Source: Anaerolineales bacterium (GTDB lineage Bacteria > Chloroflexota > Anaerolineae > Anaerolineales > Villigracilaceae). From it: 64,000 nucleotides of DNA. The stretch spans positions 1 to 64,000 of the forward strand of contig JABFSL010000018.1 in NCBI GenBank assembly GCA_013140605.1. Reading direction: 5' to 3'. The notes beneath the pieces were generated by a model. The model did no database searches, was not told where the DNA came from, and was given only the letters and a program-made list of their open reading frames with translations. The translations under genes were made by a program, and so were the position numbers. Shown in pieces: positions 1-64,000 of this stretch. Numbering within the stretch: the first letter of the stretch is position 1; the number at the start of each line of letters is the position of its first letter.

Positions 1-132
1 TTTAGTTCGCTGTGCTGCTCTCAACAAAATGACGCATCTGGGTATGCCCCAAAGTTACAAAGTGGCATAACTTTTCGCTCCCATCAATCCAATTGCGCCT
101 ACTTCTCGATTTATGCACCAACGCCATCGCAT

Positions 133-188
133 GTTATGAATCAGATCGAGAGTTGGGCATGTGCCCGGCTCTCGATCTGATTCATAAC
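133..188. repeat. Long hairpin in the gene-free left end (1-434)
   Basis: Two perfect 20-base arms (133-152 and 169-188, beginning GTTATGAATCAGATCG) enclose a second small palindrome, GGGCATGTGCCC, so almost all 56 bases can pair. There is no T-run, so it is not a typical terminator. I see no credible gene in the rest of 1-434; the short reading frames there cross this hairpin and have no recognisable protein. Confidence 0.7.
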
Positions 189-434
189 ACCATAATGCAT
201 GAATTGCCGATCACGACGAACAACATGAAATTGGTGAGGTATTATTTCCGCACACGCTAATGAGGGATGTGGAGATACTGGAGACTGAAGAGTCGTTGAT
301 GGCGCATGAGTTGGAGAAGCCGTGATTTTTTGATAGCAAGGTGTGTTTGTGTGCCACACAATAAGATCGACATAAAATTACAATAAACCTCTTTTTTTCG
401 ACTTTAATTTAACTCCATTTTTCTCAATGTTTTC

Positions 435-490
435 ATCATACAAACAAAAAGAGACTCGCTGATCAGCGAGTCTCTTTTTGTTTGTATGAT
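435..490 (-). terminator. 56-base perfect palindrome, hppA terminator
   Basis: The stretch is a perfect inverted repeat centred on GATC at 461-464, with arms containing AAAAAGAGACTCGCTGA. It begins at the hppA stop codon. On the minus strand the stem is followed by its own T-rich arm, as in an intrinsic terminator, and it would work in both directions. The arms are longer than termination needs. Confidence 0.85.
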
Positions 491-2901
491 TACTTCTTCT
501 TACTCTTCTTCGGCGCTTCAACTTCCATAACCATTGAAGGCGCGGGAGCCTTGGAACGCATAACCGCCCAGGCCAGCAAACCAAGAAGGGCCAGGCCGAC
601 AGCCCAAACTACAAGCTGAGTTACCCCTGTGGCACCGGAATACTGAACAACGATCGGAGCAATGATCACGGCCACGAGATTCACGACTTTGATCATTGGA
701 TTAAGAGCGGGGCCAGCCGTATCCTTGAATGGATCGCCGACCGTGTCACCCACCACACCAGCCTTGTGACGCTCAGAGCCTTTGCCAAGATTCTTGGCAG
801 GATCTTTCGGCTCATCTTCGATCAATTTCTTGGCATTATCCCATGCGCCGCCGGAGTTGTTGAGGAACACGGCCAACAACTGACCAGAGACAATGATACC
901 CGCAAGGAAACCGCCAAGCGCTTCCACTTGCAGGAATATGCCAACAACGATCGGGGTTACAATGCCGAGTAAGGCAAGCGAAACCAATTCCTTCTGCGCG
1001 GCAGTCGTTGAAATTTCAACAGCCTGCTTGTAATCTGGCTTGACCTTGCCTTCAAGCACGCCCAATTTAAATTGACGACGCACTTCCAACACAATTAGGG
1101 AAGCGGCGCGGCTTACTGCTTGAATGGCGAATGAAGAGAAAAGCCACGGCAAAGCGCCGCCGATCAGCATACCAACAAACACCTGCGGAACGTCCACGCG
1201 GATGCCGACTTCGGTGATGAATTTTTCAAAGGGCGCAACATTGCCAAGGGCAACAGCGGCTGCATTCGCGGCTTTTTGCGCGCGCTCCACATCCACAAGG
1301 AATGAGCCAAAGAGTGAAACTGCCGCAATGACAGCGGAACCAATCGCAACACCTTTTGTAATTGCCTTTGTGGTGTTGCCCACTGCATCGAGGTCTGCCA
1401 TGATCTGCTGAGCATCTTTGGTGGCCTTGTCTGTTTTTCCAGACCAGGACATTTCGCCGATACCGTTCGCGTTATCAGCGATTGGGCCAAACGAATCCAT
1501 GGCCACATTGTTGCCGGTAAGGGTCAACATACCAATGCCTGTCATCGCAACGCCGTATAAAATGAAAGTTGCGCGCTCCACACCAGCAACACCAGGAATG
1601 GTACCGAAAATAAAGATGGAGGCAATGATCGTTACAGCGATCACAAGGACCGACCAAACAGACGACTCAAAGCCAAGCGCAATACCATTCAAGATCAAAG
1701 TGGCGGGACCGGTATCTGCTGACTTCTTGATGTCATTTACGGGCGCGGCATGTGTGCCGGTGAAATATTCCGTCAAGCGGTCGATCACAATGGCGAGCAA
1801 AACGCCAACGCCAACGGCAGTCGGCAAGCGCCACCAGCCGCCCCATGCATTCATGGCATCCGAATTCAAATATAAGAAACCAGCAATGAAGAATAACGCG
1901 GCGGAAATTGTGGCCGATGTCAGGAAGCCGCTAAAAATGGCTCTCATGGCATCTTCACTCTTGCCGGTCTTTCCAGCCTTCACAAAGTAAGTGCCAATGA
2001 TGGATGAAAGCACGCCAATACCGCGCACCATCAACGGGAAGATGATCCACTCAAGGCGGCCGGTTGTGTGCCAGAGGGCCAGACCAAGAATCAGGCCCGA
2101 AACGATCGTCACTTCATAGGATTCGAAAATGTCAGCGGCCATACCAGCGCAATCGCCGACGTTATCCCCAACAAGGTCAGCGATCACAGCGGGATTTCTC
2201 GGATCATCCTCAGGAATGCCTGCTTCCACTTTACCAACAAGGTCAGCACCGACGTCTGCCGCCTTCGTGAAGATACCGCCGCCCACGCGCATGAACAGCG
2301 CAAGGAGCGTACCGCCGAAACCAAAACCAAGCAAAGCATCGGGGGCCGCAATACCGAGGATAATAAAAATGATGGTTCCGCCAAGCAGGCCGAGACCATC
2401 AGTTAACATTCCAGTAATTGTGCCTGCGCGATAAGCGATGCGAAGCGCTTCTCCGAACGACCTCTTTGAAGCAGAGGCCACACGCACATTGGCTTCAACA
2501 GCCATGCGCATGCCAAGTTGGCCGACCGTGAGCGAAAATCCTGCGCCCATAATGAAAGCGAGGCCGCGCGCAATTCCGATCCACAATTTGAGTTGAGCAT
2601 CGTTCAAGCCTTGAAAGCGTTCCTGCGCTTCAGGAGAAGGCGGAACAACGTACACAGACAGGAACAAAGCCACGGTCAGCACCGCGATCAATGGCAGAAT
2701 GGAGCGGAACTGCTTTTGCAGATAGGCATTTGCGCCATCTTTAATAGCATTCCAAACTTCCTGCATTTTCTCTGTGCCTTTGTCTTCTCCCAAAATTTGG
2801 GAGCGAAGAACGAGCGCATACAAAAGACCGATAATGGCAATGCCAAATACGACCCAGATTGCGACCGCTTCGAAATCTTGAAGTCCTTGCATATAATACA
2901 T
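490..2901 (-). CDS. hppA: K+-independent H+-translocating membrane pyrophosphatase
   Basis: Hydrolyses cytosolic pyrophosphate and pumps protons outward across the inner membrane. About sixteen hydrophobic segments can be read, and the pyrophosphate/Mg site is intact (GIPEDDPRNPAVIADLVGD followed by NVGDCAGMAADIFE). In the ion-selectivity stretch NTTKAITKG, Lys and Thr occupy the two positions that separate K+-independent from K+-dependent enzymes, so the K+-independent proton class is likely. The ATG at 2901 gives 803 residues, with GGAAGG 11 bases upstream. A longer reading from 2985 would run through the promoter and is rejected. The gene is monocistronic. It pairs functionally with the soluble pyrophosphatase at 55816. 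Confidence 0.97.
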   Translation of the reverse strand: MYYMQGLQDFEAVAIWVVFGIAIIGLLYALVLRSQILGEDKGTEKMQEVWNAIKDGANAYLQKQFRSILPLIAVLTVALFLSVYVVPPSPEAQERFQGLNDAQLKLWIGIARGLAFIMGAGFSLTVGQLGMRMAVEANVRVASASKRSFGEALRIAYRAGTITGMLTDGLGLLGGTIIFIILGIAAPDALLGFGFGGTLLALFMRVGGGIFTKAADVGADLVGKVEAGIPEDDPRNPAVIADLVGDNVGDCAGMAADIFESYEVTIVSGLILGLALWHTTGRLEWIIFPLMVRGIGVLSSIIGTYFVKAGKTGKSEDAMRAIFSGFLTSATISAALFFIAGFLYLNSDAMNAWGGWWRLPTAVGVGVLLAIVIDRLTEYFTGTHAAPVNDIKKSADTGPATLILNGIALGFESSVWSVLVIAVTIIASIFIFGTIPGVAGVERATFILYGVAMTGIGMLTLTGNNVAMDSFGPIADNANGIGEMSWSGKTDKATKDAQQIMADLDAVGNTTKAITKGVAIGSAVIAAVSLFGSFLVDVERAQKAANAAAVALGNVAPFEKFITEVGIRVDVPQVFVGMLIGGALPWLFSSFAIQAVSRAASLIVLEVRRQFKLGVLEGKVKPDYKQAVEISTTAAQKELVSLALLGIVTPIVVGIFLQVEALGGFLAGIIVSGQLLAVFLNNSGGAWDNAKKLIEDEPKDPAKNLGKGSERHKAGVVGDTVGDPFKDTAGPALNPMIKVVNLVAVIIAPIVVQYSGATGVTQLVVWAVGLALLGLLAWAVMRSKAPAPSMVMEVEAPKKSKKK

Positions 2902-2956
2902 GTGGGGTAAGTCCTTCCGAAGAATTTTAGGATAGGCTCGCGCCTTAAGCAGGGGG

Positions 2957-2985
2957 ATTTTACAGGCGCAATCACATTGTGTCAA
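2957..2985 (-). promoter_or_regulatory. sigma70-type promoter for hppA
   Basis: On the minus strand TTGACA (2985-2980) is followed after exactly 17 bases by TAAAAT (2962-2957). The predicted transcript starts near 2950, leaving a leader of about 50 bases. The 300-base gap 2902-3201 holds this promoter and the divergent one at 3137; I see nothing else in it. Confidence 0.75.
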
Positions 2986-3136
2986 GAAAAACTGCTTCTC
3001 TTATCATGGCTTTTGCAAAGTCAGCACAACCTTAATTCGCAAAATTCTTTCATAGTGGGTTTCGCGCTCCAAATATGCTACAAAAATTAGATCGTCAAGC
3101 GGCTTTGCGATGAATGCTTCACTAATAATTTATGCG

Positions 3137-3165
3137 TTGACAGTTTGGTTCAAACTTGATAACAT
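3137..3165 (+). promoter_or_regulatory. sigma70-type promoter for the A-type carrier
   Basis: TTGACA (3137-3142), 17 bases, TAACAT (3160-3165). Transcription would start near 3172, ahead of the AAGGAG ribosome site just before the ATG at 3202. Confidence 0.75.
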
Positions 3166-3201
3166 CCGTCCAATTCTGCTCCACCCAACAAGGAGAACCC
3201 A

Positions 3202-3603
3202 ATGTTACAAGAATTAGATGTACAAACGATCACTATTACTCCAGCCGCTTCACAAGCTGTTCAAAGCATTCTCGCTGAACGCAAACTTGAAGGATATGCT
3301 CTTCGCGTTTACGTGGCCGGCGGCGGATGCTGCGGTGTGAACTTCGGCATGGCGCTAGATAACAATATTCAGGATGCGGATAAGACCTTTGAAGCGAACG
3401 GCATCAAGCTGGTAGTTGACCCGACATCCATTGACTATCTGTTAGGCGCAACCATTGATTTTGTGAATGACCCACAACGCGGCGCTGGCTTTGCTGTCAA
3501 CAGCCCGAACGCTAAAAAAGAACATGCACATGGCGAAGGCGGATGTGCCTGCGGCAGTGATGGCGGCGGTTGCGGCGGCGGTTCTTGTTCCTGCAACAAT
3601 TAA
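3202..3603 (+). CDS. HesB/IscA/ErpA-type iron-sulfur carrier with Cys/Gly-rich tail
   Basis: Small A-type carrier thought to hand Fe-S clusters to client apoproteins in the cytoplasm. The first 95 residues match the family: ITITPAASQAVQSIL, RVYVAGGGCCGVNFGM with the first ligand Cys, and VVDPTSIDYLLGATIDF. The usual C-terminal CGCG motif is reached only after an insertion containing KKEHAHGEGG, and is expanded to CACGSDGGGCGGGSCSC, giving five cysteines and two histidines in the last 30 residues. That tail is unusual and could bind additional metal. The gene has its own promoter and a terminator right after it. The family call is firm; the specific paralog (ErpA, IscA or SufA) is not. Confidence 0.88.
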   Translation: MLQELDVQTITITPAASQAVQSILAERKLEGYALRVYVAGGGCCGVNFGMALDNNIQDADKTFEANGIKLVVDPTSIDYLLGATIDFVNDPQRGAGFAVNSPNAKKEHAHGEGGCACGSDGGGCGGGSCSCNN

Positions 3604-3624
3604 TTTAGCGATTGATAAGTAAAC

Positions 3625-3658
3625 AAAAAATGACCAAGATGTCTCGGTCATTTTTTTT
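3625..3658. terminator. Bidirectional intrinsic terminator
   Basis: Arms AAAAAATGACC and GGTCATTTTTT flank a 10-base loop between two converging genes. The A/T tracts on each side let it work in both directions. Confidence 0.85.
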
Positions 3659-4277
3659 ATCTTCCGCGCAGGAATGAAATTAGAGTACCCAATCCCCCAA
3701 TAAAACCAAAACCGAATATCAATAACCCGACAGGCACACGGCCATTGTTTAGAGCATTATCGCTAAACGTTGCGATCACCAAAGGGGCAGGCGGTGTAAA
3801 GGTGGGCAATCGAGTTGGCGTTACCGGGTCAATAAATGCGGCAGCCAGGGTAGGGTCAATGGTTGGAGTGGACAGCAACGTCGGCGTAGGGGGTGAAATT
3901 ATCTGAGGCAATCGTCCATTCTTTACGATTTTTACATATGGGGCATATACCCATGCTACAGAATTGGGTACACCGGGGTAATAGATCTGTATCCACGTTT
4001 GATCTTCAGAATAACCATAAGCCGGTATTTCCTGCCCTGCCAGCAGTACCCCAATAGCCGGGTAGAGAAAATCGCTTGGACCTGAATATACATTAATCTG
4101 GAGAAGGTCCAGAAAAACACCGACAACCGCCCCGGAGGGTGTGCCAGTTACTGTTGGAATGGAACCAGTTGGCTGTTGGGCAAAGGCGGAAAATCGCGCG
4201 GGAGGATAGAGCGCGAGCAACATGCCTCCAAACATAAATAATAAACAGGCCAGGAGTCTCAGCTTTCGCGCAAGCAT
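3657..4277 (-). CDS. Membrane-anchored SH3b protein (copy A)
   Basis: An N-terminal hydrophobic segment (LLACLLFMFGGMLLALYP) acts as signal or anchor. A bacterial SH3-like domain follows at about residues 45-115 (INVYSGPSDFLYPAIGVLL through WIQIYYPG and WVYAPYV). Next come a Pro/Thr-rich linker and a C-terminal membrane helix near residues 180-203 ending in FLRGR. The layout fits an exported wall-facing domain tethered at the membrane. It is a tandem paralog of the next gene, one base away, with the same domain order and the shared motif TIDPTLAA. The substrate or partner cannot be read from sequence. Confidence 0.8.
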   Translation of the reverse strand: MLARKLRLLACLLFMFGGMLLALYPPARFSAFAQQPTGSIPTVTGTPSGAVVGVFLDLLQINVYSGPSDFLYPAIGVLLAGQEIPAYGYSEDQTWIQIYYPGVPNSVAWVYAPYVKIVKNGRLPQIISPPTPTLLSTPTIDPTLAAAFIDPVTPTRLPTFTPPAPLVIATFSDNALNNGRVPVGLLIFGFGFIGGLGTLISFLRGR

Positions 4278-4278
4278 A

Positions 4279-4884
4279 TTATCTACGATGTGAAACCAGG
4301 GAAAGTGAAAAACCGATCATTCCCAAAATAACCAGAGCAAGGATAATGGCAGCCAAAGGCACAGAGGTTATGGGATTCCCAGAAGGTATTTGCGTAAAAG
4401 ATGGCGTATTCAAAGATGGAGGCGGCGTAAATGTTGGCGGACGAGTGCCAGTGGGGATCACATTGAATTGCGCAGCGAGAGTCGGGTCTATGGTGGCTGT
4501 TGGTGGTTGAACAGGAGTGGGAGGCGGCCCTACGATTTGCAAAGCTCCCGGAGAGACCTGCACCAATGGCGAATAGACCCAGCCTTGATCATAAGGAGCC
4601 CCTGGATATTCGATCTTGATCCAATCTCCGCCCTGCGATCTGCCCAACGCTGGAGCTGTCTCACCTCTCAACAGTGTGCCCACGATGGGATAAATTGACG
4701 AGCTTGGCCCCATACGAACATTGATCTGGGGTTCCTCAGTGATGACCGTAATAAATATCCCTGAGGGGATATTTGTCGGTTGCTGAGCCAGCACAACGGT
4801 CGGGGGTGATGCGAAATAAATCCAATAAGAAAAAAGGATGATTAGGATGGTAAACGCAGTGAGGTGAAACCAGATTCGCTTCAT
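4279..4884 (-). CDS. Membrane-anchored SH3b protein (copy B)
   Basis: Tandem paralog of copy A, and first in a two-gene minus-strand unit. The order is N-terminal hydrophobic segment (FHLTAFTILIILFSYWIYFA), SH3b domain (INVRMGPSSSIYPIVGTLL, WIKIEYPG, WVYSPLV), linker TPVQPPTATIDPTLAAQF and a C-terminal helix ending SHRR. The ATG at 4884 gives 201 residues; a TTG start at 4914 would add ten residues but removes the clean signal start. The coding start lies 50 bases from the divergent gene at 4935, so the two promoters must share this short gap. Confidence 0.8.
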   Translation of the reverse strand: MKRIWFHLTAFTILIILFSYWIYFASPPTVVLAQQPTNIPSGIFITVITEEPQINVRMGPSSSIYPIVGTLLRGETAPALGRSQGGDWIKIEYPGAPYDQGWVYSPLVQVSPGALQIVGPPPTPVQPPTATIDPTLAAQFNVIPTGTRPPTFTPPPSLNTPSFTQIPSGNPITSVPLAAIILALVILGMIGFSLSLVSHRR

Positions 4885-4921
4885 TTTCGTAGGTACTCTT
4901 AAGGAGAATCGCAAAGGCGAT

Positions 4922-4927
4922 TATAAT
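4922..4927 (+). promoter_or_regulatory. -10 element of a leaderless promoter
   Basis: TATAAT ends seven bases before the ATG at 4935. A transcript starting at the normal distance would begin at or next to the start codon. No ribosome site is visible. Confidence 0.55.
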
Positions 4928-4934
4928 CTACTTC

Positions 4935-5519
4935 ATGGAACGAAAAATCTACCACGGAAAGATCAAACCTGTGGATATTGCACAGGCTTTACTTGGCGAG
5001 TTCAATCAAGGTAACATGCGCGCCCAAACACTCGGTCAAAGCGATAAGATGATCGTCCAGGTTGGCACACGGCCTGACGCAGCGTCTGGCGGACAGACCG
5101 CAATGACAGTGACCATTCAAAAATTAGAGGATGGCATCATGGTGGAAATAGGTCAACAGGCCTGGCTGGGAGTGGCTGCCAGTTTGGGAATGAGCGCACT
5201 TGCGGCTCTGCGCAACCCGTTTAGTTTGCTCGGCAGGCTGGATGATATTGCACAAGATATTGAAAACCTTCAGATCAGCGAGCGGATCTGGCAGATCATT
5301 ACACAGACCGTGCAAACCGCTGGCGCTTCGATGGAGTTATCGGATAAGCTCAAACGGCTGACTTGCGAATACTGTCATGCGGCCAACCCCGTTGGCGAAG
5401 CATCTTGTATTGCCTGCGGTGCGCCGCTTGGAAAAGCTCAGCCGACCACCTGTAGAAATTGCGGGTATGTGGTCAGGCCGAGCGACAAAACCTGCCCGAA
5501 CTGCAAACAAGTTTTGTAA
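4935..5519 (+). CDS. Double zinc-ribbon protein, function unknown
   Basis: A 194-residue cytoplasmic protein. Residues 1-130 form an unrecognised mixed domain with a Gly/Ala-rich hydrophobic stretch (GVAASLGMSALAALRNP) that might sit on a membrane. The C-terminus has two zinc ribbons: CEYCHAANPVGEASCIACG, then CRNC...CPNCK. Such ribbons usually bind protein or nucleic acid in this setting. The gene appears to be read from a leaderless promoter and is closed by the hairpin at 5524. I do not recognise a named family for the N-terminal part. Confidence 0.75.
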   Translation: MERKIYHGKIKPVDIAQALLGEFNQGNMRAQTLGQSDKMIVQVGTRPDAASGGQTAMTVTIQKLEDGIMVEIGQQAWLGVAASLGMSALAALRNPFSLLGRLDDIAQDIENLQISERIWQIITQTVQTAGASMELSDKLKRLTCEYCHAANPVGEASCIACGAPLGKAQPTTCRNCGYVVRPSDKTCPNCKQVL

Positions 5520-5523
5520 ATTT

Positions 5524-5550
5524 GAAAAACGGTTGAATAATCAGCCGTTT
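5524..5550 (+). terminator. Intrinsic terminator
   Basis: AAAAACGG and CCGTTTTTT form a stem, extended by TGA/TCA and a G-T pair around a four-base loop, directly after the zinc-ribbon gene. Confidence 0.75.
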
Positions 5551-5573
5551 TTTCAATTTCGAGTCTCGAAGGC

Positions 5574-5602
5574 TTGCAGAATTACCAGCCACCTTCTATA
5601 AT
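5574..5602 (+). promoter_or_regulatory. Promoter of the FHA/mtnP unit
   Basis: TTGCAG (5574-5579), 17 bases, TATAAT (5597-5602). The -10 box overlaps the ATG at 5601, so that codon and any earlier start cannot be used from this promoter. This favours translation from ATG 5622. Confidence 0.6.
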
Positions 5603-5621
5603 GGATAAACAAAGTTATATT

Positions 5622-6443
5622 AATATGAACCTAAAAGAAATCGAAGCTCGCTTACAATCATTAATTGAAGTTGATTTGCTGAATGTACTGCCCGGCAGAA
5701 AAGTTGATGATGTCATCATCCAAAAACTGGCGGCGGCAATTCATCTCAACACCATTTCCATGGAAGATGGAACCATCACCGCGCCTGATGTTTACACGCT
5801 GGTGATGCACCCGGAAACCTCGACGAGATGGCAGGATCAGCAATTGCTGTCGATACTCATGAATTCAATCACCACTGTTGCCCAGGAAGCAGGGTTTAAG
5901 TTTTCAATATCACCGACAATTACCATTTCCACAGATGAAAAAATCTCAATCAATGATGCCGATATCGTGGCATCGCATCGGATCGAATCCATGGCCGAAA
6001 CAAATGCAACTCCGCTTGACACAGGCAGCCTTGACTTAAACAGCAAATTGCCTGAAAACGCATTTTTGATCGTTGAGGGTGTGAAGATCTTTCCTCTTAA
6101 CCTGCCTGTGGTTAACATCGGCCGCAGATTGGACAATCAATTGATCATTGACGATCCGCGCGTGTCACGCAACCACGCACAATTGCGGGCGATCAAGGGA
6201 CGCTATGTGGTGTTCGATCTTAACTCGACCGGGGGAACATTTGTTAACGGACAACGCGCAAGCCAGAGCGTACTTTACCCCGGAGATGTGATCTCGCTGG
6301 CGGGAGTTGCGCTTATCTTTGGGCAGGACAACCCGCCTCCGCGCCCTGACCTGAAAGACACCGCGCCTCTTCGAAGCTCCACAGCGGATCGCGCTACCGC
6401 ATCCTTTAAAGATCGTTCCACAGCGAAATTCAAGAAAAAATGA
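5622..6443 (+). CDS. FhaA-like protein (DUF3662 domain plus FHA domain)
   Basis: The N-terminal half (residues 1-110, MNLKEIEARLQSLIEVDLL) resembles the DUF3662 domain of actinobacterial FhaA. The C-terminal FHA domain at about residues 165-240 carries the phosphothreonine-reading signature (NIGRRLDNQLIIDDPRVSR, then NHAQL and STGGTFVNG). It should dock Thr-phosphorylated partners near the wall-synthesis machinery. ATG 5622 was chosen because the promoter's -10 box covers the earlier ATG at 5601. The last four bases overlap the next FHA gene. The order FhaA-like, FhaB-like, RodA/PBP mirrors the actinobacterial fhaA-fhaB-rodA-pbpA cluster, but no kinase or phosphatase gene is here. Confidence 0.85.
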   Translation, partial: NMNLKEIEARLQSLIEVDLLNVLPGRKVDDVIIQKLAAAIHLNTISMEDGTITAPDVYTLVMHPETSTRWQDQQLLSILMNSITTVAQEAGFKFSISPTITISTDEKISINDADIVASHRIESMAETNATPLDTGSLDLNSKLPENAFLIVEGVKIFPLNLPVVNIGRRLDNQLIIDDPRVSRNHAQLRAIKGRYVVFDLNSTGGTFVNGQRASQSVLYPGDVISLAGVALIFGQDNPPPRPDLKDTAPLRSSTADRATASFKDRSTAKFKKK

Positions 6444-6913
6444 GCGGCGCCATCGTTCTGGCCTTGCGGCTAATCATCGCCATTGCCCTGTATGGTTTTC
6501 TGGGATGGGCGTTATTATTTTTATGGCAAGAGGTGCAGAAACAAAGCATTTCGCTGGCAACCCGCCGCATTCCGGGAATCAGCCTCACGGTCAGATATGG
6601 AAGCGGGCCTCCCATCCTTAAACATTTTGCGCAACCAGAGATCACTCTTGGGCGTGACCCGGGCTGCGACATTCCGCTGATTGACGATACCGTATCCACC
6701 CGCCACGCGCAATTGACTTATCATCATGGACAGTGGTGGCTGGAAGATCTCGCATCCATGAACGGAACCATGTTGAATGAATCAAGCGTGAACATGCCCA
6801 CCGTCATCACATCCGGGGATGAAATCATATGCGGCTCCACAAGCATGGTTGTGACTCTTGCCGCAAATATACTGATCGAACCCACACAAAGACTGGAAAA
6901 AAAGAATGACTGA
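6440..6913 (+). CDS. FhaB-like membrane FHA-domain protein
   Basis: A 157-residue protein with one N-terminal membrane helix (VLALRLIIAIALYGFLGWA) and a C-terminal FHA domain (ITLGRDPGCDIPLIDDTVST, RHAQL, SMNGTMLNE). It matches the size and layout of FhaB/FipA, which recruits phosphorylated proteins to the division or elongation complex in actinobacteria. The start overlaps the previous gene by ATGA and the end overlaps mtnP, so the three are translationally coupled. Confidence 0.85.
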   Translation: MSGAIVLALRLIIAIALYGFLGWALLFLWQEVQKQSISLATRRIPGISLTVRYGSGPPILKHFAQPEITLGRDPGCDIPLIDDTVSTRHAQLTYHHGQWWLEDLASMNGTMLNESSVNMPTVITSGDEIICGSTSMVVTLAANILIEPTQRLEKKND

Positions 6914-7772
6914 AAATATCTCGATTGCGATCATAGGCGGTTCAGGCTTATACAGTATGTCTGGATTGGAAGACACAAAAGAATACAATCTGGATACACC
7001 GTTCGGCAAACCCAGCGCACCAATTGTAGCTGGCACGTTGGAAGGAACACGCATTGCCTTCCTCGCGCGGCACGGGATCGGTCATCACATTATGCCAACA
7101 GAAGTGCCGTATCGCGCAAATATTTACGCGTTGAAATCCCTCGGCGTGGAACGTGTGATCAGCATCAGCGCATGTGGTTCGCTGCGCGAAGATTACGCAC
7201 CCGGTCATATCGTCATCCCTGATAATATTTTTGATTTCACCAAGGATCGCACACGCACATTCTTTGGCGATGGATTGGTTGCGCATGTCGGCGTTGCCGA
7301 CCCGTTCTGTGAAGAATTATCAGATCAGGTGGAAGCAGCGGTTCGATCAACCAGCGCGACCACTCATCGCGGCGGCATGTTCATCACCATAGAAGGGCCG
7401 CGTTTTTCCACGAAGGCGGAATCAAATACGTTTCGCGCATGGGGCATGTCCATTGTTGGGATGACAGCTTCCCCGGAAGCGTTCCTCGCGCGCGAAGCAG
7501 AAATGTGCTATTCAACCATGGCACACGTCACCGACTATGACGTCTGGCACGAAAGTGAAGCGCCCGTGACCGTTGATATGGTCATTCAAACACTAAATAA
7601 AAATACACAGTTCGCACAGGATGCGATTCGCAATTTAGTACGCGATTTAAAATCGGAGCGCACCTGTTCATGCGGACAGGCACTGGCAAGCGCACTGATT
7701 ACAAATCCCAAAGTCATTCCAGCGGAAACGCGCAGCAAACTTGACCTGCTTGTTGGCAAATATTTAAAGTAA
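6906..7772 (+). CDS. mtnP: S-methyl-5'-thioadenosine phosphorylase
   Basis: Cleaves methylthioadenosine with phosphate to adenine and methylthioribose-1-phosphate in methionine salvage. At 288 residues the length is normal. The phosphorylase signatures are present: IAIIGGSGLYSM, the phosphate-binding RHG in FLARHGIGHHIMP, VISISACGSLRED, the substrate-binding FITIEGPRFSTKAESNTF, and GMTASPEAFLAREAEMCY. It overlaps the FHA gene by eight bases. Its place between the FHA genes and the RodA fusion is probably operon convenience rather than a shared function. Confidence 0.95.
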   Translation: MTENISIAIIGGSGLYSMSGLEDTKEYNLDTPFGKPSAPIVAGTLEGTRIAFLARHGIGHHIMPTEVPYRANIYALKSLGVERVISISACGSLREDYAPGHIVIPDNIFDFTKDRTRTFFGDGLVAHVGVADPFCEELSDQVEAAVRSTSATTHRGGMFITIEGPRFSTKAESNTFRAWGMSIVGMTASPEAFLAREAEMCYSTMAHVTDYDVWHESEAPVTVDMVIQTLNKNTQFAQDAIRNLVRDLKSERTCSCGQALASALITNPKVIPAETRSKLDLLVGKYLK

Positions 7773-7777
7773 GCCGA

Positions 7778-7815
7778 CCTTCTCCCCCTCTCGCCCAAAG
7801 GTCGAGAGGATTCCC
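7778..7815. repeat. Dispersed palindrome, CCCTCTC family
   Basis: CCTCTCGCCC, AAA, GGTCGAGAGG forms a stem-loop after mtnP. It resembles the CCCTCACCCC...CCCTCTCC palindromes found in frame in cofD (29182) and in the ABC ATPase gene (34460). Confidence 0.5.
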
Positions 7816-7847
7816 ATTCACAAACAAAAATGATGTACCCTTGAGCC

Positions 7848-10268
7848 ATGCATGATGCGACCCAAAGCCGCCTGCTACGATGGGCAGCGCTTTTTCTCTT
7901 CATCCAATCCACGATCTTAACACTCTCGCCCGCAGTGCGTGAACGCACATGGGATGTGGATTATAGATTCATGCACTGGCTGGGATTCTTTGCCTGGATC
8001 GCGTTGATGGCTCTCGCGCATCGGGCAACCATCAAGCAATTACCCGAACGCGATCCTTATCTGCTGCCGACAGCGGCCCTGCTCAGCGGCTGGGGGTTGC
8101 TCACCATCTGGCGGCTGGACGAAACCTTCGGCTTGCGTCAAACGGCCTGGCTGGCTGTCAGCGTGATCGTATTTATCTTTGCCCTGTACCTCCCTCAAAA
8201 CCTTTTCTTTCTAAGACGCTATAAATATGTTCTGCTCAGCGGCGGGCTGTTCATCACAGCGCTGACGCTTCTCTTTGGAATCAATCCGCTGGGTATCGGG
8301 CCGCATTTATGGTTGGGATGCTGCGGTGTTTACTTTCAACCTTCCGAGCCATTAAAACTTTTGCTGGTAATTTATCTTTCTGCATATCTGGCTGATCGAA
8401 TCAACATTCGATTGTCTTCCCTGCCTCTGCTTGTGCCGACACTGGTTGTGACGGGGATATCTCTTTTGCTGCTGCTTGTCCAGCGCGACCTTGGCACCGC
8501 GTCCATTTTTGTTTTCATATTCACCATTATTATTTTTCTCGCCACAGGCAAACGACGCGTCTTATTAACCACGGTGCTTTTCTTAACGCTTGCGCTTGTG
8601 ATCGGATATTTTTTCATCGACATTATCCGCGTGCGCGTGGATGGCTGGATCAATCCCTGGGATGATCCATCGGGCAATTCCTATCAGATCGTACAATCGA
8701 TCCTTGCTGTTGCCAATGGAGGAACGATCGGACGCGGCCCCGGACTGGGCAGCCCGTTACTGGTACCGGTTGCCATTTCGGATTTTATCTTCGCCGCCAT
8801 TGCGGAAGAGTCGGGTCTGGTCGGGAGCCTGGGACTGCTCGTTGCCATCTGGTTGATCCTGGCTCGAGGCTTGATCGCCGCACTGCGCGCCGTAGATAGA
8901 TTCCGCCGCTACCTCGCAGCCGGTATCGTGACCTATTTTGGCATTCAAAGTTTGCTTATCATTGGCGGAAATTTACGCCTGCTTCCACTGACCGGCGTGA
9001 CCCTACCATTCGTTTCTTATGGCGGTTCATCCCTGTTGACTTCTTTTATCGCCTTATTCCTTTTGCTGGTCATCAGCAATTTGGCAGACAGTGAACCTGC
9101 TCCGCTGGAGGACCCAAGGCCATACTCAATTTTGGGTGGAATCCTTGCACTGGGACTCGCGGCTGTGGCATTGACCAGCGCCTGGTGGGCGATCGTCCGC
9201 AGCCCAGACCTGCTCAGCCGAACGGACAATGCGCGCCGCTCCATCGCAGACCGCTATGTTCCGCGCGGCGAATTAATTGACCGCAATAATGAGCCGATCA
9301 ATATCACCGAAGGCGAGAGCGGAACTTACAACCGCGTGTATTTATATCCAGACCTCGCCCCCATTACTGGCTATACCCATCCGATATTCGGTCAGGCTGG
9401 GCTGGAAGCAACGCTTGATGATTATTTGCGCGGCCTGCAGGGGAATCCAGCCAGCCTGATTTGGTGGGATCATTTGCTTTACGGAACCCCGCCTCCCGGG
9501 CTTGATATTCGTCTAAGCCTGGATCTCGCATTGCAATCACAGACGGATCAAATGCTTGGCGACCATGCCGGCTCAGTCATTCTGATGAATGCTGAAACGG
9601 GCGAAATTCTGGTTATGGCTTCGCACCCAACGTATGACCCAAACAAATTGGATGACCAAGGTAATTCACTGTCACAAGATTTGGATGCCCCGCTGGTGAA
9701 CCGCGCAACGCAAGGCTTGTATCCAATTGGCACAGCCTTGAAACCTTTGGTACAGGCTGAGTTTGGAAAACAACAACCAACAGAGTCTGAACTAAAAGTC
9801 TTTTACCAAAAGCTCGGGCTTCTTCAAGCACCCGCCATAAATATGCCTGCGACTTTTGATGTGGAAAATAGCGCGATACAAAACTTGCGAATCAGTCCGC
9901 TTCAGGCGAGTCTTGCAATATCAGGGTTGAGCAATCACGGAGTTATGCCAACGCCGCGGATCGCAATGGCCGTAGATACGCCAGAGCAGGGATGGGTGGT
10001 GCTGGCAGCGGAGAATAAACTTGTTGAGGTGATGCAGGTCAAGGCGGCGGATGAAGCGGTTCTGCCCTTCATCGTGGCAGGCAAACCATATTGGAGTTAT
10101 ATTAGTCAGACAAGCAAAGACAAAACCACATTCACATGGCTGACAGCCGGTACGATCCCAGACTGGGGCGGGACGCCGTTGGTACTGGTTGTTACGCTGG
10201 AAGAAAGTAACTCATCCCTTGCCGAGCGCATAAGAAACACAATTTTGGATGCGGCGATAAATCAGTAA
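7848..10268 (+). CDS. RodA/FtsW-type polymerase fused to a degenerate PBP transpeptidase domain
   Basis: Residues 1 to about 420 form the multi-helix SEDS (RodA/FtsW) glycosyltransferase, with the signature LRLLPLTGVTLPFVSYGGSS. Residues about 440-806 match class B penicillin-binding proteins (RSIADRYVPRGELIDRNNEP, GSVILMNAETGEILVMASHP). These are normally two proteins acting together in peptidoglycan synthesis; here one chain holds both. In the transpeptidase half the catalytic Ser of SxxK is Thr629 (YPIGTALKP), and neither the SxN nor the KTG motif is visible, so it is probably not a transpeptidase. It may instead act as a structural or regulatory partner of the polymerase. The start follows mtnP by 75 bases. 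Confidence 0.85.
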   Translation: MHDATQSRLLRWAALFLFIQSTILTLSPAVRERTWDVDYRFMHWLGFFAWIALMALAHRATIKQLPERDPYLLPTAALLSGWGLLTIWRLDETFGLRQTAWLAVSVIVFIFALYLPQNLFFLRRYKYVLLSGGLFITALTLLFGINPLGIGPHLWLGCCGVYFQPSEPLKLLLVIYLSAYLADRINIRLSSLPLLVPTLVVTGISLLLLLVQRDLGTASIFVFIFTIIIFLATGKRRVLLTTVLFLTLALVIGYFFIDIIRVRVDGWINPWDDPSGNSYQIVQSILAVANGGTIGRGPGLGSPLLVPVAISDFIFAAIAEESGLVGSLGLLVAIWLILARGLIAALRAVDRFRRYLAAGIVTYFGIQSLLIIGGNLRLLPLTGVTLPFVSYGGSSLLTSFIALFLLLVISNLADSEPAPLEDPRPYSILGGILALGLAAVALTSAWWAIVRSPDLLSRTDNARRSIADRYVPRGELIDRNNEPINITEGESGTYNRVYLYPDLAPITGYTHPIFGQAGLEATLDDYLRGLQGNPASLIWWDHLLYGTPPPGLDIRLSLDLALQSQTDQMLGDHAGSVILMNAETGEILVMASHPTYDPNKLDDQGNSLSQDLDAPLVNRATQGLYPIGTALKPLVQAEFGKQQPTESELKVFYQKLGLLQAPAINMPATFDVENSAIQNLRISPLQASLAISGLSNHGVMPTPRIAMAVDTPEQGWVVLAAENKLVEVMQVKAADEAVLPFIVAGKPYWSYISQTSKDKTTFTWLTAGTIPDWGGTPLVLVVTLEESNSSLAERIRNTILDAAINQ

Positions 10269-10277
10269 ATGGAATCA

Positions 10278-10307
10278 AAAAAGGTCAGGCAAAAGCCTGA
10301 CCTTTTT
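10278..10307. terminator. Bidirectional intrinsic terminator
   Basis: AAAAAGGTCAGGC, AAAA, GCCTGACCTTTTT is a perfect 13-base-pair stem between the converging RodA fusion and ferredoxin genes. Confidence 0.9.
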
Positions 10308-10320
10308 AGTGCAAATCTTA

Positions 10321-10734
10321 TTACACGCCCTGATCGCTGTCTTTTGCAGCGTAGCCGGGGCCGCCCTTGAAGAAGGTGTAGTTGGGTTTTATGTCCGGGG
10401 TGAGGTCAACAACTTCACCGGCGGCGAGCTGCTTGGTGGTTTCAAGAACGATTGCCTTGCCATGATGATTGGTGGCTTCGTAATGACCGGTCAGTCCGAC
10501 ATTGCTGACATATTCGCCGCCCTTCGCGGTATATGCGGCAGGCACTTCATCTTCAGGGAAGATGGCTGCGAACGGGCACTCAGGAACGCAAGCGCCGCAG
10601 TCAATGCAGGTGTCAGGGTCAATATAAATCCACGGCCATTCAGCAACGGGCTGGCCGGGAACCATACACTCGACCGGGCATACATCGATGCAACCGCGGT
10701 CACGAACACATAAACTTGTAATAATGTGGGTCAT
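10321..10734 (-). CDS. Seven-/eight-iron ferredoxin
   Basis: A soluble electron carrier of 137 residues. The first cluster motif is CVRDRGCIDVCPVEC, and the second is CIDCGACVPECP. Together they give the Cys pattern of FdxA-type ferredoxins, in which one cluster is often 3Fe-4S. The long C-terminal extension (residues 65-137) is more than simple ferredoxins have and contains HYEATNHHGKA. The gene is monocistronic, with a good promoter at 10778 and GGAGC before the ATG. Possible partners in this window are the aldehyde ferredoxin oxidoreductase at 63881 and the Mo hydroxylase, but no linkage proves it. Confidence 0.88.
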   Translation of the reverse strand: MTHIITSLCVRDRGCIDVCPVECMVPGQPVAEWPWIYIDPDTCIDCGACVPECPFAAIFPEDEVPAAYTAKGGEYVSNVGLTGHYEATNHHGKAIVLETTKQLAAGEVVDLTPDIKPNYTFFKGGPGYAAKDSDQGV

Positions 10735-10777
10735 GGGAATTTGCTCCTAGTGAGAATGTGAACAAACGAATGCGCCT

Positions 10778-10805
10778 ATTATATCTTCGTTTATATTCGT
10801 GGCAA
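10778..10805 (-). promoter_or_regulatory. Promoter of the ferredoxin gene
   Basis: On the minus strand TTGCCA (10805-10800), 16 bases, TATAAT (10783-10778). The leader is about 38 bases and ends in a GGAGC ribosome site. Confidence 0.65.
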
Positions 10806-10850
10806 GGGTAAGTTTTATTTTTTCATTGCCGCTCGTAAGTAACCCGATAT

Positions 10851-10888
10851 AAAAACACATCCCGCAAAATAGCAGGATGTGTTTTTTT
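10851..10888 (-). terminator. Terminator of the superoxide dismutase gene
   Basis: AAAAACACATCC and GGATGTGTTTTTTT enclose a 12-base loop, just downstream of the sod stop codon. Confidence 0.85.
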
Positions 10889-10906
10889 AATAAATTTTGT
10901 TTATAT

Positions 10907-11512
10907 TTATTTCGCAGCAAAACGTGCGGCAACGGCATCCCAATTGATCACATTCCAAAAAGCGGCGATGTATTCGGGGCGGCGGTTCTGATACTTCAAG
11001 TAATACGCATGTTCCCAGACATCAATGCCGAGGACCGGAGTCAGGTCGTCAGAAAGCGGGCTGTCCTGATTGGCGGTGGATACAACAGCGAGGCCGTTGC
11101 CCTTTTTGACGAGCCAGGCCCAGCCAGAGCCGAAGCGAGTGGTGGCGGCCTTTTCAAACTCGGCCTTGAAAGAATCAAATGAAGTGAAGGATGAATCAAT
11201 TGCCTTGGCCAACTCACCTTTCGGTGCGCCGCCAGCGTTGGGACCCAATACTTCAAAGAACAGGTTGTGATTGAATGTGCCGCCGCCATGATTGCGGACA
11301 ACTCCACGGACAGCTTCGGGCACTGCGTTCAGATCACCGAGTAAAGATTCGAGTGATTTGCCAGCAAGTTCGGGGGTCTTCTCGACCGCGCCATTCAAAT
11401 TGGTGACATAGGTGTTATGGTGTTTGGAGTGGTGAATCTCCATTGTGCGCGCATCAATATGAGGTTCCAATGCGTCGTATGCATAAGCGAGTTTGGGAAG
11501 TTCAAAAGCCAT
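10907..11512 (-). CDS. sodA: Fe/Mn superoxide dismutase
   Basis: Converts superoxide to oxygen and peroxide in the cytoplasm. It has 201 residues, normal for the family. Metal ligands are readable: His in [13 protein letters not shown], His in [11 protein letters not shown], and Asp/His in [29 protein letters not shown] fits the Mn/cambialistic side, but the metal cannot be settled from sequence. A strong AAGGAGAG site sits before the ATG and a promoter lies at 11560. An oxygen-defence enzyme here implies at least occasional exposure to air. Confidence 0.95.
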
Positions 11513-11559
11513 TTTTTTCTCTCCTTGAGTTGGTAAACGTTTTTATCTTTTATAATTTC

Positions 11560-11588
11560 ATTTTACCTTGAACGCGGCATACCCGCAA
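11560..11588 (-). promoter_or_regulatory. Promoter of sodA
   Basis: On the minus strand TTGCGG (11588-11583), 17 bases, TAAAAT (11565-11560). It lies in the 130-base gap to the divergent EamA gene. Confidence 0.55.
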
Positions 11589-11642
11589 GAATTTAGACAA
11601 TTTTTATACAAATATCATATAAATCAACGAGGCATCTTAGCA

Positions 11643-12584
11643 ATGACAGACTCCCGCGCACGCTACCTGCTCCCTTTCGCCATACTTGTCGCAATACTCG
11701 CAGTTTCCACGGCCAGCATCTTTATTCGATTCGCGCAAAATGATGGAGCGCCTTCGCTTGTGATCGCCGCATTGAGATTAACTTTCGCGACGCTGATCCT
11801 CGCCCCAATTGCATTGACAAAGCATCTTGAGGAAATAAAACGCTTCACACTTAACGAGATTCTGCTCGGTGCTTTCTCAGGCATTTTTCTGGCTGTGCAT
11901 TTTGCCACGTGGATATCATCGCTTGAATACACCAGCGTGGCAAGTTCAGTCGTGTTCGTGAGCACAGGTCCGCTTTGGGTGGCGTTGCTCTCTCCGTTGC
12001 TGTTGAAGGAGCATCTTGCGCGGACAGCCATCTTCGGGTTGGGATTGTCACTCGCAGGCGGAACAATTATCGGGTTGTCTGATGCGTGCGTTTGGGACGC
12101 GGGATTATCCTGCCCCGCATTGCAAGATGTCATGCAAGGCCGCGCAATGTGGGGGAATTTCCTGGCACTGCTTGGTGCATTGACCGTGACGGGCTATCTC
12201 ATCATTGGCAGAAAATTACGGTCACGTGTTTCACTGGTGCCGTATATTTTTATGGTGTACGGAATGGCGGCCATCGCGCTGATCGTGATCATGCTCATTT
12301 CGGGCAATTCGCCTTTTGGGTACGCGCCAAAAACCTATGGCTGGATATTTTTACTGGCGGCGCTTCCGCAATTGATCGGACACTCGACCTACAATTGGGC
12401 GTTGAAGTATTTGCCCGCCGCGCTGGTGGCAGTGATGACTCTCGGCGAACCAATCGGCTCGGCCATATTGGCATTTTTTATTTTGAACGAAACACCAACG
12501 CTGGCGACACTGTTCGGCGGGGCGTTGATCCTTGCGGGAATTTATCTCGCTTCACGGCAGGGTCACCAGCCTAAACAACAATAG
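11643..12584 (+). CDS. EamA/DMT-family transporter
   Basis: A 313-residue inner-membrane protein with ten predicted helices and the two repeated EamA halves, such as ATLILAPIALTKHL and the second-half LAALPQLIGHSTYNWALKYL. Members export small metabolites or amino acids; no substrate can be assigned. One soluble loop, CVWDAGLSCPALQDVMQGRA, separates the halves and holds two Cys. The ATG at 11643 follows GAGG and precedes the first helix; an upstream reading to 11568 adds a non-hydrophobic leader that I reject. Confidence 0.85.
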   Translation: MTDSRARYLLPFAILVAILAVSTASIFIRFAQNDGAPSLVIAALRLTFATLILAPIALTKHLEEIKRFTLNEILLGAFSGIFLAVHFATWISSLEYTSVASSVVFVSTGPLWVALLSPLLLKEHLARTAIFGLGLSLAGGTIIGLSDACVWDAGLSCPALQDVMQGRAMWGNFLALLGALTVTGYLIIGRKLRSRVSLVPYIFMVYGMAAIALIVIMLISGNSPFGYAPKTYGWIFLLAALPQLIGHSTYNWALKYLPAALVAVMTLGEPIGSAILAFFILNETPTLATLFGGALILAGIYLASRQGHQPKQQ

Positions 12585-12700
12585 CTCTCTTGCATAAGTA
12601 GGTGTAATGTAGCCACAGAGCACGCAGAGTCTTTTGAGAAGAACCTTTAAAACTCTGTTTTTCTCTGTGCCCTCTGTGGCAAAAAGACTTTTACAAGAGG
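12585..12700. repeat. Dispersed ~120-base repeat, copy A
   Basis: The stretch starts CTCTCTTGCATAAGTAG and ends CTTTTACAAGAG, with inner GCCACAGAGCACGCAGAG facing CTCTGTGCCCTCTGTGGC. The ends are inverted (CTCTTG/CAAGAG). A related copy lies on the opposite strand at 62301-62460. This is the layout of a small non-autonomous element. Confidence 0.65.
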
Positions 12701-12721
12701 GCAAATAAGGATCGCAATGAC

Positions 12722-13300
12722 ATGAATAAAATCATCATCATTATGGGCGTAGCGGGTTGTGGAAAGTCCACGATCGGTTCAATGCTCGCGCATGAACTAG
12801 GCTGGGATTTTTATGACGCCGATGATTTTCATTCGGAATCAAACCGTATGAAGATGGCGCAAAATATTCCGCTGACGGATGAAGACCGCGCAGGCTGGCT
12901 TGACTCGTTACGGAGTTTGATCGGTCAAAATATTCAAAATGAAAAATCAATCGTGCTGGCATGTTCCGCGTTGAAAAAATCCTACCGCGATATTCTTGGC
13001 AATCCCCACAATCAATATGTCGCTGCGAGCGGATTCACCGCGAAGCAGTCTCCGCATCAAGACAAGGAGGTTGCTTCGGGGAAAACACCCTCGCAACGAC
13101 ATATCGAATTTATCTATCTGCGCGGAACATACGAACAGATCGAAGCACGATTATTACAACGCAGCGGGCATTTCATGTCTGCTAAAATGCTGGCGAGTCA
13201 GTTTGATATACTCGAAGAACCACATGACGCTTTGACAATTGACATTACCCACACGCCGCAGGAAATCATTTCCGCCATTCGCAAAGGACTTGCCTTATGA
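12722..13300 (+). CDS. gntK: Gluconokinase with an in-frame palindromic insert
   Basis: Phosphorylates gluconate to 6-phosphogluconate in the cytoplasm. The P-loop GVAGCGKST is at residues 9-17, followed by FYDADDFHSESNRMKM and PLTDEDRAGWL, which are typical GntK, then CSALKKSYRDIL and the LID-like FIYLRGTYEQIEARLLQRSG. Between these last two the family needs only a short link. Here about 29 residues (near 99-128) are encoded by an 86-base palindromic repeat. Flanking motifs stay in one frame, so the gene is probably functional with an added surface loop. It overlaps ybaK by ATGA. Confidence 0.9.
   Translation: MNKIIIIMGVAGCGKSTIGSMLAHELGWDFYDADDFHSESNRMKMAQNIPLTDEDRAGWLDSLRSLIGQNIQNEKSIVLACSALKKSYRDILGNPHNQYVAASGFTAKQSPHQDKEVASGKTPSQRHIEFIYLRGTYEQIEARLLQRSGHFMSAKMLASQFDILEEPHDALTIDITHTPQEIISAIRKGLAL
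13017..13102. repeat. Palindromic repeat inserted in gntK
   Basis: Two 37-base arms (13017-13053 and 13066-13102) are inverted and mostly identical, beginning ATGTCGCTGCGAGCGG and ATGTCGTTGCGAGGGT when read inward, around a 12-base loop. It is open in the gntK frame. The TGTCnTTGCGAGCGAAGCAATC style is typical of intergenic repeats. Confidence 0.8.
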
Positions 13301-13776
13301 AACTCCCATCCCATTTATATCTCGACAATTTAAATATCCCATACGAGGCGCGCAGTTTTTCGCCTGAGACAGAAAAAGGCGCGGCCAACGTGGCGCGCGT
13401 TTTAGGTTTCTCTGAAAGGCAGGCCGTGAAAACCCTCATCTTTCAAGTGGACACTGGCGAGCGGGTATTGGTGATGCTCGGCGGCGACCAGAACGCCGTC
13501 TCTGGCAATTTGAAGAAGGCCATCGGCTCACGCAATATTCAAATGGCCGCGCCTGAAGTGGTAAAGGAAACAACTGGATATATCATCGGCTCGATCCCCG
13601 CTTTTGGCTGGCAGCCGCCAAATTTCAGATCCTTCCTTGAGGCGAGCCTGCTCAATGAACCCATCCTCGGCACGGGCGGAGGTCAATGGGGCGAGGAGAT
13701 CATGATCACGCCTGAAAATCTGGTCAGGGCGAGTCATGCAATTGTGGTGAATTTGACAGTGAGGGAAAATCAGTGA
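13297..13776 (+). CDS. YbaK/ProX-type aminoacyl-tRNA deacylase
   Basis: A 159-residue single-domain protein of the YbaK/EbsC family, which removes wrongly attached amino acids from tRNA (often Cys-tRNA-Pro). Family landmarks are the N-terminal YEARSFSPETEKGAANVARV, the lysine in QAVKTLIFQVDTGERVLVML, GDQNAVSGNLKKAIGSRNIQM and GYIIGSIPAFGW. The start overlaps gntK by four bases. Its 3' end runs into a degenerate stop-rich stretch (CAGTGAGCAGTGGACAGTGAACAG) that marks the edge of the accessory island. Confidence 0.9.
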   Translation: MKLPSHLYLDNLNIPYEARSFSPETEKGAANVARVLGFSERQAVKTLIFQVDTGERVLVMLGGDQNAVSGNLKKAIGSRNIQMAAPEVVKETTGYIIGSIPAFGWQPPNFRSFLEASLLNEPILGTGGGQWGEEIMITPENLVRASHAIVVNLTVRENQ

Positions 13777-13833
13777 GCAGTGGACAGTGAACAGCTTGGC
13801 GTCAAGAGATTAATATGTTCAGTAGTTCATAAT

Positions 13834-13990
13834 TCTGGAGTCCATCAGCTTGCTGATGAGTTGAAGTCTAAATTTTAGCCGTTCATTTGCCTTGTGAACG
13901 AAATTGGAGTGCTTTTTTACGGTAAAAATGTATGAAGCAGTATTTCTTTATTCATCATATCAAGCAGACAGCAAGCTGTCCGACTCCAGA
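13834..13990. repeat. Small element with terminal inverted repeats, in gene-free 13777-14165
   Basis: TCTGGAGTC followed by the hairpin CATCAGCTTGCTGATG (left) is mirrored by GACAGCAAGCTGTC then GACTCCAGA (right), 157 bases in all. I see no gene in 13777-14165, only this element, the hairpin at 14066 and the run-up to the first cassette gene. Confidence 0.6.
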
Positions 13991-14065
13991 GTCTTTTTCG
14001 TGAACTTCTGATTTTGTTTGAGATACAAGGCGTTATAATCTGTATATAGGATATTATAAAGAAAT

Positions 14066-14106
14066 ATTTCTGTATAACCACCCAAATTGGGGTCTTATAC
14101 AGAAAT
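14066..14106. repeat. Hairpin before the first cassette gene
   Basis: ATTTCTGTATAA (14066-14077) pairs perfectly with TTATACAGAAAT (14095-14106), and the loop holds CCCAAATTGGG. Eighteen bases on, GTTGGCTGGCTGTCC (near 14124) resembles the cassette-junction start GTTGGGCTGTTGTCC at 16712, so a decayed recombination site is possible. Confidence 0.5.
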
Positions 14107-14165
14107 CCGTCTGGTTAAATCATAGTTGGCTGGCTGTCCTCCAAAAAATAACCTGAGGGTTAATC

Positions 14166-14837
14166 ATGAATGTATCGTTTGACAAAATTGCTCCACCAGT
14201 TGCTTTTGTTATTGTAGGTTTAATTTTGATTCTAGTCGGAGCGGCTGGAGTTATTCCAATTGGAACTCCGCAACCGATAATTACAGAGCCAATATATAGA
14301 GCCATACTTGTTGGACTTGGTATTATTCTTACTGTGTTGGGTCCGTTATTTGTTTGGAGAGAACTGAGCCAGAAAAAGACTACTCATCTGCCTTCCAATA
14401 AACCCATTGGTTCTGAAAAAACGTCAGAAATTGACACGACAAATGTACAAGGTTTTGCCGATAATCATATAAGCGGCGTGTGGGAGCAAATCATTTTTGG
14501 AGATAAAGCACCAAAACCGCCCGTGAATGTTATTAAGCGAGATATTGTCGAATGTAAGCAAACGGGAGAACTCGTAGAGGCAAGTATAGCCCGAATATTT
14601 CCCGAACACCAAAAGGGACGCAAATGGCATTTTGCAGGGCGTTTTAGGCACGATATTTTATTTGGTCATTTTTGGTCAGATAGCAACGACCATTTTAGTT
14701 TCGGGACTATTTATTTACGAAAAGAGGAGGACTACCTGAAAGGGAACTACGTTAGAGCAAGTCGGTATTCAACATCATGGAATAGCGATGTGTTAACCGT
14801 TGAGATAGTTCGATTAAAGTGGCAAAGACCAAAATAG
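14166..14837 (+). CDS. Cassette gene 1: two-helix membrane protein, unknown
   Basis: A 223-residue protein with two N-terminal membrane helices (VAFVIVGLILILVGAAGVI and AILVGLGIILTVLGPLFVW) and a soluble domain from about residue 80 (ISGVWEQIIFGDKAPKPP; GRKWHFAGRFRHDILFGHFW; GTIYLRKEEDYLKGNYVRAS). The soluble part looks like a beta-rich domain; I do not recognise it. Base composition is more A/T-rich than the surrounding core genes. The gene ends 21 bases before an attC-like site, as integron cassette genes do, and has no visible promoter of its own. Confidence 0.75.
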   Translation: MNVSFDKIAPPVAFVIVGLILILVGAAGVIPIGTPQPIITEPIYRAILVGLGIILTVLGPLFVWRELSQKKTTHLPSNKPIGSEKTSEIDTTNVQGFADNHISGVWEQIIFGDKAPKPPVNVIKRDIVECKQTGELVEASIARIFPEHQKGRKWHFAGRFRHDILFGHFWSDSNDHFSFGTIYLRKEEDYLKGNYVRASRYSTSWNSDVLTVEIVRLKWQRPK

Positions 14838-14858
14838 TCGTGCTCAAAATTCAACGCC

Positions 14859-14987
14859 AGCCAACAAAGCATGCACCTGACGTGTGGGATTCTGCGGCAT
14901 TTTCGAGCATTTTTCTGGCTTCGAGTTTTTTCTGCTCCCAAACCTTGTCCACGCCCATCCACATGCAGGTAACGCAAACCGTTGGGC
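14859..14987 (+). other. attC-like recombination site 1
   Basis: The left end AGCCAACAAAGC (one mismatch to the RYYYAAC consensus) and the right end AACGCAAACCGTTGGGC (perfect GTTRRRY) lie 129 bases apart. The inner arms ACCTG/CAGGT can pair. The inner sequence GAGTTTTTTCTGCTCCCAA and GTCCACGCCC is nearly the same as in site 3. Confidence 0.7.
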
Positions 14988-15018
14988 GCTTTACAGCAAT
15001 TGCTAATGAGGAAGCTAA

Positions 15019-15861
15019 ATGAAGACTTCACCAAAATTATTCGCTTTCATATTGATGCCCTTTGATCATTCTTACAATGATGTCTACAAGCTTGGTATTA
15101 AGGCGGCATGTGAAGATGTAGGAATTTACTGTGAACGGGTTGATGAACAGGTTTTTCAAGAAACAATACTAGAACGTGTTTACAATCAAATTTCGAAAGC
15201 AGATATTATTGTCGCAGATATGTCTGGAAGGAATCCGAATGTCTTTTATGAGGTGGGTTATGCTCACGCACTAGGAAAAACCACTATTTTACTTACAAAC
15301 AAAGCGGAAGATATACCCTTTGATCTAAAACACTTCCAGCACATCGTTTATGGGGAAAGTATCAGTTATTTGAAGGAGGAGCTATCAAAACGATTATTGT
15401 GGATTGCCGAACACCCAAGCCCAACCGAGTCCGCACAAAAAGTACACTTCGATGTATTTCTAGATCAATATAATTTATTACAACATAATGTTACATATGA
15501 GTGTCCCGTAAACCGTGTGCCATATCCAAAATTTACAATTCACAACCAAACGCCGCATACATTTGAGCAGGGTAAATTTCGTATCGGCATAATCGCGCCT
15601 GAACGGTATACATCTGTAAGAAGTTCGGGTGTCAGGGTGGTGAAGCTGCCAGACAATAAGCGAATTTTTATGCTTCCAACTCTGGACGACTTGTTTCCAG
15701 ATTCTTATGCTTACTTTGACATCATATTTGACGAGTCTCCAGCAAAAGATGAAGTGGACAAATTTACCGTTCGCATATTTTCTTCAATAGGTGCCTTTGA
15801 TTATCCTTTTTTTATCGCCGCAGGGTCGCCAGACCATGACGAAATCATTAGAATCGCCTAA
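15019..15861 (+). CDS. Cassette gene 2: nucleoside 2-deoxyribosyltransferase/TIR-like protein
   Basis: Residues 1-125 form a flavodoxin-like domain of the nucleoside deoxyribosyltransferase/TIR superfamily: FAFILMPFDHSYNDVYKLGI, then ADIIVADMSGRNPNVFYEVG and YAHALGKTTILLTN. The Glu in NVFYEVGYAHALGK is the expected catalytic residue for cleaving an N-glycosidic bond. Residues 140-280 form a second beta-rich domain I do not recognise. In bacteria this N-terminal fold occurs in base-salvage enzymes and in NAD-cleaving immune effectors. The two-domain layout and mobile cassette location make a defence role possible, not proven. The stop codon lies inside attC site 2. Confidence 0.8.
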   Translation: MKTSPKLFAFILMPFDHSYNDVYKLGIKAACEDVGIYCERVDEQVFQETILERVYNQISKADIIVADMSGRNPNVFYEVGYAHALGKTTILLTNKAEDIPFDLKHFQHIVYGESISYLKEELSKRLLWIAEHPSPTESAQKVHFDVFLDQYNLLQHNVTYECPVNRVPYPKFTIHNQTPHTFEQGKFRIGIIAPERYTSVRSSGVRVVKLPDNKRIFMLPTLDDLFPDSYAYFDIIFDESPAKDEVDKFTVRIFSSIGAFDYPFFIAAGSPDHDEIIRIA

Positions 15862-15985
15862 CACAGCATGCACCCGACTGGTGGGAGTCTGCGCGTTTTC
15901 AAGCAGTTTGTGTGGCTTGGACTTGGTTCCGTCAAAATGGCGTTCTCGCGTCCCACCCACCAGCGGGTAACACAAGCCGTTGGGC
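15856..15985 (+). other. attC-like recombination site 2
   Basis: GCCTAAC (perfect RYYYAAC, 15856-15862) and GTTGGGC (15979-15985) bound 130 bases. CACCCGACTGGTGGGA pairs with TCCCACCCACCAGCGGGT almost throughout with one unpaired base, as in folded attC sites. The gene 2 stop codon overlaps the left core. Confidence 0.78.
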
Positions 15986-16050
15986 GCTTAGATAAATATG
16001 AAAAAGTTATCAACACGACCAGATTATTGTCAAAAGGAGACATTTTTATC

Positions 16051-16533
16051 ATGAATGAATTTCCAACTGGCGCACACGGTTTTGATTGGTATTTTGGCAC
16101 CTGGCATGTTCATAATCGTATGTTGCGGAAGCGATTAGCTGGCTCAAATGATTGGTGGGAATTTCCCGCTACCGATGTTGTTAAACCTATATTGAGCGGG
16201 TTGGGTAATGTAGATGAAATCAATTTTGACAGACCTGAAAAACCATTACGCGGCTTCAATCTGCGTATTTTTAATTTAGTCACGAAATTATGGAGCATCT
16301 ATTGGGTGGATAATAATGGCACAGAATTGCAGCCGCCATTAATTGGTAAGTTTGAGAACGGGATCGGCACTTTTTTTGCAGATGACACATTTAATGGTCA
16401 GCCTATTCGAGTTCGATTCATCTGGGATGAAATCATGGAAAATTCCGCACGATGGGAGCAAGCTTTTTCGACAGACAGTGGCGCTACATGGGAAGTCAAT
16501 TGGGTGATGATGTTCACGCGCAAACTGGAATAA
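16051..16533 (+). CDS. Cassette gene 3: DUF1579-like lipocalin-fold protein
   Basis: A 160-residue protein starting MNEFPTGAHGFDWYFGTWHV. FDWYFGTWHVHNR, the closing RWEQAFSTDSGATWEVNW and the Arg/Trp spacing resemble DUF1579 and related lipocalin-like proteins of unknown substrate. The ATG at 16051 is preceded by AAAGGAG; a longer reading from 15868 only translates the attC site and is rejected. It is a single gene between two attC sites. Confidence 0.75.
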   Translation: MNEFPTGAHGFDWYFGTWHVHNRMLRKRLAGSNDWWEFPATDVVKPILSGLGNVDEINFDRPEKPLRGFNLRIFNLVTKLWSIYWVDNNGTELQPPLIGKFENGIGTFFADDTFNGQPIRVRFIWDEIMENSARWEQAFSTDSGATWEVNWVMMFTRKLE

Positions 16534-16565
16534 TAATTACACTTGTGTTTGCGACACTGCTACCC

Positions 16566-16718
16566 GCCTAACAAAGCGTCCCGCACGATCACCGGGATAA
16601 CGCACTGGACGCTGGAGCGCTTCGCGTCAAGCATTTCGCGTACACGTGGCTACGAGTTTTTTCTGCTCCCAAGCAGAGTCCACGCCCGCCCCAGCGCAGG
16701 TAACGCAAACCGTTGGGC
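16566..16718 (+). other. attC-like recombination site 3
   Basis: GCCTAACAAAGCG at the left and AACGCAAACCGTTGGGC at the right fit R''-L'' and L'-R' of an attC site, 153 bases long. The right 70 bases are close to those of site 1, including GAGTTTTTTCTGCTCCCAA, suggesting one integron's homogeneous set of sites. Confidence 0.78.
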
Positions 16719-16763
16719 TGTTGTCCGAATACAGTTAACCTTAATTGCAAATGGAAATCTAGC

Positions 16764-17759
16764 ATGATTGATGTAAAAAATATACCTTCTATTTCTGGAT
16801 TAAATTTTCGGCACTTTCAAGGTGAAAGCGATTATTCTCAAATAGCCGCTGTCTTAATTGCAAGTGAAGCCTCAGACCAAGTGGAACGTGATGTAACCGC
16901 AGATGATATTGCCAACTCCTATCAACATCTGAGCAATTGCGACCCGTACAAAGACATTATCATTGCTGAAGTCTTTGGCAAAATAATTGGATATGCACGC
17001 GGTTGGTGGGAAGATGGAACATTTACTGGACGGTTGTACAAACACAATGGTTTTCTTATCCCAGAATGGCGGCGAAAAGGTATTGGTCATACCATGTTTC
17101 TTTGGATGGAGAATCACCTTCTTGATATAGCGGCATCCCTTCCGTCAGGAACTGAAAATTTCCTTCAAGTTAATGCCTCGCAATTTCAAAAAGGCACTAC
17201 AACTATGTTGGAGCGTTCAGATTATCAACCCGTACGCTATTTTTACGAAATGGTACGCCCAACCCTTGATGATATTTTTGAATTTCAATTGCCAGACGGA
17301 TTAGAAATTCGCCCCGCCAATCCAGAAAATTATCCCGCCATCTGGAAATCAGTTGATGAAACAAGTCAGGATGAATGGGGATATAAAAAACCTACAGATG
17401 ATGATTATCAAGAATGGCTAACAAGTCCACACTTTCAACCGCATCTCTGGCAAGTTGCATGGGATACTGTAAGCAATCAAGTTGTTGGTCATGTATTGAC
17501 ATTTATTGATGAAGAAGAAAACAAACAGTGCAATCGAAAACGCGGCTACACAGAAGGTATTGGCGTTGACCAATCTTGGCGGCGACGTGGATTAGCCCGC
17601 GCAATGATTAGCCGAAGCCTTCAGGTACAAAAATCCGCTGGCATGACCGAGTCCGCGCTGGCTGCTGATAGCGACAGCACAAGTAATGTTATACGGCTGT
17701 ATGAAAGTTGTGGTTTTCAAATTGTCAAACGCGATACAATTTACCGAAAGTCTTTCTAG
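16764..17759 (+). CDS. Cassette gene 4: tandem GNAT acetyltransferase
   Basis: A 331-residue cytoplasmic protein with two GNAT folds. The first carries an acetyl-CoA loop GFLIPEWRRKGIGHTM (about residues 95-110). The second has GVDQSWRRRGLARAMISRSL (about 267-286) followed by LYESCGFQIVKRDTIYRK. Double-GNAT proteins include mycothiol synthase and antibiotic acetylases; no acceptor can be named. The start ATG lies 45 bases after attC site 3. The downstream site is truncated (GCAACAAAGCGTTCAGC at about 17762) by the terminator that bounds the array. Such genes are common integron cargo. Confidence 0.85.
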   Translation: MIDVKNIPSISGLNFRHFQGESDYSQIAAVLIASEASDQVERDVTADDIANSYQHLSNCDPYKDIIIAEVFGKIIGYARGWWEDGTFTGRLYKHNGFLIPEWRRKGIGHTMFLWMENHLLDIAASLPSGTENFLQVNASQFQKGTTTMLERSDYQPVRYFYEMVRPTLDDIFEFQLPDGLEIRPANPENYPAIWKSVDETSQDEWGYKKPTDDDYQEWLTSPHFQPHLWQVAWDTVSNQVVGHVLTFIDEEENKQCNRKRGYTEGIGVDQSWRRRGLARAMISRSLQVQKSAGMTESALAADSDSTSNVIRLYESCGFQIVKRDTIYRKSF

Positions 17760-17786
17760 CTGCAACAAAGCGTTCAGCAACTGACT

Positions 17787-17828
17787 AATGAAAAGACGCG
17801 CTGGAAATTTCCAGCGCGTCTTTTCATT
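17787..17828. terminator. 42-base palindromic bidirectional terminator at the array edge
   Basis: AAAAGACGCGCTGG and CCAGCGCGTCTTTT with a short AAATTT centre form a perfect stem extending to ATG/CAT at the ends. It lies between the converging GNAT and proline dehydrogenase genes and directly follows a truncated attC left end. Confidence 0.88.
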
Positions 17829-17839
17829 TACAAAATCTT

Positions 17840-18799
17840 TTACCCCTTAAAGAAATTTGAAATAAAGAACCAAATATTTGCGGGGCGTTCTGCGAGGCGG
17901 CGCATGAAGTAGGGATACCAATGCGTGCCAAAGGGAACATATACGCGCACAGGATAGCCTTCCTTCACGAGTTGTTCCTGCAAGTCGCGGCGAATCCCGA
18001 AGAGCATTTGGAATTCAAGTCCGTTCTTGGGGAGGCCAACTTTGTCGGCATACTGTTTGGCAAAGGCGATGCGTTTTTCATCCTGAGATGCGATGGCAGG
18101 GATGGGCGGCAGGCGACCATCATCTGATAATTTCGTTTGATTTGCAAGGGAAGCGTCGATCAGGGCTTTGGTCAATAGATCGTAATTGGCATCCACGTCC
18201 GCTTTTTTGGGGAAGGCCTTTTCGGCTGGTTCCTTGTAAGCGCCTTTCACCAAACGGATGGGAGTCTTGTCTTGAAGCAGGCGGTGCGTGTCCGCTTCGG
18301 CGCGATACAAATATGATTGAACAGCCGCGCCGATATTGGTATAGCCCTTCTGGCGCATCAGGTAATATAGATTGATCGTTTTATCAGTGTAGGGAGTGTC
18401 TTCAATGTCCACGCGGATAAAGGTGTTGTTCTTTTTTGCCCGGGCGAGGATCCGCTCCAGGTTTTGGGCACACAGGTTTTCGTCGAGGCCCAGACCGATC
18501 TGCGTCAGCTTGATGGAGACATTGCCGCGGGCAGAGGAATCCGCCCCAAGCGCATCGAGAGTCGCAAAAATATCATCGGTCGCCTGCTGTGATTCTTCAG
18601 GTGTATTCGTATGCTCACCAAGGTGGTCGAGTGTTGCGTTGATCCCCTTCGCATTTAATTCACGGACAACGCGCATGGCATCGCTGAGTTTTGTCCCTGC
18701 TACAAAACGAGATGCGGTACGCCAGGCAAAACCCCAGCTTGTAACCAGTTTTTGCGCCCAGGCGGCTTTGGAAAGGTAAATGAGGAAAGAGCGGAGCAT
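17840..18799 (-). CDS. Proline dehydrogenase (monofunctional)
   Basis: FAD enzyme that oxidises proline to pyrroline-5-carboxylate, passing electrons to the quinone pool. The 319-residue length fits stand-alone PRODH. The barrel signatures are clear: NVSIKLTQIGLGLDENLC, FIRVDIEDTPYTDKT, IRLVKGAYKEP, FQMLFGIRRDLQEQLV, GYPVRVYVPFGTHWYPYF and MRRLAERPANIWFF. AAAGGAT precedes the ATG. The P5C dehydrogenase partner is not in this window. Confidence 0.94.
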   Translation of the reverse strand: MLRSFLIYLSKAAWAQKLVTSWGFAWRTASRFVAGTKLSDAMRVVRELNAKGINATLDHLGEHTNTPEESQQATDDIFATLDALGADSSARGNVSIKLTQIGLGLDENLCAQNLERILARAKKNNTFIRVDIEDTPYTDKTINLYYLMRQKGYTNIGAAVQSYLYRAEADTHRLLQDKTPIRLVKGAYKEPAEKAFPKKADVDANYDLLTKALIDASLANQTKLSDDGRLPPIPAIASQDEKRIAFAKQYADKVGLPKNGLEFQMLFGIRRDLQEQLVKEGYPVRVYVPFGTHWYPYFMRRLAERPANIWFFISNFFKG

Positions 18800-18915
18800 A
18801 TCGATCCTTTTTATAAAGGGATGCGCCAGCGGACCGGCAAATCTATTCTAGCACAAGCCCCGATTTGGGTGTGTTATACTTTTTCCGTGATATTTGTCAT
18901 TCCTTTGGAGGCCGT

Positions 18916-20406
18916 GTGAGAAATCGGAATACCAACACCATCCTTCGGGGTGTATCCATTCTTTTTTTAACTGCCGCTCTTGTACTTAGCATTGTTTCAC
19001 TGATCGGATATAGCCGCCAGCGTAATAATTATCCCGCCAGTATGACCATTGGCGGCGTGCCTGTCGGCGGACTTACCCCTGTTGAAGCATCTCAAAGATT
19101 ATTGGAAGTTTACACTTCGCCCATCGAAGTGCAATACAACGACGCCGTTGTTCATATCGACCCCGGCGTGGCCGGCTTTCAAGTGGACACCGAAACCATG
19201 CTGGCCGCCGCTGATTTAAGCCGCACAGGGCGTTCGTTCTGGGGCGGTTATTGGGATTACCTGTGGAATCGCACATCCATCGAAACACAAATTCCATTAA
19301 GCTCAAACCTCGCGGATGACCGCCTGCGCGAATATCTGCAAAACGAAATTTCATCCCGCTACGATCTGCCGCCATCTCCCGCCCAACCGATTCCGGGCGG
19401 GACCTCATTCCTGCCCGGCCTGCCCGGACAGGTTCTTGACCTTGACCGTGCCGTGCAACTGATCGGTGACGCTTTCCGTTCCCCCACCAACCGCTCAGTG
19501 GCGCTCTCGTTTACACGCAGTTCAGCCGCGCGCCCAACCATTGAAAACCTTGAGATCCTGCTCAAACAAATCATAACGGTTTCCAGATTCGACGGCTTGA
19601 TCGGTTTCTATATGGTTGATCTGCAAACGGGGCAGGAAATCCATTTTATTATGGATAACAAAGTGGAGATCACTCCTGACCCGGATGTAGCCTTCACGGC
19701 ATCCAGCACCATCAAAGTGCCGATCGTTACATCGTATCTAATCAACCGCGGAAGCACTCTCGATACAGAAACATCCAACATAATTTCCCGCGTGCTCGGC
19801 AGATCGGATAATTCCGCCACGGATCAGGTGTTGGAACGCATCGATAAAAATTCCAGCCCGCTGATCGTTACACAAAACATGGAAGCCATCGGTTTGAAAA
19901 GCACATTCATCGGCGGATACTTTTTTAATGGCGCTCCAAATATGCTGCCAAACAGGCTGACCCCCGGCAATCAACGGGCAGATATATTCGCCGACCCCGA
20001 TCCATATTCCCAGACCACTCCATCTGAAATGGGAGCGTTACTCGCAGACCTGTATCAGTGCGCGCAAAACGGCGGCGGCGCGTTGATCGCGGCCTTCCCG
20101 GATAAGGTCAGTTCGGATACGTGTCAACTGCTGATAGATTTTATGGCGCAGGATAAACTCGGCTCCCTGATCCAGGGCGGAGTTCCAGACGGCACGCTTG
20201 TTCCGCACAAACATGGCTATGTCCCTGCCTCTGACGGCATTGTCCGTGACACAAGCGATGTCGGCATCGTATACACCCCAGGCGGAAACTTTGTGCTCTC
20301 CATTTATTCCTATCACCCGGTCAATAATATTTGGGACAATATAAATCCGCTGTTCGGCGATCTGACCAAGGCCGTATACAACTACTTCAACGTTACAGTT
20401 CAGTAA
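18916..20406 (+). CDS. Class A beta-lactamase-like serine hydrolase with PG-binding domain
   Basis: N-terminal membrane anchor (ILFLTAALVLSIVSLIGY), then a VanW-associated/PG_binding_4-type domain (about residues 40-210: IGGVPVGGLTPVEASQRLLE) and a class A beta-lactamase fold. The catalytic SxxK is Ser264-Thr-Ile-Lys267, SDN is present in GRSDNSATDQ, and the third motif is KHG in VPHKHGYVPA. It is therefore likely active, either as a cell-wall endopeptidase/carboxypeptidase or as a true beta-lactamase. The GTG at 18916 is preferred because GGAGG lies four bases before it. Confidence 0.85.
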   Translation: MRNRNTNTILRGVSILFLTAALVLSIVSLIGYSRQRNNYPASMTIGGVPVGGLTPVEASQRLLEVYTSPIEVQYNDAVVHIDPGVAGFQVDTETMLAAADLSRTGRSFWGGYWDYLWNRTSIETQIPLSSNLADDRLREYLQNEISSRYDLPPSPAQPIPGGTSFLPGLPGQVLDLDRAVQLIGDAFRSPTNRSVALSFTRSSAARPTIENLEILLKQIITVSRFDGLIGFYMVDLQTGQEIHFIMDNKVEITPDPDVAFTASSTIKVPIVTSYLINRGSTLDTETSNIISRVLGRSDNSATDQVLERIDKNSSPLIVTQNMEAIGLKSTFIGGYFFNGAPNMLPNRLTPGNQRADIFADPDPYSQTTPSEMGALLADLYQCAQNGGGALIAAFPDKVSSDTCQLLIDFMAQDKLGSLIQGGVPDGTLVPHKHGYVPASDGIVRDTSDVGIVYTPGGNFVLSIYSYHPVNNIWDNINPLFGDLTKAVYNYFNVTVQ

Positions 20407-20412
20407 GAAGTC

Positions 20413-20442
20413 GACCCGTTTTCAATTGAAAACGGGTCTTTT
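20413..20442 (+). terminator. Intrinsic terminator
   Basis: GACCCGTTTTC, AATT, GAAAACGGGTC then TTTT, directly after the serine hydrolase gene. Confidence 0.9.
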
Positions 20443-20456
20443 CTTCACACTTCGTA

Positions 20457-20462
20457 TATAAT
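20457..20462 (+). promoter_or_regulatory. -10 element of a leaderless promoter
   Basis: TATAAT ends eight bases before the ATG at 20471 and directly follows a terminator, so it must start this unit. No ribosome site is visible before the start codon. Confidence 0.6.
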
Positions 20463-20470
20463 GCAAGCAT

Positions 20471-21172
20471 ATGAGCGCCTCACTGGGACTGTACCGCCTG
20501 CAACAAGTTGACCGTCAAATTGACCGTGCCCACACAAAGCTGGACACCATCCACAAAACACTTGAAAACGATGTCGAATTACGTCAGTCACTTGAAAAAG
20601 TTGAGAAGGCGCAAACCGAACATTTTCATGCCCACCATAAATTAAAGAGCGCCACCTCCGAAACGGAATCTCAGAAAATAAAAATTGAACAGGCCGAGTC
20701 CAGTTTGTATGGCGGCCATGTACACAACCCAAAAGAATTACAGGATCTGCAAAAAGATATCGCCTCACTAAAGAAACATATGACCACACTCGAAGAGCGG
20801 GAACTTGAAGCCATGGTCACAGCAGAGACCACCGAGAACGAACTGCAAAACGCAAAAACGGAATTGGAATTAATTCAGGCACGCCTCGGAAACGAGCACA
20901 GGAATTTATTGGAAGATCAAACTTCGCTTATGATAGAACTTGAGCGGCTGACGGAAGAACGTGAGGCCGCACTCGGGCCGATCGAAGCTAATCTGCTTCA
21001 GACATACGAGACCCTTCGTCAAAATAAGCGCGGAGTAGCCATCGCAGAGATCAGCGACAGCGCCTGCGTTTCATGCGGCACCATCTTGAACGCCGCCCTG
21101 CAGCAAACTGCGCGTTCGCCAAAACAACTGGCAATCTGTCCATCCTGCGGACGAATCTTATTTGCAAATTGA
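20471..21172 (+). CDS. Coiled-coil C4-type zinc-ribbon protein (CT398/DUF164-like)
   Basis: A 233-residue protein: a long two-stranded coiled coil (residues about 5-185, LYRLQQVDRQIDRAHTKLDT onward), then a C-terminal zinc ribbon CVSC...CPSCGRILF. The central VHNPKELQDLQKDI is a hallmark of this family. Relatives have been linked to RNA-handling or sigma54-related complexes, but the role is not settled. The start codon is at the predicted transcript start. The next gene begins nine bases after the stop, so the two are likely co-transcribed. Confidence 0.85.
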   Translation: MSASLGLYRLQQVDRQIDRAHTKLDTIHKTLENDVELRQSLEKVEKAQTEHFHAHHKLKSATSETESQKIKIEQAESSLYGGHVHNPKELQDLQKDIASLKKHMTTLEERELEAMVTAETTENELQNAKTELELIQARLGNEHRNLLEDQTSLMIELERLTEEREAALGPIEANLLQTYETLRQNKRGVAIAEISDSACVSCGTILNAALQQTARSPKQLAICPSCGRILFAN

Positions 21173-21181
21173 TCCTTCACC

Positions 21182-23716
21182 ATGTTCAGATTCGCAATTG
21201 ACCCCTTTTCATTTTTCATCGGTTTTATAACCGCCTCTGTTTTTTGGCTGCTAGTTTCGCGCGCCCGTCCGTTGTGGCATGAATTACGCACGAACTTAAA
21301 AGAACAACGCGAGGTCGCACAGACTCGCAAGTCCAGTTCGGTTGAAGAAAATCACCGCCGCATCACATTGAGGCGCGCGCAAGGGATGCATATCGCCGCA
21401 CAGCTTTTCGCGCTGGACGAGATCATCCTGGAGCCTTTGCTTATCATGCCGCCAGCAAGGGTGGAACCTGGCACGCCTCCAGCATTTGAAGATGTCATTA
21501 CCCAAACTTTACCCTATCTCCCATCTTGGCCTGAAATCGCCGCCGCATATCACGCGCCGACATTAACCCTCTCTCAGGCGTTGTCAGGTAACTCCAACAT
21601 CGTCATCGTTGGCCAGCCCGGTATCGGGAAGACAGTCTCCCTCGCGCACCTCGCATCTCTCGCCGCGAATCGAAGCGAGACTCTTGAAGGGTTGAAAAAT
21701 GTTGTCCCGTTCCTTGTCCATGTTGCAGATTTAAAACTTCCGAACACGGATCCAAAAGACGCGCTCGCTCCGCTGATCGAGGCCGCCTCCGAACACGCTC
21801 CCATGTTTGATATTGGCCGTTTACCAAACTTCTTCCAGCAGACATTCAAGAGTGGAAACGCGCTTCTGCTTGTGGATGGCTTTGATGAGATCCCTCCCGA
21901 AAGCCAGCAAGTTGTAACCGAATATTTTAAGATCGTTCAGCAAAATTATCCGCTGGCACGCATTGTCACAACAGGCGCGCCTGAATATTTGGATGGCCTG
22001 ATCGGTCTTGGGTTTGCGCCGCTGGCTTTGATCGCCTGGTCTGGTCAGCAAAGTGAAAAATTCATTCGACGATGGGGCGAACTGTGGTCTCAAACCATTG
22101 CGATGGAATCCTGGGCGCAGACTGGCCCCGAACAAGTGGACCCGATCCTGCTTAACGTTTGGCTGAGTGCCGACAATGCAAATTTAACTCCCCTTGAGTT
22201 GACTCTCAAGGCCTGGGGCGCATACGCAGGCGATAGTTTGGGATCGCATACACTCGAAGCCATCGCCACTCACATTCGCCGCCTCGCGCCCGCCAACACT
22301 CCGCTTGCCGCGCTTGAAACACTCGGTATGCAGGTCATGTTAAATGCACAGCCGATCTTTGACACCCGCAAAGCGCGCGACTGGGTCAAATCATTTGAGG
22401 TTGTTGAAGAAAAAACAGAAGATGAAACTGCCGATCAACCAGTAGAAGGATCGACGGAAAAAACCAAACCTAAAAAAGGAAAGGCAAACCAAAAAGTTGT
22501 TTCCACTCCAACATCTGGATTGCTTGGGAAAATGGCCGCCAGTGGTCTGCTGGTGCATTATCCAAATAATAAAATGCGATTTGCGCATCCTGTATTCGCG
22601 GGGTATCTCGCAGGGTTTGCGCTGACAAACTACAACACCGAAGAGGTATTGGTCAACCAGCCAGATTGGTCTGGCAAATATCTGGCCATGCGCTATTTCG
22701 CGGCGCGCGGAGATGCCAGCAAACTCGTGCAAAATTTATTGGAGACTTCAAGCCTGCCGATGCATCGTCCGCTCTTTGCGGCGGCTCGCTGGCTGCGTGA
22801 TATCCCCAAGGATGCACCGTGGCGCGGAAAATTATTTAGCGCACTAGCCGCCATCCTGCAAACAGACGGCATCCCGCTCAGCTTGCGCGGACAGGCCATG
22901 GCCGCATTCGTCGTCAGCAATGATGCGGGTGCCGCCACTCTATTTCGTCAGCTTGGATTAACGCTTTCCTTTGAACTTGTTCAATTGGCAGTATTGGGAA
23001 CTGGCGCATTACGCGATACAAAAGCCGTGAAATTCGTGGAGCAAACCATGGATGCTCCCAGCTTATCCGTTCGGCGCGCGGCATGTATGGCTCTGGTCGC
23101 AATCGGTTCAAATGAAGCATTGGAAGCCGTGGCGCATACATTGCTCAATGGCGACGAAGATATCCGCCGCGCTGCGGGTGAAGCGCTTGCAAACGATCCT
23201 CATGAGGGGCACGCAATGCTGCGCGACGGAATTTTATTAAGTGATATCCTCCTTCGCCGCGCTGTCGTTTATGGCCTTGGGCGTATCAATGAAGAGTGGG
23301 CAATTGAAATGCTGAAAAAATCGCAGATCGAAGACGATCAATGGATCGTCCGCAATGCCGCCACCGAAGTCCTGGATTCCAAACTACATATCAGCACGCG
23401 CGCACCGCGTAAACTCAAGACTCCATCTGAATCACCCTGGCTGATCGAGTTTGCAAGCAAACACGGCATGGGCATTTCGCCCGGTGTTCCCGCAACAGAT
23501 ATTCTCCTGCTTGCCCTTCAAGGAGACGACCCTGATACGCGCCTTGCCGCTTTACCTTATCTAAAATTCACACCGAGCGAAGGCGTGATCACAAAGTTAT
23601 ATGCGGCCATGTACAGGGACGATCCTGAACTGCGCGAGGCTGCATATAATACCCTCTGGGAAATCGGCCTGTCCGGCACGAAACTCCCACACCCCAGTCA
23701 ATATGGATTCGGTTAA
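21182..23716 (+). CDS. Membrane-anchored NACHT ATPase with HEAT repeats
   Basis: An 844-residue STAND-type ATPase. An N-terminal helix (PFSFFIGFITASVFWLLV) anchors it. The NACHT domain has Walker A GQPGIGKT (residues 144-151) and a Walker B with the NACHT-specific small residue, LLLVDGFDEIP (Asp232 to Glu236). A charged linker (about 405-440, rich in Glu then Lys) separates it from HEAT-type repeats at about 590-835 (SVRRAACMALVAIGSNEALE, DIRRAAGEALAND). STAND proteins are signal-driven switches, including phage-defence sensors. No effector domain is recognisable here, so a sensor or scaffold is as likely as defence. It is co-directional with the zinc-ribbon gene and ssnA (3-base gap). Confidence 0.85.
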   Translation: MFRFAIDPFSFFIGFITASVFWLLVSRARPLWHELRTNLKEQREVAQTRKSSSVEENHRRITLRRAQGMHIAAQLFALDEIILEPLLIMPPARVEPGTPPAFEDVITQTLPYLPSWPEIAAAYHAPTLTLSQALSGNSNIVIVGQPGIGKTVSLAHLASLAANRSETLEGLKNVVPFLVHVADLKLPNTDPKDALAPLIEAASEHAPMFDIGRLPNFFQQTFKSGNALLLVDGFDEIPPESQQVVTEYFKIVQQNYPLARIVTTGAPEYLDGLIGLGFAPLALIAWSGQQSEKFIRRWGELWSQTIAMESWAQTGPEQVDPILLNVWLSADNANLTPLELTLKAWGAYAGDSLGSHTLEAIATHIRRLAPANTPLAALETLGMQVMLNAQPIFDTRKARDWVKSFEVVEEKTEDETADQPVEGSTEKTKPKKGKANQKVVSTPTSGLLGKMAASGLLVHYPNNKMRFAHPVFAGYLAGFALTNYNTEEVLVNQPDWSGKYLAMRYFAARGDASKLVQNLLETSSLPMHRPLFAAARWLRDIPKDAPWRGKLFSALAAILQTDGIPLSLRGQAMAAFVVSNDAGAATLFRQLGLTLSFELVQLAVLGTGALRDTKAVKFVEQTMDAPSLSVRRAACMALVAIGSNEALEAVAHTLLNGDEDIRRAAGEALANDPHEGHAMLRDGILLSDILLRRAVVYGLGRINEEWAIEMLKKSQIEDDQWIVRNAATEVLDSKLHISTRAPRKLKTPSESPWLIEFASKHGMGISPGVPATDILLLALQGDDPDTRLAALPYLKFTPSEGVITKLYAAMYRDDPELREAAYNTLWEIGLSGTKLPHPSQYGFG

Positions 23717-23718
23717 CC

Positions 23719-25077
23719 ATGCTTATAACGAACGCAAATATAATCACCTGGGAATCCAAAAATCGGATTCTGCAAAACCATGCGGTCTACATTGTAGGTG
23801 ATCGCATCAAAGAGATCGGCACAACCAAATCACTGACCGCGAAATATCCCAAAGCAAAAACTCTCGATGCGCGAGGACAGTATGTGATGCCCGGCAGTAT
23901 TTGCGCGCATACCCATTTTTATGGAGCCTTCGCGCGCGGAATGGCCATCCCCGGGCCTGCTCCAAAAGACTTCCCTGAGATTCTGCAAAAGTTGTGGTGG
24001 CCGCTTGACCGTTCGCTGGATGCGGAAGCTGTCCGCTTCTCGGCGCTGGTCTGCCTTGTCGATGCGATCAAGCACGGTACGACAACTCTCATCGATCATC
24101 ATGCCTCGCCAAATTGCATTGACGGTTCGCTCGATCTCATTGCCGATGCTGTTGATAAAAGCGGCCTGCGCGGCGTGTTGTGTTATGAAGTGACAGACCG
24201 CGATGGAAGTGAAAAAGCCAACGCGGGGATTAATGAAAATGTGCGCTTCCTAAAACGATTGGCCGCTGACCCGCATCCGCGCCTCGCTGCGACCTTTGGC
24301 CTGCACGCCAGTCTGACGCTTTCGGGCATCACCCTGCAGGCTTGCCGCGCCGCCGTCCCCGAAGGAACGGGTTTTCATGTGCACACCGCTGAACACGAAT
24401 CGGATGAATATGACAGCCTGAGCAAAAGCGAAATGCGTGTGATTGACCGTCTGCTGAAACATGGAATCCTTGGGTCAAACACGATCACCGCACATGGCAT
24501 CCACTTTGATGCGCGTGAGATGGAAATTCTCAAAGAGACAGGCACATGGCTTACCCACCAGCCGCGTTCGAACATGAACAATGGAGTCGGTGTCACACCT
24601 GTTGAGTCCATGATGCGCTTGAGAGTTAAAGTCTGTTTGGGAAATGACGGTTTCTCCAATGCCATGTGGGAGGAATGGAAAACAGTGTATCTATTGCATA
24701 AAGCTCATCACCGTGACCCGCGCCGTATGGGCGGATATGATGTTCAGCAAATGGCGATCTACAACAATGCCGCGCTTGCAAACATGTTCTTCCCCGACGC
24801 TCCCATTGGACAGATCACGCCAGGCGCATTCGCGGACTTAATGTTCGTTGACTATCATCCCTATACTCCAATGACAGATGGCAACCTGCCCTGGCATATT
24901 ATCTTTGGCTTCAATCAAAGCATGGTCACGACAACCATAGCGGCAGGGAAAGTCCTGATGAAAGACCGCGAGTTGCTGACACTCAACGAAGAAGAGATCG
25001 CCGCGCGCGCCAGAGAAATCGCGCCGAGAATTTGGAAACGATATGAGGAAGAAGTGGCGAAAAGCCATAGTGTCTAA
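23719..25077 (+). CDS. ssnA: SsnA-type aminohydrolase
   Basis: Cytoplasmic metal-dependent amidohydrolase (452 residues). The zinc ligands are HTHFYG (about residues 66-71), TAEHESDEYD, TAHGIHF and LGNDGFSNAM. LWWPLDRSLDAE, IDHHASPNCIDGSLDLIADA and RSNMNNGVG match SsnA, which in enterobacteria sits beside the ygfK/ygfM/xdhD genes of a purine-degrading Mo-hydroxylase system. XdhD-like, FAD-subunit and XdhC genes occur elsewhere in this window. The substrate is unproven (guanine-like or ring-opened purines are candidates). Its last codons run into the AGTGTC micro-repeats that flank the next element. Confidence 0.85.
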   Translation: MLITNANIITWESKNRILQNHAVYIVGDRIKEIGTTKSLTAKYPKAKTLDARGQYVMPGSICAHTHFYGAFARGMAIPGPAPKDFPEILQKLWWPLDRSLDAEAVRFSALVCLVDAIKHGTTTLIDHHASPNCIDGSLDLIADAVDKSGLRGVLCYEVTDRDGSEKANAGINENVRFLKRLAADPHPRLAATFGLHASLTLSGITLQACRAAVPEGTGFHVHTAEHESDEYDSLSKSEMRVIDRLLKHGILGSNTITAHGIHFDAREMEILKETGTWLTHQPRSNMNNGVGVTPVESMMRLRVKVCLGNDGFSNAMWEEWKTVYLLHKAHHRDPRRMGGYDVQQMAIYNNAALANMFFPDAPIGQITPGAFADLMFVDYHPYTPMTDGNLPWHIIFGFNQSMVTTTIAAGKVLMKDRELLTLNEEEIAARAREIAPRIWKRYEEEVAKSHSV

Positions 25078-25112
25078 AGTGTCGTGAAAAGTGTCTTAGT
25101 GTCAAAAGTGTC
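25069..25112. repeat. Left micro-repeat arm of four-helix-bundle element 1
   Basis: Five AGTGTC/CGTGTC-type units spaced about 9 bases apart (AGTGTCTAAAGTGTCGTG...). The opposite orientation (GACACT, CGACAC) appears at 25507-25538 on the other side of the gene, so the two arms can pair. Confidence 0.65.
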
Positions 25113-25132
25113 ATTTGTTGCGTGGAGTGTTT

Positions 25133-25502
25133 ATGGCATTGATAAAAAAGTTTGAAGATATTATCGTGTGGCAGGAAGCGCGTAATTTGGTGAAGATGGT
25201 TTATAAGTTAACAAGTACGGGTGATTTCAGCAAAGACTTTGGGTTACGAGACCAAATTCGCAGAGCATCCGTTTCTACAATGACAAATATTGCGAGGATT
25301 TGATTGTGAATCGAATGTAGAATTTGCCCGCTTTTTAGTTATTGCGCGCCGTTCATCTGTTGAAGTCCAATCACTTCTATATGCAGCGCTTGATGTTGGT
25401 TACATTGACGAGAACACACGCAAAACGTACTACGACCAAGCCTACAAAACCAAAGGCTTGATCAACGCCCTAAAACGTTCACTCAAAATACAATCAAAAT
25501 AA
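25133..25502 (+). pseudogene. Four-helix-bundle (S23/IVP-type) gene, frameshifted
   Basis: The first part ([20 protein letters not shown] to VSTMTNIA) and the second ([20 protein letters not shown] to the stop at 25502) together make one about 120-residue four-helix-bundle protein related to those encoded by 23S rRNA intervening sequences. The conserved NIAEG motif is where they part: the bases GCGAGGATTTG lack two bases (GCG GAG GGA TTT expected). Either the gene is dead or the assembly has an error here. The gene is bracketed by inverted micro-repeats. The intact relative is at 28115. Confidence 0.8.
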
Positions 25503-25506
25503 TCAA

Positions 25507-25538
25507 CGACACTCTGACACATCGACACTTTCGACACA
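25507..25538. repeat. Right micro-repeat arm of four-helix-bundle element 1
   Basis: Units CGACAC, TGACAC, CGACAC, CGACAC spaced 8-9 bases apart. They are the reverse complement of the left arm units at 25069-25112. Confidence 0.65.
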
Positions 25539-25573
25539 TAAAAACACAGATACCATTTATTCACGGAGAATCA

Positions 25574-26248
25574 ATGACTGACAGCAATCTTTTATTATCT
25601 ATCGCTGTATTGGGTGGAACTGGCAAGGAAGGCAAAGGACTGGCTTATCGCTGGGCGCGCGCGGGTTATCATGTCCGCATCGGATCACGGTCAGCAGAAA
25701 AAGCCATTGCCGCCGCAAACGAGATCAGGGAAATGCTCGGGGATGGAGTCTCCGTCGAAGGCATGACCAACTTTGAGGCGGCGCGCGATGCGGACATCGC
25801 AGTATTAACCGTTCCATACTCAGCGCACCGTGACACATTGGAATCAGTCAAAGATGAGCTCAAGGGAAAGATGCTTATCGATGTAACCGTTCCACTCGTC
25901 CCGCCGAAAGTTGCGACGGTACAAATGCCTGCCGCAGGTTCCGCGGCGCAGGAAGCGAAACAGATCCTCGGCGATGATGTTCAGGTATGCGCCGCCTTTC
26001 AAAATATTGGATATGACCATCTGCTCGATGACTCGGAAGTTGAATGTGATGTGCTCGTGACAGGCACAAGCAAGGACGCCCGCGCTGAAACCATCAAACT
26101 GGTTGAAGCCACAGGCCTGCGCGGATGGGATGCGGGGCCGATTGAGAATTCTGTTGTCGTTGAAGGGCTGACCAGCATCCTGATCGGCATCAATAAAAAA
26201 TATGGTTCAACCCACGCAGGCATCAAGATCACAGGTGTTGAACATTAA
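25574..26248 (+). CDS. npdG: NADPH-dependent F420 reductase
   Basis: Transfers hydride between NADPH and coenzyme F420 in the cytoplasm. The 224-residue chain has the family's dinucleotide loop IAVLGGTGKEGKGLAYRWA, the phosphate-binding IGSRSAEKA, LTVPYSAHRDTL, LIDVTVPLVPP and the C-terminal WDAGPIENSVVVEGLTSILI. It heads a run of F420 genes to 31.2 kb and would supply or drain F420H2 for the PPOX and LLM proteins. GGAG precedes the ATG. Confidence 0.94.
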   Translation: MTDSNLLLSIAVLGGTGKEGKGLAYRWARAGYHVRIGSRSAEKAIAAANEIREMLGDGVSVEGMTNFEAARDADIAVLTVPYSAHRDTLESVKDELKGKMLIDVTVPLVPPKVATVQMPAAGSAAQEAKQILGDDVQVCAAFQNIGYDHLLDDSEVECDVLVTGTSKDARAETIKLVEATGLRGWDAGPIENSVVVEGLTSILIGINKKYGSTHAGIKITGVEH

Positions 26249-26273
26249 CCATGTAAAGTTCAATATGTAGCGC

Positions 26274-27029
26274 ATGCCCCTAACACTCACTCCCCTCCTT
26301 AATTTTCCACTCATCCGCCAAGACGACAACTTGGCGGATATTCTCGTTAAGTCACTGCGGGAAACTCAAATCGAATTACACGACAACGACATTCTTGTCC
26401 TCGCACAAAAGATCGTCAGCAAAAGCGAAGGACGGATGGTAAACCTTGCGACAGTTACGCCATCACAACGCGCAATTGAACTCGCGCAAAAAGCGGATAA
26501 AGACCCGCGCGTGATGGAACTCATGTTGCAGGAAAGCAATGAAGTTTTACGCGTACGGGTTGGGACGATCATTGTTGAACACAAGCTCGGATTCGTTTGC
26601 GCGAATGCAGGCATTGATCACTCCAACGTTATTGAAGGCGAAGAGCATGTTTTGCTTCTTCCTGAAGACCCCGATCTATCAGCCCGAAATATTCGTGAAA
26701 AGATAAAACAAATAACGGGCAAAAATATCGGCGTGATGATCATCGACTCACATGGCCGCGCGTGGCGCAACGGCACAGTTGGAATTTGTATTGGCCTAAG
26801 CGGATTGCCCGCAATCATTGATGAACGCGGTTGGAAAGACCTGTTTGGCTACACGCTGAAAATCACAATCGTAGGCGTGGCAGATGAACTCGCCGCAGCG
26901 GCATCTCTTGTCATGGGGCAGGCCGCTGAAGGAACTCCCGCCGTTCATGTGCGCGGATTCCCTTATCCGCTTGGCGAAGGCTCGCTGAAAGAACTCATCC
27001 GCCCGAAAGAACAGGATATGTTCCGCTAA
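26274..27029 (+). CDS. cofE: Coenzyme F420-0:L-glutamate ligase
   Basis: Adds glutamates to F420-0 using GTP. At 251 residues it is the stand-alone form, equal to the N-terminal half of mycobacterial FbiB. Motifs are DILVLAQKIVSKSEGRMV, FVCANAGIDHSNV, LLPEDPDLSARNIREKI, VMIIDSHGRAWRNGTVG, GLSGLPAI and DELAAAASLVMGQAAEGTP. The nitroreductase that forms the other half of FbiB is two genes downstream (27461), so the FbiB functions are split here. Confidence 0.94.
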   Translation: MPLTLTPLLNFPLIRQDDNLADILVKSLRETQIELHDNDILVLAQKIVSKSEGRMVNLATVTPSQRAIELAQKADKDPRVMELMLQESNEVLRVRVGTIIVEHKLGFVCANAGIDHSNVIEGEEHVLLLPEDPDLSARNIREKIKQITGKNIGVMIIDSHGRAWRNGTVGICIGLSGLPAIIDERGWKDLFGYTLKITIVGVADELAAAASLVMGQAAEGTPAVHVRGFPYPLGEGSLKELIRPKEQDMFR

Positions 27030-27081
27030 TATAATTCCAATGTTCGTCTGGTATCTTTGAGTAAATTTTCAACGAGGCACA

Positions 27082-27474
27082 ATGAAAAAATTCCCTCTGG
27101 AATATCTCGACCTTCTCAAAGACGAAACAAAAGCATATCTATTTCTCGCGACCGCGATGCCTGACGGCTCGCCGCAAGTCACACCGATATGGTTCAACGC
27201 AAATGATGATTACATCCTCATCAACACCAACGAGGGGCGCACCAAAGACCGCAACATGAAAGCGCGTCCCAAAGTCGCCCTCGTCATTCAAGACCCCGCA
27301 ACTCCTTATCGTTATATTCAAATTCGCGGAGAGATCGCCGAGTTCACCACTCAAGGCGCCGATGAACACATCAATCAACTCTCGCTCAAATATGATGATA
27401 AGCCGTGGAAATACCGCGAAGGACAAAAGCGGATCATCTTCAAAATTAAACCGACTCACATTGACGCCCACTGA
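27082..27474 (+). CDS. PPOX-class F420-dependent oxidoreductase
   Basis: A 130-residue split-barrel flavin/deazaflavin-binding protein. LDLLKDETKAYLFLATAMPD, GSPQVTPIWFNAND, INTNEGRTKDRNMKARPKVA and QIRGEIAEFT match the Rv1155-like subgroup that uses F420. Its substrate is unknown; relatives reduce biliverdin or act on fatty acids and quinones. GAGGCAC precedes the ATG. Location in the F420 cluster supports the cofactor choice. Confidence 0.85.
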   Translation: MKKFPLEYLDLLKDETKAYLFLATAMPDGSPQVTPIWFNANDDYILINTNEGRTKDRNMKARPKVALVIQDPATPYRYIQIRGEIAEFTTQGADEHINQLSLKYDDKPWKYREGQKRIIFKIKPTHIDAH

Positions 27475-28087
27475 TCTCCACACCTTCCTGCGGACTCGCC
27501 GCTCGATCCGCCGCTTCAAACCTGACCCGATTCCTGATTCGGTTATCGAGAACATTCTCACCACTGCCACATACGCCCCCTCCGCGCATCATCGCCAGCC
27601 CTGGAGATTTGCTGTAGTGACGGACGCTGCGCGATCCGTAAAGAATCAACTTGCAGACGCGATGGCAAAGAAATTCGAACTCGACCTTGAAGCAGATTCT
27701 CTTCCACTTGAAGAAATCGAAAAAAAAGTTGCGCGTTCGCGTGACAGAATTATCACAGCACCAGTAATCATCATCCTAAGTGTAGACATGAGTGATATGG
27801 ACACATATCCAGATAAACGACGTAAAAAAGCTGAATACCTCATGGCGTCCCAATCTACAGCAAACGCAGGAATGCAATTGCTCCTCGCAGCACATGCGGA
27901 AGGATTAGGAAGTGTCTGGGTTTGCAGTCCGCTATTTGCGCAGGAAACAGTACAGACCGTTTTAAGTTTGCCAAAATCATGGGAACCGCAGGCAATGTAC
28001 TTTCTTGGTTACCCCGAAGAAATTCCACAAGCTAGGGAAAGAAAAAAATTATGTGAAATTCTTTTGACCGTGGACGGTAGACGGTAG
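27461..28087 (+). CDS. Nitroreductase family protein (FbiB C-terminal-like)
   Basis: FMN-dependent nitroreductase fold: LRTRRSIRRFKPDPIPDSVI, TYAPSAHHRQPWRFAVV, QSTANAGMQLLLAAHAEG, GSVWVCSPLF and YFLGYPEE. Between cofE and cofD it probably plays the part of the FbiB C-terminal domain, which reduces dehydro-F420 to F420. The start is unclear: no ATG fits the family length, and I favour the TTG at 27461, overlapping the previous gene by 14 bases. The final residues (VDGRR) come from the micro-repeat arm that flanks the next gene. Confidence 0.75.
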   Translation: MTPTDLHTFLRTRRSIRRFKPDPIPDSVIENILTTATYAPSAHHRQPWRFAVVTDAARSVKNQLADAMAKKFELDLEADSLPLEEIEKKVARSRDRIITAPVIIILSVDMSDMDTYPDKRRKKAEYLMASQSTANAGMQLLLAAHAEGLGSVWVCSPLFAQETVQTVLSLPKSWEPQAMYFLGYPEEIPQARERKKLCEILLTVDGRR

Positions 28088-28090
28088 ACC
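28066..28090. repeat. Left micro-repeat arm of four-helix-bundle element 2
   Basis: GACCGTGGACGGTAGACGGTAGACC: 7-base GGACGGT/AGACGGT units that contain the nitroreductase stop codon. The inverted counterpart is at 28538-28564. Confidence 0.65.
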
Positions 28091-28114
28091 ATATTTTCAA
28101 AACAAGGAATTGAA

Positions 28115-28525
28115 ATGTCTTTTAAATTTGAACAATTGGATGTTTGGAATTTATCTTTGGAGTACTTCGATTTGATTTATGATTTTGCAGAGAAACTTCC
28201 AGACAGCGAGCGTTTCAATCTAAAATCACAAATCACTCGCGCGGCTACATCGGTCTCGCTAAATATTGCAGAAGGGTCAACAGGACAGAGCGATCCTGAA
28301 CAAAACCGCTTTCTGGGATTGGCGCTTCGATCTTTGATTGAAACGGTTGCATGTCAAAGACTCATCACGCGCCGAAAATATGTCACTGATGAAGCACATC
28401 TGAATCAACTTGACACAAAAGCTCAGGAACTTGCCAAACGTATTAGCGCTTTTAGAAAAGCATTGGTTTCTTCAAACAAAAACATCCGCGAAAATCACAC
28501 CACTTATGAAATCAACGAATTCTAA
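28115..28525 (+). CDS. Four-helix-bundle protein (S23/IVP-type), intact
   Basis: A 136-residue helical protein: FEQLDVWNLSLEYFDLIYDF, FNLKSQITRAATSVSLNIAE, FLGLALRSLIETVACQRLIT. It carries the NIAEG core missing in the damaged relative at 25133. The family occurs in 23S rRNA intervening sequences and as accessory proteins of retroelements, but no reverse transcriptase or rRNA is here. It sits inside the F420 operon, overlaps the cofD start by 20 bases, and is bracketed by inverted 7-base repeats. Confidence 0.85.
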   Translation: MSFKFEQLDVWNLSLEYFDLIYDFAEKLPDSERFNLKSQITRAATSVSLNIAEGSTGQSDPEQNRFLGLALRSLIETVACQRLITRRKYVTDEAHLNQLDTKAQELAKRISAFRKALVSSNKNIRENHTTYEINEF

Positions 28526-29495
28526 AGACTCATCTCACGGTCAACCGTCCATCGTCCGTCGTCGAATTGTTGCCCTCGCGGGCGGAGTCGGCGGCGCGAA
28601 ACTTGCCCACGGACTTGCCCAAATCCTTGCACCAGAAGATTTAACCGTCATCGTCAACACGGGCGATGACTTTGAACATTTGGGGATGTACATTTGCCCC
28701 GACCTGGACACGGTCTGCTATACACTGGCTGGACTTGCAAATCCAGAAACTGGCTGGGGGCGTGTAAACGAAACCTGGAATACCATTGCAAATATTGAAA
28801 AACTTGGGGGACCAAACTGGTTCCGCCTGGGCGATCAGGATATTGCCACGCATCTTGAAAGAACCAGAAGGATGAAAGAAGGCCAGTCGCTTTCACAGAT
28901 CACAAGAGATTTTTGCGCGGCGTGGGGTATCAAGCATACGATTTTGCCAATGACCGATTCGCCTGTGCGAACGATGGTGGATACAGATGAAGGCGAGCTA
29001 GCATTTCAGGAGTATTTTGTTCACAGACACTGCGAGCCGAGAGTCAAAGGCTTTCGGTTCGACGGAGTCAATATCGCTGAGCCAGCTCCGGGTGCGCGCG
29101 AAGCGATTGAATCAGCGGATGCAATTGTTTTTTGCCCGTCAAATCCGTGGGTAAGTGTGGATCCGATTTTGCGAGTCATTTCCCTCACCCCAACCCCTCT
29201 CCCTTGGGGAGAGGGGCGGAAAGTTGTCGCAGTCTCGCCCATTATTGGTGGAAAAACTGTCAAAGGGCCTGCCGCCAAGATGTATTCAGAACTTGGCATT
29301 GAGCCTTCCGCACTGGCGGTGGCGGAACATTATCGCAACATTCTTGCTGGCTTTGTGTTAGATAGTGTAGACTCTGAAATGGAAAATAGTATTAAGCAAT
29401 TGGGCATCCGAACACTTGTAACAGATACACTTATGAATAACCTTACAGATCGTACGCGTCTTGCACAGGATGTGCTAAACTTTATTCGGAGTTAA
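28506..29495 (+). CDS. cofD: 2-phospho-L-lactate transferase, F420 pathway
   Basis: Joins the phospholactyl-type moiety to the deazaflavin Fo, giving (dehydro-)F420-0. Family motifs: [83 protein letters not shown] and [23 protein letters not shown] 28506 was chosen because it overlaps the upstream gene's end. Its first residues (about HGQPSIVRR) come from the right arm of the four-helix element. A second oddity is at about residues 226-238: [12 protein letters not shown] is encoded by an in-frame palindrome between two conserved blocks. Confidence 0.93.
28538..28564. repeat. Right micro-repeat arm of four-helix-bundle element 2
   Basis: CGGTCAACCGTCCATCGTCCGTCGTC: units ACCGTCC, ATCGTCC, reverse complements of the left arm units at 28066. 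The arm codes for the N-terminus of CofD. Confidence 0.65.
29182..29218. repeat. In-frame palindrome inside cofD
   Basis: CCCTCACCCCAACCCCTCTC continues into a stem CCCCTCTCCC/GGGAGAGGGG (29194-29203, 29207-29216). It is translated as [12 protein letters not shown]. The same family is at 34460-34495 and, decayed, at 7778. Confidence 0.75.
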
Positions 29496-29501
29496 TCAAA
29501 C

Positions 29502-30110
29502 ATGACACTTTGGGCAATTGTCCCTGTAAAACCTTTGCGACGAGGAAAGTCGCGCCTCTCTGGAATGTTAACTGAAGACGAAAGAACCGCATTAAATCAG
29601 GAACTTTTGGAACGAACACTTAAAACGCTTTCAACTTTAAAAGAGTTGGATCAGGTATTGGTGGTCAGCCGCGACCCGCAGGCGTTGACCATTGCCCGAA
29701 ATCACGGCGCAAAGACGGTGCAGGAAGATGGTCAGCCGCATTTGAATACAGCGTTGGCGCGCGCGACGGTCGTGGCGCAAGTCCATTCAACACAAGGGGT
29801 GCTGGTGCTACCCGCAGACCTGCCGCTGCTTACCCCTGAAGATGTGCTCACCTTGATCGATCGCGCGGCAAAACCGCCTGTGGTGGTGATCGCGCCAGAC
29901 AGACACGGCAAGGGCACAAACGCTTTATTAATGGTTCCAGCAGGACAGATCGAATATGATTTCGGTGAAGGTTCATTCCAACGTCATTGTGACCGCGCAA
30001 TCAAATCTGGCGCGCGTTTGGAGATCGTTGAGTTACCCTCACTTGGCTTGGACTTGGATTTGCCAGAAGATTTGGAAATGGTACGCAAGTTGGAAGGGTT
30101 AAAATTATAA
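29502..30110 (+). CDS. cofC: 2-phospho-L-lactate guanylyltransferase, F420 pathway
   Basis: Activates phospholactate or phosphoenolpyruvate with GTP for CofD. It has 202 residues; the nucleotidyltransferase start WAIVPVKPLRRGKSRLSGML, LDQVLVVSRDPQAL, VLVLPADLPLLTPEDV, APDRHGKGTNALLM and SLGLDLDLPEDLEMV match the family. It lies six bases after cofD. The Fo synthase genes (cofG/cofH or fbiC) needed to complete the pathway are not in this window. Confidence 0.93.
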   Translation: MTLWAIVPVKPLRRGKSRLSGMLTEDERTALNQELLERTLKTLSTLKELDQVLVVSRDPQALTIARNHGAKTVQEDGQPHLNTALARATVVAQVHSTQGVLVLPADLPLLTPEDVLTLIDRAAKPPVVVIAPDRHGKGTNALLMVPAGQIEYDFGEGSFQRHCDRAIKSGARLEIVELPSLGLDLDLPEDLEMVRKLEGLKL

Positions 30111-30115
30111 GATAC

Positions 30116-30175
30116 AGACCCTAAAGGTTTTCTAAATTAATCAGTTAAATTTTAAAGAGAAAACCTTTAGGGTCT
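30116..30175. repeat. Palindrome with AGACCC arms
   Basis: AGACCCTAAAGGTTTTCT (30116-30133) and its exact reverse complement (30158-30175) flank an A/T-rich 24-base loop. Together with 31203-31237 and 63841-63873 it forms a family of AGACC-ended perfect palindromes found just outside genes. Confidence 0.75.
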
Positions 30176-30198
30176 AATATTTTTTCAAGGAGAAAACC

Positions 30199-31197
30199 AT
30201 GACCGAACGTGTTGCCCTTTACCTGCAAGATTCGCACGACCTGCGTGACGGATTGGACTACGTCAAGTACGCAGAGGAGAAAGGCTTTGAAGCTGTGTGG
30301 CAGGCCGAGAGTCGACTGGTGCGCGATGCAATTGTCCCGATGGCTGCTTATGCCGCAGTGACCAATAAGATCAAGGTCGGCTCTGGCGTGATCAACAATT
30401 GGACTCGCAATATAGGATTACTTGCCGCAACCTTCTTAACGTTAGATGATCTTGCTCCAAATCGCGTTATTTGTGGGATCGGTGCATGGTGGGATCCGCT
30501 AGCCAAGAACGTCGGTATTGAACGCAAGAAACCGCTGCTTGCCATGCGTGAGACCGTCGAAGTGATGCGCCGTTTGTTGAACATGGAACGGGTTACCTTT
30601 CATGGCGAATTCCACCACGTGGACAATATTGAATTGGACGTAGTCCATGGCCGCCGCGAGCCGCGCAACATCCCCATTATGATCGGCGCGACTGGCGACC
30701 TGATGATGGAAATGACAGGCGAGATCGCAGATGGCTGCGTCATGAATTACTGCGTCGCGCCTGAATATAATGACAAAGCGCTTGAGCTTCTTGAAAAAGG
30801 AGCAAAGAAATCTGGCCGCAAGATCGAAGACATTGACCGCCCGCAGTTGATCGTTTGCTCAGTGGATGAAGACCACGACAAGGCAATTGAGTACACTAAA
30901 GAACTGCTTTGCCAATATCTCGCCCAACAGCCGCACATTGCCAAAGCCTCGAATGTTTCATCAGAAGTCATCAATAACATTCAAGCCACTTTGGGATGGC
31001 CTGCTACGAAGGAACAGATCAATAAGGCCAAGCACTTTGTTCCTGATGAGTTGGTCCACAAGATCACAGCTTCCGGCACGCCCGCAGAAGCGCGCGCCAA
31101 AGTAGCTGAATACACCAAGCGCGGATGCACCTGCCCCATCCTATATCCAGTCGGCGGGAATTTCAAACTTTTGATCGATACGTTCGCTCAGAGCTAA
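30199..31197 (+). CDS. LLM-class F420-dependent oxidoreductase
   Basis: A 332-residue TIM-barrel of the luciferase-like monooxygenase family, F420 subgroup (Mer/F420-dependent dehydrogenase type): [75 protein letters not shown] and [18 protein letters not shown]. It uses F420 to oxidise or reduce an unknown substrate; methylenetetrahydromethanopterin reductase is the nearest named relative I can suggest. AAGGAG precedes the ATG. It is part of the F420 block but separated by a palindrome. Confidence 0.87.
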
Positions 31198-31202
31198 CAC
31201 AC

Positions 31203-31237
31203 AAGACCTCCGAGATTTTGAAAATCTCGGAGGTCTT
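31203..31237. terminator. Perfect palindrome, probable terminator
   Basis: AAGACCTCCGAGATTTT, G, and its exact reverse complement. It follows the LLM gene by six bases. Same family as 63841-63873. Confidence 0.7.
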
Positions 31238-31245
31238 AAGAATCC

Positions 31246-31809
31246 ATGAAAGAAATCTTAGAAAAGATACTGGCTGACCCGCGTTATCAGCGAAATATCG
31301 AGTACGGCGAACCGCGTTCAGGCCATCCAGAGGGTAGGATAAAATTCCATATTGCAGATTTGGAAAATAACCTAGAGCGTTTATCAGCACGCGGTATTTC
31401 ATCCTTTGATTATTGGAAGCTCAAGTTTCTGATCCATGTTCATGACACGTTCAAAGGTGAAGTTGATCGGGCCTCACCTTTTTCTTCTCGTCATCACCAT
31501 GAACTACTTGCCAGAGAATACGCCAGCCAGTTCACAAATGATGACGATTTGTTAAATATGCTTCAGTATCATGATGTGAATTATTCGCTCTGGAAACAGT
31601 TCACTCAAACTGGCAGTTACGATATGCAGCAGTTTCAAAATCTTCTGGACACGATCCACGATTGGGATTTGTTTCTGATGTTCATCATTATTGATGGCTG
31701 CTCAAAGGGGAAAGATCCGCTCAAGACAGGTTGGTTCATCAATGAAGTAAAAAAACACAAAGCTACACTCGTTGATGAATCGTGGCTTCTCCAATTTTCT
31801 GTGGAATAA
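31246..31809 (+). CDS. HD-domain protein, unknown substrate
   Basis: A 187-residue protein with metal-binding HD-type motifs: a first His pair in GHPEGRIKFHIADLE, the HD doublet in FLIHVHDTFKGE, then RHHHELLAREYA and MLQYHDVNYS. This fits an HD phosphohydrolase, but the substrate is not readable. It starts ten bases after the palindrome. It could be a phosphatase or a nucleotidase; I do not assign it further. Confidence 0.7.
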   Translation: MKEILEKILADPRYQRNIEYGEPRSGHPEGRIKFHIADLENNLERLSARGISSFDYWKLKFLIHVHDTFKGEVDRASPFSSRHHHELLAREYASQFTNDDDLLNMLQYHDVNYSLWKQFTQTGSYDMQQFQNLLDTIHDWDLFLMFIIIDGCSKGKDPLKTGWFINEVKKHKATLVDESWLLQFSVE

Positions 31810-31820
31810 CATAGACTTGT

Positions 31821-31857
31821 ACCGAAAAGCCGCCTCACCTTGACGCGGCTTTTCGGT
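31821..31857 (+). terminator. Intrinsic terminator
   Basis: ACCGAAAAGCCGC and GCGGCTTTTCGGT form a 13-base-pair stem around an 11-base loop, after the HD gene. Confidence 0.8.
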
Positions 31858-31877
31858 TGTGATATTCTTCACCGCTG

Positions 31878-31894
31878 TAGACTGACCAGTCGGT
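31878..31894. promoter_or_regulatory. Candidate TetR operator
   Basis: GACTGACCAGTC (31880-31891) has 5-base arms GACTG/CAGTC, and the wider ACTGACCAGTCGGT resembles common TetR-family operators. It lies 13 bases before the TetR start codon, so autoregulation is likely. Confidence 0.5.
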
Positions 31895-31904
31895 TTATGA
31901 AATT

Positions 31905-32534
31905 ATGACAGAAAACACCCCTAACCACACCCCAGAAACCCGCAAACGCATCCTTGAAGCCGCTGTGACGGTCTTTGCCAGCAAAGGCTATCACGATACA
32001 AAAGTGGATGATATCGTGGCCGAGTCGCAGACCTCAAAAGGCTCGTTCTATTTCTACTTCCCCAGCAAACAGGATATTTTCCTTGCGCTGGTGGATACTT
32101 TTGCGGACTTGCTTGAAAAGCAGTTGCACAATCGCCTCGCCTCTGAGACCTCGGGCATGGCGCGCGTGGATTTGGCTTTACGCGTCTGTTTGGAGACTTT
32201 CGGCCAATATCGCGGACTGGCGAAGATCGCACTTGTTCAAGCTACGGGTTTGGGACTCGCCTTCGAGGAAAAACGGCGTGCGGTCAACGACAGGTTCATC
32301 GAAATCATCAAGAAGAATCTTGATGAAGCTATCTCAGATGGAAGCATCCCTGCATTGGATACAGAAGTCGTTGCGTGTGCATGGATCGGCTCACTCAATG
32401 AGATTGTGCTGCGTTGGGTTTACACGGGACAGCCCGACCCTGTCCGTTCGCTGCCTGTGTTGAGAAGAATGTTGTTACAAAGCATTGGCGTAAAGGAAGA
32501 ACGGATTCAGGAGTTTGAAGAAAAGGCAAAATAA
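31905..32534 (+). CDS. TetR-family transcriptional regulator
   Basis: A 209-residue one-component repressor. The N-terminal helix-turn-helix is typical (TRKRILEAAVTVFASKGYHD, then ASKGYHDTKVDDIV and SKGSFYFYFPSKQDIFLALV). The C-terminal ligand domain (LALRVCLETFGQYRGLAKIA; WIGSLNEIVLRWVYTG) is of the TetR_C kind without a clear ligand. It precedes the ABC transporter operon in the same direction and may control it; a repeat element separates them. Confidence 0.9.
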   Translation: MTENTPNHTPETRKRILEAAVTVFASKGYHDTKVDDIVAESQTSKGSFYFYFPSKQDIFLALVDTFADLLEKQLHNRLASETSGMARVDLALRVCLETFGQYRGLAKIALVQATGLGLAFEEKRRAVNDRFIEIIKKNLDEAISDGSIPALDTEVVACAWIGSLNEIVLRWVYTGQPDPVRSLPVLRRMLLQSIGVKEERIQEFEEKAK

Positions 32535-32545
32535 TTTTGATTACA

Positions 32546-32598
32546 TGGTGGTTTCGATATGCCTTTCGCAAAGTGCGCTCAAGGCTACTCAACCACCA
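32546..32598. repeat. TGGTGGTT...AACCACCA palindromic element, copy 1
   Basis: TGGTGGTTTCGATATGCC at the left and GGCTACTCAACCACCA at the right. The TTTCGATA and CTACTCAACCA ends recur at 35249-35293, 35308-35396, 60398-60501 and 60525-60575. Confidence 0.75.
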
Positions 32599-32625
32599 AA
32601 TTATATTTCACATGGAGACTCATAA

Positions 32626-33642
32626 ATGAAATTCCGTACCACCTTTTCACTTGTTCTATTGTTTGCCACGTTACTCGCGGCCTGCGCGCCAGCGGCAACC
32701 GCTGTCCCTGCGACAGAAGCCCCTGTCGCTGAATCAGCTACAGAGGTCAGCACTGAAGCGCCTGTTCAAAATGTCGGCACGCTCAAGATCGCAGTCCTTC
32801 CCATCATTGACACACTTCCAATGTATGTCGCTGAAGCCGAAGGCTTATTTGCAAAACATGGCGTGACCGTTGAATTCATTCCTGTTGCGTCTGCGCCTGA
32901 ACGCGATCAATTGCTTGCGGCTGGTCAAGCCGATGGAACTGTCAACGAAACGCTTTCGGTGATGTTGTTCAATAAAGATGCGATTCAAATGCAGGCAGTG
33001 CGTTATGCATTAAGACCAACCGAAGGCTATGGACATTTCTTCATCCTCGCATCTGCGAAAAGCGGCATCACCGATGCGCAGGGACTCAAGGGTGTCGAGA
33101 TCGGCGTATCGCAAGGCACTGTGATCGAATATGTGACTGAGCGCCTTTTGCAAGCAGAGGGACTCACTACTGACGAGATCAAGACCATTGCTGTGCCGAA
33201 GATCCCTGACCGCATGGCTTTGCTTGCATCGGGCGAACTCAACGCTGGCGTTTTGCCCGACCCACTCGCGTCGCTTGCGATCAGCCAGAGCGCGGTTAAA
33301 GTACTCGATGATTCACTTCATCCTGAATACGGTTTCAGCGTGCTCTCCTTCCGCAAGGAAGTGATCGATACGAATCCAGATGCGGTCAAGGCATTTCTCG
33401 CCGCCATCGAAGAAGCCAGCGATCTCATCAATCTCGATGCGACAAAATACACTTCACTCTTGAGTGACAAGGGTCTTGTCCCGCCGCCATTGTTGGCTAC
33501 ATTCCAAGTGCCGCCGTTCCCCGACCAGGCCGTTCCCACCGAAGCGGAATGGAATGACGCACTGGCATGGGCGAAGGATAAAGGAATGTTGACTGTCGAT
33601 GTTTCTTATACAGACTCAGTCAACGCTTCGCTTCTGCCCTAG
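32626..33642 (+). CDS. ABC transporter substrate-binding lipoprotein (NitT/TauT type)
   Basis: Exported lipoprotein with lipobox LLAAC (Cys at about residue 20) and a Thr/Ala/Pro/Glu-rich spacer. The NMT1/SsuA-like domain follows: LKIAVLPIIDTLPMYVAEAE, VEFIPVASAPERDQLLAAGQ, ADGTVNETLSVMLFN, GVEIGVSQGTVIEYVTERLL. It heads a three-gene importer with the ATPase and permease. Relatives bind nitrate, taurine, alkanesulfonates or thiamine precursors; the ligand here is not assigned. Confidence 0.9.
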   Translation: MKFRTTFSLVLLFATLLAACAPAATAVPATEAPVAESATEVSTEAPVQNVGTLKIAVLPIIDTLPMYVAEAEGLFAKHGVTVEFIPVASAPERDQLLAAGQADGTVNETLSVMLFNKDAIQMQAVRYALRPTEGYGHFFILASAKSGITDAQGLKGVEIGVSQGTVIEYVTERLLQAEGLTTDEIKTIAVPKIPDRMALLASGELNAGVLPDPLASLAISQSAVKVLDDSLHPEYGFSVLSFRKEVIDTNPDAVKAFLAAIEEASDLINLDATKYTSLLSDKGLVPPPLLATFQVPPFPDQAVPTEAEWNDALAWAKDKGMLTVDVSYTDSVNASLLP

Positions 33643-33704
33643 CTGATAGTTGACACCGTTATAATGAGCGGGAGGTTGCCGTTTGGCAGTCTTCCGCTTC
33701 CCTT

Positions 33705-34505
33705 ATGATAAATATTCAATCACTCACATTTAACTATCAACACAATATTCCGTTATTCAGCGGATTCGATTTAAGCATCTCACGCGGTGAGACATGGTCG
33801 GTTCTCGGCCCGTCGGGCTGCGGAAAAACAACACTGCTTTATTTACTCGCAGGATTGCGTCAGCCAACATCGGGACAAATATCTATTGATAGTGAAGTCC
33901 TCACCCGTCCCCGCCCGCACAGCGGACTTATTCTTCAAGATTACGGCTTGCTTCCGTGGTCAACCGTTTACGAAAATGTGGAGTTGGGAATCCGAGTCCG
34001 CGATTTTTATGGACCCGATGGAAAACACACGCCAGACAATTATTTACCAAAGGATAATATCGACCACTGGCTGAGTAGATTGGGACTCAGTGAAGTAGTT
34101 GATAAATTCCCATCCCAAATCTCAGGCGGACAACGTCAACGCACCGCAATTGCGCGCACACTTGCGCTCGAACCAGACCTGCTTTTGATGGATGAGCCTT
34201 TCTCATCACTTGATGCGATTACAAGGGAAGATTTGCAGAACTTGACTCTCTCGCTTTGTGCGGAGCAAAATTTGACTCTGGTTATTGTCACACACGCTAT
34301 TGAAGAAGCTGCCGCTTTGGGAAAAAAAATCCTTTTGCTAGATGCGGCGCCCAATCAAAATACTCGCGTTTTTGACAATCCCAACGCGGGGCAAAAAAAT
34401 CATCGTGGAAGTCAGGCATATCACGATCTGTGTGATTTACTGTGGAAGGAAATGCAAATTCCCTCACCCCAGCCCTCTCCCGAGGGGAGAGGGGGCACAC
34501 AATGA
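33705..34505 (+). CDS. ABC transporter ATP-binding protein (NitT/TauT type)
   Basis: Cytoplasmic ATPase for the importer. Walker A GPSGCGKTT, Q-loop LILQDYGLLPWSTV, signature ISGGQRQRTAIARTLAL, Walker B LLLMDEPFSSLD and the switch His in VIVTHAIEEAAALGK are intact. The last residues IPSPQPSPEGRG are encoded by a palindromic repeat (34460-34495), so the original C-terminus was extended or replaced without harming the core. The stop overlaps the permease start by ATGA. Confidence 0.93.
   Translation: MINIQSLTFNYQHNIPLFSGFDLSISRGETWSVLGPSGCGKTTLLYLLAGLRQPTSGQISIDSEVLTRPRPHSGLILQDYGLLPWSTVYENVELGIRVRDFYGPDGKHTPDNYLPKDNIDHWLSRLGLSEVVDKFPSQISGGQRQRTAIARTLALEPDLLLMDEPFSSLDAITREDLQNLTLSLCAEQNLTLVIVTHAIEEAAALGKKILLLDAAPNQNTRVFDNPNAGQKNHRGSQAYHDLCDLLWKEMQIPSPQPSPEGRGGTQ
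34460..34495. repeat. In-frame palindrome at the 3' end of the ABC ATPase gene
   Basis: CCCTCACCCCAGCC then CCCTCTCCC, GA, GGGGAGAGGG. Same family as the cofD insertion at 29182. It encodes PSPQPSPEGRG. Confidence 0.75.
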
Positions 34506-35242
34506 AACGGCGTGACGTATTACTCGCTGCCTTGGGGTTGGTCATCGTGTGGCAAATCACAGCGATGATCGTACATCGCCCTATTTTGCCTGCGCCGTGG
34601 GATGTATTCGTTGTCTTCTTCAAAGAGTTGGGCAACGGGCTATTGATTCATTTCAGCGTTAGCTTATGGCGAGTATTGGCTGGAATGCTCATTTCAGTAT
34701 TGGTCGCCGCTCCTTTGGGATTGGCAATCGGCGGGTCGAAGACCATGAACCGATTCCTGTCCCCTATTATTTATTTGTTGTATCCGATTCCCAAAGTTGT
34801 TTTTGTGCCAGTGGTTTTATTGTTTCTTGGAATCGGTGATACAGCCAAGATCACGCTTATCTTTTTGATTTTATTTTTCCAGATCGTCGTACTTGTCCGT
34901 GACCAAGCTGTTGGCATCCCGCCGCAATTGATTCAAAGCCTGCAAAGCCTCGGCGCTGGACGACGCGCATTGTTTCGATTTATATACCTGCCCGCGAGCT
35001 TGCCAGCCATCCTCACCGCGCTGAGACAGTCCATTGGAACAGCAGTGGCAGTGTTATACATCTCCGAATTATTTGCAACAAAATATGGATTGGGATATTA
35101 CATATATTATCAAGGCAGCACATTGTTCAATTATCCCGCCATGTATGCTGGCGTGGTGGCAATGAGTCTGCTCGGACTTGGCATGTACTTCGGCGTAGAT
35201 TGGCTCGAACGCAAATGGTGTAAGTGGAAGTTTGTTTCCTAA
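34502..35242 (+). CDS. ABC transporter permease (NitT/TauT type)
   Basis: A 246-residue inner-membrane protein of the binding-protein-dependent type with about six helices and the EAA-type coupling loop LIQSLQSLGAGRRALFRFIY. The ATG at 34502 overlaps the ATPase stop; the upstream reading from 34442 only translates the repeat in another frame. It ends the importer operon and is followed by two copies of the TGGTNGTT element. Confidence 0.92.
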   Translation: MKRRDVLLAALGLVIVWQITAMIVHRPILPAPWDVFVVFFKELGNGLLIHFSVSLWRVLAGMLISVLVAAPLGLAIGGSKTMNRFLSPIIYLLYPIPKVVFVPVVLLFLGIGDTAKITLIFLILFFQIVVLVRDQAVGIPPQLIQSLQSLGAGRRALFRFIYLPASLPAILTALRQSIGTAVAVLYISELFATKYGLGYYIYYQGSTLFNYPAMYAGVVAMSLLGLGMYFGVDWLERKWCKWKFVS

Positions 35243-35248
35243 CGCATC

Positions 35249-35293
35249 TGTTGGTCGAGTAGGCGTGTTCGTCCGCCGTATCGAGACCACCAT
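35249..35293. repeat. TTGGTCGAGTAG...TATCGAGACCA element, copy 2
   Basis: TTGGTCGAGTAGGC at the left and CGTATCGAGACCACCA at the right, inverted ends. It is followed 15 bases later by a second copy in the opposite orientation. Confidence 0.75.
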
Positions 35294-35307
35294 GTCACAT
35301 AAAATCC

Positions 35308-35396
35308 TGTGGTCTCGATACGCCCTCACCCGCACTGCACCAAACGCAGTGCGGCGCAAGTGTCGCAAAAAAACGCTCAGGGCTACTCGACCACCA
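35308..35396. repeat. TGGTCTCGATA...CTACTCGACCACCA element, copy 3
   Basis: Opposite orientation to copy 2, with an inner stem CGCACTGCACC/ACGCAGTGCGG. The pairing of two head-to-head copies is repeated at 60398-60575. Confidence 0.75.
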
Positions 35397-35401
35397 AGTG
35401 T

Positions 35402-36289
35402 TTACGAAACCAACATCCCCACCCAAAACAAAAGGCTATACAACAATGCGGTCTGACCAGTCCCAGCAAGCGCGGCATTCAGCGGACGACCTTTTTGCGT
35501 GAACACTATTCTCAATGTTTTGATCGCAACCGGCAAAGAGAGCCATGCAAGCAAAGAAGCAACAGGGACAAATTTCAAAATCACCAGGACAGGCAAAAGC
35601 AAATATGCAATCTCCATGCACAGAACATATTCTGTCTTTGTAGCTTTTTCGCCGAGGCGAACTGCTAATGTATGCTTGCCCGCCTTGCGGTCATTTTCAA
35701 GATCACGCAAATTATTCACAACCAAAATTGCAGTGATGATCAATCCGATTGGCACAGACATCCACCACGCGGCGGCGCTGACAGAACCGACTTGCACATA
35801 ATAAGTTCCCGCAACGGCAGCGAGGCCGAAGAAGATAAACACAAACAAATCACCAAGTCCATAATAGCCAAGCGGGAATGGCCCGCCGGTATAGGCTATC
35901 GCTGAGACAATGGCCGCGATGCCGATCCAGACCACGGTCCAGCCGCGAAGCGATGCGAGGTAGAGTCCGCACAAAGCCGCTAGAAAAAAAATGATCCACA
36001 TGCCGCGCTTGACCTGCGCAGGCGTAAGCAATCCAGCCTGAGTCACACGCAACGGGCCTTGTCTCTCGGCGGTATCCGCGCCGCGTTCGAAATCAAAAAC
36101 ATCGTTGGCAACATTACTGCCAATTTGTAAAAGCAAGGCTACAAACAATGCCGCGAGTGCTGGCAAAAAATTGAACGAGCCATCGCGCCATGCCAGCGCG
36201 CTTCCCATCACCACTCCTGAAGCTGCCGCAGGCAAAGTGCGCGGACGGATCGCGAGCCACCATATTTGTAATAAGTTTTGTTTTCCCAT
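35402..36289 (-). CDS. menA: 1,4-dihydroxy-2-naphthoate prenyltransferase
   Basis: Integral membrane UbiA-family enzyme that attaches the prenyl tail in menaquinone synthesis. It has 295 residues and about nine helices. The two Asp-rich substrate motifs are NVANDVFDFERGAD and NNLRDLENDRKAGKHT; AIAYTGGPFPLGYYGLGDLF is typical of MenA. ATG 36289 was chosen because a leaderless -10 (TATACT) sits eight bases upstream; the ORF to 36460 enters the divergent ubiE gene. menA and ubiE catalyse consecutive steps and are divergently transcribed over 45 bases. Confidence 0.93.
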   Translation of the reverse strand: MGKQNLLQIWWLAIRPRTLPAAASGVVMGSALAWRDGSFNFLPALAALFVALLLQIGSNVANDVFDFERGADTAERQGPLRVTQAGLLTPAQVKRGMWIIFFLAALCGLYLASLRGWTVVWIGIAAIVSAIAYTGGPFPLGYYGLGDLFVFIFFGLAAVAGTYYVQVGSVSAAAWWMSVPIGLIITAILVVNNLRDLENDRKAGKHTLAVRLGEKATKTEYVLCMEIAYLLLPVLVILKFVPVASLLAWLSLPVAIKTLRIVFTQKGRPLNAALAGTGQTALLYSLLFWVGMLVS

Positions 36290-36297
36290 AGCCGCGC

Positions 36298-36303
36298 AGT
36301 ATA
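36298..36303 (-). promoter_or_regulatory. -10 element of the leaderless menA promoter
   Basis: On the minus strand TATACT ends eight bases before the menA ATG at 36289. No ribosome site is visible. Confidence 0.55.
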
Positions 36304-36319
36304 ACGAACTTTCAGCGTT

Positions 36320-36325
36320 TATAAT
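36320..36325 (+). promoter_or_regulatory. -10 element of the leaderless ubiE promoter
   Basis: TATAAT ends nine bases before the ubiE ATG at 36335. No ribosome site is visible. Confidence 0.6.
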
Positions 36326-36334
36326 AGGCCAACT

Positions 36335-37027
36335 ATGACCAATCTCACGGGAACGGAACGTTCCAAATACGTACAATCCATGTTCACAAAAATAGCGCAT
36401 CGCTATGATTTGATGAATCGACTCATGACCGGCGGACAGGATATCCGATGGCGAAAGCAAGTGATAAAGCTTGCGCGATTAACACCCAACGCATCATTAC
36501 TTGACCTGGGAACTGGTACCGGTGATTTGGCACGTGAGGCCCTTTCGCAGGAGCCGCAGGCCAAAGTCACGGCCGCAGATTTTACGATCGAGATGATGAG
36601 GGTTGGAAACAAAAATGGAAATTTGGAATGGTCGGCGGCAGACGCATTAAACCTGCCATTCAAATCTGAAATATTCGACGCAGTTGTTTCGGGGTTCCTG
36701 ATGCGAAACGTGACCGATGTTCAGCAGTCCTTGAAGGAACAATATCGCACGCTCAAGCCCGGCGGACGGATCGTGATCCTTGATACCACACGCCCAAAGA
36801 AAAACATCCTCTCGCCGTTTATTTGGCTTCACATGCACTTCATCATCCCCACTGTCGGCGGATTACTCTCCGGCGAGCGCGATGCCTATAATTATTTACC
36901 CGACACCACCGAGAATTTCCTCACCGCAGAACAACTCGCCGCGCGCATGATCGCTGTGGGATTCAGGAAGGTGGATTTCAAACGTTTGATGTTTGGGACA
37001 ATTGGGATGCATTGGGGAGAAAAATAA
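36335..37027 (+). CDS. ubiE: Demethylmenaquinone methyltransferase
   Basis: SAM-dependent methylation of demethylmenaquinone, the last step of menaquinone synthesis. Its 230 residues carry the UbiE/MenG signatures YVQSMFTKIAHRYDLMNRLM, GQDIRWRKQVIKLA, SAM motif LLDLGTGTGDLA, AADALNLPFKSEIFDAVVSG, NVTDVQQSLKEQYRTLKPGG and YNYLPDTTENFLTAEQLA. It is divergent from menA, so the two genes of one pathway share a 45-base control region. Confidence 0.95.
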   Translation: MTNLTGTERSKYVQSMFTKIAHRYDLMNRLMTGGQDIRWRKQVIKLARLTPNASLLDLGTGTGDLAREALSQEPQAKVTAADFTIEMMRVGNKNGNLEWSAADALNLPFKSEIFDAVVSGFLMRNVTDVQQSLKEQYRTLKPGGRIVILDTTRPKKNILSPFIWLHMHFIIPTVGGLLSGERDAYNYLPDTTENFLTAEQLAARMIAVGFRKVDFKRLMFGTIGMHWGEK

Positions 37028-37089
37028 TTAAGCATGGAGCGCGGACTTTTCAGTCCGCTCGCAGAATAAGCAGACTGAAGTCCGCGCTC

Positions 37090-38052
37090 CTATTTATATA
37101 CTTCCATATTCACACAATTCGGCAAGCGCTCACCCTTCAAGCCTGCGATCAAATTCTCCGCCGCAAGCAGGGACATCATATCCCGTGTGTGTTGACTGGC
37201 ACTGCCAAGATGCGGGACGATGAGACAATTTTCCAATTCAAGCAACGGATTATCTATTGGCAATGGCTCAGGGTCGGTGACATCCAACGCGGCGGCAAAA
37301 ATCTTTTTGGCTTTCAACCTTTCGTATAAGGCAACCTGATCTACCACCCCGCCGCGCGAAGTATTTACCAAAATTGAATTCGGTTTCATCTTCGCCAGAA
37401 AATCCGCGTTGACCATGTGTCTTGTCTTTTCGGTCAGCGGCACATGGACTGAGACAAAATCCGATTCGCGCAACAACGTATCAAGGTCAACGGGCTGCGC
37501 GCCATACGCAGGTTGCGAGGTTGGATCGTAATAGATCACACGCATGTCAAATCCTTGGGCACGTTTTGCCACGGCCTGACCAATTCTCCCGAACCCGACA
37601 ATTCCCAGTGTTGCGCCAACAAAATCTGCGCCAAGCAGTAGTTTTGGATTCCATGTTTTCCAATTCCCAGAGCGGACATACTTCTCCCCTTCCACCACTC
37701 GCCGCGCAGATGCGAATAATAGGGCGAAGGCCATGTCGGCTGTGGCATCGGTCAAAACGCCGGGTGTGTTGCCGACTGGAATTCCACGCGCGGTGGCGGC
37801 GGCCACGTCAATATGATCCACACCAACGGACATGCTGCTGATGACCTTTAGTTGAGGGCTAGCCGCATCCATGAGTTCGGCGTCAATTTTTTCGGTGAGC
37901 AAACAGAGCAGTCCATCCACGCTGCGTACGCGTTGAAGTAGTTCATCGCGCGAAGGCGGCATATCGGCAGACCAAATGTCACAGGTTGGAAAATGTTCCT
38001 TGACCAGAACCAGCCCACGGTCAGGAATGATGCGGGTGATAAATATTTTCAT
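37090..38052 (-). CDS. D-glycerate/2-hydroxyacid dehydrogenase
   Basis: NAD(P)H-dependent dehydrogenase of the D-2-hydroxyacid family, probably glyoxylate/hydroxypyruvate reductase. It has 320 residues: ISSMSVGVDHIDVAAATARG, the dinucleotide loop LGIVGFGRIGQAVAKRA, VSVHVPLTEKTRHMVN, LVNTSRGGVVDQVALYERL, DVTDPEPLPIDNPLLELENC and the catalytic His in IVPHLGSASQHTR. The ATG at 38052 is preferred because TATACT precedes it by six bases. It is divergent from the thioesterase gene with only 21 bases between starts. Confidence 0.92.
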   Translation of the reverse strand: MKIFITRIIPDRGLVLVKEHFPTCDIWSADMPPSRDELLQRVRSVDGLLCLLTEKIDAELMDAASPQLKVISSMSVGVDHIDVAAATARGIPVGNTPGVLTDATADMAFALLFASARRVVEGEKYVRSGNWKTWNPKLLLGADFVGATLGIVGFGRIGQAVAKRAQGFDMRVIYYDPTSQPAYGAQPVDLDTLLRESDFVSVHVPLTEKTRHMVNADFLAKMKPNSILVNTSRGGVVDQVALYERLKAKKIFAAALDVTDPEPLPIDNPLLELENCLIVPHLGSASQHTRDMMSLLAAENLIAGLKGERLPNCVNMEVYK

Positions 38053-38058
38053 GGCCGG

Positions 38059-38066
38059 AGTATAAT
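38059..38066. promoter_or_regulatory. Overlapping bidirectional -10 element
   Basis: AGTATAAT reads TATAAT on the plus strand (38061-38066, seven bases before the ATG at 38074) and TATACT on the minus strand (38064-38059, six bases before the ATG at 38052). One 8-base stretch can therefore serve two divergent leaderless genes. Confidence 0.6.
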
Positions 38067-38073
38067 CCCGCGC

Positions 38074-38544
38074 ATGTCCAAAATCAAACAACCCAACTCA
38101 CGTCACTGTTTTATTTGCGGATTGGAAAATCCGATCGGCTTGCATTTGCATATTTATGAAACTGAACCGGGCGTTGTTGAAACTGCATATACCGCGCCCG
38201 ATCACTTTCAAGGGTATCCCGGGGTTTTGCACGGCGGGATCGTCGCAGCTATTCTTGATGAAGTCAGCGGACGCGCACACATGGGCGATGCTGACTCGCC
38301 GCGATTTATGTTCACGGGAAAACTCGAAGTAAAGTATCGCAAGAATGTGCCGATCGGACAGCCATTGAAGATCGTCGGCAAGGCGGGCAGGGATCGCAAA
38401 AAATTCGTCGAGGCATGGGCGGGTATCTACGATGAAAGCGGCGAACTGCTTGCCGAGGCAAATGCGATTCACATCAACGTGCCGCAGGAACAGTTTGATA
38501 TGTCGAAGCTGGATGAATTAGGCTGGAAAGTTTATCCTGATTGA
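38074..38544 (+). CDS. PaaI/YiiD-type hotdog thioesterase
   Basis: A 156-residue single hotdog domain: HCFICGLENPIGLHLHIYET, then the catalytic-helix stretch HFQGYPGVLHGGIVAAILDE, TGKLEVKYRKNVPIGQPLKI and AGIYDESGELLAEANAIHI. Such enzymes hydrolyse acyl-CoA thioesters; the acyl group is not readable. The start is leaderless. It overlaps or abuts the next gene, so the two are probably co-transcribed. Confidence 0.88.
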   Translation: MSKIKQPNSRHCFICGLENPIGLHLHIYETEPGVVETAYTAPDHFQGYPGVLHGGIVAAILDEVSGRAHMGDADSPRFMFTGKLEVKYRKNVPIGQPLKIVGKAGRDRKKFVEAWAGIYDESGELLAEANAIHINVPQEQFDMSKLDELGWKVYPD

Positions 38545-38546
38545 AG

Positions 38547-39320
38547 ATGAAAGAAATCATCCTTGCACAACTAAACGAAATCGAAAAGAATCACGATGTA
38601 GTCATTCTGTATGCGTGTGAAAGCGGAAGCCGCGCCTGGGGATTCCCTTCGGCGGACAGTGATTACGATGTGCGCTTTATTTATCTGCGTCCTATAAAGT
38701 GGTATCTCTCGGTGGAAGAAAAGCGGGATGTGATCGAAGTTCCCATCAACGATCAACTGGATATCAACGGCTGGGATTTGAAAAAAGCACTGCAACTGTT
38801 TCGCAAGTCAAATCCGCCATTGATGGAATGGCTAGGTTCGCCAGTGGTTTATTTGGATAAATATTCCATTCGATCCCGCTTGCGCGAACTGGGAAAGAAT
38901 TATTATTCGCCTTTGACTTGTTTCCATCATTATCTTGGCACAGCCCGCAATCACTATCGCGAAGCCACTCAAGGTGAAGACATTAAATTAAAGTCTTATT
39001 TTTATACTCTGCGGACGCTATTAGCCGCTCAATGGATCGAAGCTGGACACGGCATAATCCCAACCGAATTTGAATATCTGCTTGAACGAATGATTACGTC
39101 ATCTGTTCTCAAAGCGGAGATTCAGGAATTGCTTGTGTTCAAAAAAACTGGCGCAGAGAAAGATAACAAACCGCACATCCCAATCATTAGTGAATATATC
39201 GAAGCAGAATTGGCGCGGCTTGAAAATAGTCAGGTTTCCCTCGAAAACAAAATAGCGCCATACGAAACCCTCGACAGTTTTTTCCAAAACACGCTTGCCG
39301 AAGTTTGGGGAAACGCGTAG
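38547..39320 (+). CDS. RlaP-type predicted nucleotidyltransferase
   Basis: A 257-residue member of the DNA-polymerase-beta nucleotidyltransferase superfamily (YcgL/RlaP-like, linked by others to RNA repair). The nucleotide-binding motif is ESGSRAWGFPSADSDYDVRF, with Gly-Ser and the Asp-x-Asp pair. The helical rest (YYSPLTCFHHYLGTARNHYR; KLKSYFYTLRTLLAAQWIEA) matches the family. The ATG at 38547 follows a TTG at 38541 in the same frame. Substrate (tRNA or other RNA) and partner are unknown; no RNA ligase gene is adjacent. Confidence 0.82.
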   Translation: MKEIILAQLNEIEKNHDVVILYACESGSRAWGFPSADSDYDVRFIYLRPIKWYLSVEEKRDVIEVPINDQLDINGWDLKKALQLFRKSNPPLMEWLGSPVVYLDKYSIRSRLRELGKNYYSPLTCFHHYLGTARNHYREATQGEDIKLKSYFYTLRTLLAAQWIEAGHGIIPTEFEYLLERMITSSVLKAEIQELLVFKKTGAEKDNKPHIPIISEYIEAELARLENSQVSLENKIAPYETLDSFFQNTLAEVWGNA

Positions 39321-39379
39321 GGGATTTTTCCCTGTTACCTTTTGACCGCCTCCTGTAACCTATTAACGACAGGAGGTCT

Positions 39380-39958
39380 ATGATCACAATCATGACTGAA
39401 CAAACACAAAGTACGCCCGCCGACGAAACAAGCCTTGCGCGTGAGGCCTCAGTGAATGCGGATGCTTTCGCCGAGTTGTATCGCCGCCATGTGACACGCG
39501 TCTATCGCTACCACGCGGCGCACACGGGCAACGTGAAAGATGCCGAAGACCTCACTTCGCAAACTTTCATGGCCGCGCTGGAGGGCATCCGCTCGTTTCG
39601 CGGGGATGCACCTTTCGCGGCGTGGTTGATGGGAATCGCCTCAAAGAAACGATTCCTCTTCTTTCGCGGACGCAGGCCCGAGGTCCCGATAGAGGCGGCG
39701 CTTCAAATCCCCAGCCCGGGCCTGCCGACTGATAAAGCGGCATTTTCCCGTCTGCGAATCGAATCCATATCCCGCGCCCTGAAGCAAATCAGCGCCGACA
39801 GAGCCGAGGCATTGATCTTGAGATTCTTCGGCGAGTTAAGTATGGCTGAAACTGGACGCGTCCTTAATAAAAGCGAGGCGGCTGTAAAAATGCTGATCGC
39901 ACGCGGATTACAGGATCTGCGCGAACGAACCTCACTTGCGCTGGAGGTGGAGAAATGA
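39380..39958 (+). CDS. ECF-family RNA polymerase sigma factor
   Basis: A 192-residue sigma factor with region 2 (FAELYRRHVTRVYRYHAAHT, DAEDLTSQTFMAALEGI, FAAWLMGIASKKRFLFF) and region 4 (ALKQISADRAEALILRFFGE, LSMAETGRVLNKSEAAVKML). It follows AGGAGG closely; the next in-frame ATG, four codons on, is the alternative start. The ATGA overlap with the next gene, a large membrane protein, is the usual sigma/anti-sigma arrangement. Confidence 0.9.
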   Translation: MITIMTEQTQSTPADETSLAREASVNADAFAELYRRHVTRVYRYHAAHTGNVKDAEDLTSQTFMAALEGIRSFRGDAPFAAWLMGIASKKRFLFFRGRRPEVPIEAALQIPSPGLPTDKAAFSRLRIESISRALKQISADRAEALILRFFGELSMAETGRVLNKSEAAVKMLIARGLQDLRERTSLALEVEK

Positions 39959-42813
39959 CTCCTTACGAAAAATTAAATCCTGAAGATGATGCTTTTGCAA
40001 AATCACTTGCATCGGCTGCGAATGAGATCAACCCCAACTTGAGTTTTCAAAACGAATTGGAAAAACGTTTGACCGCCGCGCATAGACCGAAACGCTCTTT
40101 TGCTTTTCCACTTCGCGAAAAAATTCTTCCAACGCTTAGCTGGACGGTTGCATTGGTTGCCCTGGCGTTAATTCTGAACTGGGCCTCGCGCTCGCTTTCA
40201 GCCAGCGTTCCAGCGTTTGGAAGTGATTTCATATGCCCCGTGACCGAACCCAACGGAAGCCTGCCGCCCAATGAAACTGTTGAATCTCCCGATTATTTGG
40301 GCAACGGCAAATTGTGGACGAGTCTATGGCCTGATGGCAAAGTAATGATGGAGCAATATAATCAGGAGGCCGACGGCTCATTCAGCATGAAGTGGGGTTG
40401 GGTGCGGGCTGTGACCGGTCCGCTGACGATTGAAGGTCAACGGCTGGATAAAGAAGCGCCTCCCCTGCGCGCAGACATTCCCGATGGCTATGGCGACACT
40501 GGATTCCAGGTCTCAGCTTTGATCTTCCCCACCACCGGCTGTTGGGAAGTGACCGGGCGAGTCGGAGATGCGTCACTGACTTTTGTGACCGAAGTTGTAT
40601 TCGGCGAAGCAATACCGACTCCAGATGTGACACTTGCCGCATCGCCCTCCACACCTACAGGCGATGCATACAATTGGAATGGGATAAAGCTTTACATGGA
40701 TGCATCATTGCCTGAATCTCCTGTGCAGGCAAGTGTATACGTGGCACAAGCCGAGCAACCCGCCACACTTGAAAGTGTGCGGGCATTGGCAAATCAATTT
40801 GGAATGAACGGACAAATCTATGTAACCGATGGCGAGATCGCCGGCACAACCAATCTGGCTGTTGTGGATGGCAGACAAAGATTGTATGTCCGCTCGGATC
40901 GGTACTTCGTCTACTATGCAGATTACACAGCCTCAACACTTGACGGCACAACATTGGATAATCCAAGTGCGAAGGCGTTGATCGATGAATTCATGAAGTC
41001 GCACGGATTTGACTTTGCTTACAGAGTTGAGCAATCTGAACTATATGGTGGATACATTGCCATGCCGCTTGCCGCGGACGGATTCGCCCTGCATCTTGAT
41101 TATTTCAAAGAAAATGGCTTACTGTTCAAATTCAATGACGCGGGCATTGTTCAGGTGGAAGCCAGCTTGATGAAGTACGATCAGGTCGGCATATACGGCG
41201 TCCGCACGGCACAGCAGGCACTTGATCAGTTGCTTAATCCTAATGCTGCTTCAATCGGTGTAATCTCGAATATGCATTCTACATCCAAACCGCCAAAGAC
41301 CTGGGTGCGTATTCGTCCGCAAGATACAACAGTGACTATCTACGGCTGGATGAAATCAATCAAGTCTGCTGAAGGCGGCGCAGCACTGGTCTCTTTGGAT
41401 GGTTACACTGCTACTGGCAGCCTCGCTGGGATTGCAGAAGAAATGCCCAACACCTTCGTTGAAGCCACGGGAAAATTCCACACAGATACATTCGTACTCG
41501 AATCGTGGAAAGTCTATAATGGCAATGAAGATGGTCTCGAAGGGACTCTCCAGCGTCAAGGCGATCAGGTTTTGTTGACCACCACTGATAATGAGATCTA
41601 CACTCTGCCTGATATACCAGCGGATCTGTCCCTACCAACCGAGACAGTATTTGTGATTGGCATAAAGCGCGATAAGGCCTTCGAATGGAAATCCTTTGAT
41701 TTGCGCGCAGGTCAGGGCGGCGGCGGAGGCGGTGGCGGAGGAACAGGGATTCGCAAACTCAACCTGACAGGCACACCCATGCCGTTTCCCACTGCTGAAA
41801 CCCCTCCCCAATCCAACGGCGGAGGTGGCGGAGCTTTCGAAGTTCAACACTATACCGTGCAGGAAGGCGATACCCTCACGAAAATTGCCAGCCAGTTCGG
41901 CGTCACAGTAGACGAATTGATGCAGGCCAACAGCTTTAGCAATTCCACGATTTACGTTGGTCAGAACATCGTCATTCCCATCGGAAGCTTGACTGTCGGG
42001 CAAAAGATCGAAGGTCAGCGCGGCATATTTTCCACGACTATCTTCAAACAAACGGACGGCAGCCAGCGCACACAATATAACTTCATCACCAACACCGTTG
42101 CATCCGGAGCCATGCTGCTGATAGGTGACAACTTGCAAGACCTTCAAAAGGATAATGGGCTCCCAATCGTGATCTGGGGTACGATAGACCAGATCAACCA
42201 GCAGGGCATCCCGGTAATCAAAGTGGATCGATACGAGATTCCCTTCCCGGATCTGAAATACAAAATCCTGAAGGGCACCGAATCGAGCGCCAATGTTCAG
42301 GGCCAGGCCGCCCTGCTCTTCAACAACGCGGAAGACGGCAAGACCTATGTACAGCTCTCAACAAATTGCTCCGATCTCGTTATGCAGGCAGCGCTCCTCA
42401 ACCCCGGCCTGACTGATTCACAGATCCTGCTGGAGGCGCTTGCCGTCCCTGACCTGACCTTTGGAGGTTACCCGACCCTATGCACCAACAACAAGGCCAT
42501 GGCCATCAATCCCAAGAACGGCAAACCTATGGAAATGACGATCACCGCCGACCAACCTTATATTGTGGACGAATCAACATCTGCGGGCCCGGGCCTCCTA
42601 CCCACTGCCACAATCGAAAAAGTGGAACTGATCTACTACGTCGCCGACCCGCGTTATGCAGTCACCGACCCCGCAGCAGGTCAGCCTTACATCCAACCCA
42701 TGTGGCGCTTCACAGGTCACTACAGCACCGGCGACGAATTCGAAATTCTCGTCCAAGCCTTGAAAGATGAATTCCTCTCACCTGAAATTCAAACCATTCA
42801 GGGCCCGGGATAA
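39955..42813 (+). CDS. Giant anti-sigma-like membrane protein with LysM domain
   Basis: A 952-residue protein translationally coupled to the ECF sigma gene. The short cytoplasmic N-terminus (residues 1-58) would be the sigma-binding part, although no zinc HxxxCxxC anti-sigma motif is visible. One membrane helix (about 60-80, LSWTVALVALALILNWA) is followed by a large exported region. The latter has a nine-Gly run at about 588-597 and a LysM peptidoglycan-binding domain at about 631-676 (HYTVQEGDTLTKIASQFGVT). It may report wall state to the sigma factor. The rest of the exported part is not recognised. Confidence 0.8.
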   Translation: MTPYEKLNPEDDAFAKSLASAANEINPNLSFQNELEKRLTAAHRPKRSFAFPLREKILPTLSWTVALVALALILNWASRSLSASVPAFGSDFICPVTEPNGSLPPNETVESPDYLGNGKLWTSLWPDGKVMMEQYNQEADGSFSMKWGWVRAVTGPLTIEGQRLDKEAPPLRADIPDGYGDTGFQVSALIFPTTGCWEVTGRVGDASLTFVTEVVFGEAIPTPDVTLAASPSTPTGDAYNWNGIKLYMDASLPESPVQASVYVAQAEQPATLESVRALANQFGMNGQIYVTDGEIAGTTNLAVVDGRQRLYVRSDRYFVYYADYTASTLDGTTLDNPSAKALIDEFMKSHGFDFAYRVEQSELYGGYIAMPLAADGFALHLDYFKENGLLFKFNDAGIVQVEASLMKYDQVGIYGVRTAQQALDQLLNPNAASIGVISNMHSTSKPPKTWVRIRPQDTTVTIYGWMKSIKSAEGGAALVSLDGYTATGSLAGIAEEMPNTFVEATGKFHTDTFVLESWKVYNGNEDGLEGTLQRQGDQVLLTTTDNEIYTLPDIPADLSLPTETVFVIGIKRDKAFEWKSFDLRAGQGGGGGGGGGTGIRKLNLTGTPMPFPTAETPPQSNGGGGGAFEVQHYTVQEGDTLTKIASQFGVTVDELMQANSFSNSTIYVGQNIVIPIGSLTVGQKIEGQRGIFSTTIFKQTDGSQRTQYNFITNTVASGAMLLIGDNLQDLQKDNGLPIVIWGTIDQINQQGIPVIKVDRYEIPFPDLKYKILKGTESSANVQGQAALLFNNAEDGKTYVQLSTNCSDLVMQAALLNPGLTDSQILLEALAVPDLTFGGYPTLCTNNKAMAINPKNGKPMEMTITADQPYIVDESTSAGPGLLPTATIEKVELIYYVADPRYAVTDPAAGQPYIQPMWRFTGHYSTGDEFEILVQALKDEFLSPEIQTIQGPG

Positions 42814-42818
42814 TAAGT

Positions 42819-42857
42819 AAAAAATTACCGCCATCCGAAGATGGCGGTAATTTTTTT
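42819..42857 (+). terminator. Intrinsic terminator
   Basis: AAAAAATTACCGCCATC, CGAA, GATGGCGGTAATTTTTTT: a perfect 17-base-pair stem directly after the anti-sigma-like gene. Confidence 0.92.
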
Positions 42858-42861
42858 AACG

Positions 42862-42867
42862 TATAAT
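42862..42867 (+). promoter_or_regulatory. -10 element for the FAD-subunit gene
   Basis: TATAAT right after the terminator, followed by a GGAGG ribosome site at 42883 and ATG at 42894. Unlike the leaderless genes this transcript has a leader of about 20 bases. Confidence 0.5.
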
Positions 42868-42893
42868 ACAGAAGAATTTCACGGAGGCACACC

Positions 42894-43667
42894 ATGATCA
42901 CAACTTATCATCGCCCGCAAACATTGGAAGAAGCCCTGACTCTTTTGACTCAACCAAACACTATTCCCCTTGGAGGAGGCACGCTTCTCTCCCACCCGAC
43001 ACCCTTCGATCAAACTCAGGGCAAGCCTGATTCCGTCCAAGCGGTTGATCTTCAATCTTTGGGTTTGGACTCCCTAACAAAAAAAGGCAACGACCTTGAA
43101 ATCGGAGCAACTGTCACTCTTCAAGCATTGCTCGAAAACGAAAATTGCCCCGAAGCGTTGAAGGCCGCCATCAAACTCGAAGCGCCGATCAACATCCGCA
43201 ATTCGGCCACTGCTGCAGGCACTCTCGTCACAAGTGATGGCCGCTCGCCGTTCGCAACCGCATTGCTGGCGATGGATGCGAAGATCGAAAAGGCGCTATT
43301 CGATAATTCGAAAATCGAATACCAAATATCGAATATTGGCGAATTCCTCCCTCTTCGTCCAATCAACCTTATTACAAAGATCATCCTGCCCCTCAACACA
43401 AAATTCGCATTTGAATTTGTCTCCCGCACCCCAGCAGACAAACCCATCATCTGCGCTGCGTTGACTCAGTGGTCATCAGGCCGCACACGCCTCGCCCTTG
43501 GCGGCTACGGCAAGAGTCCCATGCTGGCAATGGACGGCACCGAATCTGAAGGACTCGAATCCGCCGCGCGCAACGCCTATCACGAAGCGACAGATGAATG
43601 GGCATCCGCCGAATACCGCATGGATGTGGCGGCTGTATTAGCTAAAAGATGTCTTGAAGCGATATAG
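42894..43667 (+). CDS. Molybdenum hydroxylase FAD-binding subunit (CoxM/YgfM-like)
   Basis: A 257-residue FAD-binding subunit of the xanthine dehydrogenase family: YHRPQTLEEALTLL, the FAD loop TIPLGGGTLL, LEIGATVTLQALLENENCPE, INIRNSATAAGTLVTSDGRS. It would pass electrons from the XdhD-like Mo subunit (50989) to an acceptor. At residues about 34-47, HPTPFDQTQGKPDS comes from an in-frame repeat (CACCCTTCGATCAAACTCAGG) and replaces a region normally occupied by a short loop. Its Mo partner lies 7 kb away rather than adjacent. Confidence 0.88.
   Translation: MITTYHRPQTLEEALTLLTQPNTIPLGGGTLLSHPTPFDQTQGKPDSVQAVDLQSLGLDSLTKKGNDLEIGATVTLQALLENENCPEALKAAIKLEAPINIRNSATAAGTLVTSDGRSPFATALLAMDAKIEKALFDNSKIEYQISNIGEFLPLRPINLITKIILPLNTKFAFEFVSRTPADKPIICAALTQWSSGRTRLALGGYGKSPMLAMDGTESEGLESAARNAYHEATDEWASAEYRMDVAAVLAKRCLEAI
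42995..43027. repeat. In-frame CCCTTCGA...CAGGGC repeat in the FAD-subunit gene
   Basis: CGACACCCTTCGATCAAACT followed by CAGGGCAAGC resembles the intergenic motif CCCTTCGACAAGCTCAGGG and forms a small stem (CCCT/AGGG). A CCCTGAGCG...TCGAAGGG version is inside the XdhD-like gene. Confidence 0.55.
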
Positions 43668-43792
43668 ATTTCCGACAAGCATCTCAGCCACGTTGATAAT
43701 GTGGCTGAGGTGTTCATTTAATTAAATTAAAGTAAATAGTGCGTATATTTATCCCAGTACAAATGGGGCATTCGATTTCCCTCGGTAGAGAA

Positions 43793-43820
43793 TTGAATCT
43801 TTACCTCCACTGAGTATAAT
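43793..43820 (+). promoter_or_regulatory. Promoter of the C39-like gene
   Basis: TTGAAT (43793-43798), 16 bases, TATAAT (43815-43820); TGGAGG precedes the ATG at 43875. Confidence 0.65.
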
Positions 43821-43874
43821 CATCATCAAACATCAGTGTCTTTCTTTTATTAATGGCAATTCACTGGAGGCATT

Positions 43875-44738
43875 ATGTCCAACAGGGAGCGAGATAATTC
43901 CAATTTTGCTGAATCAGCCCAAAGTCAGGCTGGATCGAAAATCATCCACTGGCTCAATGCTTTTTTAGACAAGCTATATCGGAATCGCCGGGATGAAAAT
44001 CCGCCGAACGGAATCACCGGGCAAGTTTGGGGAATGTCGCAAACCGCCCTGCCGCTTCCATGGGCAGCCGACTCTTCACATAGAGAACACTACTTCCTGC
44101 ATTATTTTCAAAGCCAGAACAATGGACCAACAAAGAATGAATGCGTTACTACTTCCGCGCTGATGAGCATGAACATGCTCAAGGATTGGGCGGCTTCACA
44201 GCAGGGCTGCCCTTGCGAGCCTGACCGGGATATCGAAACATATACACACGAACTTGATGCGCTCGGCCTTCAAGGTTGGAAGTATCGATTTTCGACCAAC
44301 AGTCCGCTGCCCGGCATGATGACGCCCTGGCAGGCACTGATTACATTGAAAGACCATGCAAAGAGTCTAAAAGAAAAATACCAAAAATCCTACAGAGTGA
44401 AATTGAGCGCTCACAATAAATTGATGGATTTAATTGAACACTTGCGGCAGGGAAGCATCATTCTTATTCATGGGGCCTGGCAAATCCCGCTTGAACGCAA
44501 TCCTCTGCTGGCATTTTTGGGCGGGATGCCTCACACGATGCTGCTTGTTGGCTATGACGGCAATACATCACAGTGGCTCCTGCTTAACCCTTCTGACCCA
44601 TCGAGCAACAAAAACAATGAGACGGCAACTCCAAAAATTTATAAAATGAACACCAAACAGTTGATGGATTTCTGGGGCAGGAAGTTCCTGTTCTATCCGC
44701 CCCGCTTTTCATTTACGGCGGTCACACTGGATTTGTAA
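43875..44738 (+). CDS. C39-like papain-fold protein
   Basis: A 287-residue protein with the likely catalytic Cys in NECVTTSALMSM (about residue 95) and His/Asn in GGMPHTMLLVGYDGNTSQWL and LLLNPSDPSS (about 216-240), the order seen in peptidase C39-like domains. No signal peptide is visible, so it probably acts in the cytoplasm or is exported by another route. It is followed four bases later by a small zinc protein. The substrate is unknown. Confidence 0.68.
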   Translation: MSNRERDNSNFAESAQSQAGSKIIHWLNAFLDKLYRNRRDENPPNGITGQVWGMSQTALPLPWAADSSHREHYFLHYFQSQNNGPTKNECVTTSALMSMNMLKDWAASQQGCPCEPDRDIETYTHELDALGLQGWKYRFSTNSPLPGMMTPWQALITLKDHAKSLKEKYQKSYRVKLSAHNKLMDLIEHLRQGSIILIHGAWQIPLERNPLLAFLGGMPHTMLLVGYDGNTSQWLLLNPSDPSSNKNNETATPKIYKMNTKQLMDFWGRKFLFYPPRFSFTAVTLDL

Positions 44739-44742
44739 TTTT

Positions 44743-45015
44743 ATGGCACAGGATACTCAATTTTGTCCCATCTGCTCAAAATCCGTGGAGTCATCCGCGC
44801 GCTACCCGCGCTATTTATGCGGGGAATGCGCATCCAAAGCAAAATCAAAAGATGGGCGGCTGTTGAAGTTTTTCAATGCTGATCTGTCTGGCGGTTTCAT
44901 TGCTCAGTATGCAGACACAGGAACATCGTATCCAAGCCATGAGTGTTATATTGATGAAATCCCTTGTTTTGCGGATGAGGCCAGATTTGGCGGCATTGTA
45001 ATTCAGCCGCTTTAA
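44743..45015 (+). CDS. Small zinc-ribbon protein, conserved unknown
   Basis: A 90-residue protein with CPIC...CGEC near the N-terminus, and CYIDEIPCFADEARFGGIVI at the end. The pattern YPSHECYIDEIPCFADEARF recurs in uncharacterised proteins of several phyla. It is four bases downstream of the C39-like gene, so the two may be one unit. No function is known to me. Confidence 0.72.
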   Translation: MAQDTQFCPICSKSVESSARYPRYLCGECASKAKSKDGRLLKFFNADLSGGFIAQYADTGTSYPSHECYIDEIPCFADEARFGGIVIQPL

Positions 45016-45079
45016 AATTATTTCCATCCTTATAAAGTAGAGAACTCAGGATTTTACAATTCCTCCCATTTTGTATATC

Positions 45080-45108
45080 TTGATTTCAAATCCTGTTTGT
45101 ACTATTAT
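45080..45108 (+). promoter_or_regulatory. Promoter of the PilZ gene
   Basis: TTGATT (45080-45085), 17 bases, TATTAT (45103-45108), then GAGG before the ATG at 45134. Confidence 0.6.
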
Positions 45109-45133
45109 TAAGTTAAGAAACGAGGTGAACGCC

Positions 45134-45520
45134 ATGGTTAACGAACAAAGAAAAATGGAACGCCGCGATTTTACCTACTATATGAAAGTGACTGACGCGG
45201 TTACTGGGAATTTGATCGGCTATTTAGTGGATATCAGCACAGGCGGATTCAAACTGGACAGCGAAAAATCACTTCCTGTAGGAAAGGACTTTCGTCTCCA
45301 TCTTGAACTCAGCGGAGATATAGCCAACAAATCGTCGCTGATATTTTCAGCGCGCAGTATTTGGTGCCAACCAGACCCTATTGATCCGACTGCCTATAAA
45401 GTCGGTTTTCAAATCGTAGGGATGGGATCAGGTGATTCGATTATTTTTCAGCGCATGTACGACAGATATGCGGCATCGAAACCCAATCGAAACCAAAATT
45501 ACGGTTCCTCGCAGGGATAA
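45134..45520 (+). CDS. PilZ-domain c-di-GMP receptor
   Basis: A 128-residue single PilZ domain. The c-di-GMP motifs are present: the Arg-rich start RKMERRDF and VDISTGGFKL (D/NxSxxG). It probably transmits c-di-GMP levels to an unidentified partner. ATG 45134 follows GAGGTGAACGCC. The HD-GYP protein at 54038, which would hydrolyse c-di-GMP, is in the same window. Confidence 0.88.
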   Translation: MVNEQRKMERRDFTYYMKVTDAVTGNLIGYLVDISTGGFKLDSEKSLPVGKDFRLHLELSGDIANKSSLIFSARSIWCQPDPIDPTAYKVGFQIVGMGSGDSIIFQRMYDRYAASKPNRNQNYGSSQG

Positions 45521-45543
45521 TTTCACAACGAGCACGATCCAGT

Positions 45544-45571
45544 AAACGGGCGGTTGATCCGCCCGTTTTTT
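45544..45571 (+). terminator. Intrinsic terminator
   Basis: AAACGGGCGG, short loop, CCGCCCGTTTTTT, after the PilZ gene. Confidence 0.9.
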
Positions 45572-45595
45572 GTTTCATCCGATTCCTTCTACGTG

Positions 45596-45601
45596 TATAA
45601 T
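45596..45601 (+). promoter_or_regulatory. -10 element of a leaderless promoter
   Basis: TATAAT ends seven bases before the GTG at 45609, just after a terminator. No ribosome site is visible. Confidence 0.6.
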
Positions 45602-45608
45602 TCGTCTC

Positions 45609-46673
45609 GTGACACTCCCCCTCAACCAGATTCTACAAGGCAACTGTATCGAGATTCTCAAGTCACTCCCTGAGAATTCGGTGGATTTGGTGTTCGCCGA
45701 CCCTCCATATAACCTTCAATTGCAGAATGACTTATATCGTCCCGACTTAAGTAAAGTGGATGCGGTCAACAACAAGTGGGATAAGTTCAACAGCTTCGCA
45801 GAGTATGATGTCTTTACACGTGAGTGGCTGTCGGCTGTTCGACAAGTACTGAAAGATACTGGGACGATCTGGGTCATCGGGTCATATCACAATATTTATC
45901 GTGTTGGCGCGATCATGCAGGATTTGGGTTTCTGGATTCTGAACGACATCATCTGGCTAAAGACAAATCCCATGCCAAATTTTCGCGGTGTGAGATTCAC
46001 GAACGCACACGAGACCATGATCTGGGCGCAAAAGAAAAAAGGGGCAAAATATATTTTCAATCATCACTCGATGAAAGCCTTGAACGATGATCTGCAAATG
46101 CGGTCTGATTGGGTTCTACCGTTGGCGACTGGAAAAGAGCGTATCAAATCCAACGGGACGAAGGCTCACCCAACCCAGAAACCAGAGTCGCTGTTATATC
46201 GTGTGATGATGTCCAGCAGCAATATCGGAGATGTGATCCTCGATCCATTCTTTGGGAGCGGCACAACAGGCGCAGTGGCGAAGAAGTTGGGGCGAAATTA
46301 CATCGGCATTGAGCGTGATAAAAATTATGTCAAGATCGCGCAAAAGCGGATTGACGCTGTTGAGCAGTCCCCGGCCGAAGCGCTGACTCTGCCCGAGAAA
46401 CGGAATCAGGTTCGGGTCCCGTTTGGTGCGCTGCTTGAGGCGGGATTTTTAAGCGCGGGCCAGAAATTATTTTTTAAAGAAGATAAGTCCATCAGCGTTG
46501 TAATTCTATCGAATGGACATTTGAAATATAAAGATCAAGTTGGTTCGATCCATTCAATGGCGAAATCGCTCGCGGGCGGTGCGGTGAATGGCTGGGAGTT
46601 GTGGTTGTATAAAGAGAATGGCAAGTTGAAAGTGATCGATGAGTTGAGAGAGAAGATACGTTTCAAACGTTAG
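45609..46673 (+). CDS. CcrM-like adenine-N6 DNA methyltransferase with RAMA domain
   Basis: A 354-residue beta-class methyltransferase. DPPY is at residues 31-34 (VFADPPYNLQL), the SAM loop DPFFGSGTTGAVAKKLGRNY at about 213-232, and a C-terminal RAMA domain at about 260-350 (VPFGALLEAGFLSAGQKLFF; SIHSMAKSLAGGAVNGWELW). This resembles CcrM/HinfI-type enzymes that methylate GANTC. No restriction gene is adjacent, so it is likely an orphan with epigenetic or cell-cycle roles. A GTG start fits the leaderless promoter; the 13 upstream codons to 45570 lie in the terminator. Confidence 0.9.
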   Translation: MTLPLNQILQGNCIEILKSLPENSVDLVFADPPYNLQLQNDLYRPDLSKVDAVNNKWDKFNSFAEYDVFTREWLSAVRQVLKDTGTIWVIGSYHNIYRVGAIMQDLGFWILNDIIWLKTNPMPNFRGVRFTNAHETMIWAQKKKGAKYIFNHHSMKALNDDLQMRSDWVLPLATGKERIKSNGTKAHPTQKPESLLYRVMMSSSNIGDVILDPFFGSGTTGAVAKKLGRNYIGIERDKNYVKIAQKRIDAVEQSPAEALTLPEKRNQVRVPFGALLEAGFLSAGQKLFFKEDKSISVVILSNGHLKYKDQVGSIHSMAKSLAGGAVNGWELWLYKENGKLKVIDELREKIRFKR

Positions 46674-46703
46674 AACGTTCAAACGCAAAAACAGGAGACT
46701 TAA

Positions 46704-49613
46704 ATGTCCAAAGCATTCAACCTTATTGAAGAAAAATATATTCCCGAATTGAATTCAACGGCGAAGTTGTATTCGCACAAACGAACGGGCGCGCGATTGC
46801 TTTCGGTCATTAACGATGACGAGAACAAAGTGTTCTCGATCAACTTCCGCACGACACCAAAAGACTCAACCGGCGTGGCACATATTTTGGAACACTCTGT
46901 TTTAGGCGGATCGGAAAAATATCCTGTCAAAGAACCGTTCGTCGAATTGCTCAAAGGCTCGCTGGCGACATTCGTCAACGCGTTTACTTTCCCAGATAAA
47001 ACCTGTTATCCCGTTGCGAGTCAGAACTTGCAGGATTTCTATAATTTGGTCGATGTGTATATGGATGCAGTTCTTCATCCGCTCATCACAAAAGAAACGC
47101 TGATGCAAGAAGGCTGGCATTTTGAAATCAACAGTCCCGATGAACCGCTGACTTATAAAGGCGTGGTCTTCAACGAAATGAAAGGCGCGTATTCTTCACC
47201 CGACGGTGTTTTGCAGACTCGCGTGATCGAGTCACTTTTTCCAAAACATATTTATGGCGTGGACTCGGGCGGCGACCCGCGTCACATCCCCGACCTCACT
47301 TACGAAAATTTCAGGAATTTCTGGGAGACCTACTATCACCCATCCAACGCGTTCATCTTCATGTATGGAAATGATGACCCTGAAAAACGTCTCAAGTTGA
47401 TGGAAGGCTATCTCAAGGGGTATAAGAAAAAGAAAGTTAAATCCACAGTGCCGTTGGCGAAGCCGTTCAAGCGCGCGAAGAAAGTTGAATACGCTTACGA
47501 TGCCGGCAGTGACTCGGAAATCGAAAATAAAAATTATCTCGTGGTCAATTGGTTACTGCCCGACACATCGGATGAAGTTTTGAGTTTCAGCATGGGAATT
47601 CTCGCCAATATTTTGATCGGCACGCCCGCGTCACCGCTTAAGAAGGCGCTCATGGATTCAGGTCTCGGCGAAGATTTGGCTGGACTTGGTTTGGAAAGCG
47701 ATATGCGTCAGATGATTTTCTCTACAGGTCTCAAAGGCACGCGCGCCCGTCACGCGAAGAAAATTGAAAAGCTTATCTTCAACACACTTGAAACTCTTGT
47801 GCGAGATGGCATTGATCCCGACATGATCGCGGCTTCGATGAACACCGCCGAGTTCCGTCTGCGCGAAAACAACACAGGCTCGTTCCCACGCGGCATCGCG
47901 CTCATGCTCCGAGCCCTCACCACCTGGCTGTATGATAACTCGCCATTCAAGATGCTCGGCTTCGAAGATTCGCTCAAAGAGATTCGAACGCGATACTCTG
48001 CCGATAAGAATTATTTTGAAAAGTTGATTCAGACTCACCTGCTGGATAACGCGCACCGCACGACAATGCGCCTCACCCCTGACCCTGAGCTGGGTCGCCG
48101 TTTCGAGGAAGATGAAAAATCGCGGCTGGAAGCGATCCGCTCCGCGCTCAATAAAAATCAGATTGCGGAGTTGGTTGAACAAACAAAGAAGCTCAAGAAA
48201 TTACAAGAGACTCCAAATTCGAATGAAGCATTGGAGACTCTGCCTTTTCTCAAACTGGAAGACCTCGATAAAAAGAGCAATTCTGTCCCAGTGGAAGAAA
48301 TGCAATTACAGGATGCGACCACGCTCTATCATGATCTATTCACGAATGGTATCGTCTATCTCGATCTCGGCTTTGATTTACACGCCCTCCCCGCAGACCT
48401 GCTTCCGCTCACCGAAATTTTCGGGCGCGCGCTGTTCGAGATGGGAACCGATACCGAAGATTACACTAAACTGTCGCAGCGGATCGGAAAAAGCACGGGC
48501 GGAATCTATGCCGATGCGGTCAGCGTGGCAGCTCTCGGGTCAAAAGAGAGCGTGATCAAGTTATTTATCAGAGGCAAGGCCACAGTGGCGCAATCTGCCG
48601 AGATGTTGAACATTCTCAAAGATGTGCTCCTCAAAACAAAATTCGATAACCGCAAACGACTCAAGCAAATGGTGCTGGAAGAAAAGGCTGGACTCGAATC
48701 AGGGTTGGTTCCAGGCGGACATGGTTTTGTGAATACACGCCTGCGCGCGCAGTTCAACGAATCGGGCTGGGCCAATGACCAGATGAAAGGCATCGCTTAT
48801 TTGTTTGCCCTGCGTGACCTCGCGAATGACATCGATAAAAAATGGAAGTCTGTTTTGAAGAGACTTGAGAAAATTCGTGATCTGCTCATCAACCGCAACG
48901 CGCTGGTCTGCAACGTGACTCTCGATGGCGAAAACTGGAAGACATTCAAACCGCAGCTCGACTCATTCCTTTCAGAATTGCCAGCGAAGAAAGTACAACT
49001 TTCATCGTTTGATGTTCAACTTGCAACTCAAAAAGAAGGCTTGACCATCCCCGCGCAAGTCAACTACGTTGGTAAAGGCGCGAACCTGTACGAACTCGGT
49101 TACAAACATGACGGCTCGGTCGAAGTCATTCTGGGATACTTGCGCATGACGCATCTTTGGGAAAAGATTCGAATCCTCGGCGGCGCGTACGGCGCATTTG
49201 CGGCCTTCGATGACCGCTCGGGCGTGCTGACCTATCTTTCATACCGCGATCCCAACCTTGCAGCGACCATCGAAAACTATGACAAGTCTGCTGAATTCCT
49301 GAAGAACCTGGATGCCTCGCGTCTTTCGGACTCAGAATTAACCAAAGCTATCATCGCTGCCATCGGTGACCTGGATGCGTACCAATTACCCGATGCAAAG
49401 GGATATACTTCGCTGATGCGTTATCTCACTGGCCGCACAGACGAGATGCGCCAGAAGACTCGCGACCAAATTCTCTCAACAAACGGCGAAGATTTTATTG
49501 CCTTCGGTGAAATTCTGGAGAAGGTCGCGCAATCAGATGCGGTTGCAGTCATCGGTTCACAAAGTGCAATTGAGTCCGCGAATATTGGATTGAAAGTAAC
49601 TAAAGTTTTATAA
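46704..49613 (+). CDS. M16C metalloprotease, presequence-protease-like
   Basis: A 969-residue zinc protease of the M16 family, PreP/Cym1 subgroup, which degrades small unstructured peptides. The inverted zinc motif HxxEH is HILEH in VAHILEHSVLGGSEKYPV, with the distal Glu in FNEMKGAYSSPDG. LGGSEKYPVKEPFVELLKGS and FVNAFTFPDKTCYPVASQN are typical. Two homologous halves form the chamber. AGGAGA precedes the ATG. It has no signal peptide, so it is cytoplasmic. It is followed by three small genes in the same direction. Confidence 0.95.
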   Translation: MSKAFNLIEEKYIPELNSTAKLYSHKRTGARLLSVINDDENKVFSINFRTTPKDSTGVAHILEHSVLGGSEKYPVKEPFVELLKGSLATFVNAFTFPDKTCYPVASQNLQDFYNLVDVYMDAVLHPLITKETLMQEGWHFEINSPDEPLTYKGVVFNEMKGAYSSPDGVLQTRVIESLFPKHIYGVDSGGDPRHIPDLTYENFRNFWETYYHPSNAFIFMYGNDDPEKRLKLMEGYLKGYKKKKVKSTVPLAKPFKRAKKVEYAYDAGSDSEIENKNYLVVNWLLPDTSDEVLSFSMGILANILIGTPASPLKKALMDSGLGEDLAGLGLESDMRQMIFSTGLKGTRARHAKKIEKLIFNTLETLVRDGIDPDMIAASMNTAEFRLRENNTGSFPRGIALMLRALTTWLYDNSPFKMLGFEDSLKEIRTRYSADKNYFEKLIQTHLLDNAHRTTMRLTPDPELGRRFEEDEKSRLEAIRSALNKNQIAELVEQTKKLKKLQETPNSNEALETLPFLKLEDLDKKSNSVPVEEMQLQDATTLYHDLFTNGIVYLDLGFDLHALPADLLPLTEIFGRALFEMGTDTEDYTKLSQRIGKSTGGIYADAVSVAALGSKESVIKLFIRGKATVAQSAEMLNILKDVLLKTKFDNRKRLKQMVLEEKAGLESGLVPGGHGFVNTRLRAQFNESGWANDQMKGIAYLFALRDLANDIDKKWKSVLKRLEKIRDLLINRNALVCNVTLDGENWKTFKPQLDSFLSELPAKKVQLSSFDVQLATQKEGLTIPAQVNYVGKGANLYELGYKHDGSVEVILGYLRMTHLWEKIRILGGAYGAFAAFDDRSGVLTYLSYRDPNLAATIENYDKSAEFLKNLDASRLSDSELTKAIIAAIGDLDAYQLPDAKGYTSLMRYLTGRTDEMRQKTRDQILSTNGEDFIAFGEILEKVAQSDAVAVIGSQSAIESANIGLKVTKVL

Positions 49614-49627
49614 CCACCTATTAAAAT

Positions 49628-49876
49628 ATGCAGCCCATTCCTTTGACTCTCGCTCCGTTTTTTCAGGAATACGATTTTGCAAAATTAAATCCGCAAGCGG
49701 ATTCCCATACCATCATCGAACGCATTTTGCAGTTCGGGAATCGCGTGGAAGTGCGTTGGCTGTTCAACACATATCCGCAGGAGCAGATCACCGAATGGGT
49801 AATAAAATTTGCGAATGAAAAACTTCCCCAGCCGCATCGCGCATTTTGGAAGATTATTTTGGAAATTGAAGAATGA
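49628..49876 (+). CDS. Small DUF6922-like protein
   Basis: An 82-residue protein (PLTLAPFFQEYDFAKLNPQA; NRVEVRWLFNTYPQEQITEW). This resembles short proteins that often precede a nucleotidyltransferase gene in mobile or toxin-antitoxin-like operons. Here a nucleotidyltransferase lies two genes downstream. No catalytic motif is visible. Confidence 0.65.
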   Translation: MQPIPLTLAPFFQEYDFAKLNPQADSHTIIERILQFGNRVEVRWLFNTYPQEQITEWVIKFANEKLPQPHRAFWKIILEIEE

Positions 49877-49939
49877 CTGGTTTATTCTGGAATACCATCA
49901 AAATAGGTTGACCGAAGAGATTAAAATAATGGAAAGAAA

Positions 49940-50449
49940 ATGAATACTCCAACACTTGAAGACCAACTGGTATCCGAACTCTGGGCGCGGGATGTGCGAT
50001 TCCTAATGGGACGCCAGTTCAGTTCAACACCCTTGCTTGCCCCCGCGAATCTCATCGCAGCGCTGGCACAGAGTACAAATGCGCGTGTGCGTTTCTCTCT
50101 GATTCCCTTCTTCTTGCGCCACCCTGAATTCTCCGCCGAGGTTGAAAACGCGGATAAGTCGCTTTCATCGCAAGTAAATCAATACGTGCTTCGGTTTTAC
50201 TATACCGCCGCTGTATTTCTTCAAAGAAAATTTCAGGAGCGATTAATCTATATTCTTGGAAAACAACCACAATTGCCAGACTTGTTTTCCAGCAAATTAG
50301 GTGTCGTGCCAGAGACAAACCCCGACCAGGCTCTCGCGCAACTGGCAATGCGGCATCAAATCCTGAGCGGACAATTCGTTAATTGGCTTGGGACGTATGA
50401 ACATGCGGCAGAAGTCTGGTTAAAACAAATGGAACTACAAAAGGCATAA
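49940..50449 (+). CDS. Helical protein, unknown; partner of the nucleotidyltransferase
   Basis: A 169-residue, mainly helical protein (LEDQLVSELWARDVRFLMGR; RVRFSLIPFFLRHPEFSAEV). It has no RX4-6H HEPN motif. It starts after an AGAAA stretch and ends two bases before the nucleotidyltransferase gene, so the two are surely co-translated. Helical protein plus nucleotidyltransferase is a common toxin-antitoxin layout, but the family is not recognised. Confidence 0.65.
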   Translation: MNTPTLEDQLVSELWARDVRFLMGRQFSSTPLLAPANLIAALAQSTNARVRFSLIPFFLRHPEFSAEVENADKSLSSQVNQYVLRFYYTAAVFLQRKFQERLIYILGKQPQLPDLFSSKLGVVPETNPDQALAQLAMRHQILSGQFVNWLGTYEHAAEVWLKQMELQKA

Positions 50450-50451
50450 TC

Positions 50452-50964
50452 GTGGACTATATAGAACTTCAAACTTTTTTGACTCAATTGGGAGAACGCC
50501 TTCCGCCCGCTTCTCGCTTAACTCTGATTGGCGGCAGCGCATTGATCCTGCTTGGAGGTCCGCGCCTGACTGTGGACATTGATTTTGTCGGCGACGATGT
50601 TAACCCGAATGAGTTACATCGCCAGATCATCCAGATCGCCAGAGAATTAAAAATTCAGGTTGAGCCCGTTCCAATTGAACGCTTCATTCCCCTGCCAAAA
50701 GGAAGCGAGCAGCGAGCCATTCCCATCGCTCAATTTGGAAACTTGAATGTTTACGTTGCGGACCCATACAGCATCGCACTCAGCAAAGTAGATCGTGGTT
50801 TGGATAGTGACCTGGAAGACCTCGTTTTTCTAATTCAACGCAACCACATTAATCTAAAGAAACTGGAAACATTTGTACAAAATGCAGTATCACAAGCACA
50901 GAAGTTCGATCTCCATCCCGATATACTTGCGCATCTGCAAGAGTTAAAATCACGGCTGAAATAA
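50452..50964 (+). CDS. DUF6036-like nucleotidyltransferase
   Basis: A 170-residue protein of the MNT/AbiEii superfamily: LTLIGGSALILLGGPRLTVD with the Gly-Gly-Ser loop, and VDIDFVGDDVN supplying the Asp-x-Asp pair, plus YVADPYSIALSKVDRGLDSD. Starts with GTG two bases after the previous gene. Such proteins can be toxins or antitoxins by modifying tRNA or a partner protein; the role here is inferred from operon shape. Confidence 0.78.
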   Translation: MDYIELQTFLTQLGERLPPASRLTLIGGSALILLGGPRLTVDIDFVGDDVNPNELHRQIIQIARELKIQVEPVPIERFIPLPKGSEQRAIPIAQFGNLNVYVADPYSIALSKVDRGLDSDLEDLVFLIQRNHINLKKLETFVQNAVSQAQKFDLHPDILAHLQELKSRLK

Positions 50965-50988
50965 TTAAGCAGCGCAACAGGAGTAAAC

Positions 50989-53900
50989 ATGAACATCACA
51001 CTACACATCAACGGCATAGACTACAACATTGACCTCGCTCCCTCCACCACTCTCCTCGCCGCCCTGCGCGGACTTGGCTTTCACGGAGTCAAGTTTGGCG
51101 ATGAAGGCGGCTTGAGCGGCTCGGACACGATTTTATTAAATGGCAAACCTGTCAATGCGGGTTCGATTCTCGCGGCGCAGGCTGAAGGTCACAAGGTCGC
51201 CACCATCGAAGCGCTCGGCGAACATCCTGAACAAGGCTGGAAGTTGACCGACGGTCTGCATCCGCTGCAAAAGGCCTTTGTTGAATCTGGCGCGATCCAA
51301 TGCGGTTATTGCACGCCCGCGCAAATCCTCGCCGCGAAATCTTTGCTTGAAAAGAATCCCAACCCAACCGAGGCCGAAGTCCGCGAGGCAATTTCTGGTG
51401 TGCTCTGCCGCTGCACGGGCTATCTCAAACCTGTGCAGGCTGTGCTGAAAGCCGCCGCGGAATTAAGGGGCGATGCGCCGCTTGAACTGGGTTCCATTCT
51501 ATGGGACTTCGGCGCGCCCAAAGATGACTCCCCTCAAGATGACGCCCCCGCTTCAAACCTGACGGGTGTGCAGGTTCGGCCAAAAGTGGTTTTATCTCCC
51601 GAATCAAAGGTCTATCAAACTGTCGGCAAGCCAGAGATCAAAGTGGACGCGGTCAAACTAGTGCAGGGCAAACCCGCCTTCACCGCTGATTTCGAAAAAC
51701 GTGGAATGCTCCATGCCAAAGTTTTACATTCACCACATGCACACGCATTGATCAAGAATATCGATACCAGCAAAGCCAAGGCGCTGGATGGTGTTGCCGC
51801 AGTCCTCACGTGGCAAGACCTGCCGCGGGTTGTGTATTCCACCGCAGGGCAGTCTGACCCGATCCCTGGGCCATTGGATGCTTTTTCGCTGGATAAAAAA
51901 GTCCGCTTCGTTGGTGACCGTGTGGCATTCGTCGCTGCAGAAACTGAAGAGATCGCAGAGCAAGCTCTCGCGCTGATCGATGTCGAGTATGAAATCCTGC
52001 CTGCGGTTTTGAAGTCAACCGAATCAATGACCAGCACCATAAAGATCCATGACGAACCCGAATATGTTAATTTTGCAGATTCCAATCCAGATAAAAATCT
52101 GGCCGCACACATCCGCATTGACATTGGCGATGTTGAAAAAGGATTCAGAGAAGCGGATGTGATCTTTGAGGCTTTTTACGAAGTGCCAAAAGTTCAACAA
52201 GCGCACATCGAGCCGCATGTGGTTGTGACATATTGGGATGAGGATGATCGATTGGTCATCCGCACATCCACGCAAGTTCCATTCCATGTCCGCAGGATGA
52301 TGGCGCCGGTATTGGGTTTGCCTGTGAAGAGAATCCGCGTCATCAAACCACGCATCGGCGGCGGCTTCGGCGGCAAGCAGGAAGTATTGATGGAAGATGT
52401 GGCCGCACATTTGACCATTGCCACCAAACAGCCAGTGATGTACGAATACACACGCGAAGAGGAATTTATCGCCGCACGCTCGCGTCACCCCATGCGCGTG
52501 CAAATGAAAACTGGCGTAAAGAAGGACGGCACGATCACAGCCAACTCAATGTATGCGCTGTCTGATACTGGCGCGTATGGTTGTCATGCTCTAACAGTAA
52601 CAGGTAACACAGGTCACAAAGCAATGGCGTTATATGTTGGCGATGGCGAATATCGCAAAGCGCCGAACATCCGCTTTTACGCTGATGTGGTTTATACCAA
52701 CACACCGCCCGCTGGAGCATTCCGCGGCTACGGTGTTCCACAAGGTTACTGGCCGCTCGACCGTCACATGGAAAAGATCGCGCGCGCCATGGGCCTCGAC
52801 CCAATTGACTTCCGCTTGAAGAACGCAATTCACCCCGGAGAATACCATCCATTTTCAACCGCATGGAACGAAGGCCGCGACCCGCGCCCAGAGATCATCC
52901 ACACGGTTGGGCTGGAACAATGCGTGGCACAAGCCCGAGCCGCAATCGGCTGGGATGATAAATATGGGAATGAGGAATGGCGAAATTCAGCGTCGAAAGT
53001 CGAAAGCGATGCCCTGAGCGTGTCGAAGGGTCAAAAGTCAGGTATGACCTTCGACCTTCGACCTTCGACAAAAAGAAAAGGCATCGGCGTTGCGATGGTC
53101 ATGCAAGGCACTGCCATCCCTTATCTCGACATGGGTGGCGCATCCATCAAGATGAATGATGATGGCTCGTTCAATTTGCTTGTCGGCGCAACGGATTTGG
53201 GGACAGGCTCGGATACTGTCCTTGCCCAAATGGCGGCGGAAATTCTAGGCGTGCCTGTGGACGATGTGATCACTTACTCTTCCGATACAGACTTCACTCC
53301 GTTCGACAAAGGCGCGTATGCGTCTTCAACAACTTATATCTCAGGCACAGCGGCTGTCAACGCAGCGAAGATCGTGGCGGAGAGAATCAGAGTCCGCGCG
53401 GCGATGATGTTAAAGCTCGACAAGCACGATGACATTAAACTTGAAAACAAACAAGCCATCGCACCCGATGGAAGATCGGTATCAATGGCTGAAATTGCTC
53501 TCGATAGTTTGCACAAGAATAACCAGGAACAGATCATGGGCGTGGCGAGTTATGTCTCACCGGTATCGCCTCCTCCGTTCGCTGCTCAATTCGCCGAAGT
53601 GACCGTGGACACTGAAACAGGCGCAGTCACCGTTGACAGACTCGTGATGGCTGTCGATTCAGGCATCATTATCAACCCGCAAACAGCGTCAGGTCAGATC
53701 GAGGGCGGTATGACTCAGGCGCTCGGCTATGCAGTGACCGAAGAAATGCGCTACGATGAAAAAGGCAATGCCATCGAACGCGACTTTGATCGTTATCACC
53801 TCTTCCGCGCTGACGAGATGCCAGAACTGGAAACCATCTTCGTCGAGACGTTCGAACCGAGTCATCCGTTTGGCGTGAAAGCCGTCGCAGAGATTCCCAT

Positions 53901-54012
53901 GGACGGAGTCGCGCCTGCGGTCGGCAATGCCATTCTCGATGCCATCGGCGTGAATGTGGATGAAATTCCCGTTACACCTGAAAAAGTGTGGAAAGCATTA
54001 AAGAACAAATGA
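50989..54012 (+). CDS. XdhD-like molybdenum hydroxylase (fused Fe-S and Mo domains)
   Basis: A 1007-residue enzyme: N-terminal [2Fe-2S] ferredoxin-like domain, second [2Fe-2S] domain and the Mo-cofactor domain of xanthine dehydrogenases. The second cluster is intact (Cys105, Cys108, Cys140, Cys142), but the ligands of the first are gone: residues 33-52 read GVKFGDEGGLSGSDTILLNG. E. coli XdhD has the same loss, GSD included, and has also lost the second cluster. Mo-domain motifs include RIGGGFGGKQEVLMEDVAAH, AGAFRGYGVPQGY and FGVKAVAEIP. A 78-base in-frame repeat adds about residues 668-694. It probably hydroxylates a purine or similar heterocycle with the FAD subunit at 42894. Confidence 0.88.
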   Translation: MNITLHINGIDYNIDLAPSTTLLAALRGLGFHGVKFGDEGGLSGSDTILLNGKPVNAGSILAAQAEGHKVATIEALGEHPEQGWKLTDGLHPLQKAFVESGAIQCGYCTPAQILAAKSLLEKNPNPTEAEVREAISGVLCRCTGYLKPVQAVLKAAAELRGDAPLELGSILWDFGAPKDDSPQDDAPASNLTGVQVRPKVVLSPESKVYQTVGKPEIKVDAVKLVQGKPAFTADFEKRGMLHAKVLHSPHAHALIKNIDTSKAKALDGVAAVLTWQDLPRVVYSTAGQSDPIPGPLDAFSLDKKVRFVGDRVAFVAAETEEIAEQALALIDVEYEILPAVLKSTESMTSTIKIHDEPEYVNFADSNPDKNLAAHIRIDIGDVEKGFREADVIFEAFYEVPKVQQAHIEPHVVVTYWDEDDRLVIRTSTQVPFHVRRMMAPVLGLPVKRIRVIKPRIGGGFGGKQEVLMEDVAAHLTIATKQPVMYEYTREEEFIAARSRHPMRVQMKTGVKKDGTITANSMYALSDTGAYGCHALTVTGNTGHKAMALYVGDGEYRKAPNIRFYADVVYTNTPPAGAFRGYGVPQGYWPLDRHMEKIARAMGLDPIDFRLKNAIHPGEYHPFSTAWNEGRDPRPEIIHTVGLEQCVAQARAAIGWDDKYGNEEWRNSASKVESDALSVSKGQKSGMTFDLRPSTKRKGIGVAMVMQGTAIPYLDMGGASIKMNDDGSFNLLVGATDLGTGSDTVLAQMAAEILGVPVDDVITYSSDTDFTPFDKGAYASSTTYISGTAAVNAAKIVAERIRVRAAMMLKLDKHDDIKLENKQAIAPDGRSVSMAEIALDSLHKNNQEQIMGVASYVSPVSPPPFAAQFAEVTVDTETGAVTVDRLVMAVDSGIIINPQTASGQIEGGMTQALGYAVTEEMRYDEKGNAIERDFDRYHLFRADEMPELETIFVETFEPSHPFGVKAVAEIPMDGVAPAVGNAILDAIGVNVDEIPVTPEKVWKALKNK
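52992..53069. repeat. In-frame inverted micro-repeat element inside the XdhD-like gene
   Basis: The left arm GTCGAAAGTCGAAAGC faces the right arm GACCTTCGACCTTCGACC, tandem 7-8-base units in inverted orientation, with CCCTGAGCGTGTCGAAGGG between. The length of 78 bases is a multiple of three, and the frame stays open. Confidence 0.75.
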
Positions 54013-54037
54013 TGGGCTTGCAAAGCTTCTTTTCGCA

Positions 54038-55708
54038 ATGAGTACCATCGAAATCCTTCATCTGCTTCCCTATCTGGCGTCGCTGGGGCTATCCCTGGTG
54101 GCGTTGCTTTACGCCTGGAGCAGGCGCAGCGCGCAAGGAACGCGCGCATTCATATGGTATGTAGGCGGGCAGAGCTTGTGGATTTTTGGATTTATCCTGG
54201 AAGTGCTGCCATGGAGCTTGCAGGGAAAAATCTTCTGGCACGGGATTCAGTGGTTGGGGGAGTTAATATCAATAGTAGCCTTTCCCGTTTTCGCAGCGCA
54301 GTATTCAGAATATCGTCTCCGCAACGAGCGTTTACTCTTTTGGCTTTCACTGGTTATTCCGATCCTATTCGCACTCCTGCTGGTTACAGACAGCCTGCAT
54401 CACCTAGTGTATGCCAATCCCCACGCGCGGGTGGAAAGTTTCTTCGTCGAACTCGAATATGATAAGACGCCAATCTTATATGCAATTTCAATATATCGCT
54501 ACCTGACTGCCTTCACCGGCCTGGCTTTTCTGATGGAGCGTTTTCGCCGCCCACACATCCTATTTCGAACACAAGTCGCGGCCATCCTGATCGGATTCCT
54601 GATTCCCATTACCGGCAATTTCCTTAATTTGGCAGGTTTCCACTTCCCCTCTGAGCTGGATATCCAACCGATCGCTATTGCATTGGGCAGCCTGGTTATG
54701 TCGTGGGGGCTGTATCGTTTCCGCATTTTTGAAGTGATCCCCATTGGGCGGGATAAAGTCTTTGAGGCCATGGTTGATCCCGTGGTCATCGTGGATAACC
54801 AAAATAACATTGTGGACATCAACTCGTCCATGCTGGTGCTGCTTGGAAAAAACGCCGCCGAGGTGATTGGTGAACAGGTAAAGGATGTTTTTAATGATTT
54901 TCCCATCCCAATAAAGTTATACGCGCATGTCTCCTATGCGCGGGCTGAGGCCACATTTCAAATCGCAGGCAAGGATATATTCTACGAATTAACCGTCTGG
55001 CCTCTTTTCGACAGTAACAAACAAATGACCGGGCGTATCTACATCTCGCACGATATAACCGCCTTGAAGGAATTGGAACAGAATCTTCGAGACCTGAATC
55101 TGGAGTTGGAACAACGCGTCCGTGCCCGAACGCATGAACTTGCGGAAGCGTATGACACCACACTTGAAGGCTGGGCGCACGCGCTCGAATTGCGCGACGA
55201 AGAAACCGAGGGCCACTCGCGCCGCGTCACTGAAACCACCTTAAAGATCGCAAGGGTTATAGGATTCTCCGACGAAGAATTGGAACATATTCGCCGCGGC
55301 GCCCTTTTGCATGATATTGGCAAAATGAGCATCCCAGATAATATTCTACACAAGCCCAACAAACTAACCGATGAAGAACGCGCCATCGTACAGAAACATC
55401 CAGGTACAGCATATGACCTGCTCTCACCGATCCCGTTTTTGAAAAAGGCGCTTGAGATTCCCTATTCTCACCATGAAAAATGGGACGGAACGGGTTATCC
55501 GCAAGGCTTGAAAGGGCGGGAAATTCCGCTTTCAGCGCGCATCTTCGCCGTGGCGGATGTATGGGACGCCATTGGTTCGGCGCGTCCCTACAACGCTGCC
55601 TGGCCGCGAGAGAAAGCCATCGCGTATGTGCTGGAGCAAGCGAGCACACATTTCGATCCGCGCATTGTGAATATATTTTTAGATCTTGTTGAAAAAGGCG
55701 AGATATAA
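54038..55708 (+). CDS. Membrane HD-GYP c-di-GMP phosphodiesterase with PAS domain
   Basis: A 556-residue sensor enzyme. Seven N-terminal helices (residues 1-225) match the histidine-kinase 7TM sensor. A PAS domain follows (about 245-345, VFEAMVDPVVIVDNQNNIVD), then a short coiled coil (345-380) and an HD-GYP domain (385-556) with LLHDIGKMSIPD and HHEKWDGTGYPQGLKG. HD-GYP enzymes hydrolyse c-di-GMP. All listed metal and GYP residues are present, so activity is likely. It follows the XdhD-like gene by 25 bases. The signal sensed is unknown. Confidence 0.92.
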   Translation: MSTIEILHLLPYLASLGLSLVALLYAWSRRSAQGTRAFIWYVGGQSLWIFGFILEVLPWSLQGKIFWHGIQWLGELISIVAFPVFAAQYSEYRLRNERLLFWLSLVIPILFALLLVTDSLHHLVYANPHARVESFFVELEYDKTPILYAISIYRYLTAFTGLAFLMERFRRPHILFRTQVAAILIGFLIPITGNFLNLAGFHFPSELDIQPIAIALGSLVMSWGLYRFRIFEVIPIGRDKVFEAMVDPVVIVDNQNNIVDINSSMLVLLGKNAAEVIGEQVKDVFNDFPIPIKLYAHVSYARAEATFQIAGKDIFYELTVWPLFDSNKQMTGRIYISHDITALKELEQNLRDLNLELEQRVRARTHELAEAYDTTLEGWAHALELRDEETEGHSRRVTETTLKIARVIGFSDEELEHIRRGALLHDIGKMSIPDNILHKPNKLTDEERAIVQKHPGTAYDLLSPIPFLKKALEIPYSHHEKWDGTGYPQGLKGREIPLSARIFAVADVWDAIGSARPYNAAWPREKAIAYVLEQASTHFDPRIVNIFLDLVEKGEI

Positions 55709-55815
55709 TTCACGCATAATTTCAGACAAAGCCCAAAGGGAAAATAAAATCCTTTGAAACAGAATCAGCCCAAACCATGAAATGAAGCGAAACCTTATGG
55801 AGTTATTAAATAATC

Positions 55816-57159
55816 ATGCCTGATCAAATCTACGTTATTGGACACGTCAATCCAGACACTGATTCCATCGCATCTGCCATGGGATACGCCTGGCTGCTGC
55901 GCGAACGTGATGGAGTCAACACAATCGCCGCGCGCGCGGGCGCCCTTAATGCGCAAACATTATGGGTGCTGAAATCGCTGGGCCTGGACGCGCCCTTACT
56001 CTTAACAGACGCATCGCCGCGTTTCGAATCTGTCATGCGCCGTCTTGACACCATTCGCCCTGATTCGCAACTTGGCGCGGCATGGACTCTTGCCAGCAAG
56101 ACAGGCGGCATCGCGCCTGTTGTCAGTGAAGATGGCAAACCATACGGCATCATCAACGGCATGAGTCTCTTCAAATATTTCACAGCCATACTTGGCCCGC
56201 GCCCCGGCGACACAACCGTGCGCGAAATGATGTCTGCGCCCTGCAAGGATGCGGCGGATATAAATGTTCCGAAATTCGCGGCCAATGCGCACATCCGCGA
56301 TGCGCTCAACAAAATTCTCAGGGACGAACATGATGACTATTGGGTTGTGGATGAACACGGTGTTTATGTTGGCATTGCCAGCCAGCGCGAAGTGCTAAAC
56401 CCGCCGCGATTAAAAATCATTCTTGTAGATCACAACGAACCGCGTCAGGCCATTGCCGCGCTTGAAGAAGCCGAATTGCTTGAGATCCTTGATCATCATC
56501 GACTTGGCAACCCATACACACATCAACCCATTCGATTTACCGTGGATACCGTTGGATCAACTTCGACGCTGGTAACGGAGCTAACCGCCGAGGCTGGATT
56601 CTCCATGCCGCCCCCGCTGGCAGGGACGCTTCTTGCCGGGCTGTTAGCTGATACGCTCATCCTGACATCGCCCACCACCACGCCGCGTGACAAGACCGCC
56701 GCGGAGAGATTATCCCGCTGGGCGTTCGTGGGTGGAAGTCCGCTCAAAGGCGAATCACTCGAATCCTATGGCAAAGCCGTTCTCAGCGCTGGTGCGGGAC
56801 TCTCCAACCGCGACCCCAAGGATGTTGTCAGCACAGACATCAAACCCTTTGAAGGCGGCGGATTCAAATTCGCAGTGGCGCAGGCTGAAGTAACAGACAT
56901 TCTGCAATTGACAGAGCATCTTGAGCCGCTTCAAAATGCTCTCAACGAACTGCGCGACAAACGCGGCCTTGACTTCGCCATGCTGCTGGTCACAGACGTA
57001 GTGCGCGGCACAAGCCGTTTACTACTCACATCCAACACCCCTTCGGTTTTGGATGATCTCCCCTACCCGCCCCTCTCTGATGGCACGCGCGATGCGAAAG
57101 GCGTGGTATCAAGAAAGAAACAATTACTGCCCGCTATATTAGGTTTGCTGGAGAGATAG
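55816..57159 (+). CDS. ppaC: Family II Mn-dependent inorganic pyrophosphatase with CBS pair
   Basis: Soluble pyrophosphatase of the DHH family. GHVNPDTDSIASAMGYAWLL (metal site), ILVDHNE and the DHH motif LEILDHHRLG are intact, with the DHHA2 end RDKTAAERLSRWAFVGG. A CBS-domain pair (about residues 70-200, TVREMMSAPC, YWVVDEHGVYVGIASQREVL) splits the DHH domain as in CBS-PPases, which are controlled by adenine nucleotides. No DRTGG domain is visible between the CBS repeats, so this is the short form. The cell also has the membrane PPase at 490. Confidence 0.93.
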   Translation: MPDQIYVIGHVNPDTDSIASAMGYAWLLRERDGVNTIAARAGALNAQTLWVLKSLGLDAPLLLTDASPRFESVMRRLDTIRPDSQLGAAWTLASKTGGIAPVVSEDGKPYGIINGMSLFKYFTAILGPRPGDTTVREMMSAPCKDAADINVPKFAANAHIRDALNKILRDEHDDYWVVDEHGVYVGIASQREVLNPPRLKIILVDHNEPRQAIAALEEAELLEILDHHRLGNPYTHQPIRFTVDTVGSTSTLVTELTAEAGFSMPPPLAGTLLAGLLADTLILTSPTTTPRDKTAAERLSRWAFVGGSPLKGESLESYGKAVLSAGAGLSNRDPKDVVSTDIKPFEGGGFKFAVAQAEVTDILQLTEHLEPLQNALNELRDKRGLDFAMLLVTDVVRGTSRLLLTSNTPSVLDDLPYPPLSDGTRDAKGVVSRKKQLLPAILGLLER

Positions 57160-57237
57160 TGCATTAAAAAGTTGGAATATAAGTTACAAACAACCTTCGC
57201 TTCCGCCGCGAGGCGTTTATTACGGTACAATGGATAT

Positions 57238-57303
57238 ATGATCAAGTACGCAAAAAACCATTCTCAATTCTCGTTGGAAACAAGACAAGGCGGCCGCTTA
57301 TGA
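57238..57303 (+). CDS. Possible 21-codon leader upstream of the HEPN gene
   Basis: MIKYAKNHSQFSLETRQGGR plus Leu, ending in the TGA of an ATGA overlap with the next gene. TACAAT ends six bases before its ATG, in the leaderless style of this genome. It may be a remnant of an antitoxin gene or a regulatory leader; no homology is recognised. Confidence 0.35.
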   Translation: MIKYAKNHSQFSLETRQGGRL

Positions 57304-57629
57304 GTAATCAAGATGCCGTCTATTTGCATCACATCTTCGCCGCAATTGAACAGATAGACCGCTACACACGAGGCATGTCTGAAAACGAATTCCTATCCCG
57401 CGCCATGGTGCAGGATGCTGTCGTCCGCCAGATCGAAGTTATTGGAGCAGCCGCAAATTGCATCTCAGCCGAATTTCAAGGCGAGCATCCAACCCTGCCG
57501 TGGTCCAATATGACTGGAATTTGCAAAAAGATCATCCCCGAAAATTTCAGCGTTAACCTTGCGAATGTTTGGAACACCGTCCAGGACGATCTTCCGCTCC
57601 ACAAACACGCCATCAAGAAATTTTTGTAG
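57300..57629 (+). CDS. HepT/DUF86-like protein with degenerate HEPN motif
   Basis: A 109-residue helical protein related to HepT toxins: VYLHHIFAAIEQIDRYTRGM, VRQIEVIGAAANCISAEFQ, HPTLPWSNMTGICKKIIP and NLANVWNTVQDDLP. In HepT the RNase motif is RNxxxHxY just before the WxxVxxDLP end. Here the matching stretch reads ICKKIIPENF, so Arg, His and Tyr are all replaced, and RNase activity is not expected. The usual MntA nucleotidyltransferase antitoxin is missing next to it. Confidence 0.78.
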   Translation: MSNQDAVYLHHIFAAIEQIDRYTRGMSENEFLSRAMVQDAVVRQIEVIGAAANCISAEFQGEHPTLPWSNMTGICKKIIPENFSVNLANVWNTVQDDLPLHKHAIKKFL

Positions 57630-57716
57630 AGAATTTTCATCAGGCCGCGCACACATCCAAAACCTGTTGCGCTATGCATTTACGCTTCCCAAGCGCGTAG
57701 ATGCCGAAAGAGTATC

Positions 57717-58049
57717 ATGGACATCATTCCCAATTCCCATTTGATCGAAAAAGACATCCCCTCACATCGCGCAAGCTGGAAAAAGATCGAACCTTTTGCA
57801 TTGACCTTTAATGGTTACAAACATTGGGGTTCCTTCAAGAGATGTCGCGAAGTAGCTGAAGAAGGCGTAAAACTTTATCGTGAAAAAAAAGAACTTACCC
57901 AATCACTAACCGACCTGCGTACCTGTCTTTTTTTCGAATCCCGCCGCTGGAAGCATTATGAAAAGAACCCATCCAAAAAAGGCATGGAGTATGCGCACAT
58001 TTTGGTTGAAGCAATCCGTGTGCGTGTGATCGCAAAAGAGATTGGATAA
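57717..58049 (+). CDS. Small protein, unknown
   Basis: A 110-residue protein rich in charged helices (WKKIEPFALTFNGYKHWGSF; LTDLRTCLFFESRRWKHYEK). I do not recognise it. It follows the decayed HEPN gene by 88 bases and precedes a CCTGAGCG-type repeat, so it may be part of the same degraded accessory piece. Its codon use does not differ obviously from its neighbours. Confidence 0.6.
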   Translation: MDIIPNSHLIEKDIPSHRASWKKIEPFALTFNGYKHWGSFKRCREVAEEGVKLYREKKELTQSLTDLRTCLFFESRRWKHYEKNPSKKGMEYAHILVEAIRVRVIAKEIG

Positions 58050-58064
58050 TCCCACCTTACACAG

Positions 58065-58134
58065 TGTCATCCTGAGCGAGAGCGAAGGATCACTACTGAG
58101 GAACACGAGATGCTTCGCTTCGCTCAGCATGACA
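58065..58134. repeat. TGTCATCCTGAGCG palindromic repeat
   Basis: TGTCATCCTGAGCGAGAGCG at the left and CTTCGCTTCGCTCAGCATGACA at the right are inverted copies around a loop. The same style is seen at 62552-62650 and, diverged, in gntK. Confidence 0.75.
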
Positions 58135-58144
58135 AGTTACGCCA

Positions 58145-58942
58145 ATGATCTCCATATACCAAGCCTTAGCTGAACTTGAAAAGAATAACGAACCTGCCGC
58201 GCTGTGTACAGTGACGGGCAGTGAAGGTTCCACGCCGCGCCATGTGGGCAGTAAGATGCTCGTCTACCCTGACGGGCGTTTTATTGGCACAGTCGGCGGC
58301 GGCGACCTTGAACATCGCGTGCTCGATGAAGCGTGGATGTCCATCAGTGACGGCCAGCCGCGCAAACTGCATTACAACATGGCTGATCCCTCACGCGGCG
58401 ATCCCGGCGTATGCGGCGGCCAGGTGGAGGTATTTGTGGAACCGATCCTTCCTCCCCCGCTGCTCGTCATTATTGGCGCGGGGCATGTGGGCAAGGCAGT
58501 TGTCCATTTGGCAAAATGGCTGGGATATCGCGTAGCGGTCAACGATGACCGCATGGAATTTTGCACACCCGAGTCCACACCGGGTGCAGATTCGTATTAT
58601 CCCATGACAATGGATAAACTTCCCGAACAAATAAAAATTGACAAACGCACGGTTCTTATCTTAACCACCAGAGGATCAGCCGTCGATGCGGCCGGCATCG
58701 CCCCGCTGCTTGATTCCGCTGCCGCGTATATTGGCATCATCGGCTCAAAACGCAGGTGGGCAACCACAGTCAAAGCGTTGAAGGAAAAAGGGGTCAGCGA
58801 AGACAAGATCGCCAAAGTCCACTCGCCGATGGGATTGGAATTACAAGCCGAGACCCCCGAAGAGATCGCAGTCAGCATTATGGCCGAGGTGATGATGATA
58901 AAAGATAAGGGGACGGGAAAGTCGATGAAGAGTAGTGGATAG
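58145..58942 (+). CDS. XdhC/CoxI-family molybdenum hydroxylase maturation factor
   Basis: A 265-residue protein that loads sulfurated molybdenum cofactor into xanthine dehydrogenase-type enzymes. Signatures: ALCTVTGSEGSTPRHVGSKM, GTVGGGDLEHRVLDEAW, CGGQVEVFVEP, the Rossmann loop LLVIIGAGHVGKAVV and IGIIGSKRRWATTVKAL. It likely serves the XdhD-like enzyme at 50989. The last residues (TGKSMKSSG) run into a stop-rich degenerate repeat (GTGGATAGTGGGTAGTGAG). Confidence 0.92.
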   Translation: MISIYQALAELEKNNEPAALCTVTGSEGSTPRHVGSKMLVYPDGRFIGTVGGGDLEHRVLDEAWMSISDGQPRKLHYNMADPSRGDPGVCGGQVEVFVEPILPPPLLVIIGAGHVGKAVVHLAKWLGYRVAVNDDRMEFCTPESTPGADSYYPMTMDKLPEQIKIDKRTVLILTTRGSAVDAAGIAPLLDSAAAYIGIIGSKRRWATTVKALKEKGVSEDKIAKVHSPMGLELQAETPEEIAVSIMAEVMMIKDKGTGKSMKSSG

Positions 58943-58982
58943 TGGGTAGTGAGAAGTGAAAAGTAATAAGTGAAACCCATTA

Positions 58983-59053
58983 AAACCCCGAAGGGGTAGA
59001 ATGATTATAGACAAGCGAATTAATAGTTTACCAACCCCAAAGGGGTGACATGG
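58983..59053. repeat. ACCCCGAAGGGGT / ACCCCAAAGGGGT pair, in gene-free 58943-59246
   Basis: Two 13-base palindromes (58984-58997 and 59034-59047) of the same kind, about 50 bases apart, with GATTATAGACAAGCG between. The rest of 58943-59246 holds degenerate AGTGAGAAGTGAAAAGTAAT repeats and the promoter at 59186. Confidence 0.7.
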
Positions 59054-59185
59054 ATTTGGCAATGATTCGGGAAGAAAATTTTCCAGAAAACAGCAACAGA
59101 TTGAAGGTCAGGAATGATGCGCTGTTTGAGAGCAGGGAATTTTCAAGGGTAGTACATTCGGGTCGAAGCGAGAAACGTTTTCGGG

Positions 59186-59215
59186 TTGGAATTCGTAAAG
59201 AAATAAGACTATAAT
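59186..59215 (+). promoter_or_regulatory. Promoter of the SPFH gene
   Basis: TTGGAA (59186-59191), 18 bases, TATAAT (59210-59215), followed by AAGGAGAG before the ATG at 59247. Confidence 0.65.
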
Positions 59216-59246
59216 TTGAATATGATCATAAAAAAGGAGAGAAACC

Positions 59247-60290
59247 ATGGCTAGAATTTTTGATGTCATTGAATATGCAACTGAGATGAACGACGAGATC
59301 GTTCACCGCTTCCCCGAGACTGGGATCGGCGATTTCCGTATTGGCTCACAGGTGATCGTGCGCGAGAGCCAGAGCGCGGTCTTCTTCCGCGACGGCAACG
59401 CGTTGGATGTTTTCAAGGCGGGGCGTCATACGATTGCAACGGCAAATATTCCGAAGATCATTGATTTCATCGGCAAGGCTTTCAACGACCGCACACCGTT
59501 CCCCGCGGAAGTGTATTTCGTTTCGATGAAGGAATTTGCAAGCAAGAAGTGGGGAACACCGCAACCGATCATCGTCCGCAACCCGAACATGGGATTGGGC
59601 GTGGCGCTACTGCAAGGCTTCGGTACTTATTCATTCCAGGTCAAAGACCCGCAGCAATTCGTGACCCAGATCGTTGGCACGACTGGCACGTACCGCACGT
59701 CAGAAATTGAAGAACGCCTGCGCACCATGCTGCTCTCGAAATTACAGGATGTGCTCGGCGAAACCGCCGCGAAGAATTCCGTGCCCGAGATGATCGGCTT
59801 GACTGAAGAGATCGGCTCGGCAGTCCGCGCGAAGGCTAAGGAAGAATTCGAAGCCATTGGTTTGGTATTGAAGACATTCTATGTTGGCAACTTGAAGCCT
59901 TCTGATAAATCGGCTCAGGAACTGCGCGACATGGGCATGCTTGATATGCAGACCTACGCCCAATTGCAGGCTGCGGATGCGATGCGCGATGCGGCCCAGA
60001 ATGAGGGCGGCGGCGCTGGCCTCACGGCTGGCATTGGCGCTGGGATGGGCATCGGCAATTTGATGGGACAGGCTTTGCAAGGCGGCATGCAGAATACGTC
60101 GCAGGGCGGCGCTCCTGCCGCTGGCGCGAGTATGCCTAATATCATGACCCCCGCTGAAGCGGCTCAGTTCATGAAAGTGACCGAAGCTGACATTATGTCT
60201 GCCATCACGGATGGAAGCCTGAAGGCGAAGAAAGTCGGCAAGGCATTCCGAATCAGCAAGGATAATCTTGACGCGTTTATGAATAGTTAG
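59247..60290 (+). CDS. SPFH-domain protein fused to an excisionase-like HTH
   Basis: A 347-residue protein. Residues 1-240 match SPFH/virion-core (YdjI-type) proteins: QVIVRESQSAVFFRDGNALD, GRHTIATANIPKI, NPNMGLGVALLQGFGTYSFQ. A Gly/Ala-rich linker (about 245-298, GGGAGLTAGIGAGMGIGNLM) leads to a MerR/excisionase-type helix-turn-helix at 299-347 (MTPAEAAQFMKVTEADIMSA; KVGKAFRISKDNLDAFM). SPFH proteins form membrane-associated rings; relatives of this subgroup usually end in a zinc ribbon or short tail. A DNA-binding end would be an odd partner, so it may instead bind protein. Confidence 0.88.
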   Translation: MARIFDVIEYATEMNDEIVHRFPETGIGDFRIGSQVIVRESQSAVFFRDGNALDVFKAGRHTIATANIPKIIDFIGKAFNDRTPFPAEVYFVSMKEFASKKWGTPQPIIVRNPNMGLGVALLQGFGTYSFQVKDPQQFVTQIVGTTGTYRTSEIEERLRTMLLSKLQDVLGETAAKNSVPEMIGLTEEIGSAVRAKAKEEFEAIGLVLKTFYVGNLKPSDKSAQELRDMGMLDMQTYAQLQAADAMRDAAQNEGGGAGLTAGIGAGMGIGNLMGQALQGGMQNTSQGGAPAAGASMPNIMTPAEAAQFMKVTEADIMSAITDGSLKAKKVGKAFRISKDNLDAFMNS

Positions 60291-60326
60291 CGTTTAGCTG
60301 TTCGCAACTAGCTGTTAGCTTTTAGT

Positions 60327-60359
60327 AAAAGAGACTTTCCGAAAAGGAGAGTCTCTTTT
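60327..60359 (+). terminator. Intrinsic terminator
   Basis: AAAAGAGACT, short loop, AGTCTCTTTT after the SPFH gene. Confidence 0.8.
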
Positions 60360-60397
60360 GTTTTCAAGCACCTAACATTTTGTTATAAGAGTAATCC

Positions 60398-60501
60398 GTT
60401 GGTTGAGTAGGCGGTGCGCGAAGCGGTCCGCCGTACACTTGCACCAGCATGCACACCTGCCCTGGCGGGCGGTGCCAGGGAGTGCAGGTGTCGAAACCAA
60501 C
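60398..60501. repeat. TTGGTTGAGTAG...TGTCGAAACCAA element, copy 4, in gene-free 60291-60596
   Basis: Left end TTGGTTGAGTAGGCGG, right end GGTGTCGAAACCAA, and the inside holds a GCACACCTGCCCTGGCGGG hairpin. The gap 60291-60596 holds only the terminator, this copy and the next. Confidence 0.75.
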
Positions 60502-60524
60502 AGTAAGCAAAAAATGCCCGGAGA

Positions 60525-60575
60525 TGTGGTTTCGATACGCCCCTCAAAGAACATTCGGGGCTACTCAACCACCAC
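60525..60575. repeat. GTGGTTTCGATA...CTACTCAACCACCAC element, copy 5
   Basis: Opposite orientation to copy 4. Ends GTGGTTTCGATACGCC and GGCTACTCAACCACCAC, as in copies 1 and 3. Confidence 0.75.
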
Positions 60576-60596
60576 TTAATTCGAAAGCGGCTGGCA

Positions 60597-62222
60597 TCAT
60601 TCCAATTTGCACATTACATCCACAACGTTATTCAAAATATCACTTGCCATCACAGATGCTGTTGTTCCGAGATCTTCAGCAGCGAGCAGCCCCGCTTCAG
60701 CGTGGATGTATGCGCCTGCAACGGCAGCATCGTAAGCGTCCAAACCTTGCGCGCGCAAACCGACGATCAGGCCAGCTAAAACGTCACCTGTGCCAGCACG
60801 CGCCAACGCGGGCGATGCAACTGGGATTACAGTCGTCTGTCCATTGGGGGCGGCGATCACTGTGAACGCACCTTTCAATACCACTACGTGTCCCCATTCC
60901 TGCGCATATTTCGTGGCAATGGCTTCACGGTCATTTTGAATTTCATCCTTCGGTAAACCCGTCAGCACAGACATCTCGCCGGGATGCGGAGTCAACACAC
61001 TGAGCGGAGGAAGTTTTTTGTGCCAGTCGGAAATTTGCGCGAGCAACTTCAATCCGTCTGCGTCTACAACCATGGACGGCAACTCATTACTTGTTTCTTG
61101 TATCCTGTTTCTTTCTCCATGAACAAACCCTATTTGCGATGTCTGCTTCCTGGCATTGGATTTGCCTGTGAGCAATCCTTCCAAAAATTCTTTTGTCTTG
61201 GCTTCGAGTCCGAGTCCTGGCCCGACGAGTAAAGCTGATGCGCTTTCAAGGGACTTGGTCAGCGCTTCGGCAGCGTTGCCCGCAATATTGCCCATGTCAT
61301 GCGGAAGCAAAATCCATGTGGCCTCTGGGAGCTGACCTGCCAGCACAACATGCAGCGGACCTGGCACCGCCATCGTGACAAGTCCCGCGCCCGAGCGATA
61401 CGCCGCCATGCCAGCCAGCAACGCCGCACCAGTGTAGTTGATGGAACCGGCAGCTATCAGTGCAGTACCAAACGTCCCTTTGTGTGAATCGAGCGCGCGC
61501 TCAGGCAGGAGTCCCGCCACCAGTTCATGATCCGCCACTTCAGTTTTCAAATCATAAAAGGATGCAAGATCATCAGGCAGGCCAATATCTACCAGCGCCA
61601 AATCACCGACAAATTCGAAGGCGGGCAGTTTCAATAGTCCGCGTTTGACCGCCGCCATTGTGACAGTCAAATCAGCGGGCAAACACTCCAACGCGGCTTC
61701 GCCAGTATCGCAATCAACTCCAGAGGGACAATCCACCGCGATGATAAAAGGCGGCACATCCATCTCATCCATGATGAAAAGGGACTGCTCCAGCACAGCC
61801 GAGATCTCAGCCTTGAGCGGAAGTTTTATGCCAGTTCCAAGCAGACCATCCAGCAAAATATCAGCGGATTCAAAGCACATACCCAGCGCGGACAGATCCT
61901 TATCAGTTTCAGCGAAGGTCACTTCCCCGCCCGCCTCAGTGAAACGCGCCACTAATTCATCCTTCTTCTTGCGCTTGACCACATAGGCGCGCGCATGCCA
62001 GCCATCCTCCAAAAGATGAGTCAACGCGACCAGCGTATCGCCGCCATTATTGCCAGGACCAACCAGACCCAGCACTTCCTCCCACTCATCATCGAATGCG
62101 ATCTCATTGACTATTTCCGCAAGCCCGCGGCCTGCGTTTTCCATCATCTCGGCATAAGGCAAGCCGTTTGTGTCTGCTTCTTTTTCAATATCACGCATCT
62201 GCGCGACAGTTACGAGTTTCAT
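60597..62222 (-). CDS. nnr: Bifunctional NAD(P)H-hydrate repair enzyme
   Basis: A 541-residue fusion that repairs hydrated NAD(P)H. The N-terminal NnrE epimerase (residues 1-215: YAEMMENAGRGLAEIV, LVGPGNNGGDTLVALTHLLE) is followed by the NnrD ADP-dependent dehydratase (225-541: AALLAGMAAYRSGAGLVTM, VLTPHPGEMSVLTGL, ALARAGTGDVLAGLIVGLRA). Between the NnrD blocks at about residues 353-380 is a poorly conserved stretch (GKSNARKQTSQIGFVHGERN) that looks like an inserted segment of degenerate repeat (AGGATACAAGAAACAAG). The start ATG at 62222 matches the family's N-terminus. Confidence 0.95.
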   Translation of the reverse strand: MKLVTVAQMRDIEKEADTNGLPYAEMMENAGRGLAEIVNEIAFDDEWEEVLGLVGPGNNGGDTLVALTHLLEDGWHARAYVVKRKKKDELVARFTEAGGEVTFAETDKDLSALGMCFESADILLDGLLGTGIKLPLKAEISAVLEQSLFIMDEMDVPPFIIAVDCPSGVDCDTGEAALECLPADLTVTMAAVKRGLLKLPAFEFVGDLALVDIGLPDDLASFYDLKTEVADHELVAGLLPERALDSHKGTFGTALIAAGSINYTGAALLAGMAAYRSGAGLVTMAVPGPLHVVLAGQLPEATWILLPHDMGNIAGNAAEALTKSLESASALLVGPGLGLEAKTKEFLEGLLTGKSNARKQTSQIGFVHGERNRIQETSNELPSMVVDADGLKLLAQISDWHKKLPPLSVLTPHPGEMSVLTGLPKDEIQNDREAIATKYAQEWGHVVVLKGAFTVIAAPNGQTTVIPVASPALARAGTGDVLAGLIVGLRAQGLDAYDAAVAGAYIHAEAGLLAAEDLGTTASVMASDILNNVVDVMCKLE

Positions 62223-62300
62223 TTTTTCTCCATGACATTTGTTAGTTACGAAAAATCGAATAAGGATTTATATTTTATTGAAATATGGGAAGTATTGGAT

Positions 62301-62460
62301 CTCTCACAAAAGTCCTTTTGCCACAGAGGTCACAGAGAAAAAGAGAGTTTTAGGAGGTTTTTCTCAAATATCTCTGTGTGTTCCCCTAGCACCGCCCGCC
62401 ACATCGGCTTCGCTTCGCGACGCGATGCAAAGGGCAGGTGTGCCGCTACTTACGCAAGAG
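62301..62460. repeat. Dispersed ~120-base repeat, copy B, in gene-free 62223-62743
   Basis: On the minus strand it reads like 12585-12700: CTCTTGCGTAAGTAG, then AGAAAAACCTCCTAAAACTC, TCTCTGTGACCTCTGTGGC and AGGACTTTTGTGAGAG. An extra inserted segment of about 60 bases (62388-62445), with a CCGCCCGCC...GGGCAGG core, is absent in copy A. The rest of 62223-62743 is one more palindrome (62552) and sequence I cannot assign. Confidence 0.65.
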
Positions 62461-62551
62461 GTCAATTAGATAAACTTCACACAAAATCACTCACAGAAAT
62501 TATACGTCCATTAACCCTAAACAACGTCAATAATGGATAAGCAAAAGTCAA

Positions 62552-62650
62552 CAGTGTGTCGCCCTGAGGGAGTGTGTTTTTCGCGACCGAAGGGTCTCTG
62601 AGCCAGACAAGAGATGCTGAGTGCCTAAAAAGCGGCACTCAGCATGACAC
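62552..62650. repeat. TGTCGCCCTGAGG...CAGCATGACAC palindromic repeat
   Basis: The right half contains a perfect stem ATGCTGAGTGCC/GGCACTCAGCAT (62614-62625, 62634-62645). The outer ends GTGTCGCCCTGAG/CAGCATGACAC are partly inverted, like 58065-58134. Confidence 0.7.
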
Positions 62651-62743
62651 AGAATCGTTATCCACTATTCACGTTAAACAGGGTCTTATATGATGATTGT
62701 GAGTAAAATCCCATACGGGGATGCCATAAGGAAAATCAAATTC

Positions 62744-63814
62744 ATGAATCGAAGTCATTTCTCATCAATTATTCAAGCATTAATTGCCGCTCTTTTATTT
62801 GGCGCAAGCGCACCTTTAGCAAAACTCCTTTTAGGTGAAGTGGAGCCAATTCTGCTTGCCGCCTTTTTGTATCTTGGCAGTGGCATTGGTTTACTTGGCG
62901 TAAAACTATTCCAACGTATTAATCAGCAAGGGTTGAATAGTGAAGCACAGATTCGGAGGCCCGATTATTTGTGGTTGGCGGGAGCAACTATTGCTGGCGG
63001 TATTGCAGCTCCGATTACCTTGCTTTTCAGTTTGCAAAACACACCTGCCGCAACAGCATCTTTGCTCTTAAGTTTTGAAGGCGTGGCAACAACTCTTATT
63101 GCATTTTTCGCTTTCAAAGAATCAATCAGCCGTCGTGCGTGGTGGGCAATTGCGTTAATCACTCTTGCAAGTATCTTTCTTTCAGTAAATCTAAATGCAG
63201 AATGGGGTTTTTCTTTGGGCGCATTAGGCATTATTGCCGCATGTATCCTTTGGGGAATCGATAACAACTTTACTCGGAATATCTCCGCCAAAGACCCTTT
63301 GGTAATTGTCACCATCAAAGGCCTGGGAGCAGGCAGTTTCTCACTGGGAATGGCGATGGTTCTTGGAAATAAACTCCCCGCTTGGGAAGTTGTTTTAGGC
63401 GCATTAGTCTTGGGTAGTTTAAGTTATGGGGCAAGCATTGTATTGTTTATTCACGCCATGCGTGGCATTGGGGCGGCCCGTACAAGTGCGCTGTTTAGTT
63501 CTGCGCCACTCGCAGGCATGATGTTATCTTTTCTTTTATTTCGAGAATTTCCGAGTTGGATGTTTGTCATTGCTTTTCCGCTCATGGTTGCTGGAACGCT
63601 ATTTTTAGTGAGTGAAGAACATGAGCACGACCATGTTCATGAAATGACAATTCACGAACATGCACACGTTCACGATGATGGGCACCATGAACACGACCAT
63701 GAAGGTGAGTATGCTAAAAAACACTGTCACGTTCATAAGCATGATGAATTAATACATGTCCATCACCATATGCCCGATTTGCATCATCGGCATATCCATC
63801 CAGCAGAGTCGTAA
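62744..63814 (+). CDS. EamA/DMT-family transporter with histidine-rich tail
   Basis: A 356-residue protein: ten helices in two EamA halves (ALIAALLFGASAPLAKLLLG; ALGIIAACILWGIDNNFTRN), then a soluble tail from about residue 303 (EEHEHDHVHEMTIHEHAHVH) with over 20 His in about 55 residues. Such tails resemble those of zinc/nickel/cobalt transporters, so metal binding or regulation is plausible. EamA proteins themselves usually carry metabolites. ATG 62744 was chosen as the codon before the first helix; a longer reading from 62690 adds a polar leader. Confidence 0.87.
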   Translation: MNRSHFSSIIQALIAALLFGASAPLAKLLLGEVEPILLAAFLYLGSGIGLLGVKLFQRINQQGLNSEAQIRRPDYLWLAGATIAGGIAAPITLLFSLQNTPAATASLLLSFEGVATTLIAFFAFKESISRRAWWAIALITLASIFLSVNLNAEWGFSLGALGIIAACILWGIDNNFTRNISAKDPLVIVTIKGLGAGSFSLGMAMVLGNKLPAWEVVLGALVLGSLSYGASIVLFIHAMRGIGAARTSALFSSAPLAGMMLSFLLFREFPSWMFVIAFPLMVAGTLFLVSEEHEHDHVHEMTIHEHAHVHDDGHHEHDHEGEYAKKHCHVHKHDELIHVHHHMPDLHHRHIHPAES

Positions 63815-63840
63815 AACCCTTAAGCTCTGTATTAAACCAA

Positions 63841-63873
63841 AGACCTCGGAGTTCTTGAAGAACTCCGAGGTCT
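63841..63873. terminator. Perfect palindrome, AGACC family
   Basis: AGACCTCGGAGTTCTT, G, and its exact reverse complement, between two converging genes. Same family as 31203-31237 and 30116-30175. Confidence 0.75.
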
Positions 63874-63880
63874 ATTACAT

Positions 63881-64000
63881 TCATTCCCAAATATCCTTCG
63901 CCACATCATCCAACCCCAATTCAAGCAACTTCTCTTTCGATGGCTTCCCGCTTTCCTTATCCCATCCGCGCGCTTCGTAATACGCATTGAGCAAGGCAGG
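63881..64000 (-). CDS. Aldehyde ferredoxin oxidoreductase, C-terminal end (partial)
   Basis: The last 39 codons of a gene running off the window on the minus strand. LLNAYYEARGWDKESGKPSK then KEKLLELGLDDVAKDIWE resembles the conserved C-terminus of tungsten-dependent aldehyde:ferredoxin oxidoreductases. The rest of the protein lies outside, so this is a family-level guess. Such an enzyme would need the tungstopterin cofactor and a ferredoxin such as the one at 10321. Confidence 0.7.
   Translation of the reverse strand, partial: PALLNAYYEARGWDKESGKPSKEKLLELGLDDVAKDIWE

Follow-up and report, generated by a model that had tools for sequence, protein, structure and literature searches.

The window, by which we mean the whole stretch of 64,000 nucleotides of Anaerolineales DNA that was analysed, carries an IVP/S23p gene placed between a nitroreductase-like ORF and cofD and flanked on either side by a short array of inward-facing heptamers. 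It also holds a second, decayed element, a gene-less pair of arrays and a solitary array.

28115 to 28525, plus strand: IVP/S23p gene (PF05635, TIGR02436), 136 aa, four-helix bundle, by profile matches and an AlphaFold model.
28066 to 28093, plus strand: left array of four inward heptamers, GACCGTG GACGGTA GACGGTA GACCATA, by sequence and repeat search.
28536 to 28563, minus strand: right array of four inverted heptamers, CACGGTC AACCGTC CATCGTC CGTCGTC, by sequence and repeat search.
28506 to 29495, plus strand: cofD, its ATG lying within the IVP 3' end with a 20-nt overlap, by ORF reading and relatives.
27362 to 28087, plus strand: upstream nitroreductase-like ORF, a relative of the FbiB C-terminal domain with a score below the model cut-off.
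25070 to 25541 (ends approximate), plus strand: second, decayed IVP element with GTGTC-type arrays and a frameshifted IVP gene.
52992 to 53069, no strand assigned: gene-less inward-facing array pair GTCGAAR / YTTCGAC, its unit being that of another IVP of the same genome (L003).
58933 to 58967, plus strand: solitary array TAGTGGA TAGTGGG TAGTGAG AAGTGAA AAGTAAT at the end of an xdhC-like gene.

A sequence-only reading of this DNA had described the IVP gene at 28115 as flanked by matching arms that also encode the last residues of the nitroreductase and the first of CofD, and had mentioned a first locus with GTGTC-type arms. We find all of these: four inward heptamers stand on each side, the left array encodes the C-terminal residues of the nitroreductase, the right array, read in the CofD frame, encodes part of the N-terminal extension of that protein, and the first locus is seen at about 25070-25541. 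There the IVP profile gives two matches in different frames, and because of this frameshift we consider the element to be decaying. Taken alone, the window arms are modestly above chance. The repeat search finds 75% complementarity between 28063-28090 and 28539-28566, the arm score is reached by 18 of 500 dinucleotide shuffles, and the joint array score of 402 exceeds the 99th percentile (384) of 465 displaced windows and stays below their maximum (432). The gene-less pair at 52992-53069 lies inside a xanthine-dehydrogenase-like gene whose reading frame is kept, and the unit of the array at 58933-58967 resembles that of a further IVP of the same genome (L001). Two other period-7 stretches occur in the window, at 43304-43338 and at 61082-61116; the latter lies inside a minus-strand ORF and looks by eye like the arms of another IVP of the genome (L004). 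At about 1500 of yet another of its loci (L368) a GGTCAAA array appears to be nested within GGACGGT-type arms, which would fit the insertion of one element inside another.

The window IVP scores 97.1 bits against PF05635 (cut-off 33.8) and 95.8 bits against TIGR02436 (cut-off 24), and no catalytic domain is known in the family. The AlphaFold model of the monomer has four helices (pLDDT 90) and is best matched in the PDB by 2gsc (TM 0.80 when scaled to query length, 0.92 when scaled to that of the target), which is XCC0516, an IVP of Xanthomonas campestris. It also matches 2rld, followed more weakly by Avd (4dwl; TM 0.71 by query and 0.87 by target length, Foldseek E 0.24) and by the ribonucleoproteins of diversity-generating retroelements. 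Both solved relatives, 2gsc and 2rld, were deposited with five chains, and the Xanthomonas protein is called a toroidal homopentamer in the excerpts of a Coxiella paper used here (PMC4990558). The modelled product of the window gene most likely forms a five-membered ring, for which we infer one heptamer per protomer. Among candidate specificity residues, none predicted the heptamer beyond label permutation.

As a class, IVP loci carry arrays far beyond chance. The genome of the window has ten such loci (11 HMM matches, one gene being broken in two), at which the mean score between the two arms of a locus is 18.2, compared with 10.9 (sd 1.8) between arms of different loci, the own partner being strictly best in nine of the ten rows and tied in one (L005). 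A larger sample from this genome and its order-level relatives comprises 118 loci that group into 41 site clusters and, at 50% identity, into nine protein clusters. When each site is represented by a single locus, own arms reach a mean score of 20.2 against 10.2 for unrelated loci and 9.9 for displaced windows (n=461), and 31 of the 41 site representatives exceed the 95th percentile of unrelated pairs, 17 of them the 99th. A period of seven dominates (lag-7 identity 0.39 versus about 0.25 in the control, over the 103 of 118 loci with a score of 14 or more). The joint array score takes five units on each side and was obtained for 245 of 251 deduplicated ORFs. At 179 of these loci it passes the 99th percentile of the 465 displaced windows and at 148 their maximum, the other 66 of the 245 failing the percentile threshold. 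The arms are above chance over many loci, as the sequence-only reading required; its notion of an undescribed element around one protein family is supported, and the phenomenon is wider than that reading assumed.

The spelling of the heptamer evidently tracks the IVP subfamily, even across phyla. Between loci at non-homologous sites the arm score is 10.3 at 30-49% protein identity and reaches 11.7, 13.5, 17.4 and 22.3 for identities in the 50s, 60s, 70s and 80s, the last bin holding five pairs; similarity of heptamer profiles is 0.42 below 40% identity and 0.55-0.61 at 50-89%. The strongest case for arms that belong to the protein comes from a cross-phylum set of MKDF-type loci, the best 80 of at least 521 matches to one query, of which 79 were used (one flank being short). 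These best 80 include records named as Chloroflexi, Cyanobacteria, Bacteroidales, Acidobacteria, Nitrospirae, Deltaproteobacteria, Verrucomicrobiales and others, and T(C/T/A)AGCnn chains stand on both sides of the gene in 66 of the 79. Counted with a fixed motif in this same selection, the left array has exactly five units in 29/79 and four in 15/79 and the right array four in 22/79 and five in another 22/79, as compared with one or two units in 150 of 156 control stretches. Over the loci of all families, arrays on the left are as homogeneous as those on the right (130 and 131). Averaged over all families, the unit is close to TYAGYnn, with mean frequencies of 0.90 for G and 0.70 for A in a profile begun from an A-G seed. 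The idea of locus-specific arms therefore holds inside one genome, since each genome houses several different IVP subfamilies, and fails across genomes, where the unit follows the subfamily.

The cofD site exists in three states within the genus. In the 30 of 52 genomes with a match in which it was read, eight sites are full (IVP present), 17 are native, which supplies the empty sites anticipated by the sequence-only reading, and five are scars, read by eye, with the IVP lost and remains of the right arm ahead of CofD. Native cofD starts with ATGAAA, TTGAAA or GTGAAA directly before the IVALAGG core. In the window this start is lost, and the CofD reading frame opens at the ATG in the IVP 3' end and runs on across the right array; the remaining full sites, where read, have a similar arrangement. 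Judged from these alleles, the insertion replaced the cofD start codon, and the right array encodes a new CofD N-terminus. On the CofD tree, full sites require at least four changes on well-supported branches. No clean target-site duplication was seen. Native leaders upstream of cofD (L123, L125, L126, L128, L129, L133, L137 and L138) contain other 7-8-nt repeats or small inverted repeats, which are perhaps what is left of other elements. Unrelated IVP families occur in five of the 41 site clusters, which group loci by either flank; among the matches listed, both flanks make this certain for L019/L040 only, and hence one or more gene borders act as hot spots.

The number of IVP copies among relatives ranges from 0 to 16, and nearly always there is one copy per type within a genome. 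Of 12 genomes, 11 have a closest within-genome pair with 36-69% identity and one has a pair with 80%, as compared over retrieved loci open for more than 80 residues (for example 11 of 14 matches in G031 and 6 of 9 in G081). IVPs are under purifying selection: 14 site clusters of at least three loci give dN/dS values of 0.04-0.18 between orthologous copies, computed from pairs with dS below 2 and dN below 0.6, with high dS and few pairs in some clusters and a single pair in four. The low identity within genomes together with these ratios sets IVPs apart from active insertion sequences and makes them resemble RAYTs. Forty plasmid records carry IVP-like matches, 14 of these records being typed conjugative and many coming from Nostocales. 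A pair of Calothrix plasmids considered as a possible IVP jump was set aside, its gene table showing a longer shared segment. The orientation of neighbouring genes is used only loosely here, because the crude gene caller misjudged the window locus, choosing a short antisense ORF where cofD is co-directional. At two loci (L294, L295) the IVP lies antisense between two co-directional genes, and a cobalamin riboswitch is found near a third (L190:4088-4277), with no relation to it seen.

Arrays also occur without the gene. The pattern RGTCRAARGTCRAARGTCRAA has 50 matches in the genome of the window at up to one mismatch and 94 at up to two, 47 on each strand, and its backwards control has none. 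The 94 matches fall into 40 clusters, 17 of them in the order plus-minus, none in the order minus-plus and 23 single, two of the single ones being the arms of the gene-bearing copy. Among inspected array loci, 15 of 19 are intergenic by the crude gene caller and 14 of these 15 lie between co-directional genes. When gene-less pairs of any type were sought, 1.34 Mb of retrieved loci yielded 38, whereas shuffled sequence of 0.66 Mb yielded none; the retrieved set includes loci chosen for their arrays and hence gives no fair density. In 30 genus genomes the xanthine-dehydrogenase-like ORF carries an insert at the same place, in frame in all 30, and 19 of the 30 are inverted heptamer pairs, of several unit types, that score above all 40 shuffles made of each. 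At seven loci of relatives (L305, L312, L316, L317, L318, L320 and L325) this in-frame spot holds other short palindromes, gcaagtctccgacttgcg-like and gtaggggcgac-like.

Gene-less arrays co-occur with the cognate gene in the one genus and for the two unit types compared, kinship being ignored in the test. GGTCGAA arrays have a median of 50 in the eight genomes with an intact L003-family IVP versus 9 in 49 others (p=0.0003), three genomes with broken or partial IVPs of this type (G007, G017, G020) being counted as negatives. For GGACGGT the medians are 41 in eight genomes with the cofD IVP and 6 in 17 native ones (p=0.0011), with G014 and G018, whose starts are TTGAAA and GTGAAA, classed here as native and labelled 'other' in the comparison with the CofD tree. 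Swapping arrays and IVPs gives p=0.36 and 0.07. Several genomes have many arrays despite an absent IVP (68 in G002, 85 in G072, 59 in G022). The backwards control for GGTCGAA is 0 in the genome of the window and up to 6 elsewhere; that for GGACGGT is not empty, with up to 23 in one genome, and perhaps this backwards pattern resembles another heptamer type. Two genomes with 96.8% identity were compared over about 400 kb that contain 14 arrays, and no array insertion distinguished them; one of the arrays is in a non-aligning stretch. A candidate for exact insertion ends from two near genomes proved not to be a clean insertion.

What could maintain the likeness of the two arms? One possibility is an mRNA version of the 23S rRNA intervening sequence, in which the arms would form an RNA stem, RNase III would cut it and the IVP message would be excised from the operon transcript. 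The Coxiella intervening sequence, according to excerpts of its description, combines an S23p ORF with tandem heptamers and with a stem of 28 bp, and it is cleaved by RNase III (PMC4990558); the sense arms of IVP loci can pair, with a predicted duplex energy of -59 versus -41 kcal/mol for mismatched loci. The wobble test for an RNA stem, however, came out the opposite way: over the 103 loci with a score of 14 or more, A.C mismatches outnumber G.U by 399 to 183, with A.C in excess at 30 sites and G.U at four. The A.C excess is confined to columns with a purine on the left and a pyrimidine on the right (A.C 340 vs G.T 135; C.A 59 vs T.G 48), which led us to abandon a minus-strand hairpin as its cause, and in the cross-phylum selection (best 80 of at least 521) it is weak (AC 85, CA 42, GT 59, TG 54). 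Duplex energies show no strand preference, sense arms being more stable than antisense at just 20 of 41 sites. The free bases keep no register either: 2.07 observed versus 1.99 shuffled (p=0.38) in the 66 of 79 MKDF-type loci with chains on both sides, from the best 80 of at least 521, and an in-register match of 0.458 versus 0.485 in 16 gene-less pairs (p=0.63). Permuting units leaves most of the complementarity (17.2 of 19.6; 10.7 when bases are shuffled), though by this measure a small in-register part is present (19.6 vs 17.2, p=0.0001). None of the 20 loci scanned with Rfam, out of the 80 best cross-phylum loci of at least 521, lies in rRNA. We consider the RNA stem very improbable. Given the absent register of free bases and the predominance of A.C over G.U, the arms resemble binding sites arrayed in inverted orientation and not a selected hairpin, and they probably act at the DNA level. 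The self-complementarity noted by the sequence-only reading is real, and it appears to be a by-product of this inverted layout. The same reading had suggested that the element copies local sequence into its arms on insertion. Arms do differ among the copies of one genome; against copying, the unit tracks the protein and not the place, and native cofD leaders, inspected by eye, lack the GGACGGT unit, so that we give this idea next to no credence.

Two further explanations would make the IVP a bystander to the spread of the arrays. The arrays could be an unrelated mobile repeat or the outcome of a simple-sequence process, for example of REP/RAYT type, with which IVP genes hitchhike; excerpts of the literature report heptamer repeats with no protein partner named (PMC4692102, PMC4679880), and the xanthine-dehydrogenase hot spot is also occupied by other palindromes. 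We regard this as improbable, for the spelling follows the IVP subfamily across phyla, none of seven Y1_Tnp loci in the genome of the window has a three-unit array within 500 nt, and 61 of 161 IVP loci have three-unit arrays on both sides versus 0 of 305 displaced windows. Alternatively, the IVP could be a regulator that binds the arrays as operators or nucleoid sites and is no mobility factor, the arrays having spread by other means. Purifying selection at fixed sites, the position of arrays beside gene starts and ends and the lack of movement between the genomes 96.8% identical all accord with a regulator, and a dsDNA-binding protein on heptad arrays is described in the excerpts on ParB/Omega of pSM19035 (PMC9499535). 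A regulator with dispersed operators explains part of the data; it fits poorly with the patchy full, native and scar states of cofD, with arrays that travel with the IVP gene across phyla and with a hot spot at which gene-less pairs of several unit types sit in frame. We hold it to be unlikely, at roughly one chance in a handful.

We favour, at somewhat better than even confidence, a two-part system resembling REPIN-RAYT, in which a pentameric four-helix bundle would take the place of the transposase. One part would be the IVP gene, encoding the bundle that most likely assembles into a ring of five; the other would be the inward-facing arrays of about four to five heptamers each, having a more constant core, about two free bases and a spelling that is particular to the IVP subfamily. 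Cooperative binding of the IVP to each array is most likely, at about one heptamer per protomer, and the protein most likely holds both arrays together. Recognition of the cognate array by the IVP is a strong inference. Gene-less pairs of the same spelling, present in tens of copies between genes and sometimes in frame inside them, would most likely be spread or maintained in trans by the cognate IVP, as a RAYT serves its REPINs; for spread in trans we put the chances at about even. The gene-bearing copy would insert at gene borders, persist under long purifying selection, decay and leave a scar. The chemistry would be done by a host or partner enzyme, and since Avd has the same fold (4dwl, 8ub7, 8ube), a reverse transcriptase is a possible partner. 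Avd differs by its identity to the window IVP of only about 10%, and no reverse transcriptase is found among the ORFs scanned around the window gene, the adjoining ones being F420 genes. The likeness of PF05635 to Avd is already noted in excerpts of PMC10053308, and those of PMC3936711 describe some cas loci in which an IVP gene neighbours Cas4 or Cas6.

Several known systems resemble parts of this arrangement. RAYTs, as far as excerpts of two papers go, are single-copy, distinct and vertically inherited (PMC3116915, PMC8049555), and share with IVPs both the vertical keeping of such genes beside inverted repeats and the dispersed gene-less inverted pairs of matching type, more numerous where the protein gene is present. 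Dispersed inverted pairs that track a single-copy protein gene are what we found in one genus for two unit types. IVPs differ in being four-helix bundles and not Y1/HUH transposases, in having a heptamer array in place of a conserved hairpin and in occurring on plasmids. ParB/Omega-parS of pSM19035 likewise has contiguous 7-bp units and cooperative binding, with at least four needed for full activity (PMC9499535, excerpts), but its protein is a ribbon-helix-helix serving plasmid partition. The Coxiella burnetii 23S rRNA intervening sequence, described as selfish in the excerpts of PMC4990558, has tandem heptamers upstream of its S23p ORF; in both cases a PF05635-type ORF lies between inverted arms, whereas the window IVP sits between protein genes (nitroreductase and cofD) and not in rRNA, its arms behave as binding-site arrays with no selected stem register, and gene-less copies abound. 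Outside this Coxiella case we found no link between IVP genes and heptamer arrays in the open-licence PubMed Central literature, as far as its excerpts reach; the parts are known separately, as rRNA intervening sequences and as unexplained heptamer repeats, and their connection is, as far as searched, new.

A wider generalization, to which we give less than even odds, would be a transposase-less class of elements, spread over many phyla, in which a five-fold ring reads about five heptamers by a subfamily code, pairs the arrays and mobilises its own gene together with gene-less miniature copies; rRNA intervening sequences and the Xanthomonas and cyanobacterial heptamer repeats would be its members. 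If this is true, the very widespread 'four helix bundle protein' would gain a partner together with a role that can be tested, heptamer repeats could form one system with rRNA intervening sequences, a code of recognition between protein and array would be at hand, and the REPIN-RAYT way of life would have had a second, independent origin without a transposase. According to excerpts of PMC4692102, two Xanthomonas genomes contain 186 and 183 arrays of GGGAATC; most have four units, there are 70 and 75 convergent plus/minus pairs, and the arrays are generally not tied to mobile elements. Four units and convergent pairs are also what IVP arrays show. Heptameric repeats of Nostoc are mentioned in the same source and TAACTGA repeats of Beggiatoaceae in PMC4679880 (excerpts); all three differ from IVP arrays in that these excerpts name no protein partner. 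The right flank of one Nostoc IVP (L192) holds a run of about 20 TTAGCnn-like heptamers, which suggests a link to the known cyanobacterial heptamer repeats.
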